A stretch of 64,000 bases of DNA. Origin: an uncultured beta proteobacterium. Its GTDB lineage: Bacteria; Pseudomonadota; Gammaproteobacteria; Burkholderiales; Burkholderiaceae_C. This document shows, one piece after another, positions 1 to 64,000 of the stretch; position 1 is the first letter of the stretch; every line of letters starts with the position of its first letter. The position numbers and the translations under genes are program-made. The DNA lies in the NCBI GenBank assembly GCA_903894475.1, contig CAITQH010000114.1, positions 1-64,000 of the forward strand, given 5' to 3'. The notes under the pieces are model-generated. The model searched no databases. It worked only from the letters and a program-made list of their open reading frames with translations, and had not been told where the DNA came from.

Positions 1-1
1 C

Positions 2-175
2 GAGTTGGCTGCGATCTGCTCCAAACTCGGGCGCATTCCGAGCAAAGCGGAGTACATGGCTGACATGGGTGTCCTGACTGCTGCCAGTGACAAGGTCTAT
101 CAGTACCTGAATTTCGACAAGGTCAAGGATTACACCGATGCGGCGAACAGTGTCAAGGATGACGCAAGGGTTTAA
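2..175 (+). CDS. acnB: Aconitate hydratase B, C-terminal end (partial)
   Basis: Only the last 57 codons lie in the window; the rest is to the left. The translated tail contains KVYQYLNFDKVKDYTDAA, which matches the C-terminal YLNF...YT region of AcnB, the bifunctional citrate/2-methylisocitrate hydratase of the TCA cycle. The active-site and iron-sulfur cysteines are outside the window. The stop at 173-175 lies inside the truncated DUF486 ORF, so the two frames overlap. The last residues (VKDDARV) may have been altered by the deletion proposed for the neighbouring gene. This ORF is below the length cut-off of the supplied track. Confidence 0.85.
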   Translation, partial: ELAAICSKLGRIPSKAEYMADMGVLTAASDKVYQYLNFDKVKDYTDAANSVKDDARV

Positions 176-455
176 GCAGCAGAAAAATCTGGCTGGCTCA
201 CCCTGGTACTTGGCTGTGCTTGCGAGCTGCGGCATTGCTTTGTTTGAGTATGCGCCTCAGGTGCCGGCCAATCGTATCGGCTTTCAGCAAGCCGGGTTCA
301 GTGTCGGACAACTCAAGATCGTGCAGGAAGTAATTACGCTTGCGATTTTTCTTCCATTTGCTTTGCTCTATCTCAAGGAATCCTCTAAATTGGACTACGT
401 TTGGGCGGCTTTGTGCATGGTTGGCGCAGTGTATTTTATTTTTCGAACTGCTTGA
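159..455 (+). pseudogene. DMT/DUF486 small membrane protein, 5'-truncated
   Basis: The translation contains GIALFEYAPQVPANRIG, QLKIVQEVITL and LDYVWAALCMVGAVYFIFR, signature stretches of the DUF486 family of roughly 115-residue, four-helix DMT-like membrane proteins. Members normally begin with a first helix ending near FAWYxHLK. Here homology begins abruptly at KNLAGSPWYLAV, and the bases upstream code for the acnB tail instead. The frame stays open to an ATG at 138, with another ATG at 159, so a product of about 100 residues could still be made, but it would lack helix 1. I infer a deletion joining acnB to the middle of this gene. The family's function is unknown. Confidence 0.7.
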
Positions 456-498
456 TTTGTCGGGTCCGTATTTGGAGGTAGGGCGGTTAAACTTCGCG

Positions 499-527
499 CA
501 GTCACAAAGTCGTCAAAGTTTTGACAT
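499..527 (+). promoter_or_regulatory. Candidate Pho box upstream of the DUF47-pit operon
   Basis: Three 7-mers, CAGTCAC, TCGTCAA and TTGACAT, are spaced at 11-bp intervals (7+4+7+4+7). This is the geometry of PhoB direct repeats of CTGTCAT. Matches to that unit are 5/7, 4/7 and 5/7 by eye. The position, 20 bp before the DUF47 start, would suit repression or activation of the phosphate-transport pair. Inference only. Confidence 0.35.
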
Positions 528-547
528 GTTCCCTTCAGGAGTCAGCC

Positions 548-1195
548 ATGTTTTTTGGCAAGCTGTTGCCGCGGGAAGGCAATTTTTTCGAAATGTTCAA
601 TCAGCACGCCGACCGCATCGTCGAGGCGGCCATGGCGTTCTCCAAGTTGGTGGCCAACTACAGTGACCAACATTTGCGTCAAAAATACAATCAGGATGTG
701 GACAACGCCGAGCGCGCCGCTGACCGGGTTACGCACGACGTCAACAAGGCTATTCACATCACGTTCATTACGCCAATTGATAGGGAGCAGATTCACACCC
801 TGATCAATACGATGGACGATATCGCCGATCTGATTCAGGATTCGGCCGAAACCATGGCCTTGTATGACGTGCATCACATGACGGAAGACATCACCCGACT
901 GACCGATTTGAGTGTGAAATGCTGTGAAAGGGTGCGCGATGCAGTGTCAATGCTTGCCAAGATCGCTGATCCGGCTACGGCCGCGGCAGCACTAAAGACC
1001 TGTGAAGAGATTGACCAACTGGAGTCTGACGCCGATCGTGTGATGCGCAGTGCCATGAGCAAGCTCTTTCGCGAAGAACCCGACGTGCGGGAAGTGATCA
1101 AACTCAAGGCTATTTACGAGCTGCTCGAGACCATCACCGATAAGTGCGAAGATGTCGCCAACGTCATCGAGGGCATCGTCCTCGAAAATTCCTGA
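548..1195 (+). CDS. DUF47 (PhoU-like) phosphate transport regulator
   Basis: This is a 215-residue all-helical protein of the DUF47/PhoU-like family, the usual partner encoded just before PiT phosphate transporters. Recognisable blocks are HADRIVEAA near residue 20, the ADRVTHDV helix near 60, TPIDREQIHTL near 75 and MDDIADLIQDSAE near 90, which include the acidic E/D-rich metal-binding helices of the family. I chose ATG 548 over the ORF-track start at 521 because an AGGAG ribosome-binding site sits 6 nt before it. The pit gene follows after 12 nt, so the two are probably co-transcribed. The protein is cytoplasmic and is expected to regulate Pit activity. Confidence 0.92.
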   Translation: MFFGKLLPREGNFFEMFNQHADRIVEAAMAFSKLVANYSDQHLRQKYNQDVDNAERAADRVTHDVNKAIHITFITPIDREQIHTLINTMDDIADLIQDSAETMALYDVHHMTEDITRLTDLSVKCCERVRDAVSMLAKIADPATAAAALKTCEEIDQLESDADRVMRSAMSKLFREEPDVREVIKLKAIYELLETITDKCEDVANVIEGIVLENS

Positions 1196-1207
1196 GATTT
1201 GCCTGTC

Positions 1208-2218
1208 ATGGCATCGGTTCAGGTCGGACTGTGGGTGGTGGCGCTGTTAGTCCTGTTGGCGCTCGCCTTCGATTTCATGAATGGTTTTCACGACGCTGCG
1301 AATTCCATTGCAACCGTCGTGTCGACAGGTGTTCTGAAGCCCGGGCAGGCCGTGCTTTTTGCGGCCGTCTTCAACTTCATTGCGATATTTGTTTTCCATT
1401 TGAGTGTTGCAGCCACGATCGGAAAAGGGCTTGCCCAGCCAGGCGTGGTTGATGTAAATGTTGTATTTGGGGCGCTGGTCGGCGCCATCAGCTGGAATTT
1501 CATTACCTGGTACTACGGTATTCCCAGCAGTTCCTCGCACGCGTTGATTGGGGGCATTGTTGGGGCAGTGATTTCCAAGGCGGGTGCTTCTGCCCTGATT
1601 GCCTCAAGCATAGTGAAGACGGTAATCTTTATTTTTGTATCGCCGCTGATGGGATTCTTGCTTGGATCACTGATGCTGATTGCAGTGTCCTGGCTTCTGC
1701 GTCGCAGCACCCCGAGTCGGGTGGATCGGTGGTTTCGCCGATTGCAACTCGTGTCAGCTGGTGCGTACAGCCTCGGGCATGGAGGCAATGATGCACAGAA
1801 GACCATCGGTATTGTCTGGATGCTCCTGATCGCCACCGGTTATAGCGTGGCAAGTGACAAATCACCACCGACCTGGGTGGTGCTGAGTTGCTATACGGCG
1901 ATTGCAATGGGGACGCTGTTTGGCGGTTGGCGCATTGTCAAGACGATGGGACAAAGGTTGACAAAATTGAAACCAGTGCATGGATTTTGTGCTGAAACCG
2001 GTGGTGCCATTACGCTTTTTGTGGCGGCAGTTTTTGGTATTCCTGTATCCACAACACATACGATTACAGGGGCGATTGTGGGTGTTGGTGCCACCCAACG
2101 GGCCAGCGCCGTGCGCTGGGGCGTCGCCGGAAATATTATCTGGGCCTGGATTCTGACGATTCCGGCGACCGCCTTCGTTGCTGCAATTGCTTACTGGGTG
2201 AGCTTGCAGATTTTCTAG
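1208..2218 (+). CDS. pit: PiT-family inorganic phosphate transporter
   Basis: A 336-residue polytopic inner-membrane protein with about ten hydrophobic segments. It carries the two inverted PiT signature repeats: NGFHDAANSIATVVSTG near residue 25 and GHGGNDAQKTIGI near residue 190. It is expected to import metal-phosphate complexes using the proton gradient, at low affinity. ATG 1208 is preferred to the upstream TTG at 1199 used by the ORF track; the next residues are already the first helix. It lies 12 nt after the DUF47 gene. The 3' end overlaps the convergent acetyltransferase by 4 nt. Confidence 0.95.
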   Translation: MASVQVGLWVVALLVLLALAFDFMNGFHDAANSIATVVSTGVLKPGQAVLFAAVFNFIAIFVFHLSVAATIGKGLAQPGVVDVNVVFGALVGAISWNFITWYYGIPSSSSHALIGGIVGAVISKAGASALIASSIVKTVIFIFVSPLMGFLLGSLMLIAVSWLLRRSTPSRVDRWFRRLQLVSAGAYSLGHGGNDAQKTIGIVWMLLIATGYSVASDKSPPTWVVLSCYTAIAMGTLFGGWRIVKTMGQRLTKLKPVHGFCAETGGAITLFVAAVFGIPVSTTHTITGAIVGVGATQRASAVRWGVAGNIIWAWILTIPATAFVAAIAYWVSLQIF

Positions 2219-2736
2219 TGCGGTGCGCAGTTGTCACCCGGACCAAGCGGCATATCCATCAGGACGACGTCCAGCCATCGGTCAAATTTCCAGCCACAGG
2301 AATTGAGAACGCCTACTGGCCTGAATCCGACCGACCGATGGACTGCGACCGATCCAATATTGGCTGAGTCACCAATCACTGCGATCAGCTTTCGAACGCC
2401 GGATCGTTCGGCCTGCGACGCAAGTTCAGTCAATAGCGCTCGCCCAAGGCCCTGACCCTGAACGGCTGGCGCCAGATAAATGGAGTCCTCAGCCGAAAAT
2501 CGATAGGCTGGTCGTGGCTTGAACCAGTTGCAGTAAGCAAATCCAATTACCTTGTTGCCATCGACAGCAACCAGATACGGCAGGCCCTTGGCCAGTACGT
2601 CGGCACGCCGATCTTCCATGTCGCTTAACGACGGGGGGTCAATTTCGAAAGTACCTGTACCGACGAGTACATGCTGGGCATAGATTGCAGCAATCTCAGG
2701 GACATCTTGCGGATGACTTGGACGGATGATGGTCAT
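2215..2736 (-). CDS. GNAT N-acetyltransferase, phosphinothricin-acetyltransferase type
   Basis: A 173-residue single-domain GNAT protein. The acetyl-CoA loop is visible as VQGQGLGRALL (Q/RxxGxG/A type), followed by GDSANIGSVAVHRSVGF, typical of the PAT/bar and methionine-sulfoximine acetyltransferase group. The expected activity is acetyl transfer to a small amine such as phosphinothricin-like or methionine-derivative substrates; the real substrate cannot be read from sequence. Start ATG 2736 (MTIIRPSHPQD) is chosen because that is where the family begins; an ATG at 2760 adds eight extra residues. It converges on pit and diverges from rpsP. Confidence 0.88.
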   Translation of the reverse strand: MTIIRPSHPQDVPEIAAIYAQHVLVGTGTFEIDPPSLSDMEDRRADVLAKGLPYLVAVDGNKVIGFAYCNWFKPRPAYRFSAEDSIYLAPAVQGQGLGRALLTELASQAERSGVRKLIAVIGDSANIGSVAVHRSVGFRPVGVLNSCGWKFDRWLDVVLMDMPLGPGDNCAPH

Positions 2737-2751
2737 AAATATTGAAAACGT

Positions 2752-2757
2752 TATAAT
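2752..2757 (+). promoter_or_regulatory. Possible -10 element (TATAAT) for the rpsP operon
   Basis: A perfect TATAAT lies 114 bp upstream of rpsP in the gap shared with the divergent acetyltransferase. No good -35 is present at 17 bp, so the call rests on the -10 and the context. Confidence 0.35.
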
Positions 2758-2870
2758 CAAGAACTATTCAGCGTGTCGCTGGCCAGGTGGTCATGTCGCG
2801 TGTCTCAAGCGCTGATTGAAGTGCTCAATTTACTGGTGGACATAAAACTCCGCTACCCAAAGGATATACC

Positions 2871-3122
2871 ATGGTCGTTATTCGACTCGCCCGTGGCGGT
2901 GCTAAGGCTCGCCCGTTTTTCAATATTGTTGTTGCTGACAAGCGTACCCGTCGTGACGGACGCTTCATAGAGCGCATTGGTTTTTATAACCCGATCGCCA
3001 CTGCCACAGAGGAAAGTATCCGTATTGCCCAGGACCGCCTGACATACTGGAAGAGCGTTGGCGCTCAGGCTTCCCCGACAGTGGATCGTTTGGTAGCTCA
3101 AGCGGCAAAAACAGCAGCTTGA
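2871..3122 (+). CDS. rpsP: 30S ribosomal protein S16
   Basis: An 83-residue basic protein opening [25 protein letters not shown], the canonical S16 N-terminus, with [14 protein letters not shown] following. S16 binds 16S rRNA and helps assemble the 30S body. A good AAAGGA ribosome-binding site lies 8 nt before the ATG. It is the first gene of the conserved rpsP-rimM-trmD-rplS operon. Length is normal. Confidence 0.98.
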
Positions 3123-3135
3123 CGCGGCTGTTGTG

Positions 3136-3699
3136 ATGTTGCCTGGCCTCGAAGCGGCCGACCTCCCGTCGGATGCTATCGAAGTTGGGCGTATCAGTGA
3201 TGCCTGGGGCATCAAGGGCTGGTTCAGAGTCTTGCCCTATAGCGCCGACCCAGAGGCGCTTTTTTCTTCCAAGCGCTGGTTCCTGATGCCAGCTGAAAAA
3301 GGTGCCAAGACTTTTTCCGGTGTGGCCAAACTGGCTATTACGCAGGCCAAGATGCATTCCGGCATGGTTGTCGCTTCAGCGCGTGAAGTTGATGATAGGG
3401 ACGCTGCGGAGTTCTTGCGCGGCGCTCGTATTTTTATTTCCCGAGGCAGTTTTCCAACCGCTCAGAAAGATGAATATTATTGGGTTGACCTGATTGGACT
3501 GAATGTAGTCAACCGCGAAGGTGTGGCGCTTGGCACGGTGACTGAGTTGATTTCAACCGGTGCACAGACCGTGCTTGTAATGGAGTCTGAACTGGGGGGC
3601 AAAAGGATAGAGCGGATGATACCTTTTGTGTCGGTTTATGTGGACGATGTTGATCTGGCGGCGCGCCGCATTGTTGTCGACTGGCAAGCCGAATATTGA
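3136..3699 (+). CDS. rimM: 16S rRNA maturation factor RimM
   Basis: A 187-residue two-domain protein. The N-terminal RimM domain shows VGRISDAWGIKGWFRVLPYS (family GxxGIKG motif), and the C-terminal PRC-barrel domain shows EYYWVDLIGLNVVNREG and RMIPFVSVYVDDVDLAARRIVVDW. It assists 30S head assembly by binding S19. GTG at 3133 and ATG at 3136 are adjacent; ATG is preferred. It follows rpsP by 13 nt and precedes trmD by 9 nt, so co-transcription is likely. Confidence 0.97.
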   Translation: MLPGLEAADLPSDAIEVGRISDAWGIKGWFRVLPYSADPEALFSSKRWFLMPAEKGAKTFSGVAKLAITQAKMHSGMVVASAREVDDRDAAEFLRGARIFISRGSFPTAQKDEYYWVDLIGLNVVNREGVALGTVTELISTGAQTVLVMESELGGKRIERMIPFVSVYVDDVDLAARRIVVDWQAEY

Positions 3700-3708
3700 A
3701 CAGCTTGT

Positions 3709-4455
3709 ATGCGTTTCGATATCGTTACTCTGTTCCCGGAATTGTTCAGTGCCTTCCTGACCGGCGGCATCACGCGCCGTGCATTTGAATCGGGTCAGGT
3801 GGATGTCAGATTGTTGAATCCGCGTGACTTTGCTGCTGGAACCTACCGACGGGTGGATGATCGCCCGTTTGGTGGCGGCCCTGGGATGATCATGATGGCT
3901 GAGCCCCTGACACTGTGTCTGCAAGAAATCCGGGCGCAGCGTTCGGAGATTCCTCCGGTCGTGTTGTTTTCTCCAGTGGGCCGTCAACTGAATCACTCTA
4001 TGGTGACTCGTTGGGCGCAGAGCCAGGGCGCCATCCTGATATGTGGCCGCTACGAGGGGATCGACCAGCGATTTATTGATGCGCATGTGACCGAACAGAT
4101 CAGTCTTGGTGACTTCGTGCTATCAGGGGGCGAGATTCCCGCCATGGCGTTGCTGGACGCTGTTGCGCGCTTGCAACCAGGCGTATTGAATACGGCTGAC
4201 AGTCATCAGCAGGACAGTTTTAATCCGGCGCTGGACGGCTTGCTGGATTGTCCGCACTACACACGCCCGGAAGTCTGGTCTGGTCTGACCGTGCCGGACG
4301 TCCTGCTGTCTGGTCACCACGCGCAGATTGAGTCGTGGCGGCGACAGCAACGTTTGATGATGACGGCAGCTTTGCGACCTGAACTGATTGAAGAAGTGCG
4401 ACGTGCCGGGAATTTAAGCGCTGCCGACGAAGCCTTCCTCTCAGGCAGTGCATGA
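3709..4455 (+). CDS. trmD: tRNA (guanine-N1)-methyltransferase TrmD
   Basis: A 248-residue SPOUT methyltransferase that makes m1G37 in tRNAs reading CNN and similar codons, preventing frameshifts. Visible motifs are MRFDIVTLFPELF at the start, the substrate loop DDRPFGGGPGM near residue 50, the SAM trefoil-knot motifs ICGRYEGIDQRFI near 110 and ISLGDFVLSGGEIPAM near 132, and the C-terminal tRNA-binding domain with HYTRPEVW. Length is typical. Confidence 0.98.
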   Translation: MRFDIVTLFPELFSAFLTGGITRRAFESGQVDVRLLNPRDFAAGTYRRVDDRPFGGGPGMIMMAEPLTLCLQEIRAQRSEIPPVVLFSPVGRQLNHSMVTRWAQSQGAILICGRYEGIDQRFIDAHVTEQISLGDFVLSGGEIPAMALLDAVARLQPGVLNTADSHQQDSFNPALDGLLDCPHYTRPEVWSGLTVPDVLLSGHHAQIESWRRQQRLMMTAALRPELIEEVRRAGNLSAADEAFLSGSA

Positions 4456-4485
4456 GGCGTTGCGCCCTGTACCATCGACGCAGGC

Positions 4486-4491
4486 TATAAT
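4486..4491 (+). promoter_or_regulatory. Possible -10 element (TATAAT) for rplS
   Basis: TATAAT in the 137-bp trmD-rplS gap, about 100 bp before rplS. The -35 region is poor. It could give rplS a separate promoter inside the operon. Low confidence. Confidence 0.3.
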
Positions 4492-4592
4492 CTCGCGTTA
4501 ACAGATCCTCTGGCAGGCCGCTATGTTGCGTCGCCAACCGGGCTTATGTGTCAATTCGGACACTGGCGCTGCCAAGATCATTAGAGGCCATC

Positions 4593-4979
4593 ATGAACTT
4601 GATTCAAACCCTTGAGCAGGAAGAAATTGCTCGTCTTGGGAAAACCATTCCTGAATTCTCCACCGGTGACACTGTCATCGTCAACGTCAACGTCGTTGAA
4701 GGCACTCGCAAGCGTTTGCAGGCCTACGAAGGAGTTGTGATTGCCAAGCGTAATCGCGGTCTCAACAGCGGATTTATCGTTCGCAAGATCTCCAGTGGTG
4801 AAGGTGTCGAGCGTACCTTCCAAACTTATAGTCCGCTGATTGCCAGCATTGAAATCAAGCGTCGTGGTGATGTCCGTCGCGCAAAACTCTACTATCTGCG
4901 TGATCGCAGTGGGAAGTCTGCACGCATCAAGGAAAAACTGTCGACGAAGAAAAGTGTCAGCAAGGCAGTTGCCGAATAG
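4593..4979 (+). CDS. rplS: 50S ribosomal protein L19
   Basis: A 128-residue L19 with the family blocks [26 protein letters not shown] and [29 protein letters not shown], and a basic C-terminal tail ending [11 protein letters not shown]19 sits at the 30S-50S interface. ATG 4593 is preceded by AGAGG; the ORF-track start at 4548 is an upstream in-frame extension. It is the last gene of the operon, followed by an intrinsic terminator. Confidence 0.98.
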
Positions 4980-4999
4980 AGCGAATTGCCCTTTGAACT

Positions 5000-5032
5000 G
5001 CCGCCCCAGCTTGCGCTTGTGGCGGCTTTTTT
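5000..5032 (+). terminator. Rho-independent terminator after rplS
   Basis: GCCGCC and GGCGGC arms (5000-5005 and 5021-5026) enclose a 15-nt loop and are followed directly by TTTTTTC. It lies 20 nt after the rplS stop and 14 nt before the nudL start. Confidence 0.85.
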
Positions 5033-5045
5033 CTGATATCTCATT

Positions 5046-5744
5046 TTGACGAGTTCTATCGAAATCCCCTTGTCGAAGTTACCGAACTTTGATCCGTCTC
5101 AGGTGCCGGTGCTAGGTGTTGATTCACATTTGCCGGCGGTGGGACCGGAGATCCTGAAACCCACGGCCCTGCGCCGACGGTTTGCCGCTCCCCCTGCCTG
5201 GGAACCCGAAGTATGGGCAGAGAAGAGGTTTTCAGACCGGACTCCAATTCAAGCGGCGGTACTGGTTCCAATCGTGATGCGTGAGCATCCGACCGTCCTG
5301 TTGACGGAACGTACCAAGCATCTTTCAAACCATTCAGGACAAATCGCCTTTCCTGGTGGAAAGGCCGACAAGGATGATGTCGACGCATCGGCCACTGCAC
5401 TGCGTGAAGCCGAGGAAGAAATCGGACTTGATCCATCGCTGGTTGATGTGCTTGGCGTCTTGCCTCACTACCTTACGGGAACAGCATTCATCATTACGCC
5501 GGTCATCGCGTTGGTGCAGCCAGGCTTCTCGTTGAGCCCGAACGGTTATGAGGTGGCAGACGTGTTTGAGGTGCCGCTAGAGTTCCTGATGAACCCATCC
5601 CACCACCAGCGTCACGCTTTCGAGTGGGAAGGGGTTCGAAGGGAGTGGTTTTCAATGCCCTATCAGGACAAGTCGACGCAGCGATTTATATGGGGTGCCA
5701 CTGCAGGCATGTTGCGCAATTTCTACAGGCTGCTGTCAGCCTGA
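5046..5744 (+). CDS. nudL: NUDIX CoA pyrophosphatase (NudL type)
   Basis: A 232-residue Nudix hydrolase expected to cleave CoA or acyl-CoA to phosphopantetheine and 3',5'-ADP. The UPF0035/NudL signature LSNHSGQIAFPGGK precedes the Nudix box GKADKDDVDASATALREAEEEIGL, in which REAEEE supplies the metal ligands. The N-terminal 65 residues are variable. TTG 5046 is the only plausible start before the domain. It sits just beyond the rplS terminator and 24 nt before the CobD/CbiB-like gene. Confidence 0.9.
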   Translation: MTSSIEIPLSKLPNFDPSQVPVLGVDSHLPAVGPEILKPTALRRRFAAPPAWEPEVWAEKRFSDRTPIQAAVLVPIVMREHPTVLLTERTKHLSNHSGQIAFPGGKADKDDVDASATALREAEEEIGLDPSLVDVLGVLPHYLTGTAFIITPVIALVQPGFSLSPNGYEVADVFEVPLEFLMNPSHHQRHAFEWEGVRREWFSMPYQDKSTQRFIWGATAGMLRNFYRLLSA

Positions 5745-5768
5745 CAGCCCGTCCGCTATGATGCTCCG

Positions 5769-6698
5769 ATGAGCTTCATTTCTGTGCTTGTCGCCCTGCT
5801 TCTGGAACAGGCTCGCCCCCTCAGCAGAGGCAATCCGGTGCATGCAAGCCTGCGCGCGTGGGTTCGCTGGAGTTCGCGAAATTTCGACGCCGGAAAGTCG
5901 TTTCATGGCTGGTTAGCCTGGGGTTTTTCGGTCCTTGCTCCATCACTGTTTGTCATGGCCATCTATTGGGCGCTCGATGCCTGGTTGGGCTGGCTGGCGG
6001 CCGTCGTGTGGAGTGTGGCTGTGCTTTACGCAACGCTGGGATTCAGACAGTTCAGTTTTCATTTCACACAGATCAGGGATGCATTGGCAGACGGCGATGA
6101 AGATCGCGCGAGATCATTGTTGGCCAATTGGCGGCAGATCGATGCGAGTGAACTACCGCGTAGCGAGATCGTACGTCACGTGATTGAACACTCGGTGCTG
6201 TCAGCCCATCGTCACGTTTTTGGTGTCCTGAGTTGGTATTCATTGTTGGCCGCCTTTGGCTTTGGTCCGGCCGGGGCTGTGCTCTACAGACTGGCGGAAT
6301 TTGTAGCCCGTTACTGGCGTCACACCAGTCAGGCGCACCATCAACCTGTTAGCGAAGCATTGAGACAAACTGCCAACGACGCATGGATTGTTGCTGACTG
6401 GCTACCCGCCAGAATGACGGCGTTGAGCTTTGCCGTCGTGGGTAGCTTTGAGGAAGCAATCGATTGCTGGCGCAGTCATGAACCACGCTTTGTGGGGGAC
6501 AACGATAGTGTTGTGCTGGCTGCAACCTCCGGCGCCGTGAATATTCGCCTACAGGCGGTGGACGTGCAAAGCGAACAGATCACCGGACAAGTACCCGAAC
6601 TGGCTCATTTGGCGGTTGTAGTGGGTTTGGTCTGGCGCACAGTGGTCATGTGGATGTTGTTGCTTGCACTGCTGACACTGGCCCGCTTGCTGGGTTGA
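5769..6698 (+). CDS. CobD/CbiB-like (AmpE-like) integral membrane protein
   Basis: A 309-residue membrane protein starting MSFISVLVALLLEQARPL, the N-terminus seen in a CobD/CbiB-like family common in Burkholderiales and related to AmpE. Hydrophobic segments lie near residues 45-75, 150-175 and 285-305. True CbiB makes adenosylcobinamide phosphate, but no cobalamin gene is nearby, so that role is doubtful; a membrane regulator of cell-wall signalling like AmpE is an alternative. It converges with rsgA with a 5-nt gap and no visible terminator. Confidence 0.75.
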   Translation: MSFISVLVALLLEQARPLSRGNPVHASLRAWVRWSSRNFDAGKSFHGWLAWGFSVLAPSLFVMAIYWALDAWLGWLAAVVWSVAVLYATLGFRQFSFHFTQIRDALADGDEDRARSLLANWRQIDASELPRSEIVRHVIEHSVLSAHRHVFGVLSWYSLLAAFGFGPAGAVLYRLAEFVARYWRHTSQAHHQPVSEALRQTANDAWIVADWLPARMTALSFAVVGSFEEAIDCWRSHEPRFVGDNDSVVLAATSGAVNIRLQAVDVQSEQITGQVPELAHLAVVVGLVWRTVVMWMLLLALLTLARLLG

Positions 6699-6703
6699 CT
6701 TTC

Positions 6704-7624
6704 TCAATATTTTTCCGGCTGGCTTAGCTCGGCGTGCAGTTTACTATAGATCTTGTAGCGGTTGGCGCTTATTTCACCAGCTTTGGTGCCGGATGTGACT
6801 GCTGCCAGAACGCCACACCCGGGTTCGTGCAAGTGACTGCAGTTATAAAACTTGCATTGAGAGGCGTGACGTTTGAGGTCGGGCATGTAGGACGCCAGCC
6901 GCGCGGCATCAATGTGGTTCAGCCCAAACTCCTGAAAACCTGGCGAGTCGATCACTGCGGTCGTCTTGGCCTTGTCGACCCAATACCAGGTGGTGCTTGT
7001 CGTGGTGTGTTTGCCAGAGTTCAATGCCTCCGAAATTTCGCGAGTCTGAGCCAGGGCGCCTGGCGCCAGCAGATTGATTAAGGTGCTCTTGCCTGCTCCG
7101 GACGGACCCAGCACCAGCGTTGTCTTTCCTGCGAGCAACTTCAATAGCTTCTCACGATCTATTTGGGGGGAAAGTTTGAGAGATAAGGGCAATACGCCGT
7201 AATGCATCTGCCTGTACGGGATTAACCACTCCCAGGCGCGTACGAAGGGTTCAATCAAGTCGCTCTTGTTCAGGGCAATGATGGGCGTAATGTGTTCGGC
7301 CTCGGCTGCGATCAGGGCGCGGGAAAGTTGACCGCTGGAAAATTCAGGCGTGGCAGCAATCAGGATCAATATTTGATCCAGGTTGGCCGCAAACGACTTG
7401 GTGCGAATGGAATCCTGGCGGTAAAGCACGTTCTTTCGTTCCTTGATCTTTTCAACCGTGCCATCGTCGCCAGTGGCCTGCCACAGGATCCGGTCGCCCA
7501 CCAGTCCCTGGCTCCTCTTGCCGCGGGAGTGGCAGATCAGACGGCCTCCCTCGGGTGTTTCCACCAGAAAATGGCGCCCATAGGCAGCGACGATCAGTCC
7601 ATCGTGGAGTGGTGCGCGATCCAT
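6704..7624 (-). CDS. rsgA: Ribosome small-subunit GTPase RsgA (YjeQ)
   Basis: A 306-residue circularly permuted GTPase: G4 motif NKSD near residue 120 comes before G1 GPSGAGKST near 173 and G3 DSPGFQEFGL near 220. An N-terminal OB fold precedes this, and a C-terminal zinc motif CKFYNCSHLHEPGC lies near 255. RsgA binds the 30S decoding site late in assembly and hydrolyses GTP on release. It starts 20 nt after the end of the M48 protease gene, so both may be on one transcript. Confidence 0.97.
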   Translation of the reverse strand: MDRAPLHDGLIVAAYGRHFLVETPEGGRLICHSRGKRSQGLVGDRILWQATGDDGTVEKIKERKNVLYRQDSIRTKSFAANLDQILILIAATPEFSSGQLSRALIAAEAEHITPIIALNKSDLIEPFVRAWEWLIPYRQMHYGVLPLSLKLSPQIDREKLLKLLAGKTTLVLGPSGAGKSTLINLLAPGALAQTREISEALNSGKHTTTSTTWYWVDKAKTTAVIDSPGFQEFGLNHIDAARLASYMPDLKRHASQCKFYNCSHLHEPGCGVLAAVTSGTKAGEISANRYKIYSKLHAELSQPEKY

Positions 7625-7644
7625 CAGCTAGTCCTTCTTGGCGA

Positions 7645-8931
7645 TCACAGGGTCTGAAGCGCGATCCGTGCCAGGCGCTCAGAGGCCGGAGGGTGGGAGT
7701 AGTAGACCTTCGCATAGAACGGGTCCGGCGTCAGCGTCGTGGCATTGTCCTCGTACAGCTTTAACAAAGCAGTGTACAGGTCCGGCCCGCTGGTCTTCGC
7801 CACTGCATAGGCATCGGCTTCAAATTCGTGCCGACGCGACAAGGCGGCGAGGATGGGGGTCAAGAAGAAACCAAAGACCGGAAGGCTCAGCATGAAAAGA
7901 AGCAGTGCCAGTCCATCGTTGGGTGCATTCAGGTTGGGATCGACTCCCAGTCCCTGGTAGAACCAGACCTGATTTGCGAGCCAGCCTACCAATGAAAAAC
8001 AGAGCAGACTGAGGCCAAACATCATGAGGATGCGCTTGCCGATATGCCAGTGCCTGAAGTGGCCGAGTTCATGGGCCAGAACTGCGTCCACTTCCGCAGC
8101 GGAGAGCCTGGACAACAGCGTGTCGTAGAAGACGACCCGTTTGGCTGCGCCAAATCCAGTGAAATAGGCATTGGCGTGGGCGCTGCGTTTGCTGCCATCC
8201 ATTACAAAAAGCCCCTTCGCCGAAAAACCGCAGCGTTGCATGAGTGCTGTCACGCGCGCCTTTAGCAACTCGTCGTCCAGAGGCGTGAACTTATTGAACA
8301 GGGGAGCGATGAAGGCGGGGTAGATCAGCAGCAGCAATAAGTTGAAACCCATCCAGACGCACCAAGCCCACAACCACCATTGATTTCCGGCTGCACCCAT
8401 CAGCCACAAGATCAGGGCCGCGATCGGTAAGCCAACCAGCCCTCCGATCACGCATGATTTGCTCAGGTCGATGAGCCAAAGCCTAAGGGTCATCTTGTTA
8501 AAACCAAAACGTTCTTCAATAACAAAGGTTTGGTATAACGTCAGAGGCAAATCAAGCAGCCCGCTGACAAGGACAAAACTTGTCAACAGCGCAATCTGCT
8601 GGATCATGCCACCCCCTAGCCACTGTATCAACGAAGAGTTCAGCGCCGACAGTCCTCCAAGCAGTGTCCAGGCGACAAGTACGATGACACCCATTGCCAG
8701 TTCCAGCATTCCGGCGCGGGCCTTGGCGATCGTGTAATCGGCAGCCTTCCGGTGAGCTGACAGGGGTACGTTCTGGGAAAACGCCTTGGGTACATAGTTC
8801 CGGTGCAGTGCCACATGGCGGGCTTGTCGGATACCGAGCCAGACTTTTAGGGTGGTGGAGATGGTCAACGCCAAGGCAAAGGCGGCGGTCAAAATCCAGG
8901 AAGGGGAGTAGAGATAGATCGAATCAGACAT
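7645..8931 (-). CDS. M48-family membrane metalloprotease (Ste24-like)
   Basis: A protein of 428 residues with multiple hydrophobic segments. The zinc site [13 protein letters not shown] (HExxH) lies near residue 288, and the third ligand is in [11 protein letters not shown] near 370, as in Ste24/CaaX-protease-like M48A enzymes. The N-terminal domain with [13 protein letters not shown] is also typical. The role in bacteria is probably membrane-protein quality control. ATG 8931 (MSDSIYLYS) or ATG 8940 are both possible. It is divergent from orn with only about 37 bp between starts and lies just upstream of rsgA. Confidence 0.92.
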
Positions 8932-8968
8932 GGCGTCCAAGTTTAGGCCATCAGCGACAATTCAGACT

Positions 8969-9556
8969 ATGAATACGCAGAACATTCCCGGGCATCAGGC
9001 GCTACTTGGAAAATCCGATCAAAACCTGATCTGGCTTGACTGTGAAATGACCGGTCTTGACCCGGAACTTGATCGCATCATTGAAGTGGCCGTCGTTGTT
9101 ACCGGGCCGGCACTCGAATTGCGAACCGAGGGCCCGGTTTTGGTTATTCACCAAAGCAAGGAACAGCTTGACAGGATGGACGCATGGAACAAAGGCACAC
9201 ACGGCAAGAGTGGCCTGATCGAAAAAGTGAAGGCGTCAACTGTTACGGAGGACGAGGCACAAACGCGGTTGATTGCGTTTCTTAGGGAGTATGTACCTGG
9301 CAAGCGTTCCCCCATGTGCGGCAACAGCATAGGCCAAGACCGACGATTCCTGGTCAAGTACATGCCGAAACTCGAGGCCTTTTTTCACTACCGCAATCTG
9401 GACGTCAGCACTCTCAAGGAGTTATCCAAGCGCTGGCGCCCGGACGTCTATGCGTCGTTCAAGAAGCAGCAACGCCACACAGCGTTAGCCGACGTTCATG
9501 AATCAATTGACGAACTTGAGCACTACCGCCAAAACTTCCTGAATTTGGCGAATTAG
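8969..9556 (+). CDS. orn: Oligoribonuclease
   Basis: A 195-residue DEDDh 3'-5' exonuclease that clears 2-5-nt RNA and linear pGpG. Motifs are Exo [17 protein letters not shown], Exo [18 protein letters not shown], and Exo [17 protein letters not shown], with the invariant D-E-D-D and catalytic H present. ATG 8969 begins [10 protein letters not shown]; the ORF-track start at 8930 is upstream of the family N-terminus. It is divergent from the M48 protease. Confidence 0.97.
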
Positions 9557-9792
9557 GTAGAAACCCGAATTTATGCCATAATCAAAGGCAGCACTGAAAA
9601 CAGCGGTGCAATTTGTACATCTCCTTCATTCACAGGGTCCAAAGCGGTTTCATTGTCGAAATTTCGCAGGAAAGGACCCCCAGTGCCAGTTAACTCATTG
9701 TGAGTTGGCGCGGGTTCCGTTTGATGGTTGATGTTTTTTAACCATTGACGGAGCAGTTGCATACCCTGCAACGCTCGCGTGTGAGTAAATTC
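9557..9792 (+). other. Leader region of the DEAD-box helicase gene
   Basis: This is a 236-bp gene-free stretch. AACTCA-TTG-TGAGTT (9692-9706) is a perfect short hairpin that can be extended with GCC/GGC flanks across a 4-nt bulge, and TGGTT...AACCA (about 9724-9744) can form a second. CATAAT near 9579 may be a -10. DEAD-box genes often have long regulated leaders; that use here is inference. Confidence 0.35.
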
Positions 9793-11550
9793 ATGACTGA
9801 CGCTATTCAAGCGACGGGCGATATCTCGCTTGTCGAAAATTCTTCTAATCCAACGGAAACAATGCCAAATACAATGGCCGCGGCATCGCCTGATGCTGAT
9901 CAGGCCTCCAATGGTTTTCTGACCTTTGGCTTGGCTCCAGAACTGATCCATGCGGTGAAAGACCTGGGATTCACGCAGCCGACTACGGTACAGAAGAAAA
10001 CCATCCCGCTGGCTATGCAAGGGCACCAAGCGGCTGACCAGGCAGCACGCTTTATCGACTTGATGGTGTCCAGTCAAACTGGTAGCGGCAAGACGGCTGC
10101 TTTCTTGTTGCCGGTCTTGCATACACTGTTGACACAGCAGGCGCAGGCCGAGGCTAGAGAGCGTGCGGACTTTGAGCATGCAGTGGCGCAGGCTGCTGCC
10201 AAGGGCGAGGCGCCTCCGAAGCGCGCGAAGCGTAAAGATCCGACCAATCCGCGGAATTTTTCTGCAGCCGCACCCGGCGCACTGGTGGTCTGTCCAACGC
10301 GAGAACTTGCTCAACAGGTTGCTCACGACGCCATTGATCTGGTGCAGCACTGTCGTGGTTTGCGGATCGCCAACATTGTCGGTGGCATGCCATACCAGTT
10401 ACAGATTGCCAAACTGCAGAATGCCAACCTCGTGGTTGCCACGCCGGGGCGCTTGCTCGATCTTCAGCGGTCCATGCAAATCAAACTGGACCAGGTTCAA
10501 TTTCTCGTGGTTGATGAAGCCGACCGGATGCTTGATCTAGGCTTTTCGGATGACTTGGCCGAAATTAACCAACTGACCATAGCGCGCAAGCAGACCATGA
10601 TGTTCAGTGCTACGTTCGCACCACGTATTCAGCAACTCGCGTCCCGTGTAATGCGCGAGCCGCAGCGTCTGCAGATTGACAGCCCGCAGGAGAAGCACCA
10701 GAACATCGAGCAGAAGCTTTTTTGGGCCGACAACGCTCAGCATAAGCGCAAGTTGCTGGACCACTGGCTGCGTGACAGCAATATCAACCAGGCTATCGTT
10801 TTTGCCAGTACCCAGATTGAATGTGATGGCTTAGCCAATGATTTGCAGCAAGAGGGCTTCTCGGCAGTCGCTTTGCACGGTGCGTTGAGCCAGGGCTTGC
10901 GCAACCGTCGGTTGATGGCACTGCGGCAAGGGCAGGTACAGATTCTGGTGGCGACAGATGTTGCTGCGCGTGGAATTGATGTGCCTACAGTCAGTCACGT
11001 TTTCAACTTCGGCTTACCCATGAAAGCCGAGGACTATACGCACCGCATTGGTCGTACCGGGCGCGCTGGGCGCGATGGTCTGGCGGTGACTTTCGCCGAG
11101 TTCCGCGATCGCCGCAAGATCATGGACATTGAGTTTTACAGCCGCCATCAATTCAAGGGCGAAACAATTCCTGGCCTGGAGCCGCAACAGCGTTTCCTTG
11201 ATTCGCGTCCTAATTCGAATTTTGCGGGCCGTGATGTCCGCGGTAGCGCTCCTAGCCACCCGTCCCGAGAGCGCAGTTTTGGTGGCACTGGGCGTCCCGC
11301 GGGATTTGGTGCGAACCGTGGTGGTTTTTCGGACAGGAACACGACCGCTAGCCGTGAAGCCTTTAGCTACGAACGCAAAGGGGGCTTCAATGATCGATTC
11401 GCCGGTGCGCGCAACGACAGTGCGGCGCCACGCGGGGATTTTGGTCCGCGCAAGCCCGCTTTTGGCAAGCCGATGGGCGTGAAGTCTGGCAATGGCGGGA
11501 AGGTCTTTGTACCTCGTGATGCCAAGAAGCGATTGGCGCGGAGCGCTTGA
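9793..11550 (+). CDS. DEAD-box ATP-dependent RNA helicase (RhlE-like)
   Basis: A 585-residue superfamily-2 helicase. In order: Q motif GFTQPTTVQKKTIP near residue 75, Walker A SQTGSGKT near 105, PTRELAQQ near 173, DEAD near 250, SAT near 280, ARGIDVP near 395 and HRIGRTGRAG near 418. Between motif I and Ia is a basic Ala-rich insertion (KRAKRKDPTNPR). The C-terminal 120 residues are Arg/Gly/Phe-rich, low complexity and typical of RNA-binding tails. Likely roles are ribosome assembly, RNA decay and cold growth. ATG 9793 is preferred; the GTG at 9781 and TTG at 9745 are in-frame alternatives. Confidence 0.93.
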   Translation: MTDAIQATGDISLVENSSNPTETMPNTMAAASPDADQASNGFLTFGLAPELIHAVKDLGFTQPTTVQKKTIPLAMQGHQAADQAARFIDLMVSSQTGSGKTAAFLLPVLHTLLTQQAQAEARERADFEHAVAQAAAKGEAPPKRAKRKDPTNPRNFSAAAPGALVVCPTRELAQQVAHDAIDLVQHCRGLRIANIVGGMPYQLQIAKLQNANLVVATPGRLLDLQRSMQIKLDQVQFLVVDEADRMLDLGFSDDLAEINQLTIARKQTMMFSATFAPRIQQLASRVMREPQRLQIDSPQEKHQNIEQKLFWADNAQHKRKLLDHWLRDSNINQAIVFASTQIECDGLANDLQQEGFSAVALHGALSQGLRNRRLMALRQGQVQILVATDVAARGIDVPTVSHVFNFGLPMKAEDYTHRIGRTGRAGRDGLAVTFAEFRDRRKIMDIEFYSRHQFKGETIPGLEPQQRFLDSRPNSNFAGRDVRGSAPSHPSRERSFGGTGRPAGFGANRGGFSDRNTTASREAFSYERKGGFNDRFAGARNDSAAPRGDFGPRKPAFGKPMGVKSGNGGKVFVPRDAKKRLARSA

Positions 11551-11709
11551 ACGTCAAGTGTCAAGTTTTAACTGCAGATTCAGCGGGTTATTGCTTTATA
11601 ATCGCCCGCTGAGCAGAAAGATCTCGAGTCATTTTTGCTTGGTCGTTGCAGTTCTGCTGCAGTGACAATTTCCGGAAATTGTTTCATTAACTCACTAGGT
11701 AATTTTCAA

Positions 11710-11928
11710 ATGAAAAAAACGCTCATTTTGGCTGCTGTTATTGCTGCGGCCGCTTTGGTTGCTTGCGGTAAGAAAGAGGAAGCTCCTGCGCCGGCTCCTG
11801 CACCGGCTCCTGCTGCTGCACCGGCTCCTGCTGCTGCACCGGCTCCTGAGGCTGCTGCTTCCGGCGCGGCTGCTCCGGCATCTGCTGCAACTCCGGCACC
11901 TGAGGCTGCTGCCAGCGCCAAGAAGTAA
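11710..11928 (+). CDS. Small Ala/Pro-rich lipoprotein
   Basis: A 72-residue protein beginning MKKTLILAAVIAAAALVAC, a type II signal peptide with lipobox LVAC and Cys near residue 19. The mature part is KKEE followed by an Ala-Pro-rich tail made of near-exact repeats of APAPAA at DNA level, ending AASAKK. It is probably an outer- or inner-membrane-anchored spacer-like lipoprotein; the function is unknown. The ORF-track start at 11635 is too early. A TATAAT at 11597-11602 could be its -10. It is followed by an intrinsic terminator, so it is probably monocistronic. Antisense ORFs here are artefacts of the repeats. Confidence 0.8.
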   Translation: MKKTLILAAVIAAAALVACGKKEEAPAPAPAPAPAAAPAPAAAPAPEAAASGAAAPASAATPAPEAAASAKK

Positions 11929-11959
11929 AACTTCCTGCTGCTCAAGAAACTTGAGTAAA

Positions 11960-11986
11960 AAAGCCACCTTCAGGTGGCTTTTTTAT
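11960..11986. terminator. Bidirectional intrinsic terminator between the lipoprotein gene and bamC
   Basis: AAGCCACCT / AGGTGGCTT stem with a short loop, A-run on the left and T-run on the right, so it can serve the lipoprotein gene (+) and bamC (-). A second small hairpin, CTCAAG-AAA-CTTGAG at 11941-11955, lies just before it. Confidence 0.88.
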
Positions 11987-12052
11987 TGTCTGTAGCAATT
12001 TCCAATCTCGGTGCCCTTGAATCTGCGGGCGATCGCAACTGGTGGAATGGAC

Positions 12053-13132
12053 CTACTTCAGATCGTCAACGATGACTTTGACGATGCGCTGCGCATTGGA
12101 TGAAGTATCGGGAGAGCCGCCGGCGCTGAGAACCGATACAGTTGTTGATTCCCCTTCGCTGATCAGCTTGATGCGGTATTTCAAAGGCGCAACATTGTCT
12201 TTCGACATGCCGAACAGGGACGCCAGAAGACCGGGTTCTGCTTTCTCAGCCGAAGATTCGACATATCGGACAAAGTAGATACCCTGGCTACGATCCCGAT
12301 CCTCGACTGTAAAGTTGGCCCGGTCAAGCGCCAAGCCAACACGCCGCCAGGCGCGGTCAAAGCCCTCGTCAATCTGGACTACCGAGACTCCGTTAACGAC
12401 GGCGGTGCGAGCAGCACTCTTGCCGGGCGTGGCCGCGATGAGCGCCTTCGATTGTTCTTTCGTCGCTCCGAGTTTTACCATCAATCTGCTCAGGAATTCT
12501 GCTTCAAGTTCCGGGTCTGGTGCCTTGGGTTGCCATACGGTGGAGTCCTTTTCTTTACTGCCGTACACCTCCATCATGCCGCGGTGGCTGATGTAAATTT
12601 CGGTTCCACCACTTGCATTGCGTTCAAGTCGAGTTCGAAATTTGTCGCGTTCACCGGTCGAGTACAGTGAATCAAATACACGGCCCAGTGTGCTGCGAAT
12701 GATGTCCTGCGGTAGCTTGGCTCGGTTCTCGGCCCACTCGGTTTCCATGATGCCGAGATTGGACTGGTCAAGGATCAAGAGGAAGCCATTTTCCTGCCAG
12801 AAATCGCGAACCGAATCCCAAAGCTTGTCCGCAGGTCGACTGATGACCAGCCAACGCTGGTTCCCTGCACGTTCAATGCGCGCATCCCCCAGTTCTGTCA
12901 TAGCCGTCGGTGTGGCTGGAGTGGCCTGTCCAAGTTGGAAGCTTGACGCAGTGACCACTCCCCCAGGAACAGCATATCGAGTGTTGCGCGAGAGTTGGGT
13001 CAGATCGGGTGGTACATCCAGCGATGGGCCTTTGCCTGCGCTCTTATAGTTGATTTTGTCAGTATCGAGAACCGAGCATGCTGCCAATGCCAGCGTGAGG
13101 CTCAGTAGTGCGAGTTTGCAGAAATGATTCAC
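12053..13132 (-). CDS. bamC: Outer-membrane assembly lipoprotein BamC
   Basis: A 359-residue lipoprotein: signal MNHFCKLALLSLTLALAAC with lipobox LAAC, followed by SVLDTDKINYKSAGKGPSLDVPPDLTQL, the unstructured N-terminal BamD-binding stretch of BamC/NlpB (the DKxxYKxxxxxPxLexPPdL pattern). Two helix-grip domains follow. It is an accessory subunit of the BAM complex. It lies 45 nt after dapA, the same order as dapA-nlpB in enterobacteria. Confidence 0.93.
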   Translation of the reverse strand: MNHFCKLALLSLTLALAACSVLDTDKINYKSAGKGPSLDVPPDLTQLSRNTRYAVPGGVVTASSFQLGQATPATPTAMTELGDARIERAGNQRWLVISRPADKLWDSVRDFWQENGFLLILDQSNLGIMETEWAENRAKLPQDIIRSTLGRVFDSLYSTGERDKFRTRLERNASGGTEIYISHRGMMEVYGSKEKDSTVWQPKAPDPELEAEFLSRLMVKLGATKEQSKALIAATPGKSAARTAVVNGVSVVQIDEGFDRAWRRVGLALDRANFTVEDRDRSQGIYFVRYVESSAEKAEPGLLASLFGMSKDNVAPLKYRIKLISEGESTTVSVLSAGGSPDTSSNAQRIVKVIVDDLK

Positions 13133-13177
13133 AAAAAATGTTCCCTTAGGGTGATGAATTGGGTAGGGTGGAATCTG

Positions 13178-14071
13178 TCAGAGCAGACCGCTTGCGCGCA
13201 AAGCGCTCTCAACTGTCGCTTCGTTGGCCTGCGTCAAAGGCGTCATTGGCAGACGCATGGCTCCCCCGCACAACTTCATTCGTGCCATCGCCCATTTCAC
13301 CGGAATAGGGTTGGCTTCGACAAACAGATGCTTATGCAAGGGCAGCAACTTGAATTGAATCTCCATCGCTCTTGCTCTGTCACCAGCGATGGCCGCGACG
13401 CACAAATCGTGCATTAGTCCGGGTGCCAGATTGGCCGAAACGCTGACGTTGCCGTGACCGCCACACAGCATAAGTGCAACGGCTGTTCCGTCATCGCCGG
13501 AATAAATGGAGAATCCCTCTGGCGCCTCACGGATAAGCCACTGTGCCCGTTCAATATTCCCGGTTGCTTCCTTGATGCCAACAATACCGTCGAGTTGAGC
13601 CAGGCGCAGCACCGTGTCATGGGCCAGATCTGCGACCGAGCGACCCGGGACGTTGTAGAGCACCATGGGCAGGTCGACAGCATCTGCGATGGCCTTGAAG
13701 TGCAGATACTGTCCCTCCTGGGTCGGCTTGTTGTAGTAGGGGACAACCTGCAGTTGGCAGTCGGCGCCAACCGCTTTGGCGAAACTCGCCAATTCAATGG
13801 CTTCGGCTGTTGAATTGGCACCGCATCCAGCCATGATCGGTATGCGCCCGGCCGCCTGTTCCACTGCGATACGGATGATTTCGCAGTGTTCCTGGACATT
13901 GACGGTGGGCGATTCACCGGTGGTGCCAACGACACCAACGCAGTCAGTGCCTTCTTCGATGTGCCAATCGATCAGTTTGCGCAGGCAGGGATAGTCCACC
14001 TTGCCATCTTCGTGCATGGGTGTGACAAGCGCCACGATGCTGCCGGTGATTTGGCTGAATGAGGATGTCAT
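13178..14071 (-). CDS. dapA: 4-hydroxy-tetrahydrodipicolinate synthase
   Basis: A 297-residue TIM-barrel class I aldolase that condenses pyruvate and aspartate semialdehyde in lysine/diaminopimelate synthesis. Visible are [17 protein letters not shown] at the start, [11 protein letters not shown] near 45, YYNKPTQEG near 105 with the catalytic Tyr region, and [12 protein letters not shown] near 160 with the Schiff-base Lys. The ATG at 14071 ([10 protein letters not shown]) matches family length; 14104 adds 11 residues. It is part of a minus-strand operon from the MFS gene to bamC. Confidence 0.97.
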
Positions 14072-14109
14072 GTCCAAGTGCCTGTAAACGTCGTAAAGAA
14101 GCATTCTAA

Positions 14110-14697
14110 CTAGAGAGCCAGGCGCCTTGGCGACTGGATGCCGGGATTCGGCGAATCCGGTTTTACGGCGGCAATTCGCTGCAGAAAGCGAGCCGGTTGA
14201 TCAAGAAAACCTTCTTCAAAGGCAACGATGCGCAGGCTCGCAAAGGCGTGCAGCAATTCCGCCGGTTGCAGCAGAAAATCTGAACGGGCGGGCTTGCCAA
14301 CGGTTTCATTTCCAGCGGAGAAGGTTTCGTAAATGAGCAGACCGCCCGGATTCAGACTGGCAGCGATGAGCGGGAAGAGCGGCCGCCACAAATAGTTGGT
14401 TACAACTACTGCGCCAAACTGCTGTGCGTGATTCTCCTGCTGGAGTGGCCAGAGTCCATTTTCGAGATCCGCCAGAATGACTTGGCCGAACCTGGCAGCC
14501 GTATCCAGTGCCTCGATGGAGCGATCAACGCCGGTGACTGCGTGACCCTGCTCGGCAAACCATTTCATGTGACGTCCCAGGCCGCAGGCTAAGTCCAGCA
14601 CCGACTGTCCTGGTGCAATCAAATGCGACCATCGCTGGACCCAGGCTGATGCCGGCGCGGGGTCGTGCAAAACACGCCTTTCGGAAAGATCGGTCAT
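14110..14697 (-). CDS. Class I SAM-dependent methyltransferase
   Basis: A 195-residue Rossmann methyltransferase. Motif I is [28 protein letters not shown] near residues 40-68, motif II is ADLENGLWP near 85, then [13 protein letters not shown] near 110 and [17 protein letters not shown] near 130. This layout resembles the TehB/UbiE-like small-molecule methyltransferases. The substrate is unknown. ATG 14697 (MTDLSERR) is preferred to 14724. It lies between the 41-residue peptide gene and dapA (38-nt gap). Confidence 0.88.
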
Positions 14698-14708
14698 ACC
14701 GGCCGGGT

Positions 14709-14834
14709 CTAGAAGCAACCCCAAACCTGATTTGCCAGCGTGACCAGGAAATCGGGCTGAGCATAAAGTGAAAACACCGCCAAAAGCAACCCTGCGACCG
14801 CAGCGTATATCAAGATTTCTTTGCCGTGTTTCAC
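14709..14834 (-). CDS. 41-residue single-helix membrane peptide
   Basis: This small ORF is below the ORF-track cut-off. It reads from GTG 14834 to TAG 14709: (M)KHGKEILIYAAVAGLLLAV then FSLYAQPDFLVTLANQVWGCF. One transmembrane helix is followed by a short polar tail ending in a WGCF motif. It starts 4 nt after the MFS stop and ends 11 nt before the methyltransferase start, so it fits the operon tightly. I recall similar tiny membrane proteins at this position in Comamonadaceae, but cannot confirm conservation here. Function unknown. Confidence 0.6.
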   Translation of the reverse strand: MKHGKEILIYAAVAGLLLAVFSLYAQPDFLVTLANQVWGCF

Positions 14835-14838
14835 GATT

Positions 14839-16065
14839 TCAGGTCGGTTGAAGTGTGGCTTTGCGGACGATGGAGGCTTCCTTGATAGGCAGATTCACAA
14901 GCGCTGCCAGAACGCCCAACGCGATGGAGATGTACCAGACCAGATCGTAGCTACCGGTCCGGTCGTACAGGTAGCCGCCCAGCCAGACACCGATGAATGA
15001 GCCGATCTGGTGGCTGAAAAAGACAAAGCCGCTGAGCATGGAAAGATGTGCCACACCAAAAATCTGTGCCACAGTTGCATTGGTAGGAGGTACGGTGGAG
15101 AGCCACAGCAAACCCATGACGCTGGAAAATACATACACGCTTAAGGGCGATAAAGGTACCAACAGAAACACACTGATGGCGATGGAGCGAGTGAAATAGA
15201 TAAAGGCCAGAATGTTTTTCTTCTGCAGTCTTTGTCCCAGCGCACCCGCTGCGTAGGTGCCAAATACATTGAAGAGGCCGATCAGGGCCAAGGCGTAACT
15301 TGCGACTTGCGGCGACAGACCTTTGTCTCGAAGGTAGCTTGGCATATGGACGCCAATAAAGACCACCTGAAAGCCACAAACGAAAAAGCCGGCCATCAGC
15401 AACTGGAAACTTGGGTGCTTGAATGCTTCGCTCAAGGCGTGAACAATGGATTGCTCATGTCGGTTGGCCAGTCCATTGGCGAAGCCCGGCTCGCGCAGAC
15501 CCCAAGCGAGGGGAACGGCCATCAAGGTGGCTATGCCCAGGACGATCAGTGCCTCCTGCCAGCCCAGGCTGCCGATGAGGAGTCCTTCTGTTGGCACCAT
15601 CAGGAATTGACCAAACGAGCCAGCTGCTGCTGCCACGCCCATGGCCCAGGAGCGCTTCTCAGCTGATACGTTGCGGCCAATGACGCCGTAAATGACAGCG
15701 TAGGTTGTCCCGGCCTGCGCCATGCCGATAAGTACACCTGCGGTCATTGAAAACAGCAGTGGTGTGTTGGCAAAGGCCATGCCGATGAGTCCGAGTGCAT
15801 AAAAAATGGCACCTCCGACAATCACGCGGAAGGCACCAAACCGGTCAGCTAGCATGCCGGCAAAGATGCCGGAAAACCCCCACACCAAATTTTGCAGTGC
15901 AATGGCAAAGGCGAAGGTTTCACGGCTCCAGCCTTGACTTTGCGTGACAGGCTGCAACCAGAGGCCGAAGCCATGGCGGATGCCCATGGACAGTGTCACG
16001 ATGGTGGCGCCGCACAGAAGAACCTGCAGCATGGAGAGTGGTTTTGGGGATGGATTGCCGGGCAT
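14839..16065 (-). CDS. Major facilitator superfamily transporter
   Basis: A 408-residue, about 12-helix MFS protein. The loop 2-3 motif appears as GMLADRFGAFRVIVGGA near residue 68, and a related loop in the second half as YAAGALGQRLQKKN near 275. It resembles the monocarboxylate/oxalate-formate (OFA/CynX-like) branch: SRETFAFAIALQNLVWGFSG. The substrate cannot be assigned. ATG 16065 or the ATG 11 codons later (MLQVLLCG) could be used. It is the first gene of the minus-strand MFS-peptide-methyltransferase-dapA-bamC run. Confidence 0.88.
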   Translation of the reverse strand: MPGNPSPKPLSMLQVLLCGATIVTLSMGIRHGFGLWLQPVTQSQGWSRETFAFAIALQNLVWGFSGIFAGMLADRFGAFRVIVGGAIFYALGLIGMAFANTPLLFSMTAGVLIGMAQAGTTYAVIYGVIGRNVSAEKRSWAMGVAAAAGSFGQFLMVPTEGLLIGSLGWQEALIVLGIATLMAVPLAWGLREPGFANGLANRHEQSIVHALSEAFKHPSFQLLMAGFFVCGFQVVFIGVHMPSYLRDKGLSPQVASYALALIGLFNVFGTYAAGALGQRLQKKNILAFIYFTRSIAISVFLLVPLSPLSVYVFSSVMGLLWLSTVPPTNATVAQIFGVAHLSMLSGFVFFSHQIGSFIGVWLGGYLYDRTGSYDLVWYISIALGVLAALVNLPIKEASIVRKATLQPT

Positions 16066-16217
16066 GCCAAATAGAGTTCAGAGTTGCAAAGTGAAATCTG
16101 TGCCTTTTCGCCGCAGGGCGAAAGCATCAGTGCCAGATTCTACGTAGTAGCGGCGACACCCGTGACCAATGGGCGAAAATGACGCATTGGCATACTGACA
16201 TTGAGGTTAAAAAGCTC

Positions 16218-16694
16218 ATGAAGATCGAAGAGAACTGCGCTGTCACATTGCGCTACAAATTAAGCGACGCCGCAGGGAAGGTGTTGGACCAGAGTACTGA
16301 GCCTCTGGCCTATCTGCATGGCGGTTATGGCGATCTATTTCCCAAGGTGGAGCAGGCGCTGGACGGCAAGATTTCCGGGTACCAGACCACCCTCGATCTC
16401 TCGGCGCAGGAAGCCTTTGGCGAGCGTGACGAGAGTCTGGTTCATGTCATCCAGAAGTCGGACTTTCCGCCGGGTGTCAAGGTCGGCGGGCAACTTCAGG
16501 CGCAGGGTCCCGACGGGCGTGCTCGTATGTTTACTGTCATGAAGATTAAGGGGCAGTCTGTCATGCTTGATGGCAACCATCCGCTGGCCGGCAAGGCCTT
16601 ACGCTTTTCACTCACCGTGACTGAAGTTCGCGCTGCGACTGAAGAAGAGATTGCGCACGGTCATGTGCATGGGGCGCACGGCCATCATCATTGA
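16218..16694 (+). CDS. FKBP-type peptidyl-prolyl isomerase, SlyD-like
   Basis: A 158-residue SlyD/FkpB-type PPIase. It has the FKBP half-barrel with the inserted-flap (IF) chaperone domain: MKIEENCAVTLRYKLSDAAGKVLDQS, then LHGGYGDLFPKVEQALDGK, then the IF region ALSxxEAFGERDE. The C-terminus is His-rich (AHGHVHGAHGHHH) and could bind nickel or zinc as in SlyD, though without the long Cys/His tail. ATG 16218 with GAGG upstream is preferred to 16179. It converges with argH (17-nt gap). Confidence 0.92.
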   Translation: MKIEENCAVTLRYKLSDAAGKVLDQSTEPLAYLHGGYGDLFPKVEQALDGKISGYQTTLDLSAQEAFGERDESLVHVIQKSDFPPGVKVGGQLQAQGPDGRARMFTVMKIKGQSVMLDGNHPLAGKALRFSLTVTEVRAATEEEIAHGHVHGAHGHHH

Positions 16695-16711
16695 CTGTCG
16701 CCTTCAGTCAA

Positions 16712-18163
16712 TCATCCCAGCCTTGCACGGTGCGACGCAATTTGCAGTTGCACCTGATGGGGCGCTGTCCCACCCGTGACATCCCGGGATTGGAGCGACC
16801 CGCGTAGGGACAGTACTTTGAACACATCGGCTTCAATCATGGGATTGAACTGTCTCAGTACCTCGAGGGGCAATTCAGACAATTCGATCTGCTGCGAAAT
16901 CGCCGTCTTCACCGCATGGGCGACGGTCTCATGGGCGTCGCGAAAGGGAAGCCCTTTCTTGACCAGATAGTCTGCCAGGTCGGTGGCAGTGGCGTAACCC
17001 AATGAGGCAGCACGTTCCATGGCATGGGCGTTGACCGAGATGCCGCCTTCGATTAGTCCGGTCGTCGGATTGGGGCGACCGCCGATCATTTCGGCGAATA
17101 TGCGCAGTGTGTCCTTCAGGGTGTCGACCGTGTCGAACAAGGGTTCCTTGTCTTCCTGATTGTCCTTGTTGTAGGCCAGCGGCTGCCCCTTCATCAGCGT
17201 GAGGAGGCCCATCAGATGGCCCACCACACGGCCAGTTTTTCCACGTGCCAATTCAGGTACGTCAGGATTTTTCTTCTGCGGCATGATGGAACTGCCCGTG
17301 GTGAAGCGGTCCGCGATCTTGATGAAAGAAAAACTCTGGCTCATCCACAAGACGAGTTCTTCACTCAAACGGCTGATATGCACCATGCACAGAGCGGCGG
17401 CAGCGGAAAACTCGATGGCGAAATCACGGTCACTGACTGCGTCCACCGAGTTCTGGCAAATTTGCGCCTGCCCACGGTCATCAACCATGCCCAGGGTCCT
17501 GGCAACCCGTTCGCGGTCCAGCGGGTAGCTGGTACCGGCCAGCGCAGCGGCTCCCAGTGGCAGATGGTTGGTACGACGCCGAACTTCACTCATGCGTTCG
17601 TTGTCGCGACTGAACATTTCGACGTAGGCAAGCAAATGGTGGCCAAAGCTGATCGGTTGTGCCACCTGCAGATGGGTGAATCCCGGCAGGATGACGTCGA
17701 TGTTCCTCTCTGCAACATTGAGGAGTGCCGTTTGCAGGTCGCGCAGCAACGCACCGATCAAATCTATTTCTCCACGCAGCCACAGGCGTACATCGGTGGC
17801 GACCTGGTCGTTGCGTGAACGTCCTGTGTGCAGCCGCTTGCCGGCATCGCCCGCAAGTTGCGTCAGGCGCGCCTCGATGTTCAGGTGCACGTCTTCCAGA
17901 TCGAGTTTCCAATCAAACGTACCGCCTTCGATCTCCGCTGCCACGGTGCTCAAGCCTCGTTCAATGGCATGCTGGTCCTGTGGCGAGATAATCCTTTGTG
18001 CGCAGAGCATCTCCGCGTGAGCCAGTGAACCTGCAATGTCGGCTTGCCAAAGCCGCTTGTCAAAGAACACACTCGCGGTATAGCGTTTCACGAGGTCGCT
18101 CATGGGTTCGGAGAACAGGGCTGACCAGGCTTGGGACTTGTTGTCGAATTGGTTATGTGTCAT
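16712..18163 (-). CDS. argH: Argininosuccinate lyase
   Basis: A 483-residue fumarase/aspartase-superfamily enzyme that splits argininosuccinate into arginine and fumarate. The superfamily signature [12 protein letters not shown] is present near residue 300 with the catalytic Ser. [13 protein letters not shown] near 120 and [20 protein letters not shown] near 165 (containing the general-acid region) are also clear. Start ATG 18163 ([13 protein letters not shown]); the ORF track adds 28 codons upstream that are not family sequence. It is divergent from the histidine kinase gene. Confidence 0.97.
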
Positions 18164-18270
18164 GGGTTTGAAACCTGGATTAAAAAGCTGGCCTTCGTAG
18201 ACCCATTGGACTGGTGGCAAGGGATCATCAATAATCGGGTCTGCCACGTGAGCATACGCCCGAATCCTGA

Positions 18271-19308
18271 ATGAAAGACCTGCAAATTTTATCGACCTTC
18301 CAGGAACTCCCGCCAGGGCCAGGCGGGCCGGCGTCTGCGCCCGCGTTGTTGTTTGATGCCTGCCACGTTGGTGTGGCGCTGCGCGCCGTGCTGTTTGTGG
18401 AACTGGTGGTCGGGGTCGGGGCCATGTTCGGTGCGACCACTTTTGTGGATTGGGTGACTCGATTGTCGGTGCTCACAGGTGCTACCTTGCCGGGAACCCT
18501 GGTCTGGCTTGTCGCCGCCTGTGCACTGAAGAACGTGATCGCGCTGATGCATCCGGTCCTCCAGCATACAGCAGGTGTGGCACTGGGGGCATCAGCGGGC
18601 CTCGGCGGCTGTGCCATGTTGTACATGGCTGGCTGGCAGGAGCCGGTGCCGTGGCTAGCCAGTGCCTGTGCCGGAGCCTTGCTGGCGGCACTGTTGGTGT
18701 TGGCGCTGCTATGGCGCCAGCGCAGCAAAGCGCCAGCCCAGACCAAGGCCCGGTTGAATGAACTGCAGTCGCGCATTCGACCACACTTTTTGTTCAATAC
18801 CTTGAACAGCGCCATAGCTCTGGTGCGCGCAGAACCGGCCAAAGCCGAGGCGCTGCTGGAAGACTTGAGCGATTTGTTCCGTCACGCGTTGGTCGAGCAG
18901 GGTGAAAAAGTGACATTGGCAGATGAAATTGCACTGGCTCAACGCTATCTGGCGATAGAGCATGTCCGCTTTGGCGATCGAATCCAGGTCGAGTGGTCGC
19001 TCGATGCCGCGGCCGCGACGGCCAAATTACCGCCATTGCTGTTGCAGCCGTTGGTGGAAAACGCAGTGAAGCACGGCGTTGAACCCAGCGCAAGCGGCGC
19101 CCAGATCAGAATTTCGACACAGCGCCGCGGTTCCCGCGTCGTCATCAAGGTCATCAACACCGTGCCGGCCGGTCAGGGGGAGTCCGGTAGCGGGGTGGCG
19201 CTGGATAATGTAAGGGACCGACTTAGGCTGTTGCATGACGTCCAGTGCCAGTTCAGCTGCGTCATGCGAGATGGCATTTTTCAGGTCAGGATTGAGGTCC
19301 CGTTGTGA
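18271..19308 (+). CDS. LytS/AlgZ-type sensor histidine kinase
   Basis: A 345-residue membrane kinase. Four hydrophobic segments occupy roughly residues 30-150 and lack a clear periplasmic sensor. The His_kinase phosphoacceptor block [19 protein letters not shown] near residue 170 carries the conserved His, and [17 protein letters not shown] near 255 is the ATPase N box. This is the AlgZ/FimS branch, in which kinase activity is sometimes doubtful. The LytTR response regulator gene starts 19 nt downstream. This pair next to argH and ppc/hem is a familiar betaproteobacterial arrangement. Confidence 0.92.
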
Positions 19309-19327
19309 TTGCAGGAGTTTACCTTCC

Positions 19328-20077
19328 ATGCGCCTGAAGGTGCTTCTGGTTGATGATGAGCACCTTGCGCGCGCACGTCTGCGCACCTTGCTGGCAGATT
19401 GCAAGGCACCACACGCCAGTGTTGAGGCAGAGGCCGTGAACGCGACGCAGGCGCTGCAATGGCTGCAGCGTCAATCCTTTGACCTGGCTTTGATTGACAT
19501 TTGCATGCCCGGAGCCGACGGCCTGGCACTGGGGCACGCCCTGCGCGCGTTGCCCAACCCGCCCGCACTGGTGTTTGTGACGGCACACGCTGAACATGCC
19601 GTTCAGGCCTTTGAACTCGAAGCGCTGGATTACCTGACCAAGCCCGTGCGCCTGCAGCGTTTGCAACTGGCGTTGGAGAAGGCGGCTCGTTTTGTACAGT
19701 CACGACCTGACGCTCAGCCTGATTCACTTGAAGACGTGCTCATCATTCAGGAGCGTGGTCGAACCGAGCGTGTGCCGCTGTCCGAAGTGCTGTATCTCAA
19801 GGCGGAATTGAAGTACATCACGGTGCGAACGCATTCTGCAAGTTATCTGCTGGAGGGCTCCCTGAGTGAACTGGAGATCAAATATCCCAACCGTTTTCTG
19901 CGCATTCACCGAAACGCCCTCGTAACGAGAAGTCGTGTCCGCTCGCTTGAGAGGCAGCGCGATACTGCGGACGGTGAGAGTTGGGGGGTCCGACTCTACG
20001 GCATTGAAGAATCATTGTTGGTGTCACGGCGCCAACTTGCTGCAGTGCGTGAGTTGGTGGCTAACCTGTGTTCCTGA
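19328..20077 (+). CDS. LytTR-family response regulator (AlgR-like)
   Basis: A 249-residue regulator. The receiver domain begins [18 protein letters not shown] with acidic pocket DDE, phospho-acceptor Asp in [12 protein letters not shown] near residue 57, and the YLTKPV lysine near 106. The C-terminal LytTR DNA-binding domain has [15 protein letters not shown] and [10 protein letters not shown]. Start ATG 19328, as the ORF-track start at 19235 lies inside the kinase gene. Its last 17 nt overlap the end of ppc on the other strand. Confidence 0.93.
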
Positions 20078-22904
20078 GTCCAGCGGCGATGCCATTGATG
20101 GAGATATGGATGCCGCGCTGGATCCGTGCATCGGTCTGTCCCGCGCGGTAGCGCCGTACCAGTTCGACTTGCAGATGATGCAAGGGATCGATGTAAGGAA
20201 ACCGGTGGCGGATGGATCGCTGCAAAGCCGCGTTGTGGGTCAGGCGCTGTCTGTCGCCTGTGATGCGGGCGAGCGCATTTGCCGTACTGTGCCATTCGAG
20301 TTCAATAACCTGGAAGATGCTCTTGCGCAGTCGTGTGTCGGCCACCAGTTCCGCATAACGGCGGGCCAACGCCAGATCGCTTTTTGCCATCACCATGTCA
20401 ATGTTCGATAACAGCGTATTGAAGAAGGGCCAGTCTCGGTACATTTGCTGCAGCAAGCGCAAGCGCACCTTGCTGGTGGCCATGTCTGACGGGTGAAGAA
20501 ACTGCTCCACCGCGGAGCCAAAACCGAACCAGCCGGGCAAGGTCAGGCGGCATTGACCCCAACTGAAACCCCAGGGAATGGCCCGCAGGTCTTGAATGTT
20601 GTTTGTTCCCTTGCGTGATGCGGGGCGAGAGCCAATGTTGAGTTCGGCAATTTCACGAATCGGCGTTGAGTCAAAGAAGTACTGGGTGAAACCGGGGGTT
20701 TCGTACACTAGCTTGCGATAGGCCGCCATGCTGCTTGCGGATAGTTCGGCGGCAGCATCGAGAAAGGAAGTGCTGGCCGATCTTGTCGGTTGCAGCAGCG
20801 TAGCCTCAAGCGTTGCCGCGACCAGGGTCTCCAGATTGCGCCGACCGATTTCGGGGTTGGCATACTTGGAACCGATGACTTCGCCCTGTTCGGTCAGGCG
20901 TATCTGGCCACGCACGGTGCCTGGGGGCTGGGCCAGAATGGCCTGATAGCTGGGACCACCGCCCCGACCGACGGTGCCGCCCCGGCCATGGAACATGCGC
21001 AACTGAATGGGGCGCACCACTGCCAGGCCGGCCAGTTCATCAAACAGTTTTACCAGGTCGGTTTCTGCCCGGTAGAGTTCCCAACTGCTGGTGAAAATGC
21101 CGCCATCCTTGTTGCTGTCGGAATAGCCCAGCATGATGTCCTGTTCACTGTACTGGTCTGGGCGGCCACGCTGCACCATCGCCTGGATGCCAGGCAGGTC
21201 AAAAAACTCTCGCATGATGGGTGCCGCATTGCGCAGGTCATCGATGGTCTCGAACAGCGGGACCACAATCAAGTCGCAACTGGCGATGGCGTCGAGTGTG
21301 CCCTGCAACAGGCCAACCTCTTTCTGCAGCAACAGAACTTCCAGCAGATCGCTCACTGCTTCAGTGTGGCTGATGATGTAGTGGCGGATGGCTTCTGGGC
21401 CGAAGCGCTGACGCAAGACTTTGGCAGCTTCGAAAATGGCTAGTTCACTTTGGGCGCACGGCGAATAAAGGGTTCCGACAACACGCAGTGGGCGTGCGTC
21501 GTTCAATAAGTTGAGCAGCAGTCGGCGCTTGGCGGCTTCGCCGAGGTCAGCATAGGCTGATTCCAGCCGCGCCACTGCCAGTAATTCGGCCACCACAGCT
21601 TCGTGCTGATCTGAACTTTGACGCAAATCGACCGTGGCCAGGTGAAATCCGAAAACATCAAGGGTCCGAATCAAGGGCTGCAGACGCTGCCTTACCAGTG
21701 CGCCACCATGATGTGCCAGAAGCGAGGCTTCTATCGTGCGCAAGTCGGCCAGCAGAGCCTGTGCATGGGGGTATGGATTCTGTGGCGCGACGGCGTGGCG
21801 TGCCGCCTCGCCGCCCGTCAGTTCTCTCAGACTGGCAGCGAGTCGTGCGTAGATCCCGATCAGGGCTCGCCGGTAAGGCTCGTCTTGCCGGTGCTGGCTG
21901 TTGTCCGGGGACTGGTCGGCAAGGGCCTGCATTTGCGGCTGACAGTTCACCAGCAATGACGAAAGGGATAGTTCGCCACCCAGGAAGTGGACCTCAGTCA
22001 GGTAGTGACGCAGCGCGACTTCAGCCTGGCGGCGCAGCGCGTGCTTCAGCGTCTCTTCGGTCACATTGGGGTTGCCATCGCGGTCGCCACCGATCCACTG
22101 TCCCATGCGCAGGAAACTGTGCACCGGGTAGTGCTCAAGCTCGCGCTCCAGGCTGGCATAGACTTTTGGAATTTCCCGCAGGAATGTCAATTCGTAGTAG
22201 CTCAGCGCATTTTCAACTTCGTCTGCCACCGTGAGTTTCGAGTAGCGCAGGAGACGGGTCTGCCACAGCTGCGAAATGCGGGAGCGCATCTGTTGCTCGT
22301 TGCTGGCCAGTTCGCGTGATGTCAAGGCGTCTTTGTCTTGATGCGACCAGGCGGCCCGGATCTTTATATCGTCACGCACGCTGAGCAATCCGGCGACATC
22401 ACGCTCTGCGTCCAGAATACTCTTGCGCTGAACCTCGGTCGGATGAGCGGTTAGCACCGGAGAGACAAAACTGGTAGCCAGCGCGGCAACGATCTTTGCC
22501 GAACTGATTCCAGCCTGTCGACAACGTATCAGGGCTGCTTCCAAGCTGTCAGCCTGGGTCTGGCCAGCACGTTCATGGATGGCGCGGCGGCGGATGTGGT
22601 GACGATCCTCTGCAAGATTGACCAGATGGCTGAAGTAGCTAAAGGCCCGAATCACGCTCAAGGTTTGATCGTTGCTCAAACCTTTGAGCAACTTCTTCAG
22701 CGCCTTGTCGGCGCTGGTGTCCGCGTCACGGCGGAAAGCTACTGACAATTGACGGATCCGCTCGATCAACTCGAAAGCCTCAGGGCCTTCTTGCTCGCGG
22801 ATGACATCGCCGAGGATTCGACCCAGCAACCGGATGTCTTCCAGCAGCGGACGTTCGTTGACCTTGCTGGCGCGAGGCGATCCGGAATTTGACTTTTTCA
22901 TCAT
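20061..22904 (-). CDS. ppc: Phosphoenolpyruvate carboxylase
   Basis: A 947-residue enzyme making oxaloacetate from PEP and bicarbonate to refill the TCA cycle. Key motifs are present: [13 protein letters not shown] with catalytic His near residue 160, [10 protein letters not shown] near 262, [10 protein letters not shown] near 608 and [15 protein letters not shown] near 652, plus the canonical C-terminal RNTG. Two ATGs (22904, 22901) are adjacent; the N-terminus of the ORF-track call at 23000 is spurious. It is divergent from hemC, with about 100 bp between them containing the palindrome ATGCTAGCAT (22946-22955). Confidence 0.97.
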
Positions 22905-23005
22905 GGTGCCGTTGAAACATTGGGTGAAGGATTCATGCTTGGGCCATGCTAGCATCCTGCGTCCGCATTCGATTACAAGCAAGTTACAACCAAGAAGCAC
23001 AGTTT

Positions 23006-23944
23006 ATGAGCAGTTTGACGATCGCAACAAGAGAGAGCCGTCTGGCCCTTTGGCAGGCACAGCACGTGAAGTCCTTGCTGGAGCGGCGCGGCCACCAGGT
23101 CAGCCTTCTGGGCATGACAACGCTGGGTGATCAAATACTGGATCGGGCACTTAGCAAAGTGGGTGGAAAGGGGCTGTTTGTCAAGGAACTGGAAGTGGCC
23201 TTGGCGGACGGGCGTGCTGATCTGGCGGTCCATTCCTTGAAAGACGTTCCGATGGAGTTGCCGGAGGGATTCAGCCTGGCTTGCGTGATGGAACGCGAGG
23301 ACCCACGTGATGCGTTTGTGTCCAATCGCTATGCCGACCTGGCCAGTTTGCCGCACGGTGCTGTGGTTGGCAGTTCGAGCCTGCGTCGCATGGCGCTGCT
23401 GCGTGCAGCACGCCCGGACCTCAAAATCGAGCCTTTGCGTGGCAACCTTGATACGCGACTGCGCAAGCTGGATGATGGGCTTTATGACGCCATTGTGCTG
23501 GCCGCAGCCGGCCTGAAAAGGTTGGGGCTGCAGGAAAGAATCCGCAACACTTTTGAACCCGCCGTGATGCTGCCTGCCGCGGGGCAGGGAGCCCTCGGGA
23601 TCGAGGTGCTGAGTGCACGACACGATGTGATTGACGCACTGGCAGTTCTGGCGCACCACAACAGCTGGCTTGCGGTCTCGGCCGAGCGAGCGGTCAGCCG
23701 GGCTATGGGCGGGAGTTGCTCGATGCCGCTGGCTGCGTATGCCACATTGGATGGCGCAACCTTGACCATGGATGCGGCCTGGGGCGATCCCGACGGTGTG
23801 CTTGAGTTGGTCAGCGTGCGAGCCAGTGCGCCAGTGACGGATCTTGCCAGCGCAGCGGCGTTGGGAACGCAGCTTGCTGCGGATTTGCGCTCTCTCGTTG
23901 TGGCCAGGGGTGGGTCCCTTATGCTGCCGCCCAAACACGACTGA
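23006..23944 (+). CDS. hemC: Porphobilinogen deaminase
   Basis: A 312-residue hydroxymethylbilane synthase of the haem pathway. It has [16 protein letters not shown] at the start, [30 protein letters not shown] near 60, and the dipyrromethane-cofactor Cys in [12 protein letters not shown] near 240. ATG 23006 begins [11 protein letters not shown]; the earlier ORF-track start is not family sequence. hemD starts 1 nt after its stop, indicating coupling. Confidence 0.97.
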
Positions 23945-23945
23945 A

Positions 23946-24770
23946 ATGCGCGTTATCGTTACCCGTCCTGAGCGTGAAGCGCAGCGCTGGGTGATCGAGT
24001 TGTCGGCGCGGGGTTTTCAGGCGCTGGCATTGCCGCTGATCCAGATTGGCCCACTTCACGATCAGACGGAACTGACCAAGGCGCGCCAGCAACTGGCCCA
24101 ATACGTCGGTGTCATGTTCGTCAGTGCCAATGCGGTAGACTATTTTTTTGCTTCCGGCGCGTCGTTGGCTGATGGCTTGACTGCGAGTCGCCATGGCAGG
24201 ACCAGGGCATGGGCCACTGGCCCCGGCACCGCCAAGGCGCTGCTGCGAGCCGGCGTCGCGCCCGAACGACTGGATGTGCCACCAAGCGACGCTGCTCAAT
24301 TCGATTCAGAAGCGTTATGGCAGGTCGTAGGTCCACAGCTGCGCGCAACGGAACGTGTGCTGATTGTGCGCGGTGTCGACGCACTCGATGGTGCGGAGTT
24401 GGCTGGAGGCAGTGGCAGGGACTGGTTCGCTGGAAAAGTTGCTGCAGCGGGCGCGCAGGTGGAACTGGTTGCAGCCTACCAGCGTCAGGCCCCCGATTTC
24501 AGTGCGGACGAGCGTGCGCTGGCGCGTCAGGCTGCAAGTGACGGATCCGTCTGGTTGTTCAGTAGCGCCCAGGCGGTGCGTAATCTTCAAACGGCTTTGC
24601 CCGGACAAAATTGGGTTCATGGGTGCGCTCTGGCGACTCATGCGCGGATTGCTGCTGCCGCAAGAAGCGCTGGGTTTGGTGTTGTTTTGGAGTCTCGACC
24701 GACGCTACCTGACGTGTTGGCAGCGCTAAAATCAAACGATGAACACCGACGCCAAGGCCCAAGCCGATGA
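23946..24770 (+). CDS. hemD: Uroporphyrinogen-III synthase
   Basis: A 274-residue HemD. The family is poorly conserved, but MRVIVTRPEREAQRW, LPLIQIGP, VMFVSANAVDYFF and GPGTAKAL are typical, and the gene lies directly between hemC and hemX. It cyclises hydroxymethylbilane with inversion of ring D. The true start is ATG 23946, not the ORF-track start inside hemC. Its last 32 nt overlap hemX. Confidence 0.93.
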   Translation: MRVIVTRPEREAQRWVIELSARGFQALALPLIQIGPLHDQTELTKARQQLAQYVGVMFVSANAVDYFFASGASLADGLTASRHGRTRAWATGPGTAKALLRAGVAPERLDVPPSDAAQFDSEALWQVVGPQLRATERVLIVRGVDALDGAELAGGSGRDWFAGKVAAAGAQVELVAAYQRQAPDFSADERALARQAASDGSVWLFSSAQAVRNLQTALPGQNWVHGCALATHARIAAAARSAGFGVVLESRPTLPDVLAALKSNDEHRRQGPSR

Positions 24771-25809
24771 CTTGACTGCAGTGGCTGCGCTGGCCGGTCA
24801 ACAGTTGGCTCCGGTGAAGTCAATCAGCACTTCGCGCTGGTTCATCATCAGTCTGGCAGTGCTGTCCTTGATGGGATTGTTGTCGAGTGCCTTCCTGTGG
24901 CAAAAGTTGTCGTCGATGCAGGAGCAATTGGCACGTCAAAGTGCCGATGCCGGAACGCAATCAACGGAAGCCCGGGCCATTGCCAGGCAGGCGCAGGAGA
25001 TGGCCCGCGAGGCTGCCGCTCGAGTGGCGGTTTTTGATGCCCGGCTGAGCGAGGTTTCATTACAGCGAACGCAGCTCGAGGAATTGATGCAGAGTTTGTC
25101 GCGTTCACGCGATGAAAATATGGTAGTCGACATTGAATCGGCGATCCGCCTGGCACAGCAACAGGCTCAATTGACGGGCAGCGTCGAGCCCCTGTTGGCG
25201 GCACTTAAAAGTGCCGATCAACGAGTCTCGCGCGCGGCACAACCTCGTCTGACACCTCTGCAACGGGCGATCGCGCGCGATATTGACCGGATCAAATCGG
25301 TTGCGATCAGCGATACACCGGGCCTGCTGGTGAAGCTCGATGAGTTGGTGCATTTGACCGACGAACTGGTGCTTGCTAACGCGCTGTCATCCATGCGTGC
25401 CGCAAGCGCGGTCAGGCGCGAGCCTTCTGCTGCTGAAGTGGCGCCGACCTGGTGGCTGCGCAGTTTGCAGGTGTTGCGTGATCAGGCCACTTCACTGCTA
25501 AGGGTTAGCCGGATCGAGCAACCGGAGGCGGCGCTGCTGTCACCTGAACAATCTTTTTTTCTGCGCGAAAACCTGAAACTGAAATTGCTCAATGCCAGAC
25601 TTGGTTTGCTGGCACGCCAGCTTGACTCGGCGCGCGCCGATCTGGCAGCCGCAACGGTTTCACTGAATCGCTATTTCGATCCGGGTTCGCGCAAGACGCA
25701 GCTCGTGGCCTCCATGCTGCAGCAGGTTCAAATGCAGATGAAAACTCTGCAGATCCCGCGCGTCGATGAGACACTGGCGGCGCTCACAACTGCGGCTGCT
25801 GGACGATAG
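24739..25809 (+). CDS. hemX: HemX-like membrane protein (uroporphyrinogen-III C-methyltransferase family name)
   Basis: A 356-residue protein with a short cytoplasmic N-terminus, one transmembrane helix (ISLAVLSLMGLLSSAFLW near residues 38-55), then a long coiled-coil and helical periplasmic domain rich in Gln/Ala/Leu with DIESAIRLAQQQAQLTG and AALKSADQRV, characteristic of HemX. It has no SAM-binding motif, so the methyltransferase name is historical. It is thought to help organise haem synthesis at the membrane. It overlaps hemD and is followed by hemY after 2 nt. Confidence 0.9.
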   Translation: MNTDAKAQADDLTAVAALAGQQLAPVKSISTSRWFIISLAVLSLMGLLSSAFLWQKLSSMQEQLARQSADAGTQSTEARAIARQAQEMAREAAARVAVFDARLSEVSLQRTQLEELMQSLSRSRDENMVVDIESAIRLAQQQAQLTGSVEPLLAALKSADQRVSRAAQPRLTPLQRAIARDIDRIKSVAISDTPGLLVKLDELVHLTDELVLANALSSMRAASAVRREPSAAEVAPTWWLRSLQVLRDQATSLLRVSRIEQPEAALLSPEQSFFLRENLKLKLLNARLGLLARQLDSARADLAAATVSLNRYFDPGSRKTQLVASMLQQVQMQMKTLQIPRVDETLAALTTAAAGR

Positions 25810-25811
25810 CG

Positions 25812-27098
25812 ATGCGCTCGGCATTGTGGTTCTTGGGATTGTTTGGTGTGGCGGTTGCGGCTGCGCTATTTGCTGGCAACAACCAGGGCACGATCACGCT
25901 GTTCTGGCCACCTTACCGCGTCGATCTGTCGCTCAATCTTGTGCTACTGGTGACAAGCTCGTTGTTTGTCGCCTTGCATCTCGCCTTGCGTGCGCTGGCG
26001 GCCCTTTTTGCCATGCCGGGCCTAGCGCGGCGCTGGCGCATCCAGCACCAGGAGCGTGCGATTGCTCAAGCCTTGCTTGACGCGATATCGCATCTGATTG
26101 CGGGACGCTTTGTACGGGCAAGAAAAGCTGCCGAAATCGTTCTTGCACGTGACCGAGCCATGACTGCGAGCGGTGAGCCACTGGCGTATTCTGCACGCCT
26201 GCGTGCACTGTCACACTTGCTGGCCGCCGAAAGCGCGCAGGTGTTGCAGGACAAGACGGCCCGCGAAGCACATTTTCGTTACGCCCTGGAGCAGAGTTCA
26301 AGCCGCGACGCGCAGGAAATGCGCGACGGCATCCAACTGCGTGCCGCGCGCTGGGCGCTGGAGGACAGAGACGCACCGGGAGCTCTTGCCTGGATCGATG
26401 ATCTGTCGCAGGGGGCCTCGCGGCGCACCATTGCCTTGCGCTTGCGTCTGAAGGCGGAGCGGTTGGCACGCCAACCGAAGCTGGCCCTGGAAACTGCACG
26501 ATTGCTTGCCAAGCACCGAGCTTTTTCAGAGGCCGCAGCACTCGGCTTGCTGCGCGCGCTCGCGCTGGAACTCGTTGGCACTGCGCACGACCCTGAACAA
26601 CTGCTGACGGTCTGGCAGCAACTTGATGTCGCAGAAAGAACAACGCCAGAGGTGGCGCTGGAGGCCTGCCGGCGTATGCTGAAGATGGGCGGCGATGTGG
26701 ATACGGCGCTGGCTTGGTTGTTGCCGATTTGGGAAAGAATGGTGGACGGCTTTGGCACCTTGACCGAAGTTCAGCGCATCCAACTTGTGCTGGGTATGGA
26801 GGCTGGTTTTGCATCCGCATCAGGCACACCGCAGGCGCTTTGGCTGAGCCGCATTGAGCAGGCGCAAATGGCCAATCCAGGAGATCCGATTTTGCAGTAC
26901 CTGGCAGGAGTCACCTGTTTGCGTCTCCAACTGTGGGGTAAAGCACAACAGTTGCTAAAGCAATCGCTGCCGAGGTTACCTAATGCAGGACTCGAGCGAA
27001 GCACGTGGGCTGCATTGGCTGAACTTGCAGAGCAACGCAGCGATACGGCTGAGGCGGCGCAGGCATGGAAAAATGCTGCTAAAGCCGGAATTTTGTAG
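25812..27098 (+). CDS. hemY: HemY TPR membrane protein
   Basis: A 428-residue protein: two N-terminal helices (residues 1-20 and 38-60) separated by the HemY_N pattern GNNQGTITLFWPPYRVDLSLN, then a TPR-like helical repeat region running to the C-terminus. This is proteobacterial HemY, not the protoporphyrinogen oxidase of Bacillus. It is the last gene of hemCDXY and is followed by a strong terminator. Confidence 0.92.
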   Translation: MRSALWFLGLFGVAVAAALFAGNNQGTITLFWPPYRVDLSLNLVLLVTSSLFVALHLALRALAALFAMPGLARRWRIQHQERAIAQALLDAISHLIAGRFVRARKAAEIVLARDRAMTASGEPLAYSARLRALSHLLAAESAQVLQDKTAREAHFRYALEQSSSRDAQEMRDGIQLRAARWALEDRDAPGALAWIDDLSQGASRRTIALRLRLKAERLARQPKLALETARLLAKHRAFSEAAALGLLRALALELVGTAHDPEQLLTVWQQLDVAERTTPEVALEACRRMLKMGGDVDTALAWLLPIWERMVDGFGTLTEVQRIQLVLGMEAGFASASGTPQALWLSRIEQAQMANPGDPILQYLAGVTCLRLQLWGKAQQLLKQSLPRLPNAGLERSTWAALAELAEQRSDTAEAAQAWKNAAKAGIL

Positions 27099-27123
27099 CT
27101 GCCAGAGGGCCACATGACGCGTT

Positions 27124-27150
27124 AAAAAGGGCGCCTTCGGCGCCCTTTTT
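27124..27150. terminator. Intrinsic terminator after hemY, also usable by rne
   Basis: GGGCGCC-TTC-GGCGCCC perfect stem flanked by A-run and T-run, 25 nt after the hemY stop and 27 nt beyond the rne stop on the other strand. It is symmetric, so it is probably bidirectional. Confidence 0.92.
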
Positions 27151-27176
27151 GCTTGTGCTAATAGCGGTTATCGCGC

Positions 27177-29957
27177 TTATTGGCGTGCTTCAAATGGCAA
27201 CTCCATATTGCTCAGATCGCGTTTGGTTTCTACCAGGATCAGCGGTCCCGTGTCGATTTGGACCCGTGCCGGGCGTTCTCTTGGAATATGAATCTGCTTC
27301 GGTTCGGCTTCGATGACTGCCTGTACTGCCGCGATCTTTGCAGCATCCGAATTTACCCACGTCAAACCCGAATTTGCGGCGATCTGGGCCAATTCGTCCA
27401 AGGGCAGCGAAAACGCCTCCAGTTTGGGCATGGTAACGGCGTCGACTATGACGGCTGGCGTTGGGGTCACTGTGTTGACCATTGGCACCTCAACGGTGCT
27501 TTCGGGGGCCGCGGTCTCCGGTGTCACAGACAGCGCTTGAACTGTTGTCCTGTTGTCCGTCGTGAAATAGGACCGACGCGGCTCTTCGACGAGTTCCGGC
27601 TCCACTCCTGGAGCAGCCGGTTCCTGTCGGTCACCTTGTTCGGAACGTTCAGTACGGGGGGCGCGATCGCGTCCGTAACGATCCCGCGGGCGCCTTTCGC
27701 GCGGCGCAGTACTTTCGGCCTGGGAAACCGAAGCTGTTGGTGCATCGGTGCGCTCTGTTGTGCTGTCCGCTGGAGGCAAATCGGAGCGTGGATTTTCCTC
27801 CGGACGCCGGTTCCGGTCTGGCCGGCGCTCAGCGCGAGTGTCTGCCTTGGGTTCGCCACGGTTGCTGCGCTCTCGCCCTGAACTGCGCGGTGGACGTTCT
27901 GCAGTCCCCGGTTCCGCTCTGGTTGCGTCCTGTGCCGCTCCGTTTGTCGGCGCTACGGCAACATTCGAGCCAGCTTCACCTGGCACGGGCCGGCCTTCAG
28001 CATCGAATCGCTCACGTTGACCCTGCACGGGTCGGTCAGTGCGAGGCCCTCTGCCACCGCGACCACCACGACCCTCTGGGCGTCCACCGCGGCCTGAACG
28101 AACATCATCACGACCTTCGCCGCGTGGCTCGTTTCGTCGCGCTCCATCACGGCCTGCTCGACCTTCGCGCTTGTCCTCTGCGGCAGTGCTGGGTTTGGCC
28201 GGAGCAACGGGAACTGGCGCAGGCGCAAAAAGGTTCTTCAACCAGCCGAAGAAGCCTGTCTGCGCAGGCGCGGCGGCCACCGGCCTGGCCGGCGCGCGCG
28301 GCGCTGCTACCACTGGCTTGGGCAATTCCGGCTTCGGGATGGCAACCGGCGCCGGTGCGTCGGGTAGAACGCCCTTGATGATGGGGCTTTGCTTGTTGGT
28401 CGGCTCTTGCGAACGGCGCGTTACCGCAACCGGATCTTCCATCTCTTCCGCCATCTTGTAGCTGGCTTCGACGTTATCCAGGCGCGGGTCGTCGTGCTTG
28501 AGGCGTTCCAGTTTGTAATTCGGCGTTTCCAGCGTCTTGTTCGGAACCATCAGCACGTTGATGCGCTGCTTGATTTCAATCTTGGCGATCTCGGCGCGCT
28601 TTTCGTTGAGCAGGAAGGATGCGACCTCGACCGGCACCTGGCACAGCACCGAGGCCGTGTTGTCCTTGAGGGACTCTTCCTGGATGATGCGCAGGATTTG
28701 CAGTGCGCTTGATTCGGTGTCACGGATGTGGCCGGAGCCGCCGCAACGTGGGCAGGGAATGGAAGCACCTTCGGAAAGTGCCGGGCGCAGACGCTGGCGG
28801 CTCATCTCCATCAGACCGAATTTGCTGATGGTGCCGAACTGGACGCGGGCCCGGTCTTGCCGCAGCGCGTCGCGCAGGCGGTTTTCAACGTCGCGGCGAT
28901 TGCGGCTTTCTTCCATGTCGATGAAGTCGATCACGATCAGGCCGCCCAGATCGCGCAGGCGCATCTGGCGTGCCACTTCGTCCGCCGCTTCCAGATTCGT
29001 GCGGGTGGCGGTTTCCTCGATGTCGCCCCCCTTGATGGCGCGCGCCGAGTTGACGTCGACGGAAACCAGGGCTTCGGTGTGGTCGATCACGATGGCACCG
29101 CCGCTGGGCAGCTGCACGGTGCGGGCATAGGCCGATTCGATCTGGTGCTCGATCTGGAAGCGGCTGAACAGCGGCGCGTCGTCACGGTAGCGTTTCACGC
29201 GCGCGGCGTGTTCCGGCATGACGTGGGCCATGAACTGTTGGGCCTGCTCATAGACATCATCGGTGTCGATCAGGATGTCGCCGATGTCGTTGTTGAAGTA
29301 GTCGCGGATGGCGCGGATCACCAGGCTCGATTCCTGGTAAATCAGGAAAGCGCCTTTGGCGCCCTTGGCGGCACCGTCAATGGCGGTCCAGAGTTTGAGC
29401 AGGTAGTTCAGGTCCCACTGCAGTTCCGGCGCAGCACGGCCGATGCCGGCAGTACGCGCAATGATGCTCATGCCGTTCGGGTATTCGAGCTGGTCCAGCG
29501 CTTCCTTGAGTTCGGCGCGGTCTTCGCCTTCAATCCGGCGCGAGACGCCACCACCGCGCGGGTTGTTGGGCATCAGCACGACGTAGCGGCCGGCCAGCGA
29601 GACAAAGGTGGTCAGGGCTGCGCCCTTGTTGCCACGCTCTTCTTTTTCCACCTGGACCAGCAGTTCCTGGCCTTCGCGTATCGCATCCTGGATGCGGGCC
29701 TGGCTGACCGACACACCTTGTTGGAAGTACTGTCTGGAGATTTCCTTGAACGGCAGAAAGCCGTGGCGGTCTTCGCCGTAGTCGACAAAGCAGGCTTCCA
29801 GCGAGGGCTCGACGCGCGTGACGACGGCCTTGTAGATGTTGCCCTTGCGCTGCTCGCGCCCTTCAATTTCAATTTCATAGTCGAGCAGTTTTTGTCCGTC
29901 GACAATCGCCAGGCGGCGTTCTTCAGCCTGCGTGGCGTTAATCAGCATCCGTTTCAT
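27177..29957 (-). CDS. rne: Ribonuclease E
   Basis: A 926-residue endoribonuclease E. The catalytic half (about residues 1-500) contains the S1 domain ([30 protein letters not shown]), the DNase-I-like domain with [13 protein letters not shown] and VDVNSARA (metal ligands), and the zinc-link CPRCGGSGH near 405. The C-terminal half is low complexity: Pro/Ala-rich, then an Arg/Gly/Asp/Glu-rich RNA-binding stretch, then an acidic tail, as in degradosome scaffolds. [17 protein letters not shown] at the N-terminus is canonical. It has a long leader and is divergent from rluC, with which it is functionally linked in many proteobacteria. Confidence 0.96.
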
Positions 29958-30481
29958 GATGAGCGTTCCTTCAATTCAAACAACAACGTAGCTCTTGAAG
30001 AGCTATTGATATCAGAACTAGCGCTTTGAATTGAGGAGGAAAAAGCCGGAGAACCGAGACTTAAACAATAAGTCTTGGCATAGGCGCGTGGAGGGGAGCG
30101 AGGAGTCCGGGTTGTGGAAGTGCTACTTGATAAATAGCGGGTTGCGACCCTATTGCGGTCGCTGATGAGTGAGCCATGCCAAAAAACGGGGCGAATACGC
30201 ACCGCAGGCAACTGGCGATCAAACTCATCAACACAAACATCTCGCTTCATTCCGTTCACAGACCAGGGTCTGTGAACTTGGGGTATTCCGTATCAGTTTT
30301 TCAAGGCGTCGTCTTGACCGCTCGTCTGGCATGCCACTGCAGGCATTTGGCTAGCAGTTTGCACGCATTGGCAAGCGGCGATATCGACTTGCTAGAGGGG
30401 CTGGTGCTGGTGGGTGAACTAAACTCCACCTAAACTATGACTTAACTCGTCGTCAAATCAACCACTTACAGCGCATCGCTA
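29958..30481 (-). promoter_or_regulatory. Structured rne 5' leader and rne-rluC divergent promoter region
   Basis: A 524-bp gene-free region. Next to the rne ribosome-binding site, TCAATTCAAA (29971-29980) pairs with TTTGAATTGA (30025-30034) and encloses the perfect hairpin TAGCTCTT-G-AAGAGCTA (29989-30005). Further upstream are AGACTTA/TAAGTCT (30058-30076), GCGACC/GGTCGC (30144-30162) and an 11-bp perfect inverted repeat GTTCACAGACC/GGTCTGTGAAC (30254-30277). On the minus strand TTGACG-N17-TTAGGT (30456-30428) could be the rne promoter. Known rne genes self-regulate through leader hairpins; the same role here is inferred. Confidence 0.6.
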
Positions 30482-31522
30482 GTGAAACACATTATAGGGG
30501 GCAATGAAGCATCACCGCTGCCCCAGGTCAAAACGGTCGTCGTCAGCGAAGACTGCGCGGGTCAGCGATTGGATAATTTTTTGCTGCGCCAACTCAAGGG
30601 TGTACCTAAGACCCATATCTATCGAATTATCCGTAGTGGAGAAGTAAGAATCAACAAAGGTAGGGTATCGGCGGATTCCCGTGTTCAGTCCGGTGACGCC
30701 GTGCGCCTGCCGCCAGTGCGAATTTCACAGCGGATCGCTGAAAAGACCATGGACATGGCAGAGAAAGCCGCCCGCGAGGCACCGCGCCGCGACTTTTCCA
30801 TTTTGTTGGAAGACGATCATTTGCTCGCGATCGACAAGCCAGCCGGACTCGCGGTTCATGGCGGCTCCGGCGTCAGCTTTGGCGTGATCGAACAATTGCG
30901 CATGGCAAGACCTGAGGCCAAATTCCTGGAGCTGGTACATCGCCTGGACCGGGACACCAGCGGCATCTTGTTGCTTGCCAAAAAGAGGAGTGCCTTGAAA
31001 CATTTGCAGGATCAGTTTCGCGAACGCGAGACCGGCAAGACCTACCTGGCCATGGTTGCGGGAGCCTGGCCAGCGAAAAAGAAGGTGCTTGACAAGCCAT
31101 TGCACAAGTATCTGCTCCCTGACGGTGAGCGCCGCGTCAAGGTGGTGGCGCGCGATAACCCGGACGGCATGGCTTCGGTTACTCTGGTCAAGGTGCTGCG
31201 GCGAGGAGCCGCCGTACATCCTGTTGATACGACCGCTGGCGCCGGATTCAGCTTGCTCGAAGTCACACTCAAGACCGGGCGCACGCATCAAATCCGAGTT
31301 CATCTGGCGACCGAAGGACATCCGATTCTGGGTGACGACAAGTACGGTGACTTTGAATTGAACAAGGTCTTGTCACGCAGCAACCAGGTGCCCGGCTTGA
31401 AAAGAATGTTTCTTCACGCTTGGCGCCTGCAATTCAATCATCCCAACAGCAGCGAGCGAATTGAACTGCTGGCGCCATTGCCTCCTGAACTCGAGAATTT
31501 TGTAACCCATGCAGTACCCTGA
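30482..31522 (+). CDS. rluC: 23S rRNA pseudouridine synthase RluC
   Basis: A 346-residue RluA-family enzyme with an N-terminal S4 domain (QRLDNFLLRQLKGVPKTHIYRIIRSGEVRINKGR) and the catalytic motif ELVHRLDRDTSGILLLAKK near residue 155 with the nucleophile Asp. RTHQIRVHLATEGHPILGDDKYG near 270 is also canonical. It modifies U955, U2504 and U2580 in E. coli numbering. The start is GTG 30482. It is divergent from rne. Confidence 0.95.
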   Translation: MKHIIGGNEASPLPQVKTVVVSEDCAGQRLDNFLLRQLKGVPKTHIYRIIRSGEVRINKGRVSADSRVQSGDAVRLPPVRISQRIAEKTMDMAEKAAREAPRRDFSILLEDDHLLAIDKPAGLAVHGGSGVSFGVIEQLRMARPEAKFLELVHRLDRDTSGILLLAKKRSALKHLQDQFRERETGKTYLAMVAGAWPAKKKVLDKPLHKYLLPDGERRVKVVARDNPDGMASVTLVKVLRRGAAVHPVDTTAGAGFSLLEVTLKTGRTHQIRVHLATEGHPILGDDKYGDFELNKVLSRSNQVPGLKRMFLHAWRLQFNHPNSSERIELLAPLPPELENFVTHAVP

Positions 31523-31523
31523 T

Positions 31524-32186
31524 ATGTCGACCTCCCGGCGCTTTGATTTGATTGCATTTGATTGGGACGGCACGCTGTTTGATTCGACCGCTCTGATTAC
31601 CCGCTGCATTCAGGAAGCAGTGCGTGACGTCGGGGGTGCGGTTCCTAGTGATCGCGATGCCTCCTACGTCATTGGCATGGGGTTGATGCAGGCGCTGGCG
31701 CATGCGGCGCCTGATGTACCAGTTGAACGTTATCCGGAACTTGGAGCACGTTACCGTCACCATTACATCGCGCACAAGCACGACATCAGCCTCTTCGCAG
31801 GAATTTTGGAGATGCTGACGGAACTCAAGACGCGTCAACACTGGCTGGCAGTGGCAACCGGCAAAACCCGGCAAGGACTTGATGATGCTTTGCATAGTTC
31901 GGAACTCAAGGGGATGTTCGACAGTTCGCGAACAGTGGATGAAACCGCTGGCAAGCCCCATCCTCGAATGTTGCTGGAGTTGATGAGCGAATTTGGCGTG
32001 GATCCAGGGCGAACCCTGATGATCGGTGATACCACCCATGACTTGCAGATGGCAGCCAACGCCGGGTGTCCCAGCGTGGCAGTGAGCTATGGCGCTCATG
32101 AGCCTGAAGCGTTTCACGCTCTTGAGCCATTGTTCGTTGCCCATTCGGTGCGCCAGCTGCACGATTGGCTCCTTGTCAATGCATGA
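31524..32186 (+). CDS. HAD-IA phosphatase (phosphoglycolate-phosphatase-like)
   Basis: A 220-residue HAD hydrolase. Motif I DLIAFDWDGTLFDST (nucleophile Asp), motif II VATGKTRQGL, and motif III/IV KPHPRMLLELM with IGDTTHDLQMAANAG are all intact. It resembles Gph/YqaB-type phosphatases; this position after rluC is common in betaproteobacteria. ATG 31524 lies 1 nt after the rluC stop; ATG 31509 inside rluC is an alternative. The substrate is not determinable. Confidence 0.9.
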   Translation: MSTSRRFDLIAFDWDGTLFDSTALITRCIQEAVRDVGGAVPSDRDASYVIGMGLMQALAHAAPDVPVERYPELGARYRHHYIAHKHDISLFAGILEMLTELKTRQHWLAVATGKTRQGLDDALHSSELKGMFDSSRTVDETAGKPHPRMLLELMSEFGVDPGRTLMIGDTTHDLQMAANAGCPSVAVSYGAHEPEAFHALEPLFVAHSVRQLHDWLLVNA

Positions 32187-32569
32187 CGGTGGTGAGTCTG
32201 CCCATGACACAGCGCATTGCCTTGTGCGAATCGAGCGATTTGATCAATAGCGACCAGGCGGTGCCGTTTGAAGTCAGCTACGACCGGAGGAACTGCGCTG
32301 CCTTTGCCATTCGATTTCAGGATCATGTGTACGCCTATCTGAATCGGTGTGCGCACATACCCATGGAGATGGACTACCAGCCCAATCGCTTTTTTGACAG
32401 CACTGGACGACTATTGATGTGTGCCACCCATGGTGCCACTTATCAGCCGCAGACGGGAGCCTGTCGGGGTGGTCCATGCCGGGGCGGACTGATAAAAATT
32501 GACACTTCGGAGAGCGAAGGCATCGTCTACTGGCATACTGCCCCCAACTTGAACCTTCCGGTATCCTGA
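32183..32569 (+). CDS. Rieske [2Fe-2S] protein
   Basis: A 128-residue single-domain Rieske protein. Cluster ligands are CAH in YLNRCAHIPMEMD near residue 61 and CATH near 82, followed by the GATYQPQTGACRGGPC loop. It has no signal peptide or helix, so it is a soluble ferredoxin-like electron carrier or regulatory subunit, not the bc1 subunit. ATG 32183 overlaps the HAD stop as ATGA; ATG 32204 (MTQRIALCES) is the alternative. It is followed by the S49 peptidase after 1 nt. Confidence 0.88.
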   Translation: MTVVSLPMTQRIALCESSDLINSDQAVPFEVSYDRRNCAAFAIRFQDHVYAYLNRCAHIPMEMDYQPNRFFDSTGRLLMCATHGATYQPQTGACRGGPCRGGLIKIDTSESEGIVYWHTAPNLNLPVS

Positions 32570-32570
32570 A

Positions 32571-33623
32571 ATGACTCCATCCGAACTTCCAGAGCCACTC
32601 AATGCCCCCGGGCAGGCCGACTTCTTGCCAAGTCAGGAACCGGCACCTTCCAACAGTGAAACGAGCAAGACTGAAAGTGGAGCAGAGTCCGCCGCTGGTC
32701 AGAACTGGGAGCGGGCAATCCTGGAGAAACTGGCTTTTGCGGCGCTGACGGAACAACGTCTGGCGCGTCGCTGGCGCAACTTTGTCCGTCTGGCGTGGTT
32801 GGCGTTCTTTATCCTCATTGCCTGGGTCGTCATAGCTCGCAGCGGACCGACCAAAGACAGTGCAACGCCGCACACCGCCCTGGTCGAAATCAAGGGAGAA
32901 ATCGCCTCCGGGGCCGAGGCCAGTGCCGAACTGATTGTGGCTGCCTTGCGTGGAGCGTTTGAAGACGAAGGCGCTCAGGCCGTTGTCCTGTTGATCAATT
33001 CCCCTGGTGGCAGCCCGGTACAGGCCGGCATCATCAATGACGAGATCAAGCGACTCAAGCTCAAGCACAAGAAGCCAATCTACGCCGTCGTCGAAGAGTC
33101 CTGCGCTTCCGCTGCCTATTACATTGCCGTAGCAGCCGACAAAATCTTTGTTGACAAGGCCAGCATCGTGGGCAGCATCGGGGTCTTGATGGATGGCTTT
33201 GGCTTCACCGGATTGATGGATAAGTTGGGGGTCGAACGTCGACTCATGACTGCTGGTGAAAACAAGGGGTTTCTGGACCCATTCAGTCCGCAAACCGAAA
33301 GACAGCGTGCCTTTGCACAGACCATGCTGGACCAGATTCACAAGCAGTTCATCGACGTCGTCAAGGCCGGCCGCGGTAATCGTCTGAAGGAAACACCAGA
33401 AACCTTTAGTGGCCTGTTCTGGAGTGGTCAACAAGCGATCGAACTGGGACTGGCCGATCAACTGGGCAATCTTGATTTCGTGGCACGCGAAATCGTCAAG
33501 GCTGAAGAAATTGTTGATTACACACGGCGCGAAAATGTGGCCGAGCGACTGGTCAAGCGGTTTGGAGCGGCCATGGGTGCGGGTGCTGTTCACGCCCTTC
33601 AATCGATTCCGGCACTGCGCTGA
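32571..33623 (+). CDS. S49-family signal-peptide peptidase (SppA-like)
   Basis: A 350-residue protein with a cytoplasmic Pro/Ser-rich N-terminus, one transmembrane helix near residues 70-88 (FVRLAWLAFFILIAWVVIA), and a periplasmic ClpP-like S49 domain. LLINSPGGSPVQA near 140 and the catalytic-Ser segment VVEESCASAAYYIAVAADKI near 170 are clear, with KASIVGSIGV downstream. It is half-length (SohB/SppA36 type), so it probably assembles as an oligomer. It ends the rluC-HAD-Rieske-S49 run and converges on the methylase gene. Confidence 0.93.
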   Translation: MTPSELPEPLNAPGQADFLPSQEPAPSNSETSKTESGAESAAGQNWERAILEKLAFAALTEQRLARRWRNFVRLAWLAFFILIAWVVIARSGPTKDSATPHTALVEIKGEIASGAEASAELIVAALRGAFEDEGAQAVVLLINSPGGSPVQAGIINDEIKRLKLKHKKPIYAVVEESCASAAYYIAVAADKIFVDKASIVGSIGVLMDGFGFTGLMDKLGVERRLMTAGENKGFLDPFSPQTERQRAFAQTMLDQIHKQFIDVVKAGRGNRLKETPETFSGLFWSGQQAIELGLADQLGNLDFVAREIVKAEEIVDYTRRENVAERLVKRFGAAMGAGAVHALQSIPALR

Positions 33624-33643
33624 CTTGCTGCCTGCTAGAGTAC

Positions 33644-34438
33644 TCAGCGACCCAGCGCGAAGACAGCCGGCGTTGAGTTGTCAAGCGGCGATGGCTTTTT
33701 TCGCCAGTTCTTGATGCTTTCGCTGCGGCAGACGCCGCACCCCAGCGTCAATCCACTGGACACGGCCAAGCGCGTATTGTGCTGCAGTGTTTGTAGCAAA
33801 GACTGCAGCATCGCGGCGTTGCGATAGGGGGTTTCGATGAACAACTGGGTCTGTCCGGTCTTTAATGCCAGGGATTCGAGTTCCCGGATACGCTGACAGC
33901 GTTCAACTGGATCTTGCGGCAGATATCCTGCAAAGGCGAAATTCTGGCCGTTCAGGCCACTGGCCGCCAGTGCCAGCAAGAGCGAAACCGGCCCGGTCAA
34001 TGGGATCACCTCTAAACCCAGTTCATGGGCAGCGCGCACCACCGAGGCGCCAGGGTCCGCTACGGCTGGCATGCCTGCTTCGCTGGCCAGTCCCATGTCG
34101 TGACCCTTCATCGCTGGAGCCAGCCAAGGGCGAGCGTCAAAATTCCCTGTGTGATCACCCTTCTTGTGTACCTCCCGCGGCAGTTCCTCAATGCGCAGTG
34201 CTTGCACGGATTGGCTCAGGGGCGTGACAGCGTTGACGCGCTTGAGGTAGGCGCGCGTCGATTTGGCGTTTTCGGATATCCAGAACTGCAGTTGAGCGGC
34301 CACTTTCAGCGTTCCCAAGGGCATGGTGTCTTGCAGGTCGGCATGGGTCTCGCAGCCAAAATCAAGGGGGCTTGGAACGAGGTAAAGTTTTCCAAAAGGT
34401 GTAGGCTCCAATGCGCCAGGGTGTGTGTCTGCAGCCAT
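33644..34438 (-). CDS. RsmI-like SAM-dependent methylase
   Basis: A 264-residue tetrapyrrole-methylase-fold protein: LYLVPSPLDFG at the start, GLASEAGMPAVADPGASVVRAAHELGLEVIPLTGPVSLLLALAASGLN near 120-165, and FAGYLPQDP after it. This is the RsmI-related branch with a longer N-terminus found beside maf in betaproteobacteria. Whether it makes 2'-O-methyl-C1402 in 16S rRNA is uncertain; a second true rsmI may exist elsewhere. ATG 34438 (MAADTHPGALEP), 2 nt after maf ends; the ORF-track extension upstream is inside maf. Confidence 0.88.
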   Translation of the reverse strand: MAADTHPGALEPTPFGKLYLVPSPLDFGCETHADLQDTMPLGTLKVAAQLQFWISENAKSTRAYLKRVNAVTPLSQSVQALRIEELPREVHKKGDHTGNFDARPWLAPAMKGHDMGLASEAGMPAVADPGASVVRAAHELGLEVIPLTGPVSLLLALAASGLNGQNFAFAGYLPQDPVERCQRIRELESLALKTGQTQLFIETPYRNAAMLQSLLQTLQHNTRLAVSSGLTLGCGVCRSESIKNWRKKPSPLDNSTPAVFALGR

Positions 34439-34440
34439 GG

Positions 34441-35034
34441 TCACAAAATCTTGATGCCGGCTGCACGAAGCATCTGGCAGGTGCGGATCAAGGGCAGTCC
34501 CACCAGAGCGCTGGGATCGTCGTTTTCGATCGATTCCAGCAAGGCGATTCCCAGTCCTTCGCTCTTGGCGCTGCCAGCGCAATCGTAGGGTGTCTCGGCG
34601 CGCAGGTAGGCTTCGATTTCGGCATCCTCCAGTTCGCGGAACCTTACCCGCACCTGAGCCAGATCCAACTGAGCAAAACCACTGTCCTGGCACACCACCG
34701 CCACCGCAGTTTGGAAAATCACGGTTTTGCCACGCATTTGCTGCAGTTGGGCCATAGCGCGCGCGTGACTGCCGGGTTTGCCCAGTGCCAGCCCATCCAG
34801 ATCGGCCACCTGGTCCGAACCAATGACGACACAGGCCGGAAACTGGGCGGCCACGGCGCGGGCCTTGCTCATCGCAAGCCGGCAGGCCAGTTGCTTTGGT
34901 GTCTCAGCCGCCTGCGGCGTTTCGTCTACGTCGGGCGTCGCGACCTGAAATTCGACGCGCAGTCGGGCCAGCAGTTCGCGGCGGTAGGGTGAACTGGAGC
35001 CCAGCACAAGTTTTCTAGCAAGAAATTCTGTCAT
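34441..35034 (-). CDS. Maf-family nucleoside triphosphate pyrophosphatase (YceF type)
   Basis: A 197-residue Maf/HAM1-like protein. Motifs are LVLGSSSPYRRELLARL, the PDVDETP loop, VVIGSDQVADLDG with the catalytic Asp near residue 72, and GSAKSEGLGIALLE. The DQVADLDG form points to the YceF (m7GTP pyrophosphatase) branch. It hydrolyses modified NTPs. It is upstream of the RsmI-like methylase with a 2-nt gap and divergent from yceD. Confidence 0.92.
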   Translation of the reverse strand: MTEFLARKLVLGSSSPYRRELLARLRVEFQVATPDVDETPQAAETPKQLACRLAMSKARAVAAQFPACVVIGSDQVADLDGLALGKPGSHARAMAQLQQMRGKTVIFQTAVAVVCQDSGFAQLDLAQVRVRFRELEDAEIEAYLRAETPYDCAGSAKSEGLGIALLESIENDDPSALVGLPLIRTCQMLRAAGIKIL

Positions 35035-35059
35035 GGTGCGATTCTCTTACACTGCTGCG

Positions 35060-35608
35060 ATGAAACAGGATTTATTGAACAAGCATATGGATGTCAGGGC
35101 ATTTGCACAGTCGTCGGGTAGCGTTGCCGAAGAGAATCTGCTTGCAAGGTATGGACGCCTGATGCAGGAGACGCAGGGGTTGGGGGCGGGAAATACCCTG
35201 AAATGGTCGGCGCGGGGTGAGTTGCGACTCGATTCTGCCGGTGCCGAGCAAATTTGGTTGCATTTGAAGATTGATGCCCGGGCGCCATTGACCTGTCAGC
35301 GATGTCTGTTGCCGGCCGATATGGCGATTGCCATTGATCAGTCCTATCGTTTTGTGGATAGTGAGGAGTTGGCCGAAGTACAAGATGCACAGGCCGAGGA
35401 AGATGTGCTCGCATTGAGTCCCGACTTCAGTTTGGCTGACCTGATCGAAGACGAAGTACTGATGGCTTTTCCGTTGATACCACTGCACGATCCATGCCCG
35501 GTTCCTGTCAAATTGGAGGCTGTGGATCCAGGATTTGATGCGGCATTCAAGGAAAAGCGGCAGCCGTTTGCAGTTTTGGCCAAGCTAAAAACAGAGAAAC
35601 CGGACTGA
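35060..35608 (+). CDS. yceD: DUF177 / YceD large-subunit rRNA accumulation protein
   Basis: A 182-residue YceD/DUF177 protein. It has the conserved CQRCLLPADM near residue 83 and LSPDFSLADLIEDEVLMAFPLIPLHDPCP near 120. Bacterial YceD is needed for normal 23S rRNA accumulation. The start is ATG 35060, inside the ORF-track call. It is directly upstream of rpmF, the usual place. Confidence 0.93.
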   Translation: MKQDLLNKHMDVRAFAQSSGSVAEENLLARYGRLMQETQGLGAGNTLKWSARGELRLDSAGAEQIWLHLKIDARAPLTCQRCLLPADMAIAIDQSYRFVDSEELAEVQDAQAEEDVLALSPDFSLADLIEDEVLMAFPLIPLHDPCPVPVKLEAVDPGFDAAFKEKRQPFAVLAKLKTEKPD

Positions 35609-35717
35609 ACTGGAGACTTGCCCTATAATGGCAGGCTTCACGCGTGCCTGAGGCGTCGCATTTTTCACCAACCCAAGGTGCTGCAGTGGCTGCAGCACGC
35701 ACGACAAGGAGCGGATC

Positions 35718-35900
35718 ATGGCCGTCCAGCAGAATAAGAAATCACCTTCCAAGCGCGGTATGCATCGCTCGCACAATGCATTGGTCGTCCCAGGTATCGC
35801 GGTTGAGGCCACCACCGGGGAAACCCACCTTCGCCATCACATCAGCCCCACTGGCTTTTATCGGGGTCGCAAGGTCGTCAAGACCAAGTCCGAAGCCTGA
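35718..35900 (+). CDS. rpmF: 50S ribosomal protein L32
   Basis: A 60-residue basic protein [22 protein letters not shown], then [13 protein letters not shown], diagnostic of L32. It has no zinc cysteines, as usual for proteobacteria. An AAGGAG ribosome-binding site lies about 8 nt before ATG. TATAAT at 35624-35629 in the 109-bp gap from yceD may be a promoter. A terminator follows. Confidence 0.98.
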
Positions 35901-35916
35901 TTTTTCATAAAGCGAA

Positions 35917-35958
35917 GGCCCGAGGCTACTGTGTCTGTAGCGTCGGGCTTTGTCTTTT
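35917..35958 (+). terminator. Intrinsic terminator or attenuator between rpmF and plsX
   Basis: GCCCGAGGCTAC and GTAGCGTCGGGC arms with a short loop and a T-rich tail (TTTGTCTTTT). plsX and fabH-F downstream probably rely partly on read-through or another promoter. Confidence 0.8.
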
Positions 35959-36006
35959 ATACCGCCCGCTAACCCAGTGCGCCCTGTCCGGTCGAACTGA
36001 TTGCCC

Positions 36007-37053
36007 ATGATCACTATTGCTGTCGACTGCATGGGGGGTGATCACGGTCTTGTCGTGACGCTTCCCGCCTGCCGCAATTTTCTGGAAACACACACAGATG
36101 CGAGCTTGATCCTGGTGAGGCTGCCTGACGGTCCCGGCACGTTTTCCCATGCGCGGGGGACTACTGTGACCGCGACCGAGGTGGTTGGCATGGATGATTC
36201 GCTGGAAGTAGCACTGCGGCGGAAAAAAGACTCGTCCATGCGTGTTGCCATCCAGCAAGTCAAGGAGGGCAGGGCACAGGCGGCGGTTTCGGCTGGTAAT
36301 ACTGCGGCCTTGATGGCCATCTCGCGGTACCTGCTCAAGACACTTGACGGTATCGACCGGCCAGCCATCGCCGGGCAGATCCCCAATGCCAAGGGTCAAG
36401 CCACGACGGTACTGGACATGGGCGCCAACGTTGACTGCTCTGCTGAGCACTTGTTGCAGTTTGCGATCATGGGATCGGCCCTGGTTTCGGTGTTGAACGG
36501 TGTTGAGAATCCGACGGTAGGCTTGCTCAATATCGGTGAAGAATCGATCAAGGGAAATGAAGTCATCAAGAAGGCTGGGGAATTGTTGCGGGCCGCATCC
36601 AAAGCCGGGGATTTCAACTTCTATGGCAATGTCGAGGGAAATGACATTTTCAAAGGCACTTCAGACATTGTTGTCTGCGACGGCTTTGTCGGCAATGTGG
36701 CCCTGAAAGCCAGCGAGGGTCTGGCAACCATGATTGTCGACTTCCTGAAAATAGAGTTTTCTCGTAATATCTTTACGAAACTTGCGGCCGTTGCTGCATA
36801 CCCTGTCATATCTGCACTCAAGAAGCGGATGGATCACCGGCGCTACAACGGTGGTGCACTGTTGGGTTTGCGTGGTCTCGTGTTCAAGAGCCACGGTTCG
36901 GCCGATGAGATGGCGTTTGAGTACGCGCTGACAAGGGCTTACGACGCTGCCCGGCATCAATTGCTGGATCGTGTTCAGGCTCGAATTGCCCACGTGGCGC
37001 CGCTCATGTGCGCGGTTGCGCCAACAATTCAATCTTCTGCGCCCCTTGCCTGA
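36007..37053 (+). CDS. plsX: Phosphate acyltransferase PlsX
   Basis: A 348-residue enzyme converting acyl-ACP to acyl-phosphate for phospholipid synthesis. [14 protein letters not shown] opens the protein; [10 protein letters not shown] near 98, [10 protein letters not shown] near 135 and [16 protein letters not shown] near 220 are family blocks. ATG 36007 is preferred to the TTG at 36001. It starts the plsX-fabH-fabD-fabG-acpP-fabF cluster. Confidence 0.97.
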
Positions 37054-37056
37054 TTC

Positions 37057-38034
37057 ATGAAACCGTATTCACGCATCAGCGGTACTGGCAGCTGTCTGCC
37101 ACCGCGCCGATTGACCAATTCCGAACTGGTCGCAGACCTTGCCACGCGTGGGGTGGAAAGCTCGGACCAGTGGATTGTTGAGCGCACCGGCATACGGGCA
37201 CGTCATTTTGCTGCGCCCGATGTCTGCAGTAGCGACTTGGGTCTGGAGGCCGCGCGCCGCGCTCTGGAGGCGGCCCAGTGTCAGCCCAAAGACCTTGATT
37301 TGATCATTGTCGCCACATCGACGCCCGACATGGTATTCCCATCGACTGCCTGTATCTTGCAGAACAAATTGGGGGCCAACGGCTGTCCCGCCTTTGACGT
37401 GCAGGCGGTATGCAGTGGCTTCATTTATGCATTGACGATTGCCGACGCGATGATCAAAACCGGGGCTGCCAGCAGGGCGCTGGTGGTGGGTGCAGAGGTT
37501 TTTTCCCGCATCCTTGATTTCAAGGACCGTGCGACCTGTGTCCTGTTTGGCGACGGGGCTGGTGCGGTGGTGCTGCAAGCGTCTGAAACTCCGGGAATAT
37601 TGGCCAGTGATCTGCACGCTGATGGCAAGTACTCGGGTATCTTGTGTGTTCCAGGGCAACTGTCCGGTGGTCAGGTGCTAGGCGATCCCTTGCTCAAGAT
37701 GGATGGCAAAGCGGTGTTTAAACTGGCTGTTGCCGTGCTGGACGAGGTGGCTCGCGCCACCTTGGCGAAAGCCGGCAAAGCGACGTCGGATATTGATTGG
37801 CTGATTCCGCATCAGGCCAACATACGGATCATGCAGAGCACAGCCAGAAAACTCGCGCTGTCGATGGACCGGGTTATTGTTACGGTGGACCAGCATGGCA
37901 ACACGTCTGCTGCATCGATTCCCTTGGCGCTCGACACTGCAGTCCGTGCCGGCAAAGTCAAACCCGGTGAACTGCTTCTGCTTGAGGGAGTCGGTGGCGG
38001 CTTCACCTGGGGTGCGGTGCTGCTAAATCTGTAG
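37057..38034 (+). CDS. fabH: 3-oxoacyl-ACP synthase III
   Basis: A 325-residue KAS III that starts fatty-acid chains from acetyl-CoA and malonyl-ACP. The catalytic triad is visible: Cys in [13 protein letters not shown] near residue 113, His in [12 protein letters not shown] near 250, and Asn in [13 protein letters not shown] near 283. The Gly-rich [13 protein letters not shown] closes the protein. It follows plsX by 3 nt. The segment VCSSDLG is native sequence (see rejected items). Confidence 0.98.
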
Positions 38035-38054
38035 TTTATGAGTGCATAACTGGC

Positions 38055-39020
38055 ATGAAACCTTTTGCTTTTGTTTTTCCTGGTCAAGGCTCTCAATCCG
38101 TAGGAATGCTGGATGCCTGGGGCGACCACCCGGTGGTGCTTGAAGTGCTTCGGGAGGCATCGGATGCGCTGCACGAAGACCTTGCCGAACTGATCCGCAG
38201 CGGACCCAAGGAAGCGCTTGCACTGACGACGAACACTCAACCTGCGATGCTGGTGGCTGCACTGGCCGCCTATCGGGTCTGGATGGCGGAGACTGGCCTG
38301 GTGCCCAATGCGGTAGCGGGGCACTCGCTGGGTGAATATTCAGCATTGGTGGCTGCCGGCGTACTGACGCTCAGCCAAGCTGCACCGCTGGTTCGTTTGC
38401 GTGCCCAGGCGATGCAGGAAGCGGTTCCCGTCGGTGTGGGCGCGATGGCCGCCATTTTGGGTATGGATGCGGCTAGGGTCGCGGCACTGTGCACTGACGT
38501 GACGCGTGGTTTCGGGGACGATTCGCGTGAAGTGGTAGAGGCAGTTAATTTCAATGATCCAATGCAAACCGTGATTGCAGGCAGCAAGATGGCGGTCGAA
38601 AAGGCTTGCCTCGAATTGAAAGCCGCAGGTGCCAAGCGGGCGCTGCCGCTACCCGTGTCAGCACCCTTTCATTCCTGTTTGATGAAGCCAGCAGCCGAAA
38701 AGCTTCGTGTCAGAATTCAGGAAATCGAGTTTTTGCCGCCACAAATCGACTTGATCAACAATATTGATGTCAGTGTCGAAATTGATGCCAATCGTATCCG
38801 GGATGCCCTGTATCGTCAGGCCTTTGGACCCGTGCGCTGGGTCGAATGCATGCAGGCGCTCAAGGCACGGGGGCTGACTTGTGTGGTTGAATGCGGGCCT
38901 GGCAAGGTGCTGGCCGGATTGGTCAAGCGCATCGATCCGGAACTGAGCGGACTGGCGCTGCTGGATCCGGCCTCCCTGGCGCATGTGAGAGAAGAATTAT
39001 TGGGTCTTGAACATGAGTGA
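38055..39020 (+). CDS. fabD: Malonyl-CoA:ACP transacylase
   Basis: A 321-residue acyltransferase with FVFPGQGSQSVGML at the N-terminus, nucleophile Ser in VAGHSLGEYSALVAAG near residue 92, and catalytic His in PVSAPFHSCLM near 203. It loads malonyl onto AcpP. Its 3' end overlaps fabG by 8 nt (ATGAGTGA), so translation is probably coupled. Confidence 0.97.
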   Translation: MKPFAFVFPGQGSQSVGMLDAWGDHPVVLEVLREASDALHEDLAELIRSGPKEALALTTNTQPAMLVAALAAYRVWMAETGLVPNAVAGHSLGEYSALVAAGVLTLSQAAPLVRLRAQAMQEAVPVGVGAMAAILGMDAARVAALCTDVTRGFGDDSREVVEAVNFNDPMQTVIAGSKMAVEKACLELKAAGAKRALPLPVSAPFHSCLMKPAAEKLRVRIQEIEFLPPQIDLINNIDVSVEIDANRIRDALYRQAFGPVRWVECMQALKARGLTCVVECGPGKVLAGLVKRIDPELSGLALLDPASLAHVREELLGLEHE

Positions 39021-39759
39021 TATGAAATTTGAAGGGCAGGTGGCCCTGGTCACTGGAGCGTCGCGCGGCATCGGTGCAGCCATTGCCGTGGAATTGGCAA
39101 AGCGCGGGCTTAAAGTGATTGGCACTGCAACAACCGACCTTGGGGCGGGCCACATTTCCCAGGCCCTTTCTGCCTTTGCTGGTTGCAGCGGAAGGACGCT
39201 CGACGTCAACGATGCGCAGGCCGCAGAAATCCTGATTGGATCTGTCGTCAAGGAGCACGGTGGATTGCAGGTTCTGGTCAACAACGCAGGCATCACACGA
39301 GACAACCTGGCGATGCGGATGAAAGATGAAGAGTGGGATGCAGTGCTGGACACCAACCTCAAGGCCGTATTTCGCATGAGTCGCGCTGTCATGCGGACCA
39401 TGATGAAACAGCGCTATGGTCGCATCATCAACATCACCTCCGTCGTGGGCGCCTCAGGCAACCCGGGGCAGGCCAACTACGCGGCAGCCAAGGCAGGCGT
39501 TGCCGGCATGACTCGTGCGCTGGCGCGTGAACTCGGTTCACGCAATATCACCGTTAATTGTGTGGCGCCAGGTTTTATTGAAACCGACATGACAGCAGGT
39601 TTGCCCGAAGAGCAACACAAAGCATTGCTTGGTCAGATTCCCCTGGGACATCTTGGGAAACCATCGGATGTGGCACATGCTGTTGCGTATTTGGCTTCGC
39701 CGCAGGCCGACTATGTAACGGGACAGGAATTGCATGTGAACGGCGGTATGTTGATGTAA
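39013..39759 (+). CDS. fabG: 3-oxoacyl-ACP reductase
   Basis: A 248-residue SDR. The NADPH site is ALVTGASRGIGAAIA near residue 12, NNAG near 90, and the catalytic Ser-Tyr-Lys is in ITSVVGASGNPGQANYAAAKAG near 138-160. ATG 39013 (MSDMKFEGQ) or 39022 (MKFEGQ) are both possible. It carries out the first reduction of the elongation cycle. Confidence 0.97.
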   Translation: MSDMKFEGQVALVTGASRGIGAAIAVELAKRGLKVIGTATTDLGAGHISQALSAFAGCSGRTLDVNDAQAAEILIGSVVKEHGGLQVLVNNAGITRDNLAMRMKDEEWDAVLDTNLKAVFRMSRAVMRTMMKQRYGRIINITSVVGASGNPGQANYAAAKAGVAGMTRALARELGSRNITVNCVAPGFIETDMTAGLPEEQHKALLGQIPLGHLGKPSDVAHAVAYLASPQADYVTGQELHVNGGMLM

Positions 39760-39813
39760 GCCGATTGATCCGTTCGGCAGTCGGATTAGGGAACCATCTC
39801 TAAGGCCGGCTAA

Positions 39814-40089
<276 letters not shown>

Positions 40090-40099
40090 GTAAGTTGCC

Positions 40100-41347
40100 A
40101 TGTCGCGCCGTCGCGTTGTTGTAACAGGATTGGGATGCGTCAGTCCCGTGGGTAACACGGTGGCCGACGCTTGGGCCAATGTAATTGCTGGCAAGTCCGG
40201 CATTGACCTGATTACAAAGTTCGACGCGTCGACCTTCTCCTGCAAGATCGCAGGCGAAGTGAAGAACTTCCAGTTGGATTCCTACATTGGCGCCAAAGAG
40301 GCGCGCACGATGGATGCCTTCATTCATTTTGGCGTTGCCGCGGCCGCTCAGGCGATTGTCGATGCCAATCTGCCGACGCAGGATGCTCTGACAGATGAGT
40401 TTTCAACCCGTATTGGTTGCTTGATCGGTTCGGGTATCGGTGGTTTGCCGATGATTGAAGACATGCACACCGAGTTCTTGCAACGAGGCGCACGTCGGAT
40501 TTCGCCGTTCTTTGTGCCGGCTACCATCGTCAATATGATCGCCGGGCAGGTGGCGATCCGTTTTGGCTTCAAGGGACCGAACATGGCCATTGTGTCTGCA
40601 TGCACCACCGGTTTGCACTGCATCGGTGAAGCCGGGCGCATGATTGAGTACGGTGACGCCGACGTGATGGTGGCAGGTGGTTCAGAGGCCACCGTCTCGC
40701 CCCTTGGCATCGGGGGATTTGCCGCCATGCGTGCCCTGAGTACGCGTAACGATGATCCCCAGACTGCTTCGCGCCCGTGGGACAGGGATCGTGATGGTTT
40801 TGTGTTGGGAGAAGGTGCGGGTGTCATGGTTCTGGAGGAGTACGAACACGCCAAGGCGCGAGGCGCCACAATTTACGCCGAACTGGCTGGCTTCGGCATG
40901 AGTGCGGATGCTGGTCACATGACGGCGCCGAATCTCGATGGTCCGCGGCGAGCCATGCTCGGCGCCATGCGCAATGCGGGCGTCAATGCCGACGAGGTCG
41001 ACTATCTCAATGCACACGGCACCTCGACTCCGCTGGGGGACCTGAATGAGTCCAATGCGATCAAGGCGGCGCTGGGGGATCATGCGAAGAGCATTGTCGT
41101 TAATTCAACCAAGTCGATGACAGGCCATTTGTTGGGTGGTGCTGGTGGTATCGAGTCGGTTTTTACCGTTCTGGCCTTGCACCATCAAAAGAGCCCGCCG
41201 ACCATCAATATTTTTAATCAGGATCCAGAGTGTGACCTGGACTATTGCGCAAATACTGCGCGCGACATGAAGATTGACGTTGCCCTGAAGAATAACTTCG
41301 GCTTCGGCGGAACCAACGGGTCACTCGTGTTCAAACGAGCGCCCTGA
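40100..41347 (+). CDS. fabF: 3-oxoacyl-ACP synthase II
   Basis: A 415-residue KAS II elongation condensing enzyme. The active-site Cys is in NMAIVSACTTGLHCIGE near residue 168, the two His are in YLNAHGTSTPLGDLNES near 305 and KSMTGHLLGGAGG near 342, and GFGGTNGSLVFK closes the protein. It follows acpP by 10 nt. It cooperates with FabB-type enzymes in unsaturated-chain elongation. Confidence 0.98.
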   Translation: MSRRRVVVTGLGCVSPVGNTVADAWANVIAGKSGIDLITKFDASTFSCKIAGEVKNFQLDSYIGAKEARTMDAFIHFGVAAAAQAIVDANLPTQDALTDEFSTRIGCLIGSGIGGLPMIEDMHTEFLQRGARRISPFFVPATIVNMIAGQVAIRFGFKGPNMAIVSACTTGLHCIGEAGRMIEYGDADVMVAGGSEATVSPLGIGGFAAMRALSTRNDDPQTASRPWDRDRDGFVLGEGAGVMVLEEYEHAKARGATIYAELAGFGMSADAGHMTAPNLDGPRRAMLGAMRNAGVNADEVDYLNAHGTSTPLGDLNESNAIKAALGDHAKSIVVNSTKSMTGHLLGGAGGIESVFTVLALHHQKSPPTINIFNQDPECDLDYCANTARDMKIDVALKNNFGFGGTNGSLVFKRAP

Positions 41348-41394
41348 GTCTTCTGCATCACTGATTTGACAACCAAAGCTCGACCGATCTCAGC

Positions 41395-41844
41395 ATGCAC
41401 AAGGCTCCGGCGGTTGCTTACCCGGTTGGACGGTCGGTCCTTCATGGCTGGCTGCTTGGATTGAGCAGTTTGACTGGAGCGCTGGCCGGCTGGTTCTGGC
41501 GCATTCAGGCATCACCGGATGCGTGGTTTCAGTGGCTGTATGCGGTCGTGCTTTTGCTTGCCAGTCTTGCTGCCTGTCGGATTTGGTGGCGCTCGCCAAG
41601 TGGCAATTTGCGGTGGGACGGGCAGGCCTGGAAGCTCAACGTGCTGGATAGAGGCCTTTGTGGGCTCGTGACTGTCCACCTGGATTTGCAAGGGTATTTG
41701 CTGCTTTGTCTGCGCTCAGAAGACGGTGGCCGAAGCTGGCTTTGGCTGGAGCGCCGTGCGAATGCGATCAACTGGCATGCTTTGCGCGGGGCGGTGTTTT
41801 CCGCACGCGCGGGCAGTGTGTCAGGCCTTGAACGCAGCCAATGA
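41395..41844 (+). CDS. YgfX/CptA-like two-helix membrane protein
   Basis: A 149-residue protein with two transmembrane helices near residues 17-38 and 44-64 and then a cytoplasmic domain reading LRWDGQAWKLN, LLLCLRSEDGGRSWLWLERRA and WHALRGAVFSA. That layout and those blocks resemble E. coli YgfX (CptA), the inner-membrane toxin-like partner of SdhE/CptB, but similarity is judged by eye and is modest. No sdhE gene is near. In relatives a protein like this sits between fabF and rpoE; here mucD follows directly. Confidence 0.6.
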   Translation: MHKAPAVAYPVGRSVLHGWLLGLSSLTGALAGWFWRIQASPDAWFQWLYAVVLLLASLAACRIWWRSPSGNLRWDGQAWKLNVLDRGLCGLVTVHLDLQGYLLLCLRSEDGGRSWLWLERRANAINWHALRGAVFSARAGSVSGLERSQ

Positions 41845-41890
41845 GTCCCTAGCTAATGGTTTTGTTGATTTTTTCAGAGAAAGGTTGATG

Positions 41891-43363
41891 ATGCTTCAAT
41901 TCGGTATGAAAAGACTGCAATTCTGGTCTCTGGCGGCTAGTTGCAGTATCGCGGCTGTAGCCGCTTTGGTGCCATTCAGTGCCGCGCAGGCACAGCAGCG
42001 GACGTTGCCGGACTTTACCGACTTGGTTGAGCAAGTAGGTCCGTCTGTAGTGAATATTCGGACACTTGAAAAAATTGCTCCCAGAGGTGGGCCTGACGGC
42101 ACAGGTCAGGATGAAATGCTCGAGTTCTTTCGGCGTTTTGGTCTGCCCATTCCGAACATGCCGCGCCAGTTGCCGTCACCCCATCCGAAGCGCCCTCAGC
42201 AGCCGGAAGAAGAACAGCCGCATGGCGTGGGCTCCGGCTTTGTATTGTCTGCAGATGGTCTGATCATGACCAATGCGCACGTCATCGAAGGTGCAGACGA
42301 AGTCCTTGTGACCCTGACCGACAAGCGCGAATTCAAAGCGAAGATCATCGGTTCTGACAAGCGCAGCGACATCGCACTGGTCAAGATCGAGGCCAGTGGC
42401 TTGCCAGCAGTGAAGGTTGGCGACGTGAATCGACTCAAGGTCGGTGAATGGGTCATGGCCATTGGCTCTCCGTTCGGGCTGGACAACACCGTGACGGCCG
42501 GCATTGTCAGTGCCAAGCAGCGCGACACTGGAGACTATCTGCCGTTTATCCAGACGGATGTCGCCATCAACCCAGGCAACTCGGGCGGTCCCTTGATCAA
42601 TATGCGTGGGGAAGTGGTCGGCGTCAACAGTCAGATCTATTCCCGCTCTGGCGGATCGATGGGAATCTCTTTTGCCATTCCGATGGACGAGGCTGTTCGC
42701 GTCAGTGAGCAGTTGCGCGCGACGGGTCGTGTCTCGCGCGGTCGCATCGGGGTCCAGATCGATCAGGTCACCAAGGAGGTGGCTGAGTCCATCGGACTTG
42801 GAAAGCCTCAAGGCGCCCTGGTGCGGTCAGTGGAGAGTGGCTCACCGGCCGAGAAGGCAGGCGTTGAAGCGGGTGACATCATTACCCGGTTTGATGGCAA
42901 GGTGGTTGACAAGTCCAGCGACCTGCCGCGCATGGTTGGCTCAACCAAACCCGGGAGTCGCAGTTCATTGACGGTGTTTCGTCGCGGTAGCTCCAAAGAA
43001 CTTGCTGTCACCATCGCAGAGATTGATGCCGACAAGCCAGTCAAGAAACCGGCAGAAAAGGAAGAGAAGGCGAAGGCTTCCAACGTCGGCCAGGCGCTCG
43101 GCTTGTCCGTCAGCGAGGTCACCGAAGCCAGCAAAAAGGAACTCAAGATCAAGGGTGGTGTGAAGGTCGATGCTGCTACGGAGGCGGCGGCGCGCGCTGG
43201 TTTGCGCGAGGGCGATGTCATCATTCAAATTGGCAATCTCGAGGTGACGAGTGTCAGAGAATTTGAAGCAGCCCTTTCAAAAATCGACAAGAACAAGGTT
43301 GTTAACGTGTTATTTCGCCGCGGAGAATGGGCGCAATACGCCGTCATCCGAACCGGGCACTAG
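41891..43363 (+). CDS. mucD: Periplasmic serine protease MucD/DegQ (Do family)
   Basis: A protein of 490 residues. The signal peptide (KRLQFWSLAASCSIAAVAALVPFSAAQAQ) gives way to a trypsin-like domain with His in MTNAHVIEGADEV, Asp in KRSDIALVKI, and Ser in VAINPGNSGGPLINM. Two PDZ domains follow: GRIGVQIDQVTKEVA... and the C-terminal ...REGDVIIQIGNLEVTS. It is an envelope quality-control protease and chaperone. ATG 41891 is chosen (AGAAAGG 6 nt upstream); ATG 41888 and 41906 are alternatives. It normally lies downstream of rpoE-rseA-rseB, which are absent here. Confidence 0.94.
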   Translation: MLQFGMKRLQFWSLAASCSIAAVAALVPFSAAQAQQRTLPDFTDLVEQVGPSVVNIRTLEKIAPRGGPDGTGQDEMLEFFRRFGLPIPNMPRQLPSPHPKRPQQPEEEQPHGVGSGFVLSADGLIMTNAHVIEGADEVLVTLTDKREFKAKIIGSDKRSDIALVKIEASGLPAVKVGDVNRLKVGEWVMAIGSPFGLDNTVTAGIVSAKQRDTGDYLPFIQTDVAINPGNSGGPLINMRGEVVGVNSQIYSRSGGSMGISFAIPMDEAVRVSEQLRATGRVSRGRIGVQIDQVTKEVAESIGLGKPQGALVRSVESGSPAEKAGVEAGDIITRFDGKVVDKSSDLPRMVGSTKPGSRSSLTVFRRGSSKELAVTIAEIDADKPVKKPAEKEEKAKASNVGQALGLSVSEVTEASKKELKIKGGVKVDAATEAAARAGLREGDVIIQIGNLEVTSVREFEAALSKIDKNKVVNVLFRRGEWAQYAVIRTGH

Positions 43364-43391
43364 CTCTCCCGCGCTCCGCAGCATTTGCCTC

Positions 43392-43429
43392 AAAAAGACA
43401 GGTGAAAAAATATTTTTACCTGGCTTTTT
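43392..43429 (+). terminator. Terminator after mucD
   Basis: AAAAAG...CTTTTT enclosing CAGGT...ACCTG and inner A/T-run pairing, ending in a T-run; it lies 28 nt after the mucD stop. The symmetry allows bidirectional use. Confidence 0.75.
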
Positions 43430-43570
43430 GGATTTTAATGTGTGTAGATACTAACTTGCTGACTGAAATACGCATGGTTTTGGTTAGAATATAGCCCAAT
43501 CATCAAGGGTTTCAGGCATATCAACTGGTATGCAACCCACGATACGGGAAGAATTGAATGGATTCACAGG

Positions 43571-43638
43571 CGGTCCACAGTTCACCCACAAGTTGTCCAT
43601 ACGATGATTCTCTAAAATTGTTAATAAACTGTGTATAA
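43571..43638. other. Cluster of DnaA-box-like 9-mers
   Basis: In the 467-bp mucD-lepA gap: TGTGTATAA (43630-43638) is an exact reverse-complement match to TTATNCACA. TCACCCACA (43582-43590) and TTGTCCATA (43593-43601) match TTATCCACA at 7/9, and CGGTCCACA (43571-43579) at 6/9. They flank an AT-rich stretch (CTAAAATTGTTAATAAA). This may be a DnaA-binding regulatory site. It is unlikely to be the chromosomal origin, since no dnaA, dnaN or gyrB is near. Confidence 0.35.
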
Positions 43639-43754
43639 AACTCCTGTTGCGGTACGGCAACGACTTGTGATCGTGTTGAAGGGGGCTGTACCTTGCTGGC
43701 TTTTTGCCTACAATGAAGTTCCAACCTTCGCAGTTGCCAATGATTGTTGGTTCA

Positions 43755-43786
43755 GGGCGCGTCACAACTCGACGCGCCCTTTTTTC
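43755..43786 (+). terminator. Strong intrinsic terminator 45 nt before lepA
   Basis: GGGCGCGTC-ACAACTC-GACGCGCCC is a 9-bp GC-rich stem followed by TTTTTTC. It lies after, not within, the nearest gene, so it either ends a short RNA made in this gap or attenuates lepA. A TACAAT at 43709-43714 and TAGAAT at 43485-43490 are possible -10 elements upstream. Confidence 0.85.
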
Positions 43787-43830
43787 TTGGCCCTCGTCGT
43801 TCTAATTCAACCACTTAAGTGCTCTCGTTG

Positions 43831-45642
43831 ATGAATCACATCAGAAACTTTTCGATCATTGCGCACATTGATCATGGCAAATCGACGCTGGCAGACAGAT
43901 TGATTCAACGTTGTGGTGGCTTGCAGGACAGAGAGATGCAAGCACAAGTGCTGGACTCCATGGATATCGAAAAAGAGCGTGGGATAACCATCAAGGCGCA
44001 GACCGCTGCGTTGAAATACAAAGCACTCGATGGTCAGACCTACAACCTCAATTTGATTGATACACCGGGGCACGTTGATTTTTCCTACGAGGTAAGCCGC
44101 TCGCTCTCAGCTTGCGAAGGTGCGTTGCTCGTCGTCGATGCCAGTCAGGGCGTGGAAGCGCAAACGGTGGCCAATTGCTACACCGCACTCGAGTTGGGTG
44201 TCGAGGTCGTGCCAGTACTCAACAAGATGGATTTGCCCAACGCCGATCCAGAGAATGCCAAGGTTGAAATTGAGGACGTGATCGGCATTGACGCCACCGA
44301 CGCGATCGCCTGCTCGGCCAAGACCGGCATGGGAATCGAAGAAATTCTGGAAGCTGTCATCGCCAGAATTCCAGCTCCCAAAGGCAATCCACAGGGGCCG
44401 CTGCGCGCCATGATCGTCGACAGCTGGTTCGACAATTACGTGGGCGTCGTGATGCTCGTGCGCGTCGTTGATGGGCGACTGGCCAAGGGTGAGCGCATTA
44501 AATTGATGGCCACCGACACGACTTACAACGCCGACAGCCTGGGCGTCTTCACGCCCGCTAACGAATCGCGGGAGTCGCTCGAAGCCGGCGAGGTTGGCTA
44601 CGTCATTGCTGGCATTCGTGAATTGCAGGCGGCCAAGGTGGGCGACACCATCACCCTCATCAAGCCTGGAACTGGTGGTGCGGCCTTCACCGCGACCGAA
44701 CCGCTGCCGGGTTTTAAGGAAATCCAGCCCCAGGTGTTCGCAGGCCTGTATCCGACCGAGGCCAATCAGTATGAAGGCCTGCGCGACAGCCTGGAAAAAC
44801 TCAAGCTCAATGACTCATCGCTGCATTACGTACCCGAGGTATCGCAAGCTTTGGGATTCGGTTTCCGGTGCGGCTTTCTGGGGCTGCTGCACATGGAAAT
44901 CGTGCAGGAGAGACTTGAGCGAGAGTTTGACCAGGACCTGATTACCACGGCGCCCAGCGTCGAATACCAGGTGGTGCAGGTTGACGGAACCGTGAGAATG
45001 GTGGAAAACCCGTCCAAGATGCCTGATCAGGGTCGTCTCGATGAAGTGCGCGAACCCATTGTCACAGTGCATCTGTACATGCCGCAAGATTACGTCGGTG
45101 CGGTCATGACACTGGCCAATCAGAAGCGCGGTTTGCAGATGAACATGGCTTACCATGGGCGCCAGGTGATGCTCACCTATGAGATGCCGCTGGCTGAGAT
45201 CGTGATGGACTTCTTCGACAAGCTCAAGTCGGTCTCGCGCGGCTACGCCTCGATGGACTACGAGTTCAAGGAATACCGCACGGCTGATGTGGTGAAGGTG
45301 GACATCCTGCTCAATGGTGAGAAGGTCGATGCCTTGTCGATCATTGTGCATCGCTCGCAGTCACAGTACCGTGGACGGGCGGTTGTGGCCAAGATGCGGG
45401 AGATCATTTCACGCCAGATGTACGACGTTGCGATACAGGCAGCCATCGGTGCCAACATCATTGCCCGTGAGACAATCAAGGCGCTGCGCAAGAACGTGAT
45501 CGCCAAGTGCTATGGCGGCGATATATCGCGCAAACGCAAACTTCTGGACAAACAAAAGCAAGGTAAAAAGCGCATGAAGCAGATTGGTTCGGTTGAAGTG
45601 CCACAGGAAGCCTTTCTGGCAATACTGCAGGTGGAAGACTGA
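43831..45642 (+). CDS. lepA: Elongation factor 4 (LepA)
   Basis: A 603-residue translational GTPase. G1 is [15 protein letters not shown] near residue 13, switch I is [14 protein letters not shown]3 is [12 protein letters not shown] near 77, and G4 is NKMD near 131. The LepA-specific C-terminal domain with [27 protein letters not shown] near 565 is intact. ATG 43831 ([18 protein letters not shown]) is preferred over the GTG at 43819. No clear Shine-Dalgarno is seen; a palindrome CACTTAAGTG (43812-43821) sits there instead. lepB overlaps its stop codon by 1 nt. Confidence 0.98.
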
Positions 45643-46607
45643 TGCAGGCCCTGACGTCAGCCATACTGGCAGCGTTTGTCGGATACATCGTTGCCTGGTA
45701 CTTCGGTGTCGTTGAAGGCAACTTTGCTCTTTTGTTGTTCTTGGCAACGGTTGTAACCGGCATTTACTGGTTTCTGGAGCGCTTTTATTTCCTGCCGCAG
45801 CGTCAAAAAGCAGCGGCGCAGCTTGAGTCACAGACTTTGCAGCGCCGTGCGGAACTGGGCAAGCAGGGGATCGCCCAGGTCGATGACAATATTGCCGAGG
45901 CCAGGAACCTGATCCTGGCGCAACCCTGGTGGCTGGACTGGACGGCAGGTCTCTTTCCGGTCATTATTGCCGTCTTTTTTCTGCGGTCCTTTCTGTTCGA
46001 GCCCTTCAAAATACCGTCCGGTTCCATGATTCCAACCTTGATGGTGGGCGATCTCATTCTGGTCAACAAGTTCCACTACGGCTTGCGCTTGCCGGTGAGC
46101 AACACCAAGATCACCGAGGGCAATGTGCCTCAACGTGGTGATGTGATGGTGTTTCGTTACCCACCCAAACCCAGCCTCGATTACATCAAAAGGGTTGTGG
46201 GAACGCCGGGTGACGAAGTGGCCTACCTCAACAAGCGTCTGACGATCAATGGCAAGGCCATTGAGACTGCAGCGGTGCCGGAGTTTTTCGACGACGATGC
46301 CATGCGCTACTTTAAACAATACGAAGAATCGCTGGGCCAGCACAAACACCGCTTGCTTAACGACGATGACCGCCCGGCGTTTGTACCCGGGGCGGACGAC
46401 TTTGTTTTCAAGCAAAATTGCCGCTACAGTATTGAGGGCGTCGTTTGCAAAGTGCCGCAAGGCCATTATTTCATGATGGGGGATAACCGCGATAATTCGC
46501 TGGATTCTCGCTACTGGGGTTTTGTGCCGGACAAAAATATTGTGGGCAAAGCATTTTTTGTCTGGATGAACTTCAGCAGTTTGAAGCGCATAGGGTCATT
46601 TGATTGA
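45642..46607 (+). CDS. lepB: Signal peptidase I
   Basis: A 321-residue type I signal peptidase. Transmembrane helices lie near residues 5-25, 28-45 and 105-122. Box B PSGSMIPTLMVGD (Ser nucleophile near 127), box D GDVMVFRYPPKPSLDYIKRVVGTPGD (Lys general base near 182) and box E MMGDNRDNSLDSRYWGFV near 280 are intact. It cleaves Sec signal peptides at the periplasmic face. It overlaps lepA by 1 nt (TGATG). Confidence 0.97.
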   Translation: MQALTSAILAAFVGYIVAWYFGVVEGNFALLLFLATVVTGIYWFLERFYFLPQRQKAAAQLESQTLQRRAELGKQGIAQVDDNIAEARNLILAQPWWLDWTAGLFPVIIAVFFLRSFLFEPFKIPSGSMIPTLMVGDLILVNKFHYGLRLPVSNTKITEGNVPQRGDVMVFRYPPKPSLDYIKRVVGTPGDEVAYLNKRLTINGKAIETAAVPEFFDDDAMRYFKQYEESLGQHKHRLLNDDDRPAFVPGADDFVFKQNCRYSIEGVVCKVPQGHYFMMGDNRDNSLDSRYWGFVPDKNIVGKAFFVWMNFSSLKRIGSFD

Positions 46608-46620
46608 ATTTGGGGAAGGT

Positions 46621-46974
46621 ATGACGATTCAGTTCAGATCCAGGCAACATGGCTTGTCTTTCTTGGGGCTTCTGGTGGTCGGCGGTCTGCTGGCGGTCTG
46701 CGGCGTGATTATTGCTGAAATTGTGCCAACCGCAATAGAATACCAGGGCGTGCGCAGAGCCACCAACAAGGCTCAAGAAGGGGCTTCCGTGGCGGAAATA
46801 CGCAACATTTTCGACAGGACTGCCTCGGTGGACAATATCAAATCCATCAGCGGCAAGGATCTGGAAGTGAGCAAAGAGGGCGACAAGATCGTCGTCAGTT
46901 TCGCCTATCAACGAGAAATTCACCTGTTCGGGCCGGCCTACCTCACGCTCAAGTACAGCGGGCGCTCCAAGTAA
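46621..46974 (+). CDS. DUF4845 membrane protein
   Basis: A 117-residue protein with one N-terminal helix (LSFLGLLVVGGLLAVCGVII, pilin-like start QHGLSFLGLL) and a small periplasmic domain ending EIHLFGPAYLTLKYSG. DUF4845 proteins sit between lepB and rnc throughout betaproteobacteria and Pseudomonas. The function is unknown; a pseudopilin-like insertion is possible from the N-terminus. ATG 46621 is preferred to 46600. Confidence 0.88.
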   Translation: MTIQFRSRQHGLSFLGLLVVGGLLAVCGVIIAEIVPTAIEYQGVRRATNKAQEGASVAEIRNIFDRTASVDNIKSISGKDLEVSKEGDKIVVSFAYQREIHLFGPAYLTLKYSGRSK

Positions 46975-47002
46975 TGCGGTCAAATCAAAAAGGCACAGGA
47001 GC

Positions 47003-47689
47003 GTGAACGAGGCGCTGACTGCATTGCAAGACCGCTTGCAGCATAGATTCTCGGACGCCCATCTCTTGCTGCGGTCAGTTACGCACCGCAGTTTTTCGAT
47101 TGATCACAATGAACGACTCGAGTTCCTTGGGGATTCCGTACTGAATTTGGCGGTGGCTGATTTGCTGTATCAGCGTTTGAGTGCCTTGCCCGAAGGCGAT
47201 TTGTCCCGGGTGCGGGCCAATCTGGTCAAACAGGATACCCTGCATCGCCTGGCGGTGGACTTGGGCTTGTCAGAGGTCATTCGCCTGGGCGAGGGCGAGG
47301 CCCGTTCGGGAGGGCAAAAGCGACCTTCCATTCTGGCCGATGCTTTGGAGGCCATCATCGGAGCCGTCTATCTGGATGCCGGTTTTGCGGCGGCGCAAAG
47401 TCTGGTGCACCGCCTGTTTCAGGCGGTCGAAATCAACCCTGAGATGCAGGCCATAGACAAAGACCCCAAGACCGAATTGCAGGAATGGTTGCAGGCGCGC
47501 AAAATGAGTCTGCCGCTGTACCGTGTGGTTGGCACGCTGGGAGCAGCGCACAAGCAGACCTTCGATGTCGAGTGTGAGGTCATCGAACTCAATTTTTCAG
47601 AGCGTGGTATTGGCGCCTCGCGCCGTGCTGGTGAACAGGCGGCGGCCAGTGCCATGCTGGAAACGATCAAGGCCAAGACCGCGATATGA
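47003..47689 (+). CDS. rnc: Ribonuclease III
   Basis: A 228-residue dsRNA endonuclease. The signature [22 protein letters not shown] near residue 35 and [16 protein letters not shown] near 112 carry the metal-binding Glu/Asp residues; a C-terminal dsRBD has [15 protein letters not shown] and [18 protein letters not shown]. It processes rRNA and regulatory duplexes. Start GTG 47003 with ACAGGA upstream. era overlaps by 4 nt. Confidence 0.97.
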
Positions 47690-48702
47690 CTGATACAAAA
47701 CTTCTGCCCGAGCAGGCGCGCGAGAGCCCCCCCGAGGGTCAGGATGATCTCGAAAGCATGCTCAAAGGCCTGCATCGAACAGTGGCGCCAGGGACCCCCG
47801 CTGCAGACCAGCGCTGCGGCTTGATCGCCATCGTCGGCAAACCCAATGTTGGAAAGTCGACGTTGCTCAACGCACTGGTGGGTCAAAAGATCAGCATTAC
47901 CTCGCGCAAGGCGCAAACCACGCGCCATCGCATTACCGGCATCCACACCCTGGGCAAGACCCAGTTTGTGTTTGTCGACACACCTGGTTTCCAGACTCGT
48001 CACAACAATGCGCTGAATCGTTCTCTGAACAGGACCGTGCTTGGCGCTGTCGGCGATGTCGACCTGATTCTGTTTGTGGTCGAAGCGGGCATGTTCAACC
48101 AGGCCGACGCCAAAGTGCTTGAACTCTTGAGCAAGGAAGTCCCCACCCTATTGGTGGCCAACAAGCTTGATCAAGTGGCGCGTCGCGCCGACATCGCACC
48201 CTGGTTGCAGCAGATGCAGCAACGCCATGCGTTCACGGAGTTTGTCCCCATGTCAGCCAAGAATGCCAAAGATATTGAACGTCTGCTTGGCATCTGTGAG
48301 CGTTTCTTGCCAGAGCAGGCCTGGTGGTACGCGCAGGACGAATTGACGGACCGCAGCGAGAAGTTTCTGGCCAGCGAGACGGTGCGCGAAAAATTGTTTC
48401 GACTTACGGGCGACGAGTTGCCCTATACGTCCACTGTCGTGATCGACAAATTCGAGGAAGAGCCAGGACGCGGGAAACAAAAGCGTTTGCTCAGGATCGC
48501 CGCCACCATCGTGGTGGAGCGCGATACGCACAAAGCCATGGTCATCGGCGACAAGGGCGATCGCATCAAGCGCATTGGCACCGAAACACGGGTCGAACTC
48601 GAAAAAGCGCTCGACGCCAAGGTCTTCATCGAGTTGTGGGTCAAAGTGCGCTCTGGTTGGGCCGATGATGAAGCACGGGTTCGTTCATTTGGTTATCAGT
48701 GA
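47686..48702 (+). CDS. era: GTPase Era
   Basis: A 338-residue Ras-like GTPase with KH domain that binds the 16S 3' end. G1 GKPNVGKST near residue 51, G2 TTRHRITG, G3 DTPGFQ near 100, G4 NKLD near 165, then the KH part with [21 protein letters not shown]. It has about 35 more N-terminal residues than the E. coli protein (acidic, [15 protein letters not shown]), an extension of unknown role. It is coupled to rnc by ATGA overlap. Confidence 0.97.
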
Positions 48703-48711
48703 CGGTTGTGC

Positions 48712-49461
48712 GTGGCCACCAAACGCATTTCAGATGAGCCTGCCTATGTGCTGCACCGCTATGACTGGAGCGAATCAAGTCTGATTCTTGAAGTGTTCAC
48801 GCGTCATCATGGGCGCATCGCCTTGGTGGCCAAGGGCGCAAAGCGTCCCAGTTCGAGTTTTCGGCCCATTTTGTTGCCGTTGCAGCCCTTGCACCTGGCT
48901 TTTGGTGGTGATGGCGAAATACGTTCCCTCAAAGGAGCAGAGTGGCAAGGTGGGCACATCATGCCCAGCGGCGAGGCCTTGCTGTCGGGCTATTATCTGA
49001 ATGAATTGCTGCTCTTGTTGTTGGCGCGTGACGACCCGCACCCGGGGCTGTTTGATGTCTACGCCAACGTTGTGCAAGTGATCGCTTCGGATCATGGTGA
49101 GGTGCTGCAGTCGGCATTACGGGCTTTTGAGTTGCTGTTACTGCGCGAGATTGGCTTGCTGCCTCTTCTTGATGCTCAAACCATGACGCTGCGCTCACTT
49201 GACGCCCAGGCGCAGTACAGCCTGGTACCTGAAGGCGGTCTGCGCCAAGCCAGTTCAGCCGACCGCAGCAGCCTTAACGGTGCGCAGTGGCTGGCATTGC
49301 AGGAATCACTGACCACGGCCGCACCTTTCACCGCGACTTTGCGTGCCTGTTCGCAAGTGATGGCAGAACTCAAGCCGCAACTGCGCATGCTCCTGAATTA
49401 CCATTGCGGCGTAGGAACTTTGCGGACCCGGCAGATGATGATGGATCTGCAATCGCTATGA
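48712..49461 (+). CDS. recO: DNA repair protein RecO
   Basis: A 249-residue RecO: N-terminal OB fold with [37 protein letters not shown], then a helical domain with [22 protein letters not shown] and [13 protein letters not shown]. It loads RecA on SSB-coated DNA with RecR. GTG 48712 ([10 protein letters not shown]) is preferred to TTG 48706. pdxJ overlaps by 4 nt. Confidence 0.95.
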
Positions 49462-50219
49462 ACAAGACTTCTCTTTCTGTCAACCTCAACAAGGTGGCTC
49501 TGGTGCGCAACACGCGCCATCTCGGCATTCCCAGCGTGAAGCGCGCGGCGACGCTGTGTCTGCAGGCGGGCGCCAGCGGCATCACCGTTCATCCCCGACC
49601 CGACGAACGCCATATTCGCGCCACCGATGTGCGAGATCTGGCCGAATTGTTGCGTGCCTGGCCGCAGCGCGAATTTAATGTTGAAGGCAATCCCCTGCAC
49701 AACCTGATGGATTGCGTGCGCGACTTGCGTGAGCGCAGCCTGCCCGTGCACCAGGTCACGTTTGTGCCCGACAGCGAAGGCCAGTTCACCAGCGACCATG
49801 GCTGGAATTTTCCGGCCGATGCCGAGCGCCTTCGCCCGCTGATCGCCCAGGCCCATGCTTTGGGCGTTCGCGTCAGCCTGTTCATGGACGCCGAGCCGCA
49901 ACTTATGGCCGCCGCCAAGGCGGTTGGGGCGGACCGCGTCGAACTCTACACCGAGCCCTACGCGGCAGCCTGGGGCACGGCGCAGCAGGAGACACAGTTG
50001 GTGCGCTTTGCCAGCGCAGCGCGTTCGGCGCTGGATGCCGGTCTGGCGGTCAACGCCGGTCATGACCTGAACCGCGACAATCTTGCCGCTTTCATTCGTC
50101 GGGTTCCTGGTGTCAGCGAGGTGTCGATTGGTCACGCCCTGATCTCTAATGCACTCGAGCTGGGTTACGCCGCCACCGTTGCCGACTACTTGCGCTGCAT
50201 CGACGAAGGCTTGTCGTGA
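49458..50219 (+). CDS. pdxJ: Pyridoxine 5'-phosphate synthase
   Basis: A 253-residue TIM barrel that makes PNP from DXP and 3-amino-2-oxopropyl phosphate. [15 protein letters not shown] at the start, [13 protein letters not shown] near 40 (catalytic His and Arg), FNVEGNP near 70 and [15 protein letters not shown] near 190 are canonical. ATG 49458 overlaps the recO stop (ATGA), and acpS overlaps its own end by 4 nt, so recO-pdxJ-acpS are coupled. Confidence 0.98.
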
Positions 50220-50608
50220 TATTTGGCATTGGCACTGACATCTGCGACGTGCGCCGGATCCGCCAGAGCCTTGCGCGCCATGGGGACCGCTTTGCCAAAA
50301 AGATTCTCAGCGAGGCTGAATTCAACACCTGGCAGGCGCGCAGTGCGCGCTGGCCCGAACGCGGTGTGCGCTATCTGGCGAGTCGCTTCAGCGCCAAGGA
50401 GGCGTTCAGCAAGGCGATCGGTCTGGGCATGGTCTGGCCCATGCATTGGCGTCAGTGCGAGATTGCCAAACTTTCCAGCGGCAAGCCGACCATCGTGCTG
50501 CATGGGGAACTGAAAGAATGGTTTGAATCCCGTCAACTGGCCGCGCACGTCAGCCTGACCGATGAGACCGACTATGCCGCCAGCTTCTGTGTGGTCGAGC
50601 AAATCTGA
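50216..50608 (+). CDS. acpS: Holo-ACP synthase
   Basis: A 130-residue phosphopantetheinyl transferase: [14 protein letters not shown] with metal-binding Asp near residue 8, and [15 protein letters not shown] near 55-70 with Glu and Lys. It converts apo-AcpP, encoded 10 kb away, to the holo form. GTG 50216 overlaps the pdxJ stop. Confidence 0.96.
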
Positions 50609-50629
50609 CAACCATCAGCGAGATTTTTC

Positions 50630-51724
50630 ATGGCACAACACGCGCCCCTCATCATCGATATTGCAGCATTGAGCCTGAGCAAAATTGACCGGCAGCGGCT
50701 CATGCACCCGCTGGTTGGTGGTGTGATCCTGTTTGGCCGAAACTGGCAGGATCGTCAGCAGTTGACCCGGCTGTGCCGCGACATCAAGGCGCTGCGCCGC
50801 GACCTGCTGATCTGTGTGGATCACGAGGGCGGTCGGGTGCAGCGTTTCAAGACCGATGGCTTCACGCACCTGCCACCCATGCGCGCCCTGGGCGAGATGT
50901 GGCTGCAGGACGGCAAAGCCGGTGCCGGCAGCGGCGCGCTCCAGGCCTGCAACGCAGCCACCGCTTGCGGGTTTGTGCTGGGCTCCGAGTTGCGTGCCTG
51001 CGGTGTTGACTTGAGCTTCACCCCGGTACTTGATCTTGACTATGGTGGCAGCAGCGTCATTGGCGACCGCGCCTTTGCGCGCGACCCGCGGGTCGTCAGT
51101 GTGCTGGCCAAGAGTCTGATGCACGGTTTGCTGCAAAGCGGCATGGCTAATTGTGGCAAGCACTTCCCCGGTCACGGTTTTGTCAAGGCCGACTCGCATA
51201 CCGACATTCCGGTTGACCGACGCAGTCTGAAAGCCATTCTGGCGGACGATGCAGCACCCTACGGCTGGCTCAACACCACGCTTTCCAGCGTCATGCCGGC
51301 GCACGTGATCTACCCCAAAGTAGACAGTCGTGCGGCCGGCTTTTCATCGCGCTGGTTGAACGACCTTCTGCGCAGCCAGCTGGGTTTTGGTGGCGCCATC
51401 TTCAGCGACGACCTGTCCATGGCCGGGGCCCGACTGCTCGACGGCAAGCCGCTGACGTACACGCAGGCAGCGATTGCGGCCTTGAATGCGGGTTGCGACA
51501 TGGTGTTGCTGTGCAATCAGACACTGGTCGATAGCGTTGGCGGCGGCCTGGCGGTCGACGCCCTGATGGCGGGCCTGACTGAGGCTTTACTCAAGGGACA
51601 CTGGCAGCCGCACGAAGTCAGCGATGATCGACGTCGTGCGCTCCTGCCGCGTTCACCGGCACCGGCATGGGACGACTTGATGCTGCAGCGCGACTACATG
51701 CATGCGCTTGATTGGGTACCTTGA
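50630..51724 (+). CDS. nagZ: Beta-N-acetylhexosaminidase NagZ
   Basis: A 364-residue GH3 enzyme that removes GlcNAc from 1,6-anhydro-muropeptides in peptidoglycan recycling. CVDHEGGRVQRF near 62, the flexible loop motif NCGKHFPGHGFVKADSHTD near 180 with the His-Asp dyad, and nucleophile Asp in GAIFSDDLSMAGA near 262 are intact. It is cytoplasmic, with no signal peptide. It is the last gene of the recO-pdxJ-acpS-nagZ run. Confidence 0.96.
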   Translation: MAQHAPLIIDIAALSLSKIDRQRLMHPLVGGVILFGRNWQDRQQLTRLCRDIKALRRDLLICVDHEGGRVQRFKTDGFTHLPPMRALGEMWLQDGKAGAGSGALQACNAATACGFVLGSELRACGVDLSFTPVLDLDYGGSSVIGDRAFARDPRVVSVLAKSLMHGLLQSGMANCGKHFPGHGFVKADSHTDIPVDRRSLKAILADDAAPYGWLNTTLSSVMPAHVIYPKVDSRAAGFSSRWLNDLLRSQLGFGGAIFSDDLSMAGARLLDGKPLTYTQAAIAALNAGCDMVLLCNQTLVDSVGGGLAVDALMAGLTEALLKGHWQPHEVSDDRRRALLPRSPAPAWDDLMLQRDYMHALDWVP

Positions 51725-51760
51725 GCGCTGCTTTGGCGGGCTTATTAACGGAGGTAACAA

Positions 51761-52426
51761 ATGAAATATCTGAAACTGGTCGCTGGATTGACTGTCGCCC
51801 TGGCTGCCTTGCCAGGGGTTTCACAAGCTCAACTGGCCTATGCCGCCAAACAGGTCAATCTGCGCGCCGGGCCAGGGATGGAATACCCGGTAATTGCCAT
51901 TCTGTTGGCCGGTGTGCCGGTCACCGTTCAGGGCTGCGTGGCCGACTACCGCTGGTGTGATGTGGAGGCAGGACCGAGCCGGGGTTGGGTCTACGGTGCC
52001 AACATTGTTTACCCGTATCAGGGATCCAATGTTCCGGTCATCAGCTACGGTGCCGTGATCGGTATCGGCATCCTTGCCTACAGCGTTGCCAGCTACTGGG
52101 ATCAGCACTATATTGGCCGCCCCTGGTACCCGCAGCGCCAGCGCTGGATCAACCGCCCGCCACCACCGCCCCATGCGCCGCCAGTGCAACGGCCGGCGCA
52201 GTCAGAACACCGAGGACCCGTGGGTCACCCGCCAGTGCCGCCAGAACATCGGGCGCCTCCTGGCCAGCGGCCAGCCCGGCACGTCGAGCCGCCAGAGGCC
52301 AAGCCGTATGGAGCGCCACCGATCGCGCCGCCACAGCGTGAGCAGCGTCCGGCGCAGCGCACGCAGGAGCCGAGAGAGGCTCACCGCGGGCCGAAAGACA
52401 AGGACCAGGGACCACCCACCCGATGA
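51761..52426 (+). CDS. Secreted SH3b-domain protein with Pro-rich tail
   Basis: A 221-residue exported protein: signal peptide MKYLKLVAGLTVALAALPGVSQAQ, a bacterial SH3 domain (VNLRAGPGMEYPVIAILLAGVPVTVQGC, then RGWVYGANI) in residues 28-85, one short hydrophobic stretch near 95-110, and a long Pro/Arg/Gln-rich disordered tail to the end. SH3b domains often bind peptidoglycan; the tail may cross or contact the wall. A GGAGG ribosome-binding site is clear. It overlaps the SUI1 gene by 4 nt, an unexplained coupling. Confidence 0.85.
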   Translation: MKYLKLVAGLTVALAALPGVSQAQLAYAAKQVNLRAGPGMEYPVIAILLAGVPVTVQGCVADYRWCDVEAGPSRGWVYGANIVYPYQGSNVPVISYGAVIGIGILAYSVASYWDQHYIGRPWYPQRQRWINRPPPPPHAPPVQRPAQSEHRGPVGHPPVPPEHRAPPGQRPARHVEPPEAKPYGAPPIAPPQREQRPAQRTQEPREAHRGPKDKDQGPPTR

Positions 52427-52785
52427 AGTCGAAGTCACCCCAGGGTGGCCTGGTTTACTCGACCGAAGTCGGGCGCACGTGCCCCAAGTGTCGTCAGGCC
52501 CTTGCCGGTTGTCGCTGCAGTGCTGCGATCGCGCGACCGGCCACGGATGGCGTGCTGCGGGTGTCTTTGGAGACCAAGGGCCGTGCCGGCAAAGGCGTCA
52601 CCGTGCTGCGCGGTTTGGCGCTTGACGATGCAGCCATCGCTGCCTTGGGTAAACAACTCCGAACTTCCTGTGGCAGTGGTGGTACTGTCAAAGACGGTGT
52701 GGTCGAAGTGCAGGGCGATCACCGCGACCTCGTTATCAGGATGCTGACGGATCAGGGTTACGTCGTGAAACGTGCGGGCGGCTGA
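52423..52785 (+). CDS. yciH: SUI1-domain translation factor (YciH-like)
   Basis: A 120-residue protein. The N-terminal part has a CPKC-x6-CRC pair that may bind zinc; the SUI1 fold follows with [45 protein letters not shown] and the C-terminal [19 protein letters not shown]. It is the bacterial homologue of eIF1 and may affect start-site fidelity. ATGA overlap with the SH3b gene; it converges on the FmdB gene. Confidence 0.92.
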
Positions 52786-52806
52786 GCGCGCCCCGACGGA
52801 GACAGC

Positions 52807-53025
52807 TCAGTTCATGCCACAGCCACCCGGTCCGCCGGCATGGCTGCACGACGCGCAGGGGCTTGGCATGGCCGGCGCGGTCTGCGTTGTCGTGGTCGCA
52901 AAGACCGACAACAACTTGTCAAGTTCAGACGACTTGCACGCGGGGCACTGGGGTTCAGTGCCTGATCGCACGAGGGCTTCAAATTTGTGGCCGCACGCAC
53001 TGCAGGCGTATTCATAAATCGGCAT
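52807..53025 (-). CDS. FmdB-type zinc-ribbon protein
   Basis: A 72-residue protein beginning [22 protein letters not shown], then CPACKS: the CxxC...CxxC zinc ribbon of the FmdB/CxxC_CXXC_SSSS family. The tail is Thr-rich and ends [16 protein letters not shown]. Proposed roles are regulatory, but the function is unproven. The ORF-track start at 53205 is upstream; ATG 53025 is the family start. It is divergent from the YebC gene, as in many betaproteobacteria. Confidence 0.92.
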
Positions 53026-53162
53026 GGCTACTCCAGGGTCATGGTCAATTATCAACCCAATCCACTGCATTGCCCTGTCGCCAACGCTGGCTGTGCCGCG
53101 ATGGGTGTATAACCCGGGGGCCTTGGCGCAACAGCGCGCCACAACAACAAGGAAGAACCGAC

Positions 53163-53876
53163 ATGGGCGCACAGTGGAAAGCAAAAGGTAAGGAACTGGC
53201 GGCAAACGCCAAAGGCCGACTGTTTGGAAGATTGGCCAAGGACATCATGATTGCGGCGCGCAGCGGGGCCGACCCCGCGTCGAACGCGCGTTTGCGCCTG
53301 ATCGTGGAGCAGGCGCGCAAGGTTTCCATGCCCAAGGAAACGCTGGACCGAGCGATTAAAAAAGGTGCCGGTTTGACCGGCGAGATGATCAATTTTGAGC
53401 ACGTCATCTACGAAGGCTTTGCGCCGCACCGCGTGCCCTTGATGGTTGAATGCCTGACCGACAACGTGAACCGCACCGCACCCGAAATGCGCGTGCTGTT
53501 TCGCAAAGGGCAGCTGGGTACCTCAGGTTCCGTCGCCTGGGATTTTGACTACGTTGGCATGATAGAAGCCGAGCCGGCAGCCGCTGGCGCCGATGCCGAA
53601 CTTGCGGCCATCGAAGCCGGCGCGCAGGACCTGGAAGTTGGCGATGAAGAGGGTTCAACCACTTTCCTTACCGATCCTGCTGATCTGGACCTGGTGAGTC
53701 GCGCGCTACCGGCTCACGGCTTTCGAGTCATGTCCGCCAAGCTCGGCTATAAGCCGAAGAACCCGGTCAACCCGGCTGCTTTGAGCGCCGAGCAACTCGA
53801 AGAAGTTGAAGCCTTCCTGGCCGCCATCGATGCGCATGACGATGTGCAAAATGTATTCGTCGGCTTGACCGGCTGA
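53163..53876 (+). CDS. YebC/PmpR-family translation/transcription factor
   Basis: A 237-residue YebC protein starting [28 protein letters not shown], with [15 protein letters not shown] near 57, [21 protein letters not shown] near 80 and [10 protein letters not shown] near 120. YebC proteins regulate transcription and relieve ribosome stalling at polyproline. An AAGGA ribosome-binding site is present. The usual MAGHSKW start is replaced by MGAQWK, the form typical of the second YebC copy in betaproteobacteria. It converges on the hydratase gene. Confidence 0.95.
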
Positions 53877-53891
53877 CGCAGGACGGGCCTT

Positions 53892-54692
53892 CTAGACAAA
53901 CTCAACGCTCAGGCTCGACAGCGGCGAACTGAAAACGCCGCTCCAGAGTTGCCCGGGTTCGACCGGCCAGGCATCCGTCCAGGTGCCCGTCGTCACCACG
54001 TCGCCGGGCATGAGATCCGGCGCACCGGGGCACTGGCGCAATTCCTGCAGGAAGTAGTGCAGGGCGCGCAAGGGGCTGTCCAGCACGTTGGCACCACATC
54101 CCTTGTCGACGAGCTGTTGTCCATTGAACAGGCTGACCTGGGTTGCAGCCAGGCGCTCATCGAGTTCACGAGCGCTGCTGGCCAACTCGCCAATGGCGAC
54201 TTTTCTGCCAACCAGCAAACGCGCATGCAGACCACCATCGGCGACCGAATCAGCGGCCTTGAATTTCCAGTCAGGCAGATGTGATTGAACCACTTCAAAG
54301 CCGGGCGCCACCCAGTCAATCGCCTTGAAAAGATCCTCCATCGAGGCGTTGGCCACAGGCGTTGCCTTCATGCCAAATACGGCTTCGGGCTCGATGCGCG
54401 GCTGGCAACTGCCAGCCAGTGACACCGTGCCATGTCCTTCACAGAAGGCCAGGGTGCTGTCGTAAACCGTGCCCCAGATCGGCGCGTAAACCTGGTAGCG
54501 CGACCAGATGTTGCGGTTAGTGAAGCCAATCTTGAAGCCGCGTGGCAGTTCGCCCCGGGCCACACGCAGACTGTGTACTGCCAGTGCGCATCGGTAGGCA
54601 CTGGACACGTCAAAACCAACCGTAGCGCTGGGCGAAGCGCTCCAAAGCTGGCCGCTGTCGCTGCACTCAAGTAGTTCCTCGGGCGTCATCAT
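53892..54692 (-). CDS. 2-keto-4-pentenoate hydratase-like protein
   Basis: A 266-residue FAH-superfamily protein. GFKIGFTNRNIWSRYQVYAPIWGTVYDST near residue 55, PRIEPEAVFGMK near 95 (the metal-binding E-x-E pattern) and PGDVVTTGTWTDAWPVEPGQLW near the end match the MhpD/TesE/XylJ group. No other meta-cleavage genes are near, so the substrate is uncertain. ATG 54692 or 54689; the first overlaps the cdh stop as ATGATGA. Confidence 0.85.
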   Translation of the reverse strand: MMTPEELLECSDSGQLWSASPSATVGFDVSSAYRCALAVHSLRVARGELPRGFKIGFTNRNIWSRYQVYAPIWGTVYDSTLAFCEGHGTVSLAGSCQPRIEPEAVFGMKATPVANASMEDLFKAIDWVAPGFEVVQSHLPDWKFKAADSVADGGLHARLLVGRKVAIGELASSARELDERLAATQVSLFNGQQLVDKGCGANVLDSPLRALHYFLQELRQCPGAPDLMPGDVVTTGTWTDAWPVEPGQLWSGVFSSPLSSLSVEFV

Positions 54693-55372
54693 TGGCAACG
54701 CCATTCGGTGAATGCGTCTTCCGGACTTTCTGCCGTGACCACCACCAGGTAGTCCTTCGGTCCGCGCTGTGCCACCAGCACACCGTAGTCGGTCAGACCC
54801 TTGGCAGCGGCACTCTGCGCAGCGCTGGTCCAAACCTGATCCAGGTTGCTGACGTAACTCGGCAGGTGTTTTGCAAGCAGTGCACGCCCATCGCTGCTCA
54901 GTCGCAGCAGGTGAACGTGCAGCTGGTTCTGGCTACGGTGAAGTTGTGGATTGACGACCAGAGCAAGTGCCTCCGTCTCGATGCGACTGGTCGCCACATC
55001 CCAGGCAAATTGCCAAATGCCATCGGGCCGCTTTGGATCTTCAACGCCTCGCACCGGGCTGATGGGCAGAGCCAGGCCATGCACAAAACCGGCTGGGCAA
55101 GCACACATCTTGATGTCACGAATCGCCGTGTAACGGGCGTTGAGTGCCCAGACTTCGGTGTTCTTCTTGCATTCGAGCGCGGCGCCGCAGGCCGCATCGT
55201 TTCTTGGCGCGCGACACACGCTGCAATAGTTGGCCTGCGCCGGATCGACGCAGTGGGAAACAAGGTCGAGCAGAATGTCGCTTCGGTCAAGCGCAAAGGC
55301 TGGCCATTGGAAGATACAGCCAAGCAGCACGGCAACTCCGAGCGCAAGTCGTGTTGAACGGGTGGTGGTCAT
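54689..55372 (-). CDS. cdh: CDP-diacylglycerol pyrophosphatase
   Basis: A 227-residue exported protein of the Cdh family. A signal-like segment (LALGVAVLLGCIFQWPAFA) is followed by a Cys-rich region, then KMCACPAGFVHGLALPISPVRGVEDP and the HIT-like active-site motif QLHVHLLRL near residue 145. It hydrolyses CDP-diacylglycerol to phosphatidate and CMP at the membrane. The start is uncertain: ATG 55372 gives a clean signal peptide, while 55381 and 55405 are in frame. It overlaps the hydratase gene by 4 nt. Confidence 0.8.
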   Translation of the reverse strand: MTTTRSTRLALGVAVLLGCIFQWPAFALDRSDILLDLVSHCVDPAQANYCSVCRAPRNDAACGAALECKKNTEVWALNARYTAIRDIKMCACPAGFVHGLALPISPVRGVEDPKRPDGIWQFAWDVATSRIETEALALVVNPQLHRSQNQLHVHLLRLSSDGRALLAKHLPSYVSNLDQVWTSAAQSAAAKGLTDYGVLVAQRGPKDYLVVVTAESPEDAFTEWRCQ

Positions 55373-55432
55373 GGCAGTCATCATGCCACGGAAATCGTTG
55401 ATCACTGTGCTTGACCAACGCAGCGACAGTAT

Positions 55433-56713
55433 TTAGAAGTAACCCAGAATGTTACCAACATTAGGCACTCCCAGGCCCGTCACATCGTCGTAGCCTGGAC
55501 CCGCGACGCACAGCGCGCAAACACCACGCCCCATCCTGTTTGTGCCGCTCGTGACGTCAAAGAAACTGCTGCTTGCACTCTGGATAATCTTGGCCTGATA
55601 AATCAAGTTGTTGAAGCCGCTGTTGCCAATCACCATGGTGCTGAGCGAAGCGCCATTTTGCTGCATATGCTGCGCCATCAGAGCAACAATACCAGCCCAC
55701 TGGGGTGATCCTGCGCTGGTACCGCCAATCGCAGACCAGGCGCCGTTGACGTAAACGCCCACCGGGCTGGTCATCGTGTCGGCGTTGTAAGCCACATCCG
55801 GAATTGCGCGCTTGCCGTGATTGAGCGAAAGGATGCTTGAGTTACCGAGGTAGCCGACTTGATAACGCGGCATAACTTCAAAAATACTTGCGCCCCCGCC
55901 GCCCATCGACCACGCCACCTCACTGTTGTTTGAAGTCAAAGTCAGTGACTTGATACTGGTACCACCAACGGCCGTGACGAATGGGGATGCTGCCGGATAG
56001 ATCTGGTTGTTACCATTGTTACCGGAGTCCCCCGCCGCGGCCAGGAATACGACGCCAGGATAGCCAGCGAAGACCCCGTCAAACGACGCCGAAGTTTCTG
56101 CACTGAACTCCGCAGTACCCCAACTCATCGATACCGCGGCAACACCCGGTAGCGCAGCGGCTTTTTTCACTGCCGCGAACATGTCAGTCAGAGACGAACT
56201 TGCTGCCACCACCAGGTAAATAGTGGCCGCCGGAGCCACGGCATGCGCCCACTGCACGTCCAGCGCTATTTCACTGGCCCAGTCGTTGCTGCGTGATACT
56301 GCTCTGCCATTGCTCAGATCAATTTTCTGGAAGCAGGGGTTGACCGTATTGCACAAGGGCAAGCGGTAGAAGGCTGAAAATGTATTCAAGTCACTGGCAA
56401 TGCTGCCCGATCCAGGCGCGGTGACGACAGCAAGGACTTGCCCAGCCCCTGTCAATGCTGAAGGCATGTTGTAGTGGGTGCGAATATCGGCAGGACTGAG
56501 CGTGGTGCCAATACCCGTCCCAATCCATCTGTTGACAGCCAGGGAACGGGTCGCCATGGGCACCGAATGACTTTGCGCCCGCGCCATTGGCTCTGCAGTC
56601 ACATCGACAAGTTCGCCGCCACCGCATCCCTGCAGCAGGACAGACACGCTCGCTACCAGCAGGCAACCCGCACTGCGGCAGACAACTCTTGAGAATGCAA
56701 ATCTGGTAATCAA
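55433..56713 (-). CDS. S53 (sedolisin-type) lipoprotein peptidase without propeptide
   Basis: A 426-residue protein from TTG 56713, chosen because GGAGC lies 5 nt upstream; the ORF-track start at 56908 lies beyond the promoter. The signal (CRSAGCLLVASVSVLLQGC) ends in lipobox LLQGC. The S53 catalytic domain follows: Glu/Asp in DWASEIALDVQWAHAVAPAA, oxyanion Asp in AAAGDSGNNG, nucleophile Ser in GGTSAGSPQWAG, and the Ca-binding end FFDVTSGTN...GYDDVTGLGVPN. The roughly 180-residue inhibitory prodomain usual in sedolisins is missing; only about 40 residues precede the domain. It is divergent from DUF6502. Confidence 0.85.
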   Translation of the reverse strand: MITRFAFSRVVCRSAGCLLVASVSVLLQGCGGGELVDVTAEPMARAQSHSVPMATRSLAVNRWIGTGIGTTLSPADIRTHYNMPSALTGAGQVLAVVTAPGSGSIASDLNTFSAFYRLPLCNTVNPCFQKIDLSNGRAVSRSNDWASEIALDVQWAHAVAPAATIYLVVAASSSLTDMFAAVKKAAALPGVAAVSMSWGTAEFSAETSASFDGVFAGYPGVVFLAAAGDSGNNGNNQIYPAASPFVTAVGGTSIKSLTLTSNNSEVAWSMGGGGASIFEVMPRYQVGYLGNSSILSLNHGKRAIPDVAYNADTMTSPVGVYVNGAWSAIGGTSAGSPQWAGIVALMAQHMQQNGASLSTMVIGNSGFNNLIYQAKIIQSASSSFFDVTSGTNRMGRGVCALCVAGPGYDDVTGLGVPNVGNILGYF

Positions 56714-56818
56714 TCTTCGCTCCAATATGAACAGAGGGTCAGGATGGCACCGTGTGAAGACTATTCCATTCTTCTTGGCAGTGTTGCAATAAATTGTCAC
56801 AGCGCGAAGGAAATTGAG

Positions 56819-56847
56819 TTGACATTGTGGGAAACTTTCCCGACAAT
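56819..56847 (+). promoter_or_regulatory. Sigma-70 promoter with palindromic operator for DUF6502-DUF5666
   Basis: TTGACA (56819-56824), 17-bp spacer, GACAAT (56842-56847). The spacer contains the perfect palindrome GGGAAA-C-TTTCCC (56829-56841), flanked by ATTGT and ACAAT arms. This is the best-looking promoter in the window. The start of DUF6502 lies 50 bp downstream. Operator function is inferred from position. Confidence 0.7.
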
Positions 56848-56896
56848 GGCGACCGTTGCAACTCGCCGCTCGTAGGCTGGAAAATTTGACCAAGCA

Positions 56897-57832
56897 ATGA
56901 CGAAACACAATCGACGGGCTGCCAGCTTACCTCCCCAGAAAGCGGCGGGTTTGCCCGAGCCAGCGATGGCAGCGCAGGCCATTGCCCTGGTGCTTCAACC
57001 ACTTGCACGCCTGATGATCGATCACGGTCTGCAGTTGCCATCTCTGATTGATTTGCTAAAAACGGCCTTGGTTCAGGAAGCTGTGACCGCGTATGGCCTG
57101 GCGGAAAAGGGAAGTTCTGACACACGGATTGCGCTGCTGACAGGAGTTCATCGTAAGGACGTCAGACGGCTGCGTGCACAGCCTGTTTCAACTGAGGGCG
57201 TCAGTCCGATGATGCCGGTGGCTGCATCGGTTGTGGCACGCTGGATCAGCGAGCCACGTTATTTGAATGCGGATCAAACCGCCCGAGCTCTGGCGCGCAC
57301 GCCGGGCCGTGGCAGTGAGGGCGAATTTGACTTCACGACACTGGTCGCGGAGGTCAGCCGCGACGTTGGCGCCCGGGCCGTCCTGGATGAACTCGATCGG
57401 CTCGGTGTTGTCGACCTGCGTGAAGACGGCTATGTGGCGCTCAAGTCCACGGCCTTCGTGCCGCAAGAAGGACTGCGCGAGTCCTTTCACTTTCTCGCCG
57501 CCAATGTCAGCGACCATCTGAGCGCGGCGGTGCACAACTTGAAGCCCGGTCGTCAAAGTCCGGCTCTGCTCGATCAGAGTGCCTTTTCACAGGATTTGTC
57601 GGCTGCACAGGCGCAGCAGTTGCAGCAGCAGGCGCGGCGCCTTTGGGCCAGCGCGCTGCAGCAGTTTTTGCAGACTGCAACCGTCGCTGAGGAGCGCAGT
57701 CAGAAAAGCAAAGGGGCGCGGCATCGCGTTCGCTTCGGTGTCTACTTTCACGAAGCGCTGCAGCCGTCAGCCGATGCGGGCAGTGCCGGTGGCGCAACAA
57801 CGCAAGAGATCAAGAGGAAGAAAGCATCATGA
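56897..57832 (+). CDS. DUF6502 family protein (HTH-like)
   Basis: A 311-residue cytoplasmic protein recognised as DUF6502. Residues 70-95 (SSDTRIALLTGVHRKDVRRLR) look like a helix-turn-helix, followed by winged-helix-like segments (LDELDRLGVVDLREDGYVALKS). The C-terminal 100 residues are Gln/Ala-rich helices. No enzymatic motif is seen. It is coupled by ATGA overlap to a Tat lipoprotein gene and has its own strong promoter with an embedded palindrome, so a DNA-binding role is plausible but unproven. Confidence 0.75.
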   Translation: MTKHNRRAASLPPQKAAGLPEPAMAAQAIALVLQPLARLMIDHGLQLPSLIDLLKTALVQEAVTAYGLAEKGSSDTRIALLTGVHRKDVRRLRAQPVSTEGVSPMMPVAASVVARWISEPRYLNADQTARALARTPGRGSEGEFDFTTLVAEVSRDVGARAVLDELDRLGVVDLREDGYVALKSTAFVPQEGLRESFHFLAANVSDHLSAAVHNLKPGRQSPALLDQSAFSQDLSAAQAQQLQQQARRLWASALQQFLQTATVAEERSQKSKGARHRVRFGVYFHEALQPSADAGSAGGATTQEIKRKKAS

Positions 57833-58995
57833 GCAAGTCTGAGAAGGCACATGCGCAACTGACACGGCGTCACTGGATGGTATTGGCGGCGTCCGCCGTG
57901 ACGGCCGGATGCGGCGGTGGTGGCACGACTGGCATCGCCGGCTTGCCCGGCACCGGTGGCACCGGCGTGTTTGCGCAGGGGGCCATTTCCGGCTTTGGCA
58001 GTGTCATCATCAATACGATCAAGTTTGACGACACGCTGGCCGCCGTGCTGATTGACGGTCAGAGCGCCACCTCGGCGGATTTGCGACTGGGTATGGTGGC
58101 GAGCGTGCAGGGCCAGCGGGGTTCTGATGCCACGCAGGGAACAGCCAACAGCATTGAAGTCTGGTCGATTGCCCAGGGCCTGGTCAGCGCCGGGCGCGCC
58201 ACGCCTGGCAGCAGCGGCCAGTTCACGCTCTCTGGCATGACCGTGCTGACCGACTTGAACACGGTATTTGAGGGCAGCAGCGCAACGCACCCCGTTCTTC
58301 CCGGTCAGCGTGTTGCGGTATGGGGTTTGCAGACCGGCACCGATGCTCGTACCTGGAGCGCAACACGAGTTGCTCTTGTATCTGCCACCGCAGTGGTCAG
58401 CACAGGTCTGGTCAGCATCGCCAACTCGCAACGCAGTGTCAACGGACTGCTGCTGAGCGGCGACGCAGCGCGTGCACTCGCTGCCGGTGACCTGGTGCGC
58501 GTTCGCGGGACTCTGTCCTCCACCGATGGCAGTCTGTCGGTACAGAGCGTCCAGTATCCTTCTGTGCCTGCGACCAGTGCGCAGCAGGGTGAGGCCGAAA
58601 TTGAAGGATGGGTGACCAGTGTGGCCACAAGTGGCCGTTTCAACCTCGGTAGTGTTGTGGTGGATGCCAGTCAGGCCGTGTTCGACCCAGCCAGCGCCCT
58701 TGTCGCTGCCGGTAGCCGCGTTGAAGTCAGTGGCGTCTGGCAATCAGGGGTGCTCAAGTCGACCAAAGTCCGAATCCAGAACGTGCAAGAAATCGAAACG
58801 GTGGAAATCAGTGGCCGCATTCAGGAGTTCACGAGCCTGGCCAACTTTGTGGTGCGGGGTCAGCCCTGCGATGCGTCCGGTCTCGGCGTGGTCAGTAACG
58901 GAAAATTGACCGACCTGAAGCTTGGCGTTGCCGTCAAACTCACAGGCACCAAAGCCGGCGATGTGTTGAAAGTGACCAAGCTCGAACTTGCCTAG
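57829..58995 (+). CDS. DUF5666 repeat lipoprotein, Tat-exported
   Basis: A 388-residue protein: twin-arginine signal TRRHWMVLAASAVTAGC with lipobox VTAGC (Cys near residue 28), Gly-rich linker, then several DUF5666/OB-fold-like repeats (GQGAISGFGSVIINT-type start, VWGLQT, VRVRGTLSS, EIEGWVTSV, VEVSGVWQSG, VKLTGTKAG). It is a cell-envelope beta-rich protein of unknown function. It starts inside the DUF6502 stop (ATGA). It converges with the LysE gene. Confidence 0.8.
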   Translation: MSKSEKAHAQLTRRHWMVLAASAVTAGCGGGGTTGIAGLPGTGGTGVFAQGAISGFGSVIINTIKFDDTLAAVLIDGQSATSADLRLGMVASVQGQRGSDATQGTANSIEVWSIAQGLVSAGRATPGSSGQFTLSGMTVLTDLNTVFEGSSATHPVLPGQRVAVWGLQTGTDARTWSATRVALVSATAVVSTGLVSIANSQRSVNGLLLSGDAARALAAGDLVRVRGTLSSTDGSLSVQSVQYPSVPATSAQQGEAEIEGWVTSVATSGRFNLGSVVVDASQAVFDPASALVAAGSRVEVSGVWQSGVLKSTKVRIQNVQEIETVEISGRIQEFTSLANFVVRGQPCDASGLGVVSNGKLTDLKLGVAVKLTGTKAGDVLKVTKLELA

Positions 58996-59005
58996 ACGCC
59001 ATCGA

Positions 59006-59635
59006 TCATTCGTGCGCCGTCACCATCAACGCAGCGAATCCGATGAAGATGCCGCCTGTCAGTCGATTGAAAGCGCGCATGACGCTCGCGCTTTGCAGGT
59101 AGGCAGACAGGCGCTTGCCGCTGAAGGCGTAAACAAAATACCAGACGATCTCAATTACCGTAAACGTCGCCAGCAGGATGCTCAACTGCGGCAAAGTGGC
59201 CGCCTGTGGTTGGATGAACTGCGGAAAAAAGGCGGCGGCAAAAAGTAGCGCCTTCGGATTGCTCGCCGCCACCAGCAAACCTTGCCGAAATAGCATCGCC
59301 GGTCTTGCTGCCAAAGTGGCTGGCTGAGGCGCGCCCTTCATGTCCTGCGCAACCGGTGAACGCCAGTTCTTGACACCCAGGTAGGCCAGGTAGGCGGCTC
59401 CGGACAAGCGCAGCGCGTCAAATATTGTCGGAAAGGTATGCAACAAAGCGCCCAAGCCGGCAGCAGAAATAGTCATCATCGTCAGCAAGGCCGTCAAGCA
59501 TCCGGCCATGGTGGCGACGGCCGCGCGCAAACCGAAACGTGCACTGTTGCTCATCACCAGCAGCATGTTTGGACCCGGTGTTGCTGCCACAAAAAAGATC
59601 ATCAGAACGAACAGCCACCACGTTTGCAGACTCAT
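59006..59635 (-). CDS. LysE-family amino-acid exporter
   Basis: A 209-residue protein with about six hydrophobic segments. FVAATPGPNMLLVMSNSARFGLRAAV near residue 15 is the RhtB/LysE signature (TPGPN), and GLLVAASNPKALLFAAAFFPQF near 120 is the second conserved block. Substrates in the family are amino acids such as threonine, homoserine and lysine; not assignable here. ATG 59635 is used. A REP-like palindrome lies just upstream. Confidence 0.93.
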   Translation of the reverse strand: MSLQTWWLFVLMIFFVAATPGPNMLLVMSNSARFGLRAAVATMAGCLTALLTMMTISAAGLGALLHTFPTIFDALRLSGAAYLAYLGVKNWRSPVAQDMKGAPQPATLAARPAMLFRQGLLVAASNPKALLFAAAFFPQFIQPQAATLPQLSILLATFTVIEIVWYFVYAFSGKRLSAYLQSASVMRAFNRLTGGIFIGFAALMVTAHE

Positions 59636-59670
59636 CTATTGATCTTTCCAGAATTCAAGGCACCAACTTG

Positions 59671-59747
59671 CGTCATCGCGAGGCCGCAGGCCGTGGCGAT
59701 CCATGACTTCTGACTGCATGGATCGCCACGCTACGCTCGCGATGACG
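59671..59747. repeat. REP-like imperfect palindrome
   Basis: Left arm CGTCATCGCGAG...CGTGGCGATCCATG (59671-59705) and right arm CATGGATCGCCACG...CTCGCGATGACG (59717-59747) are reverse complements over 26 positions, with a non-matching interior and an 11-nt centre. The size and intergenic position fit a REP/BIME-type element. I recall very similar GTCATCGCGAG palindromes in other betaproteobacteria. It could act as a transcript-stabilising hairpin between the esterase and lysE genes. Confidence 0.75.
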
Positions 59748-59749
59748 GT

Positions 59750-60661
59750 TCAAGCTGCGCCCCGCAAATGACCACTGAGAAAGGCGCCCAGTTCCAGGAT
59801 CGACTGGTCTGCCTCGCGCATCCTGCCGTGCAGCGTTTGCCAGACGTGCCACATGCCAGGAAACACCTTGACCTCTGCTTTGGACCCCTGCGCGTTCATG
59901 CGCTGGCTCAGCAGCAGCGAGTCATCCAGCAGTGCCTCCCGCGTGCCCACGTGAATCAACGTCGCCGGCAGATTTCGGAGTTCCGCATATTGCGGTGATA
60001 CCAGCGGATGCCGCAGCCGTGCCTCACCTGCATAGTGAAGTGCTGCAACCCTGAGGCGCTCCGTTGACGGAAAGAAGGGGTCGACAGCAGCTTTGGTGCG
60101 ATGCGTGTCATTGGTCAGAGCCAGGTCGGTCCAGGGTGACATCAGTGCCAGTGCTGCGGGTGGAGTCGCGGCCTGATCGCGCAGATGGACGGCCAGAGCC
60201 AATGCCAGACCGGCACCAGCAGAATCCCCGGAGACAGCAATCGGCACATCGGGATGAGCAGCGCTCAACGCCATGTAAGTTGCAAGTGCATCGTCAAGTG
60301 CCGCCGGGAACGGATGCTCTGGCGCCAGACGGTACGCAGGATGAAAGATGCTGTGTTTGGCGGCGCTGGCCAGTCTGGCAGCCAGCGCACGGTGCGTAAC
60401 GCACGAGCCACCGGTGTACGCGCCACCATGCAGGTACAGAACGATGCCCTGGCCCTGTGGCGCCTCAGGGCGCAGCCATTCGCCGCGACAGCCGCCAAGC
60501 TGTGCCTCCTGCACCGTAACGTCGGGCGGCATCTTGAACAAGCGCAGTGCCGCCGCCTCACGTGCCAAACGATACTGCGGCAGGGGCAGATTGAGCCGAG
60601 CGAGTTTGGCCAACTGGTACTTCACCAGGTGGTACAGCAGACGGGATTTGAATGATGGCAT
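59750..60661 (-). CDS. Alpha/beta hydrolase, hormone-sensitive-lipase family
   Basis: A 303-residue esterase: oxyanion HGGAYTGGSC near residue 78, nucleophile GDSAGAGLALAL near 145, acid in HVGTREALLDDS near 243 and His in FPGMWHVW near 272. This is bacterial lipase family IV. No signal peptide is seen, so it is cytoplasmic; the substrate is probably a short-chain ester. It stops 3 nt from the REP-like palindrome. The ABC ATPase gene ends exactly at its start (1-nt overlap), so it may be in the same transcript. Confidence 0.92.
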   Translation of the reverse strand: MPSFKSRLLYHLVKYQLAKLARLNLPLPQYRLAREAAALRLFKMPPDVTVQEAQLGGCRGEWLRPEAPQGQGIVLYLHGGAYTGGSCVTHRALAARLASAAKHSIFHPAYRLAPEHPFPAALDDALATYMALSAAHPDVPIAVSGDSAGAGLALALAVHLRDQAATPPAALALMSPWTDLALTNDTHRTKAAVDPFFPSTERLRVAALHYAGEARLRHPLVSPQYAELRNLPATLIHVGTREALLDDSLLLSQRMNAQGSKAEVKVFPGMWHVWQTLHGRMREADQSILELGAFLSGHLRGAA

Positions 60662-61419
60662 CAGTCGCGCAAGGCCGACAGAAACTGCTGCAACTCTGCC
60701 GTCTTGGGGTGGTTGAAAATCTCGTCTGGCGACCCTGCTTCGTGGATCAGACCCTGGTGCATGAAAACGACACGGTCACTGACCTTGCGCGCAAAGGCCA
60801 TTTCGTGGGTCACAAGAATCAGCGTCATGCCCTCTCTGGCCAGCATTTCAAGCACCTGCAGCACTTCGCCTACAAGTTCCGGATCCAGCGCGGAAGTGAT
60901 CTCGTCGCACAGCAGTACAGCCGGCTCCATCGCCAGGGCGCGTGCGATGGCAACCCGCTGCTGCTGACCTCCAGAGAGCTGTTCAGGCAATCGGTCAAAC
61001 ATGCCGTCCAGACCCACGCGTGTCAGCAGCGTCTGGGCACGTGCGCGCGACTCTTCTTTGGATAAGCCCTTGACCAGCGACGGCGCCAGCATCACGTTGC
61101 GCCCCGCACCCAAATGCGGAAACAGGTTGAAGCTCTGAAAGATCATGCCTACGCGTTGCCGCAACTCGCGCATTGCGGCGCGGTCAGCGTGCTTGAGCGG
61201 CTGTCCATCGATACTCAAGCTGCCTTTCTCAAATGTTTCGAGTCCGTTGATGCAACGCAACAGCGTGCTCTTGCCAGAGCCACTCTTGCCAATGATGCAG
61301 ACAACTTCTTTTCGCTGTACCTGAAGATCGATGCCTTTGAGGACCTCGGTGGGGCCAAAACTCTTGTGCAGCCCGCGGATGTCGACCAGGGCAAAGGCAG
61401 CAGGGTTTGAGTCAATCAT
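60661..61419 (-). CDS. Polar amino-acid ABC transporter, ATP-binding protein
   Basis: A 252-residue ABC ATPase of the GlnQ/HisP type. Walker A GKSGSGKST near residue 45, Q loop IFQSFNLFPHL near 97, signature LSGGQQQRVAIARAL near 150, Walker B VLLCDEITSALD near 173 and switch His in LVTHEM near 208 are intact. ATG 61419 is used. The two permease genes and binding-protein gene lie upstream in the same direction. Substrate: a polar amino acid, unspecified. Confidence 0.94.
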   Translation of the reverse strand: MIDSNPAAFALVDIRGLHKSFGPTEVLKGIDLQVQRKEVVCIIGKSGSGKSTLLRCINGLETFEKGSLSIDGQPLKHADRAAMRELRQRVGMIFQSFNLFPHLGAGRNVMLAPSLVKGLSKEESRARAQTLLTRVGLDGMFDRLPEQLSGGQQQRVAIARALAMEPAVLLCDEITSALDPELVGEVLQVLEMLAREGMTLILVTHEMAFARKVSDRVVFMHQGLIHEAGSPDEIFNHPKTAELQQFLSALRD

Positions 61420-61423
61420 GTGT

Positions 61424-62068
61424 TCAGGCCAGACGGCGGGTTTCGAGATGCTGGCTCCAGCGCGAGAGCGGATAGCACAGGGCAAAGTACAGAAGACCCA
61501 CAAAGGTGTAGGCAAGAAAGGGTTGATACGTGGCGTTGGAGATCATCTGGCCAGCCTTGGTCAGTTCAACAAAGCCGATCACCGAAGCCAGCGCTGTGCC
61601 CTTGACGATCTGCACCATGAATCCGACGGTCGGCGCAATCGCCACCCGCAGGGCTTGCGGCAGGATCACGTGACGCATCTGCTGTGGAAAGTCCAGCGCC
61701 AGACTGGCCGAGGCCTCCCACTGTCCGCGCGGGACCGAGTTGACGCAGCCACGCCAGATTTCGGTCAGGTAGGCGCTCGCATAAAGCGTCAGACAGATCG
61801 CCGCCGATACCAGTGGCGAAGTGTCCATGCCCAGCAGAGCCAGACCAAAGTACACCAGAAACAACTGCATCAGCAATGGCGTGCCCTGGAACACCTGCAC
61901 ATACCAGCTAACCACCACACCGACGCCGCGCAACTGCGCAAAACGCAGCAACAGCAGCGCCATGCCGACCAGTCCACCGCCAACAAAAGCAATAAGCGAG
62001 AGCGCGACTGTCCAGCGCATGGCGCCCAGAAGAAACGTCAGAATATCCCAGAGCGAAAACTGAACCAT
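61424..62068 (-). CDS. Amino-acid ABC transporter permease 1
   Basis: A 214-residue HisM/GlnP-type permease with about five helices. The EAA loop appears as SASLALDFPQQMRHVILPQALRVAIAP near residues 118-145, and VFQGTPLLMQLFLVYFG near 57 is the typical PxxxQ region. It lies 4 nt from the ATPase gene and 13 nt from the second permease. Confidence 0.93.
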   Translation of the reverse strand: MVQFSLWDILTFLLGAMRWTVALSLIAFVGGGLVGMALLLLRFAQLRGVGVVVSWYVQVFQGTPLLMQLFLVYFGLALLGMDTSPLVSAAICLTLYASAYLTEIWRGCVNSVPRGQWEASASLALDFPQQMRHVILPQALRVAIAPTVGFMVQIVKGTALASVIGFVELTKAGQMISNATYQPFLAYTFVGLLYFALCYPLSRWSQHLETRRLA

Positions 62069-62081
62069 GAAATCCTGCGCT

Positions 62082-62744
62082 TCAGCGGCTGAAAAAGATA
62101 AAACGCGGCCCGACCCAGTTCAGCAACTGGCGCAGCGCGATGGCAAGTGCCAGATAGGCTGCTGTCACCACGATGTACGACTCGAAACTGCGAAACGTGC
62201 GGCTTGAAATCAGATTGGCCGCTTGCGACATCTCTTCAGCCGAGATTTGACCGCACACTGCCGAGCCCAGCATGACGATGATGATCTGACTCACCAGCGC
62301 CGGCCAGATGCGCTGCAGTGCCGGCGGCAGCACCACGCGTGAAAACACCTGCCACGGCGTCAGTGCCAGACTCAAGGCCGCTTCCAGTTGGCCTTTGGGC
62401 GTGGCTTGCAGACCCGCACGCACAATTTCGCAGGCGTAAGCACCCAGGTTAAGCACCATGGCAAGGACGCAAGCCAACTCGACCGAGAGTCGCACGCCCA
62501 GCGATGGCAGACCAAAGAAGATAAAGAAGAGTTGGATGATGAATGGTGTGTTGCGCACCAGTTCAACATAGCTGCCCACCAGCCATTTCAAGATCGCGTT
62601 GCCATGCAGGCGCGCCCAGGCACAGGCCGTGCCGAGCAGCGCGCCCAGCACGGCAGAAGCCGCCGTCAGCGCCACGGTCAGGACCAAGCCATGCAGCAGC
62701 ATGGGCCACTGTGCCAGCACCACGGCAAAATTGAACTCGATCAC
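62082..62744 (-). CDS. Amino-acid ABC transporter permease 2
   Basis: A 220-residue HisQ/GlnP-type permease, paralogous to the neighbour. VRNTPFIIQLFFIFFGLPSLG near residue 62 and the EAA loop AALSLALTPWQVFSRVVLPPALQRIWPAL near 120-150 are clear. It probably pairs with permease 1 as a heterodimer. It lies 27 nt downstream of the broken binding-protein gene. Confidence 0.93.
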   Translation of the reverse strand: MIEFNFAVVLAQWPMLLHGLVLTVALTAASAVLGALLGTACAWARLHGNAILKWLVGSYVELVRNTPFIIQLFFIFFGLPSLGVRLSVELACVLAMVLNLGAYACEIVRAGLQATPKGQLEAALSLALTPWQVFSRVVLPPALQRIWPALVSQIIIVMLGSAVCGQISAEEMSQAANLISSRTFRSFESYIVVTAAYLALAIALRQLLNWVGPRFIFFSR

Positions 62745-62771
62745 GGCAAACCCGTTTTGCGATGTCGGTAC

Positions 62772-63354
62772 TTAATCAGGCAACGCACCCGTGCCGCGGC
62801 CAAGAAACTTTTGCGAATACTGTTCCAGCGTGCCGTCGGCCTTGGCAACGCGAAGAATTTCGTTCACCTTGTTGAGCAGGGCGGTGTCACCCTTGCGCAC
62901 GCCAATGAAGTTGGGCGAGTCCTTCAGCAGCAGCTTGTATTCCGCCTGCACCTGGGGGTTCTTCTGAATGGCAGCAGCGGCCACGGCAGCGCCAGTGGCC
63001 AGCAGTTGGGTCTGCTGCGAGATAAACGCTGCTACCGTCGTGGAATCGTCTTCAAAACGCATGGTCTTGAGTGTCGGTGGCGCCATCTGCTGCAATATAT
63101 CGTCCTGAATCGTGCCGCGCGTTACCGCAATGGTCTTGCCGGCCAGATCTGCAAAGCTCTTGATCGTCCACGCCGGTGAGTTTGAAGTCCGGACCCATGT
63201 AACCGTAAGGCGGAAAGTCGGAGGCAACGCCTAACGCAATAGATTTTTTGGCCAGAATGGATGTTAACGAGTCATCAGCCCGAGCCGGTGTAGCGCAGAC
63301 CAGCAGTGCGCCGGCAAACAGGCCAGCCAGTGTGGAGAGTACTTTGAATTTCAT
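62772..63354 (-). pseudogene. Amino-acid ABC substrate-binding protein, broken by internal deletion and frameshift
   Basis: Two ORFs in different frames form one family-3 solute-binding protein. Codons from 63354 give a signal peptide (STLAGLFAGALLVCATPARA) and SILAKKSIALGVASDFPPYGYMGPDFKLTGVD, 63 residues. From 63164 a second frame gives IKSFADLAGKTIAVTRGTIQDDI to the end at 62772, 130 residues. Intact members are about 260 residues, so roughly 70 are missing, including lobe-1 residues that contact the ligand. The junction is near 63165 (GTGGAC-G-ATCAAG), and the change is not a multiple of three. As it stands no functional protein can be made. Confidence 0.85.
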
Positions 63355-63432
63355 GAAAGTTCCTGTAATGAGTAATGCGACACACTTTCCCTCGCAAGAT
63401 GTGTGCCGCCGATATTGTCGGGTGCCGCTTGG

Positions 63433-64000
63433 CTATCGGATGCCCGACATAATGTTGACGCCAAAATCCTCTTCAATGCTGACCGCCGGGTAATGAAACC
63501 GCACCGGCCCATCAGGACGCTGATTGACATACTGAAACACCAGCGGATCGGTACTCTTGCGTACCTCATCGACGCTACCCTGGAAGGCAAGCTTGCCTTC
63601 GTCCAGGATGACAACGTGATCGGCAATGGCAAGAGTTTGCGTGATTTCGTGCGATACAAAAATGCTGGTCAGCCCCATGGAGTCGTTGAGCTGACGAATC
63701 AGGCGCGCCGTGACCAGTACCGAGATCGGATCCAGACCGGAAAAGGGCTCGTCGTACATCAGGAATTCGGGGTCCAGCGCAATCGCACGCGCTATGCCAA
63801 TGCGCTTGGCCATTCCGCCCGATACTTCGCTGGGCATCAGGTCGCGCGCGTTTCGCAGACCCACTGCATTGAGCTTCATCAGGACAATGTCGCGAATCAG
63901 CGCTTGCGGCAGGTCAGTATGTTCCCGCAAGGGGAAGGCAACATTGTCAAAAACGCTCATGTCCGCAAACAAGGCAGCAAACTGAAACAGTATGCCCATG
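63433..64000 (-). CDS. mlaF: MlaF-like phospholipid ABC ATPase (partial, N-terminus off window)
   Basis: The visible C-terminal 189 residues begin in the Q loop (GILFQFAALFADMSVFDNVAFPLREHT) and contain the signature VSGGMAKRIGIARAI, Walker B FLMYDEPFSGLDP and switch His in FVSHEITQTL. REHTDLP and YVNQRPDGPVRFHYPA are specific to MlaF, the ATPase of the Mla retrograde phospholipid system. Walker A lies beyond the right edge. In betaproteobacteria mlaE normally follows; here the next gene downstream is the broken binding protein. Confidence 0.9.
   Translation of the reverse strand, partial: MGILFQFAALFADMSVFDNVAFPLREHTDLPQALIRDIVLMKLNAVGLRNARDLMPSEVSGGMAKRIGIARAIALDPEFLMYDEPFSGLDPISVLVTARLIRQLNDSMGLTSIFVSHEITQTLAIADHVVILDEGKLAFQGSVDEVRKSTDPLVFQYVNQRPDGPVRFHYPAVSIEEDFGVNIMSGIR

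Follow-up and report, generated by a model that had tools for sequence, protein, structure and literature searches.

DUF6502, a predicted helix-turn-helix protein, as the probable regulator of DUF5666 lipoprotein genes in Proteobacteria

What does a protein of the DUF6502 family do next to a DUF5666 lipoprotein gene, behind a promoter that holds a palindrome in its spacer? The question is raised by a locus in the window, the whole 64,000-nucleotide stretch of DNA analysed here (Table 1), for which an earlier note had proposed that DUF6502 binds the palindrome and thereby controls itself, the lipoprotein and perhaps a divergent S53 peptidase, as an envelope sensor-effector unit. According to our analysis, there is a high probability that DUF6502 is a helix-turn-helix (HTH)/winged-helix regulator, presumably an autorepressor, of a DUF5666-lipoprotein regulon, an assignment based on conservation, position, linkage and motif association, in which direct binding, dimerisation and the sign of regulation are what we infer.

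Genes and promoter of the locus

The promoter described in the earlier note, TTGACA-N17-GACAAT with the palindrome in its spacer, was located correctly, and GGGAAACTTTCCC, of which the whole window has a single exact copy, covers 13 of the 17 bases between the two elements. The outer ATTGT/ACAAT arms by which the palindrome was said to be extended are present but offset by one base. In the relatives L016, L025, L028 and L029, the promoter is kept as TTGACA-N17-GATAAT.

Table 1. Positions, in the window, of the DUF6502-DUF5666 pair, its promoter and the divergent neighbour
Feature	Position	Strand	Basis
-35-like element TTGACA	56819..56824	+	Only promoter-like match in 56650-59100
Putative operator palindrome GGGAAACTTTCCC, core GGGA-N5-TCCC	56829..56841	.	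Perfect 6-1-6 inverted repeat; type conserved upstream of DUF6502 genes
-10-like element GACAAT	56842..56847	+	17-nt spacer after TTGACA
DUF6502 (PF20112) gene, 311 aa, proposed operator-binding regulator	56897..57832	+	Pfam score; structure models
HTH of DUF6502, residues 73-94, predicted recognition helix HRKDVRRLR	57113..57178	+	Helices 75-82 and 86-94 in model; conservation
Winged-helix-like unit of DUF6502, residues 146-182	57332..57442	+	Model: helices 146-153 and 159-168; strands 172-174 and 179-182
DUF5666 lipoprotein gene, 388 aa, Tat signal and lipobox	57829..58995	+	Pfam DUF5666 repeats; ATGA overlap with DUF6502
Divergent S53 (kumamolisin/sedolisin-like) peptidase, lipobox-like N-terminus	55433-56726	-	phmmer against PDB

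The first gene of the pair encodes a clear match to Pfam DUF6502 (80.4 bits, gathering cut-off 27), in which no signal or membrane segment was seen. Its HTH-like segment, SDTRIALLTGVHRKDVRRLR, which had been proposed from the letters, proved to be the best-conserved stretch in the family, with G83 and R86 invariant and K87, V89 and R91 nearly so. An AlphaFold2 model built from 49 diverse sequences (mean pLDDT 84) consists of the HTH, the winged-helix-like unit and two long C-terminal helices, the HTH and winged-helix units being predicted at a pLDDT of about 80-97. The DNA-binding fold on which the earlier note had staked its proposal is therefore present in the model, and Foldseek searches of the PDB returned transcription factors first, with every match at E >0.001.

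The coupling of this gene through ATGA to a twin-arginine lipoprotein, whose N-terminus reads ...LTRRHWMVLAASAVTAGC, holds as described. The lipoprotein matches Pfam DUF5666 (PF18914) with 69.1 bits against a gathering cut-off of 27 and in four stretches at E<=1; of the repeated OB-like domains attributed to it, the DUF5666 repeats are clear, but the matches to OB folds are weak. The window's assembly contains a second DUF6502-DUF5666 pair (L002, on G000:C253), in which the same lipoprotein starts as in L016 and L025, which come from other species. This pair may be a contaminant, 7% contamination being given for the assembly, and the region upstream of its DUF6502 gene cannot be read, the contig breaking off within that gene.

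Occurrence of the gene pair and of the palindrome in other genomes

Of the genomes sampled, 99 of 369 from the class and 15 of 299 from the phylum had DUF6502. Its pairing with DUF5666, which the earlier note had suggested surveying, is nearly universal: 55 of 62 representative downstream proteins match DUF5666, and in L247 and L254 a DUF5666 gene also precedes DUF6502. In the Rhodoferax clade the two genes overlap by ATGA at 42 of 47 loci and the partner carries the RR motif at 46 of 47. Tat export was rejected as a general feature since it is mainly found in this clade; outside it, the partner is usually a Sec-type-like lipoprotein or secreted protein with GIGGTG repeats. A protein of roughly 260 aa resembling an outer-membrane barrel (weak PF13557) adjoins the pair in 26 loci (L090:8388-9167; L086, L087, L097, L101 and others) and is a possible third member of the unit. 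In the Burkholderiales loci L033, L065 and L076, thiol-redox genes flank the pair, with DsbD convergent and, in L033 and L065, a TlpA-like redoxin divergent.

In the window's own genome, the short palindrome GGGAA-N1-5-TTCCC is at background (12 occurrences, the reversed control having 11), and most other copies lie inside genes, for which reasons a global regulon in this genome was rejected. The palindrome is judged to exceed chance because it is conserved and consistently placed in other genomes, and not from the counts in the window's genome. In 26 loci from related genomes, the majority of DUF6502 genes whose upstream region is intact have a similar palindrome, often in two copies, and in an unsupervised count of inverted repeats GGGAA..TTCCC ranked first, with 58 of 135 loci against 0.7 expected. 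A weight matrix trained on the Rhodoferax clade only scored above 10 bits at 20 of 27 held-out loci, all from other Beta- and Gammaproteobacteria; such a score was reached by 0.7% of Markov sequences and by none of the 128 neighbouring windows. Among 110 class-wide loci chosen by protein family alone, exact TGGGA..TCCCA was detected in 46, compared with 0.5 in Markov sequences and 0.3 in neighbouring windows; when spacers of 0-12 were tested, only 5 (14 cases) and 6 (37 cases) were seen. Several DUF6502 loci of Alphaproteobacteria carry the same type of palindrome, for example GTGGGATtgtATCCCAC; conservation of the core GGGA-N5/6-TCCC in front of DUF6502 genes spans the Beta-, Gamma- and Alphaproteobacteria. 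These counts bear out the expectation that the palindrome would recur upstream of orthologous operons. The exact core is absent at roughly half of the class-wide DUF6502 loci, and the most diverged members of the family have other palindromes or none.

Exact GTGGGA-N5-TCCCAC sites number 20 in the 36 whole genomes searched; 15 of them lie immediately before a DUF6502 gene, and the remaining five have no gene in common. For TGGGAA-N3/4-TTCCCA, 46 genomes yielded, among the matches listed, 28 sites, the reversed control giving 6; apart from those at DUF6502 promoters, several of these sites precede DUF5666 lipoprotein genes, some of which are on other contigs (L217, L228). DUF5666 genes located well away from DUF6502 had a site, exact or with one mismatch, in about 8 of 10 cases (L217, L228, L236, L237, L238, L240, L242 and L243; none in L239 and L241), of which 6 of 8 is the motif-blind count because L217 and L228 were found through the motif itself, and of which L242 is the weakest case, the gene start beside its site being unconfirmed by the ORF check. 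By chance, a stretch of 150 bp would contain an exact site in about 0.1% of cases and a site with one mismatch in about 0.8%. At DUF5666 loci of DUF6502-negative genomes, the site was essentially absent, apart from one single-mismatch match (L282), some of these loci extending only 1.5 kb past the repeat match so that they may miss the promoter. DUF5666 itself occurs in 25 of 30 DUF6502-positive but only 8 of 108 DUF6502-negative genomes, a co-occurrence whose Fisher value is only indicative because the genomes are related to one another.

Operator-like sites were also seen before other genes. In two species of one genus (L216:2998, L218:2525), such a site precedes a gene for a protein of 352-360 aa with a weak match to MobB/DUF1611-like P-loop proteins, and in L219:2471-2914 one lies about 130-150 bp upstream of a duplicated pair of small membrane proteins of about 100 aa each.

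The half-site spacing goes with residue 85 of the HTH. Members with H85 have a spacing of 5 in all 73 cases that have a site, and members with T, S, N or Y at this position have a spacing of 6 in 39 of 40, one having both. On the tree the change of spacing and helix is one deep split, which makes their agreement mostly a clade marker, and we rejected it as statistical proof; only paralogues within one genome add weight. In G654 and G197, which have both classes with sites, the operator of each paralogue matches its own HTH class (in G654, H85 with a spacing of 5 and T85 with a spacing of 6), which argues that the type of operator is tied to the protein rather than to the genome. Four DUF6502 genes were found in G654 (L276-L278; the window's family), two of them close by on opposite strands and with operator spacings that differ according to HTH class.

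The GGGA core was found in 3 of 16 members with a changed K87 and in 113 of 183 of the others; in a tree-aware comparison, the change of K87 and the loss of the core went in the same direction in about 3 pairs against 0.1, which is not significant. The K87-altered L026, L086 and L186 have the alternative palindromes GTGTAAC..GTTACAC, GTGTAA..TTACAC and GTGTGTAattTACACAC (the example from L026 is CGTGTAACcttGTTACACG), possibly reflecting a change of specificity.

Proposed mechanism and its rivals

We propose that DUF6502 binds, probably as a dimer, the inverted repeat GGGA-N5-TCCC, or GGGA-N6-TCCC in the second clade. Since the palindrome of the window lies between the -35 and -10 elements, binding there should block RNA polymerase and so bring about negative autoregulation of the coupled DUF6502-DUF5666 operon. 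Autorepression is favoured by the place of the putative operator, which is within the -35/-10 spacer in the window as well as in L016, L025, L028 and L029, and near the start codon in loci of the second clade; that it works by blocking the polymerase we consider fairly probable. Many relatives have two operators, usually 52-65 bp apart, for which cooperative binding or looping would be plausible. The same kind of operator before distant DUF5666 genes in some genomes suggests that the unit may be a small DUF5666-lipoprotein regulon. In this way, two families of unknown function would be joined into one testable unit of regulator, operator and regulon, which is widespread across many Proteobacteria, unstudied and directly testable: the putative operator offers an immediate target for gel shifts, the rule linking recognition helix and spacing a test of specificity, and the solo DUF5666 targets a route to the purpose of the lipoproteins.

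The sign of regulation could also be the opposite. In the Rhodoferax clade, many loci have their proximal operator before the likely -35 element and a second one further upstream, positions from which DUF6502 might recruit the polymerase, and its binding in the spacer might remodel the promoter in the manner of MerR-type activators. We find activation doubtful, however, as a site that fills a standard 17-nt spacer, as in the window and the four relatives named above, or that lies near the start codon, as in the second clade, is more usual for repression. A different, unlinked regulator might instead own the palindrome, DUF6502 doing something else; the family is without a characterised member and its link to the site is predicted, which would fit such a reading. 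Yet the presence of the motif tracks DUF6502 across classes, it is essentially missing at the DUF5666 loci of DUF6502-negative genomes, paralogues in one genome carry operators that match their own HTH class, and DUF6502 has itself a modelled DNA-binding architecture, so that a foreign owner of the site appears very unlikely.

As for the divergent gene, the earlier note had counted the S53 peptidase as a possible member of the unit, and one may picture it, perhaps with the outer-membrane barrel, as an envelope-stress effector driven, like the pair, from a shared intergenic operator. The neighbour is a genuine kumamolisin-like peptidase of lipoprotein type (no Pfam match; phmmer against the PDB finds kumamolisin at 4e-23), some other loci have the operator near a divergent gene, and the barrel-like gene adjoins 26 loci. 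However, the divergent gene differs from one DUF6502 locus to another, and no S53 homologue was found at any other DUF6502 locus examined, including those of the 90% identical relatives L027 and L059. The peptidase was therefore rejected as a member of the unit, and a role for it as effector is deemed highly improbable.

A further possibility concerns the origin of DUF6502, which might be a remote relative of the cyanobacterial HetR and bind its GGG/CCC palindrome as a HetR-like dimer. HetR structures (3qod, 4izz, 4hri) are the top PDB matches of two models made from different alignments (E 7e-3 to 6.5e-2; Foldseek probability 0.60-0.93 over 306-318 aligned columns), and HetR requires a GGGnnnnnCCC inverted repeat (PMC4192349), to which the GGGA-N5/6-TCCC sites of DUF6502 may be compared. 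Against this stand TM-scores of only 0.25-0.31 with an rmsd of 13-16 A, a GGG-CCC spacing that differs by 2-3 bp, a profile search of the PDB without a match, and profile-profile comparison by hhalign with one and two HetR sequences, in which 56 of 250 decoys score as high. Homology to HetR by sequence was rejected, as the PDB profile searches and hhalign with 250 decoys were all negative. DUF6502 proteins match only PF20112 and neither of the HetR Pfam families PF03574 and PF18460, HetR matches only its own families and, weakly, YolD, and no HetR relatives were found in viral and plasmid collections. We regard the kinship as unlikely and the likeness as a lead, not as membership. More speculative still is the wider picture in which DUF6502 would be the proteobacterial branch of the HetR fold, controlling here a DUF5666 surface-lipoprotein regulon, within a widespread superfamily of GGG/CCC-operator proteins of which the heterocyst master regulator would be one specialised member.

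Comparison with known families and regulators

In the literature searched, outside which subscription papers and preprints lie, DUF6502 is unmentioned, while DUF5666 occurs in four papers, and no description of a paired regulator or operator was found for the latter. The window protein is a clear member of PF20112, a Pfam family of unknown function that has been given neither function, operator nor partner, all three of which are proposed here; its downstream neighbour has the repeats of the PF18914 DUF5666 lipoproteins, likewise a family without known function. Among characterised regulators, winged-helix autoregulators of the MarR, IclR and BusR types typically control themselves through an operator inside the promoter, and their winged helices show local likeness to that of DUF6502 in Foldseek; DUF6502 differs from them by a separate HTH before the winged helix and has no Pfam match to those families. 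HetR gives the best Foldseek match, which spans nearly all of DUF6502 and is below significance, but the two have no detectable sequence relationship, GGG and CCC are separated by 7-8 bases at DUF6502 sites and by 5 for HetR, and the lipoprotein partner is found on the DUF6502 side.
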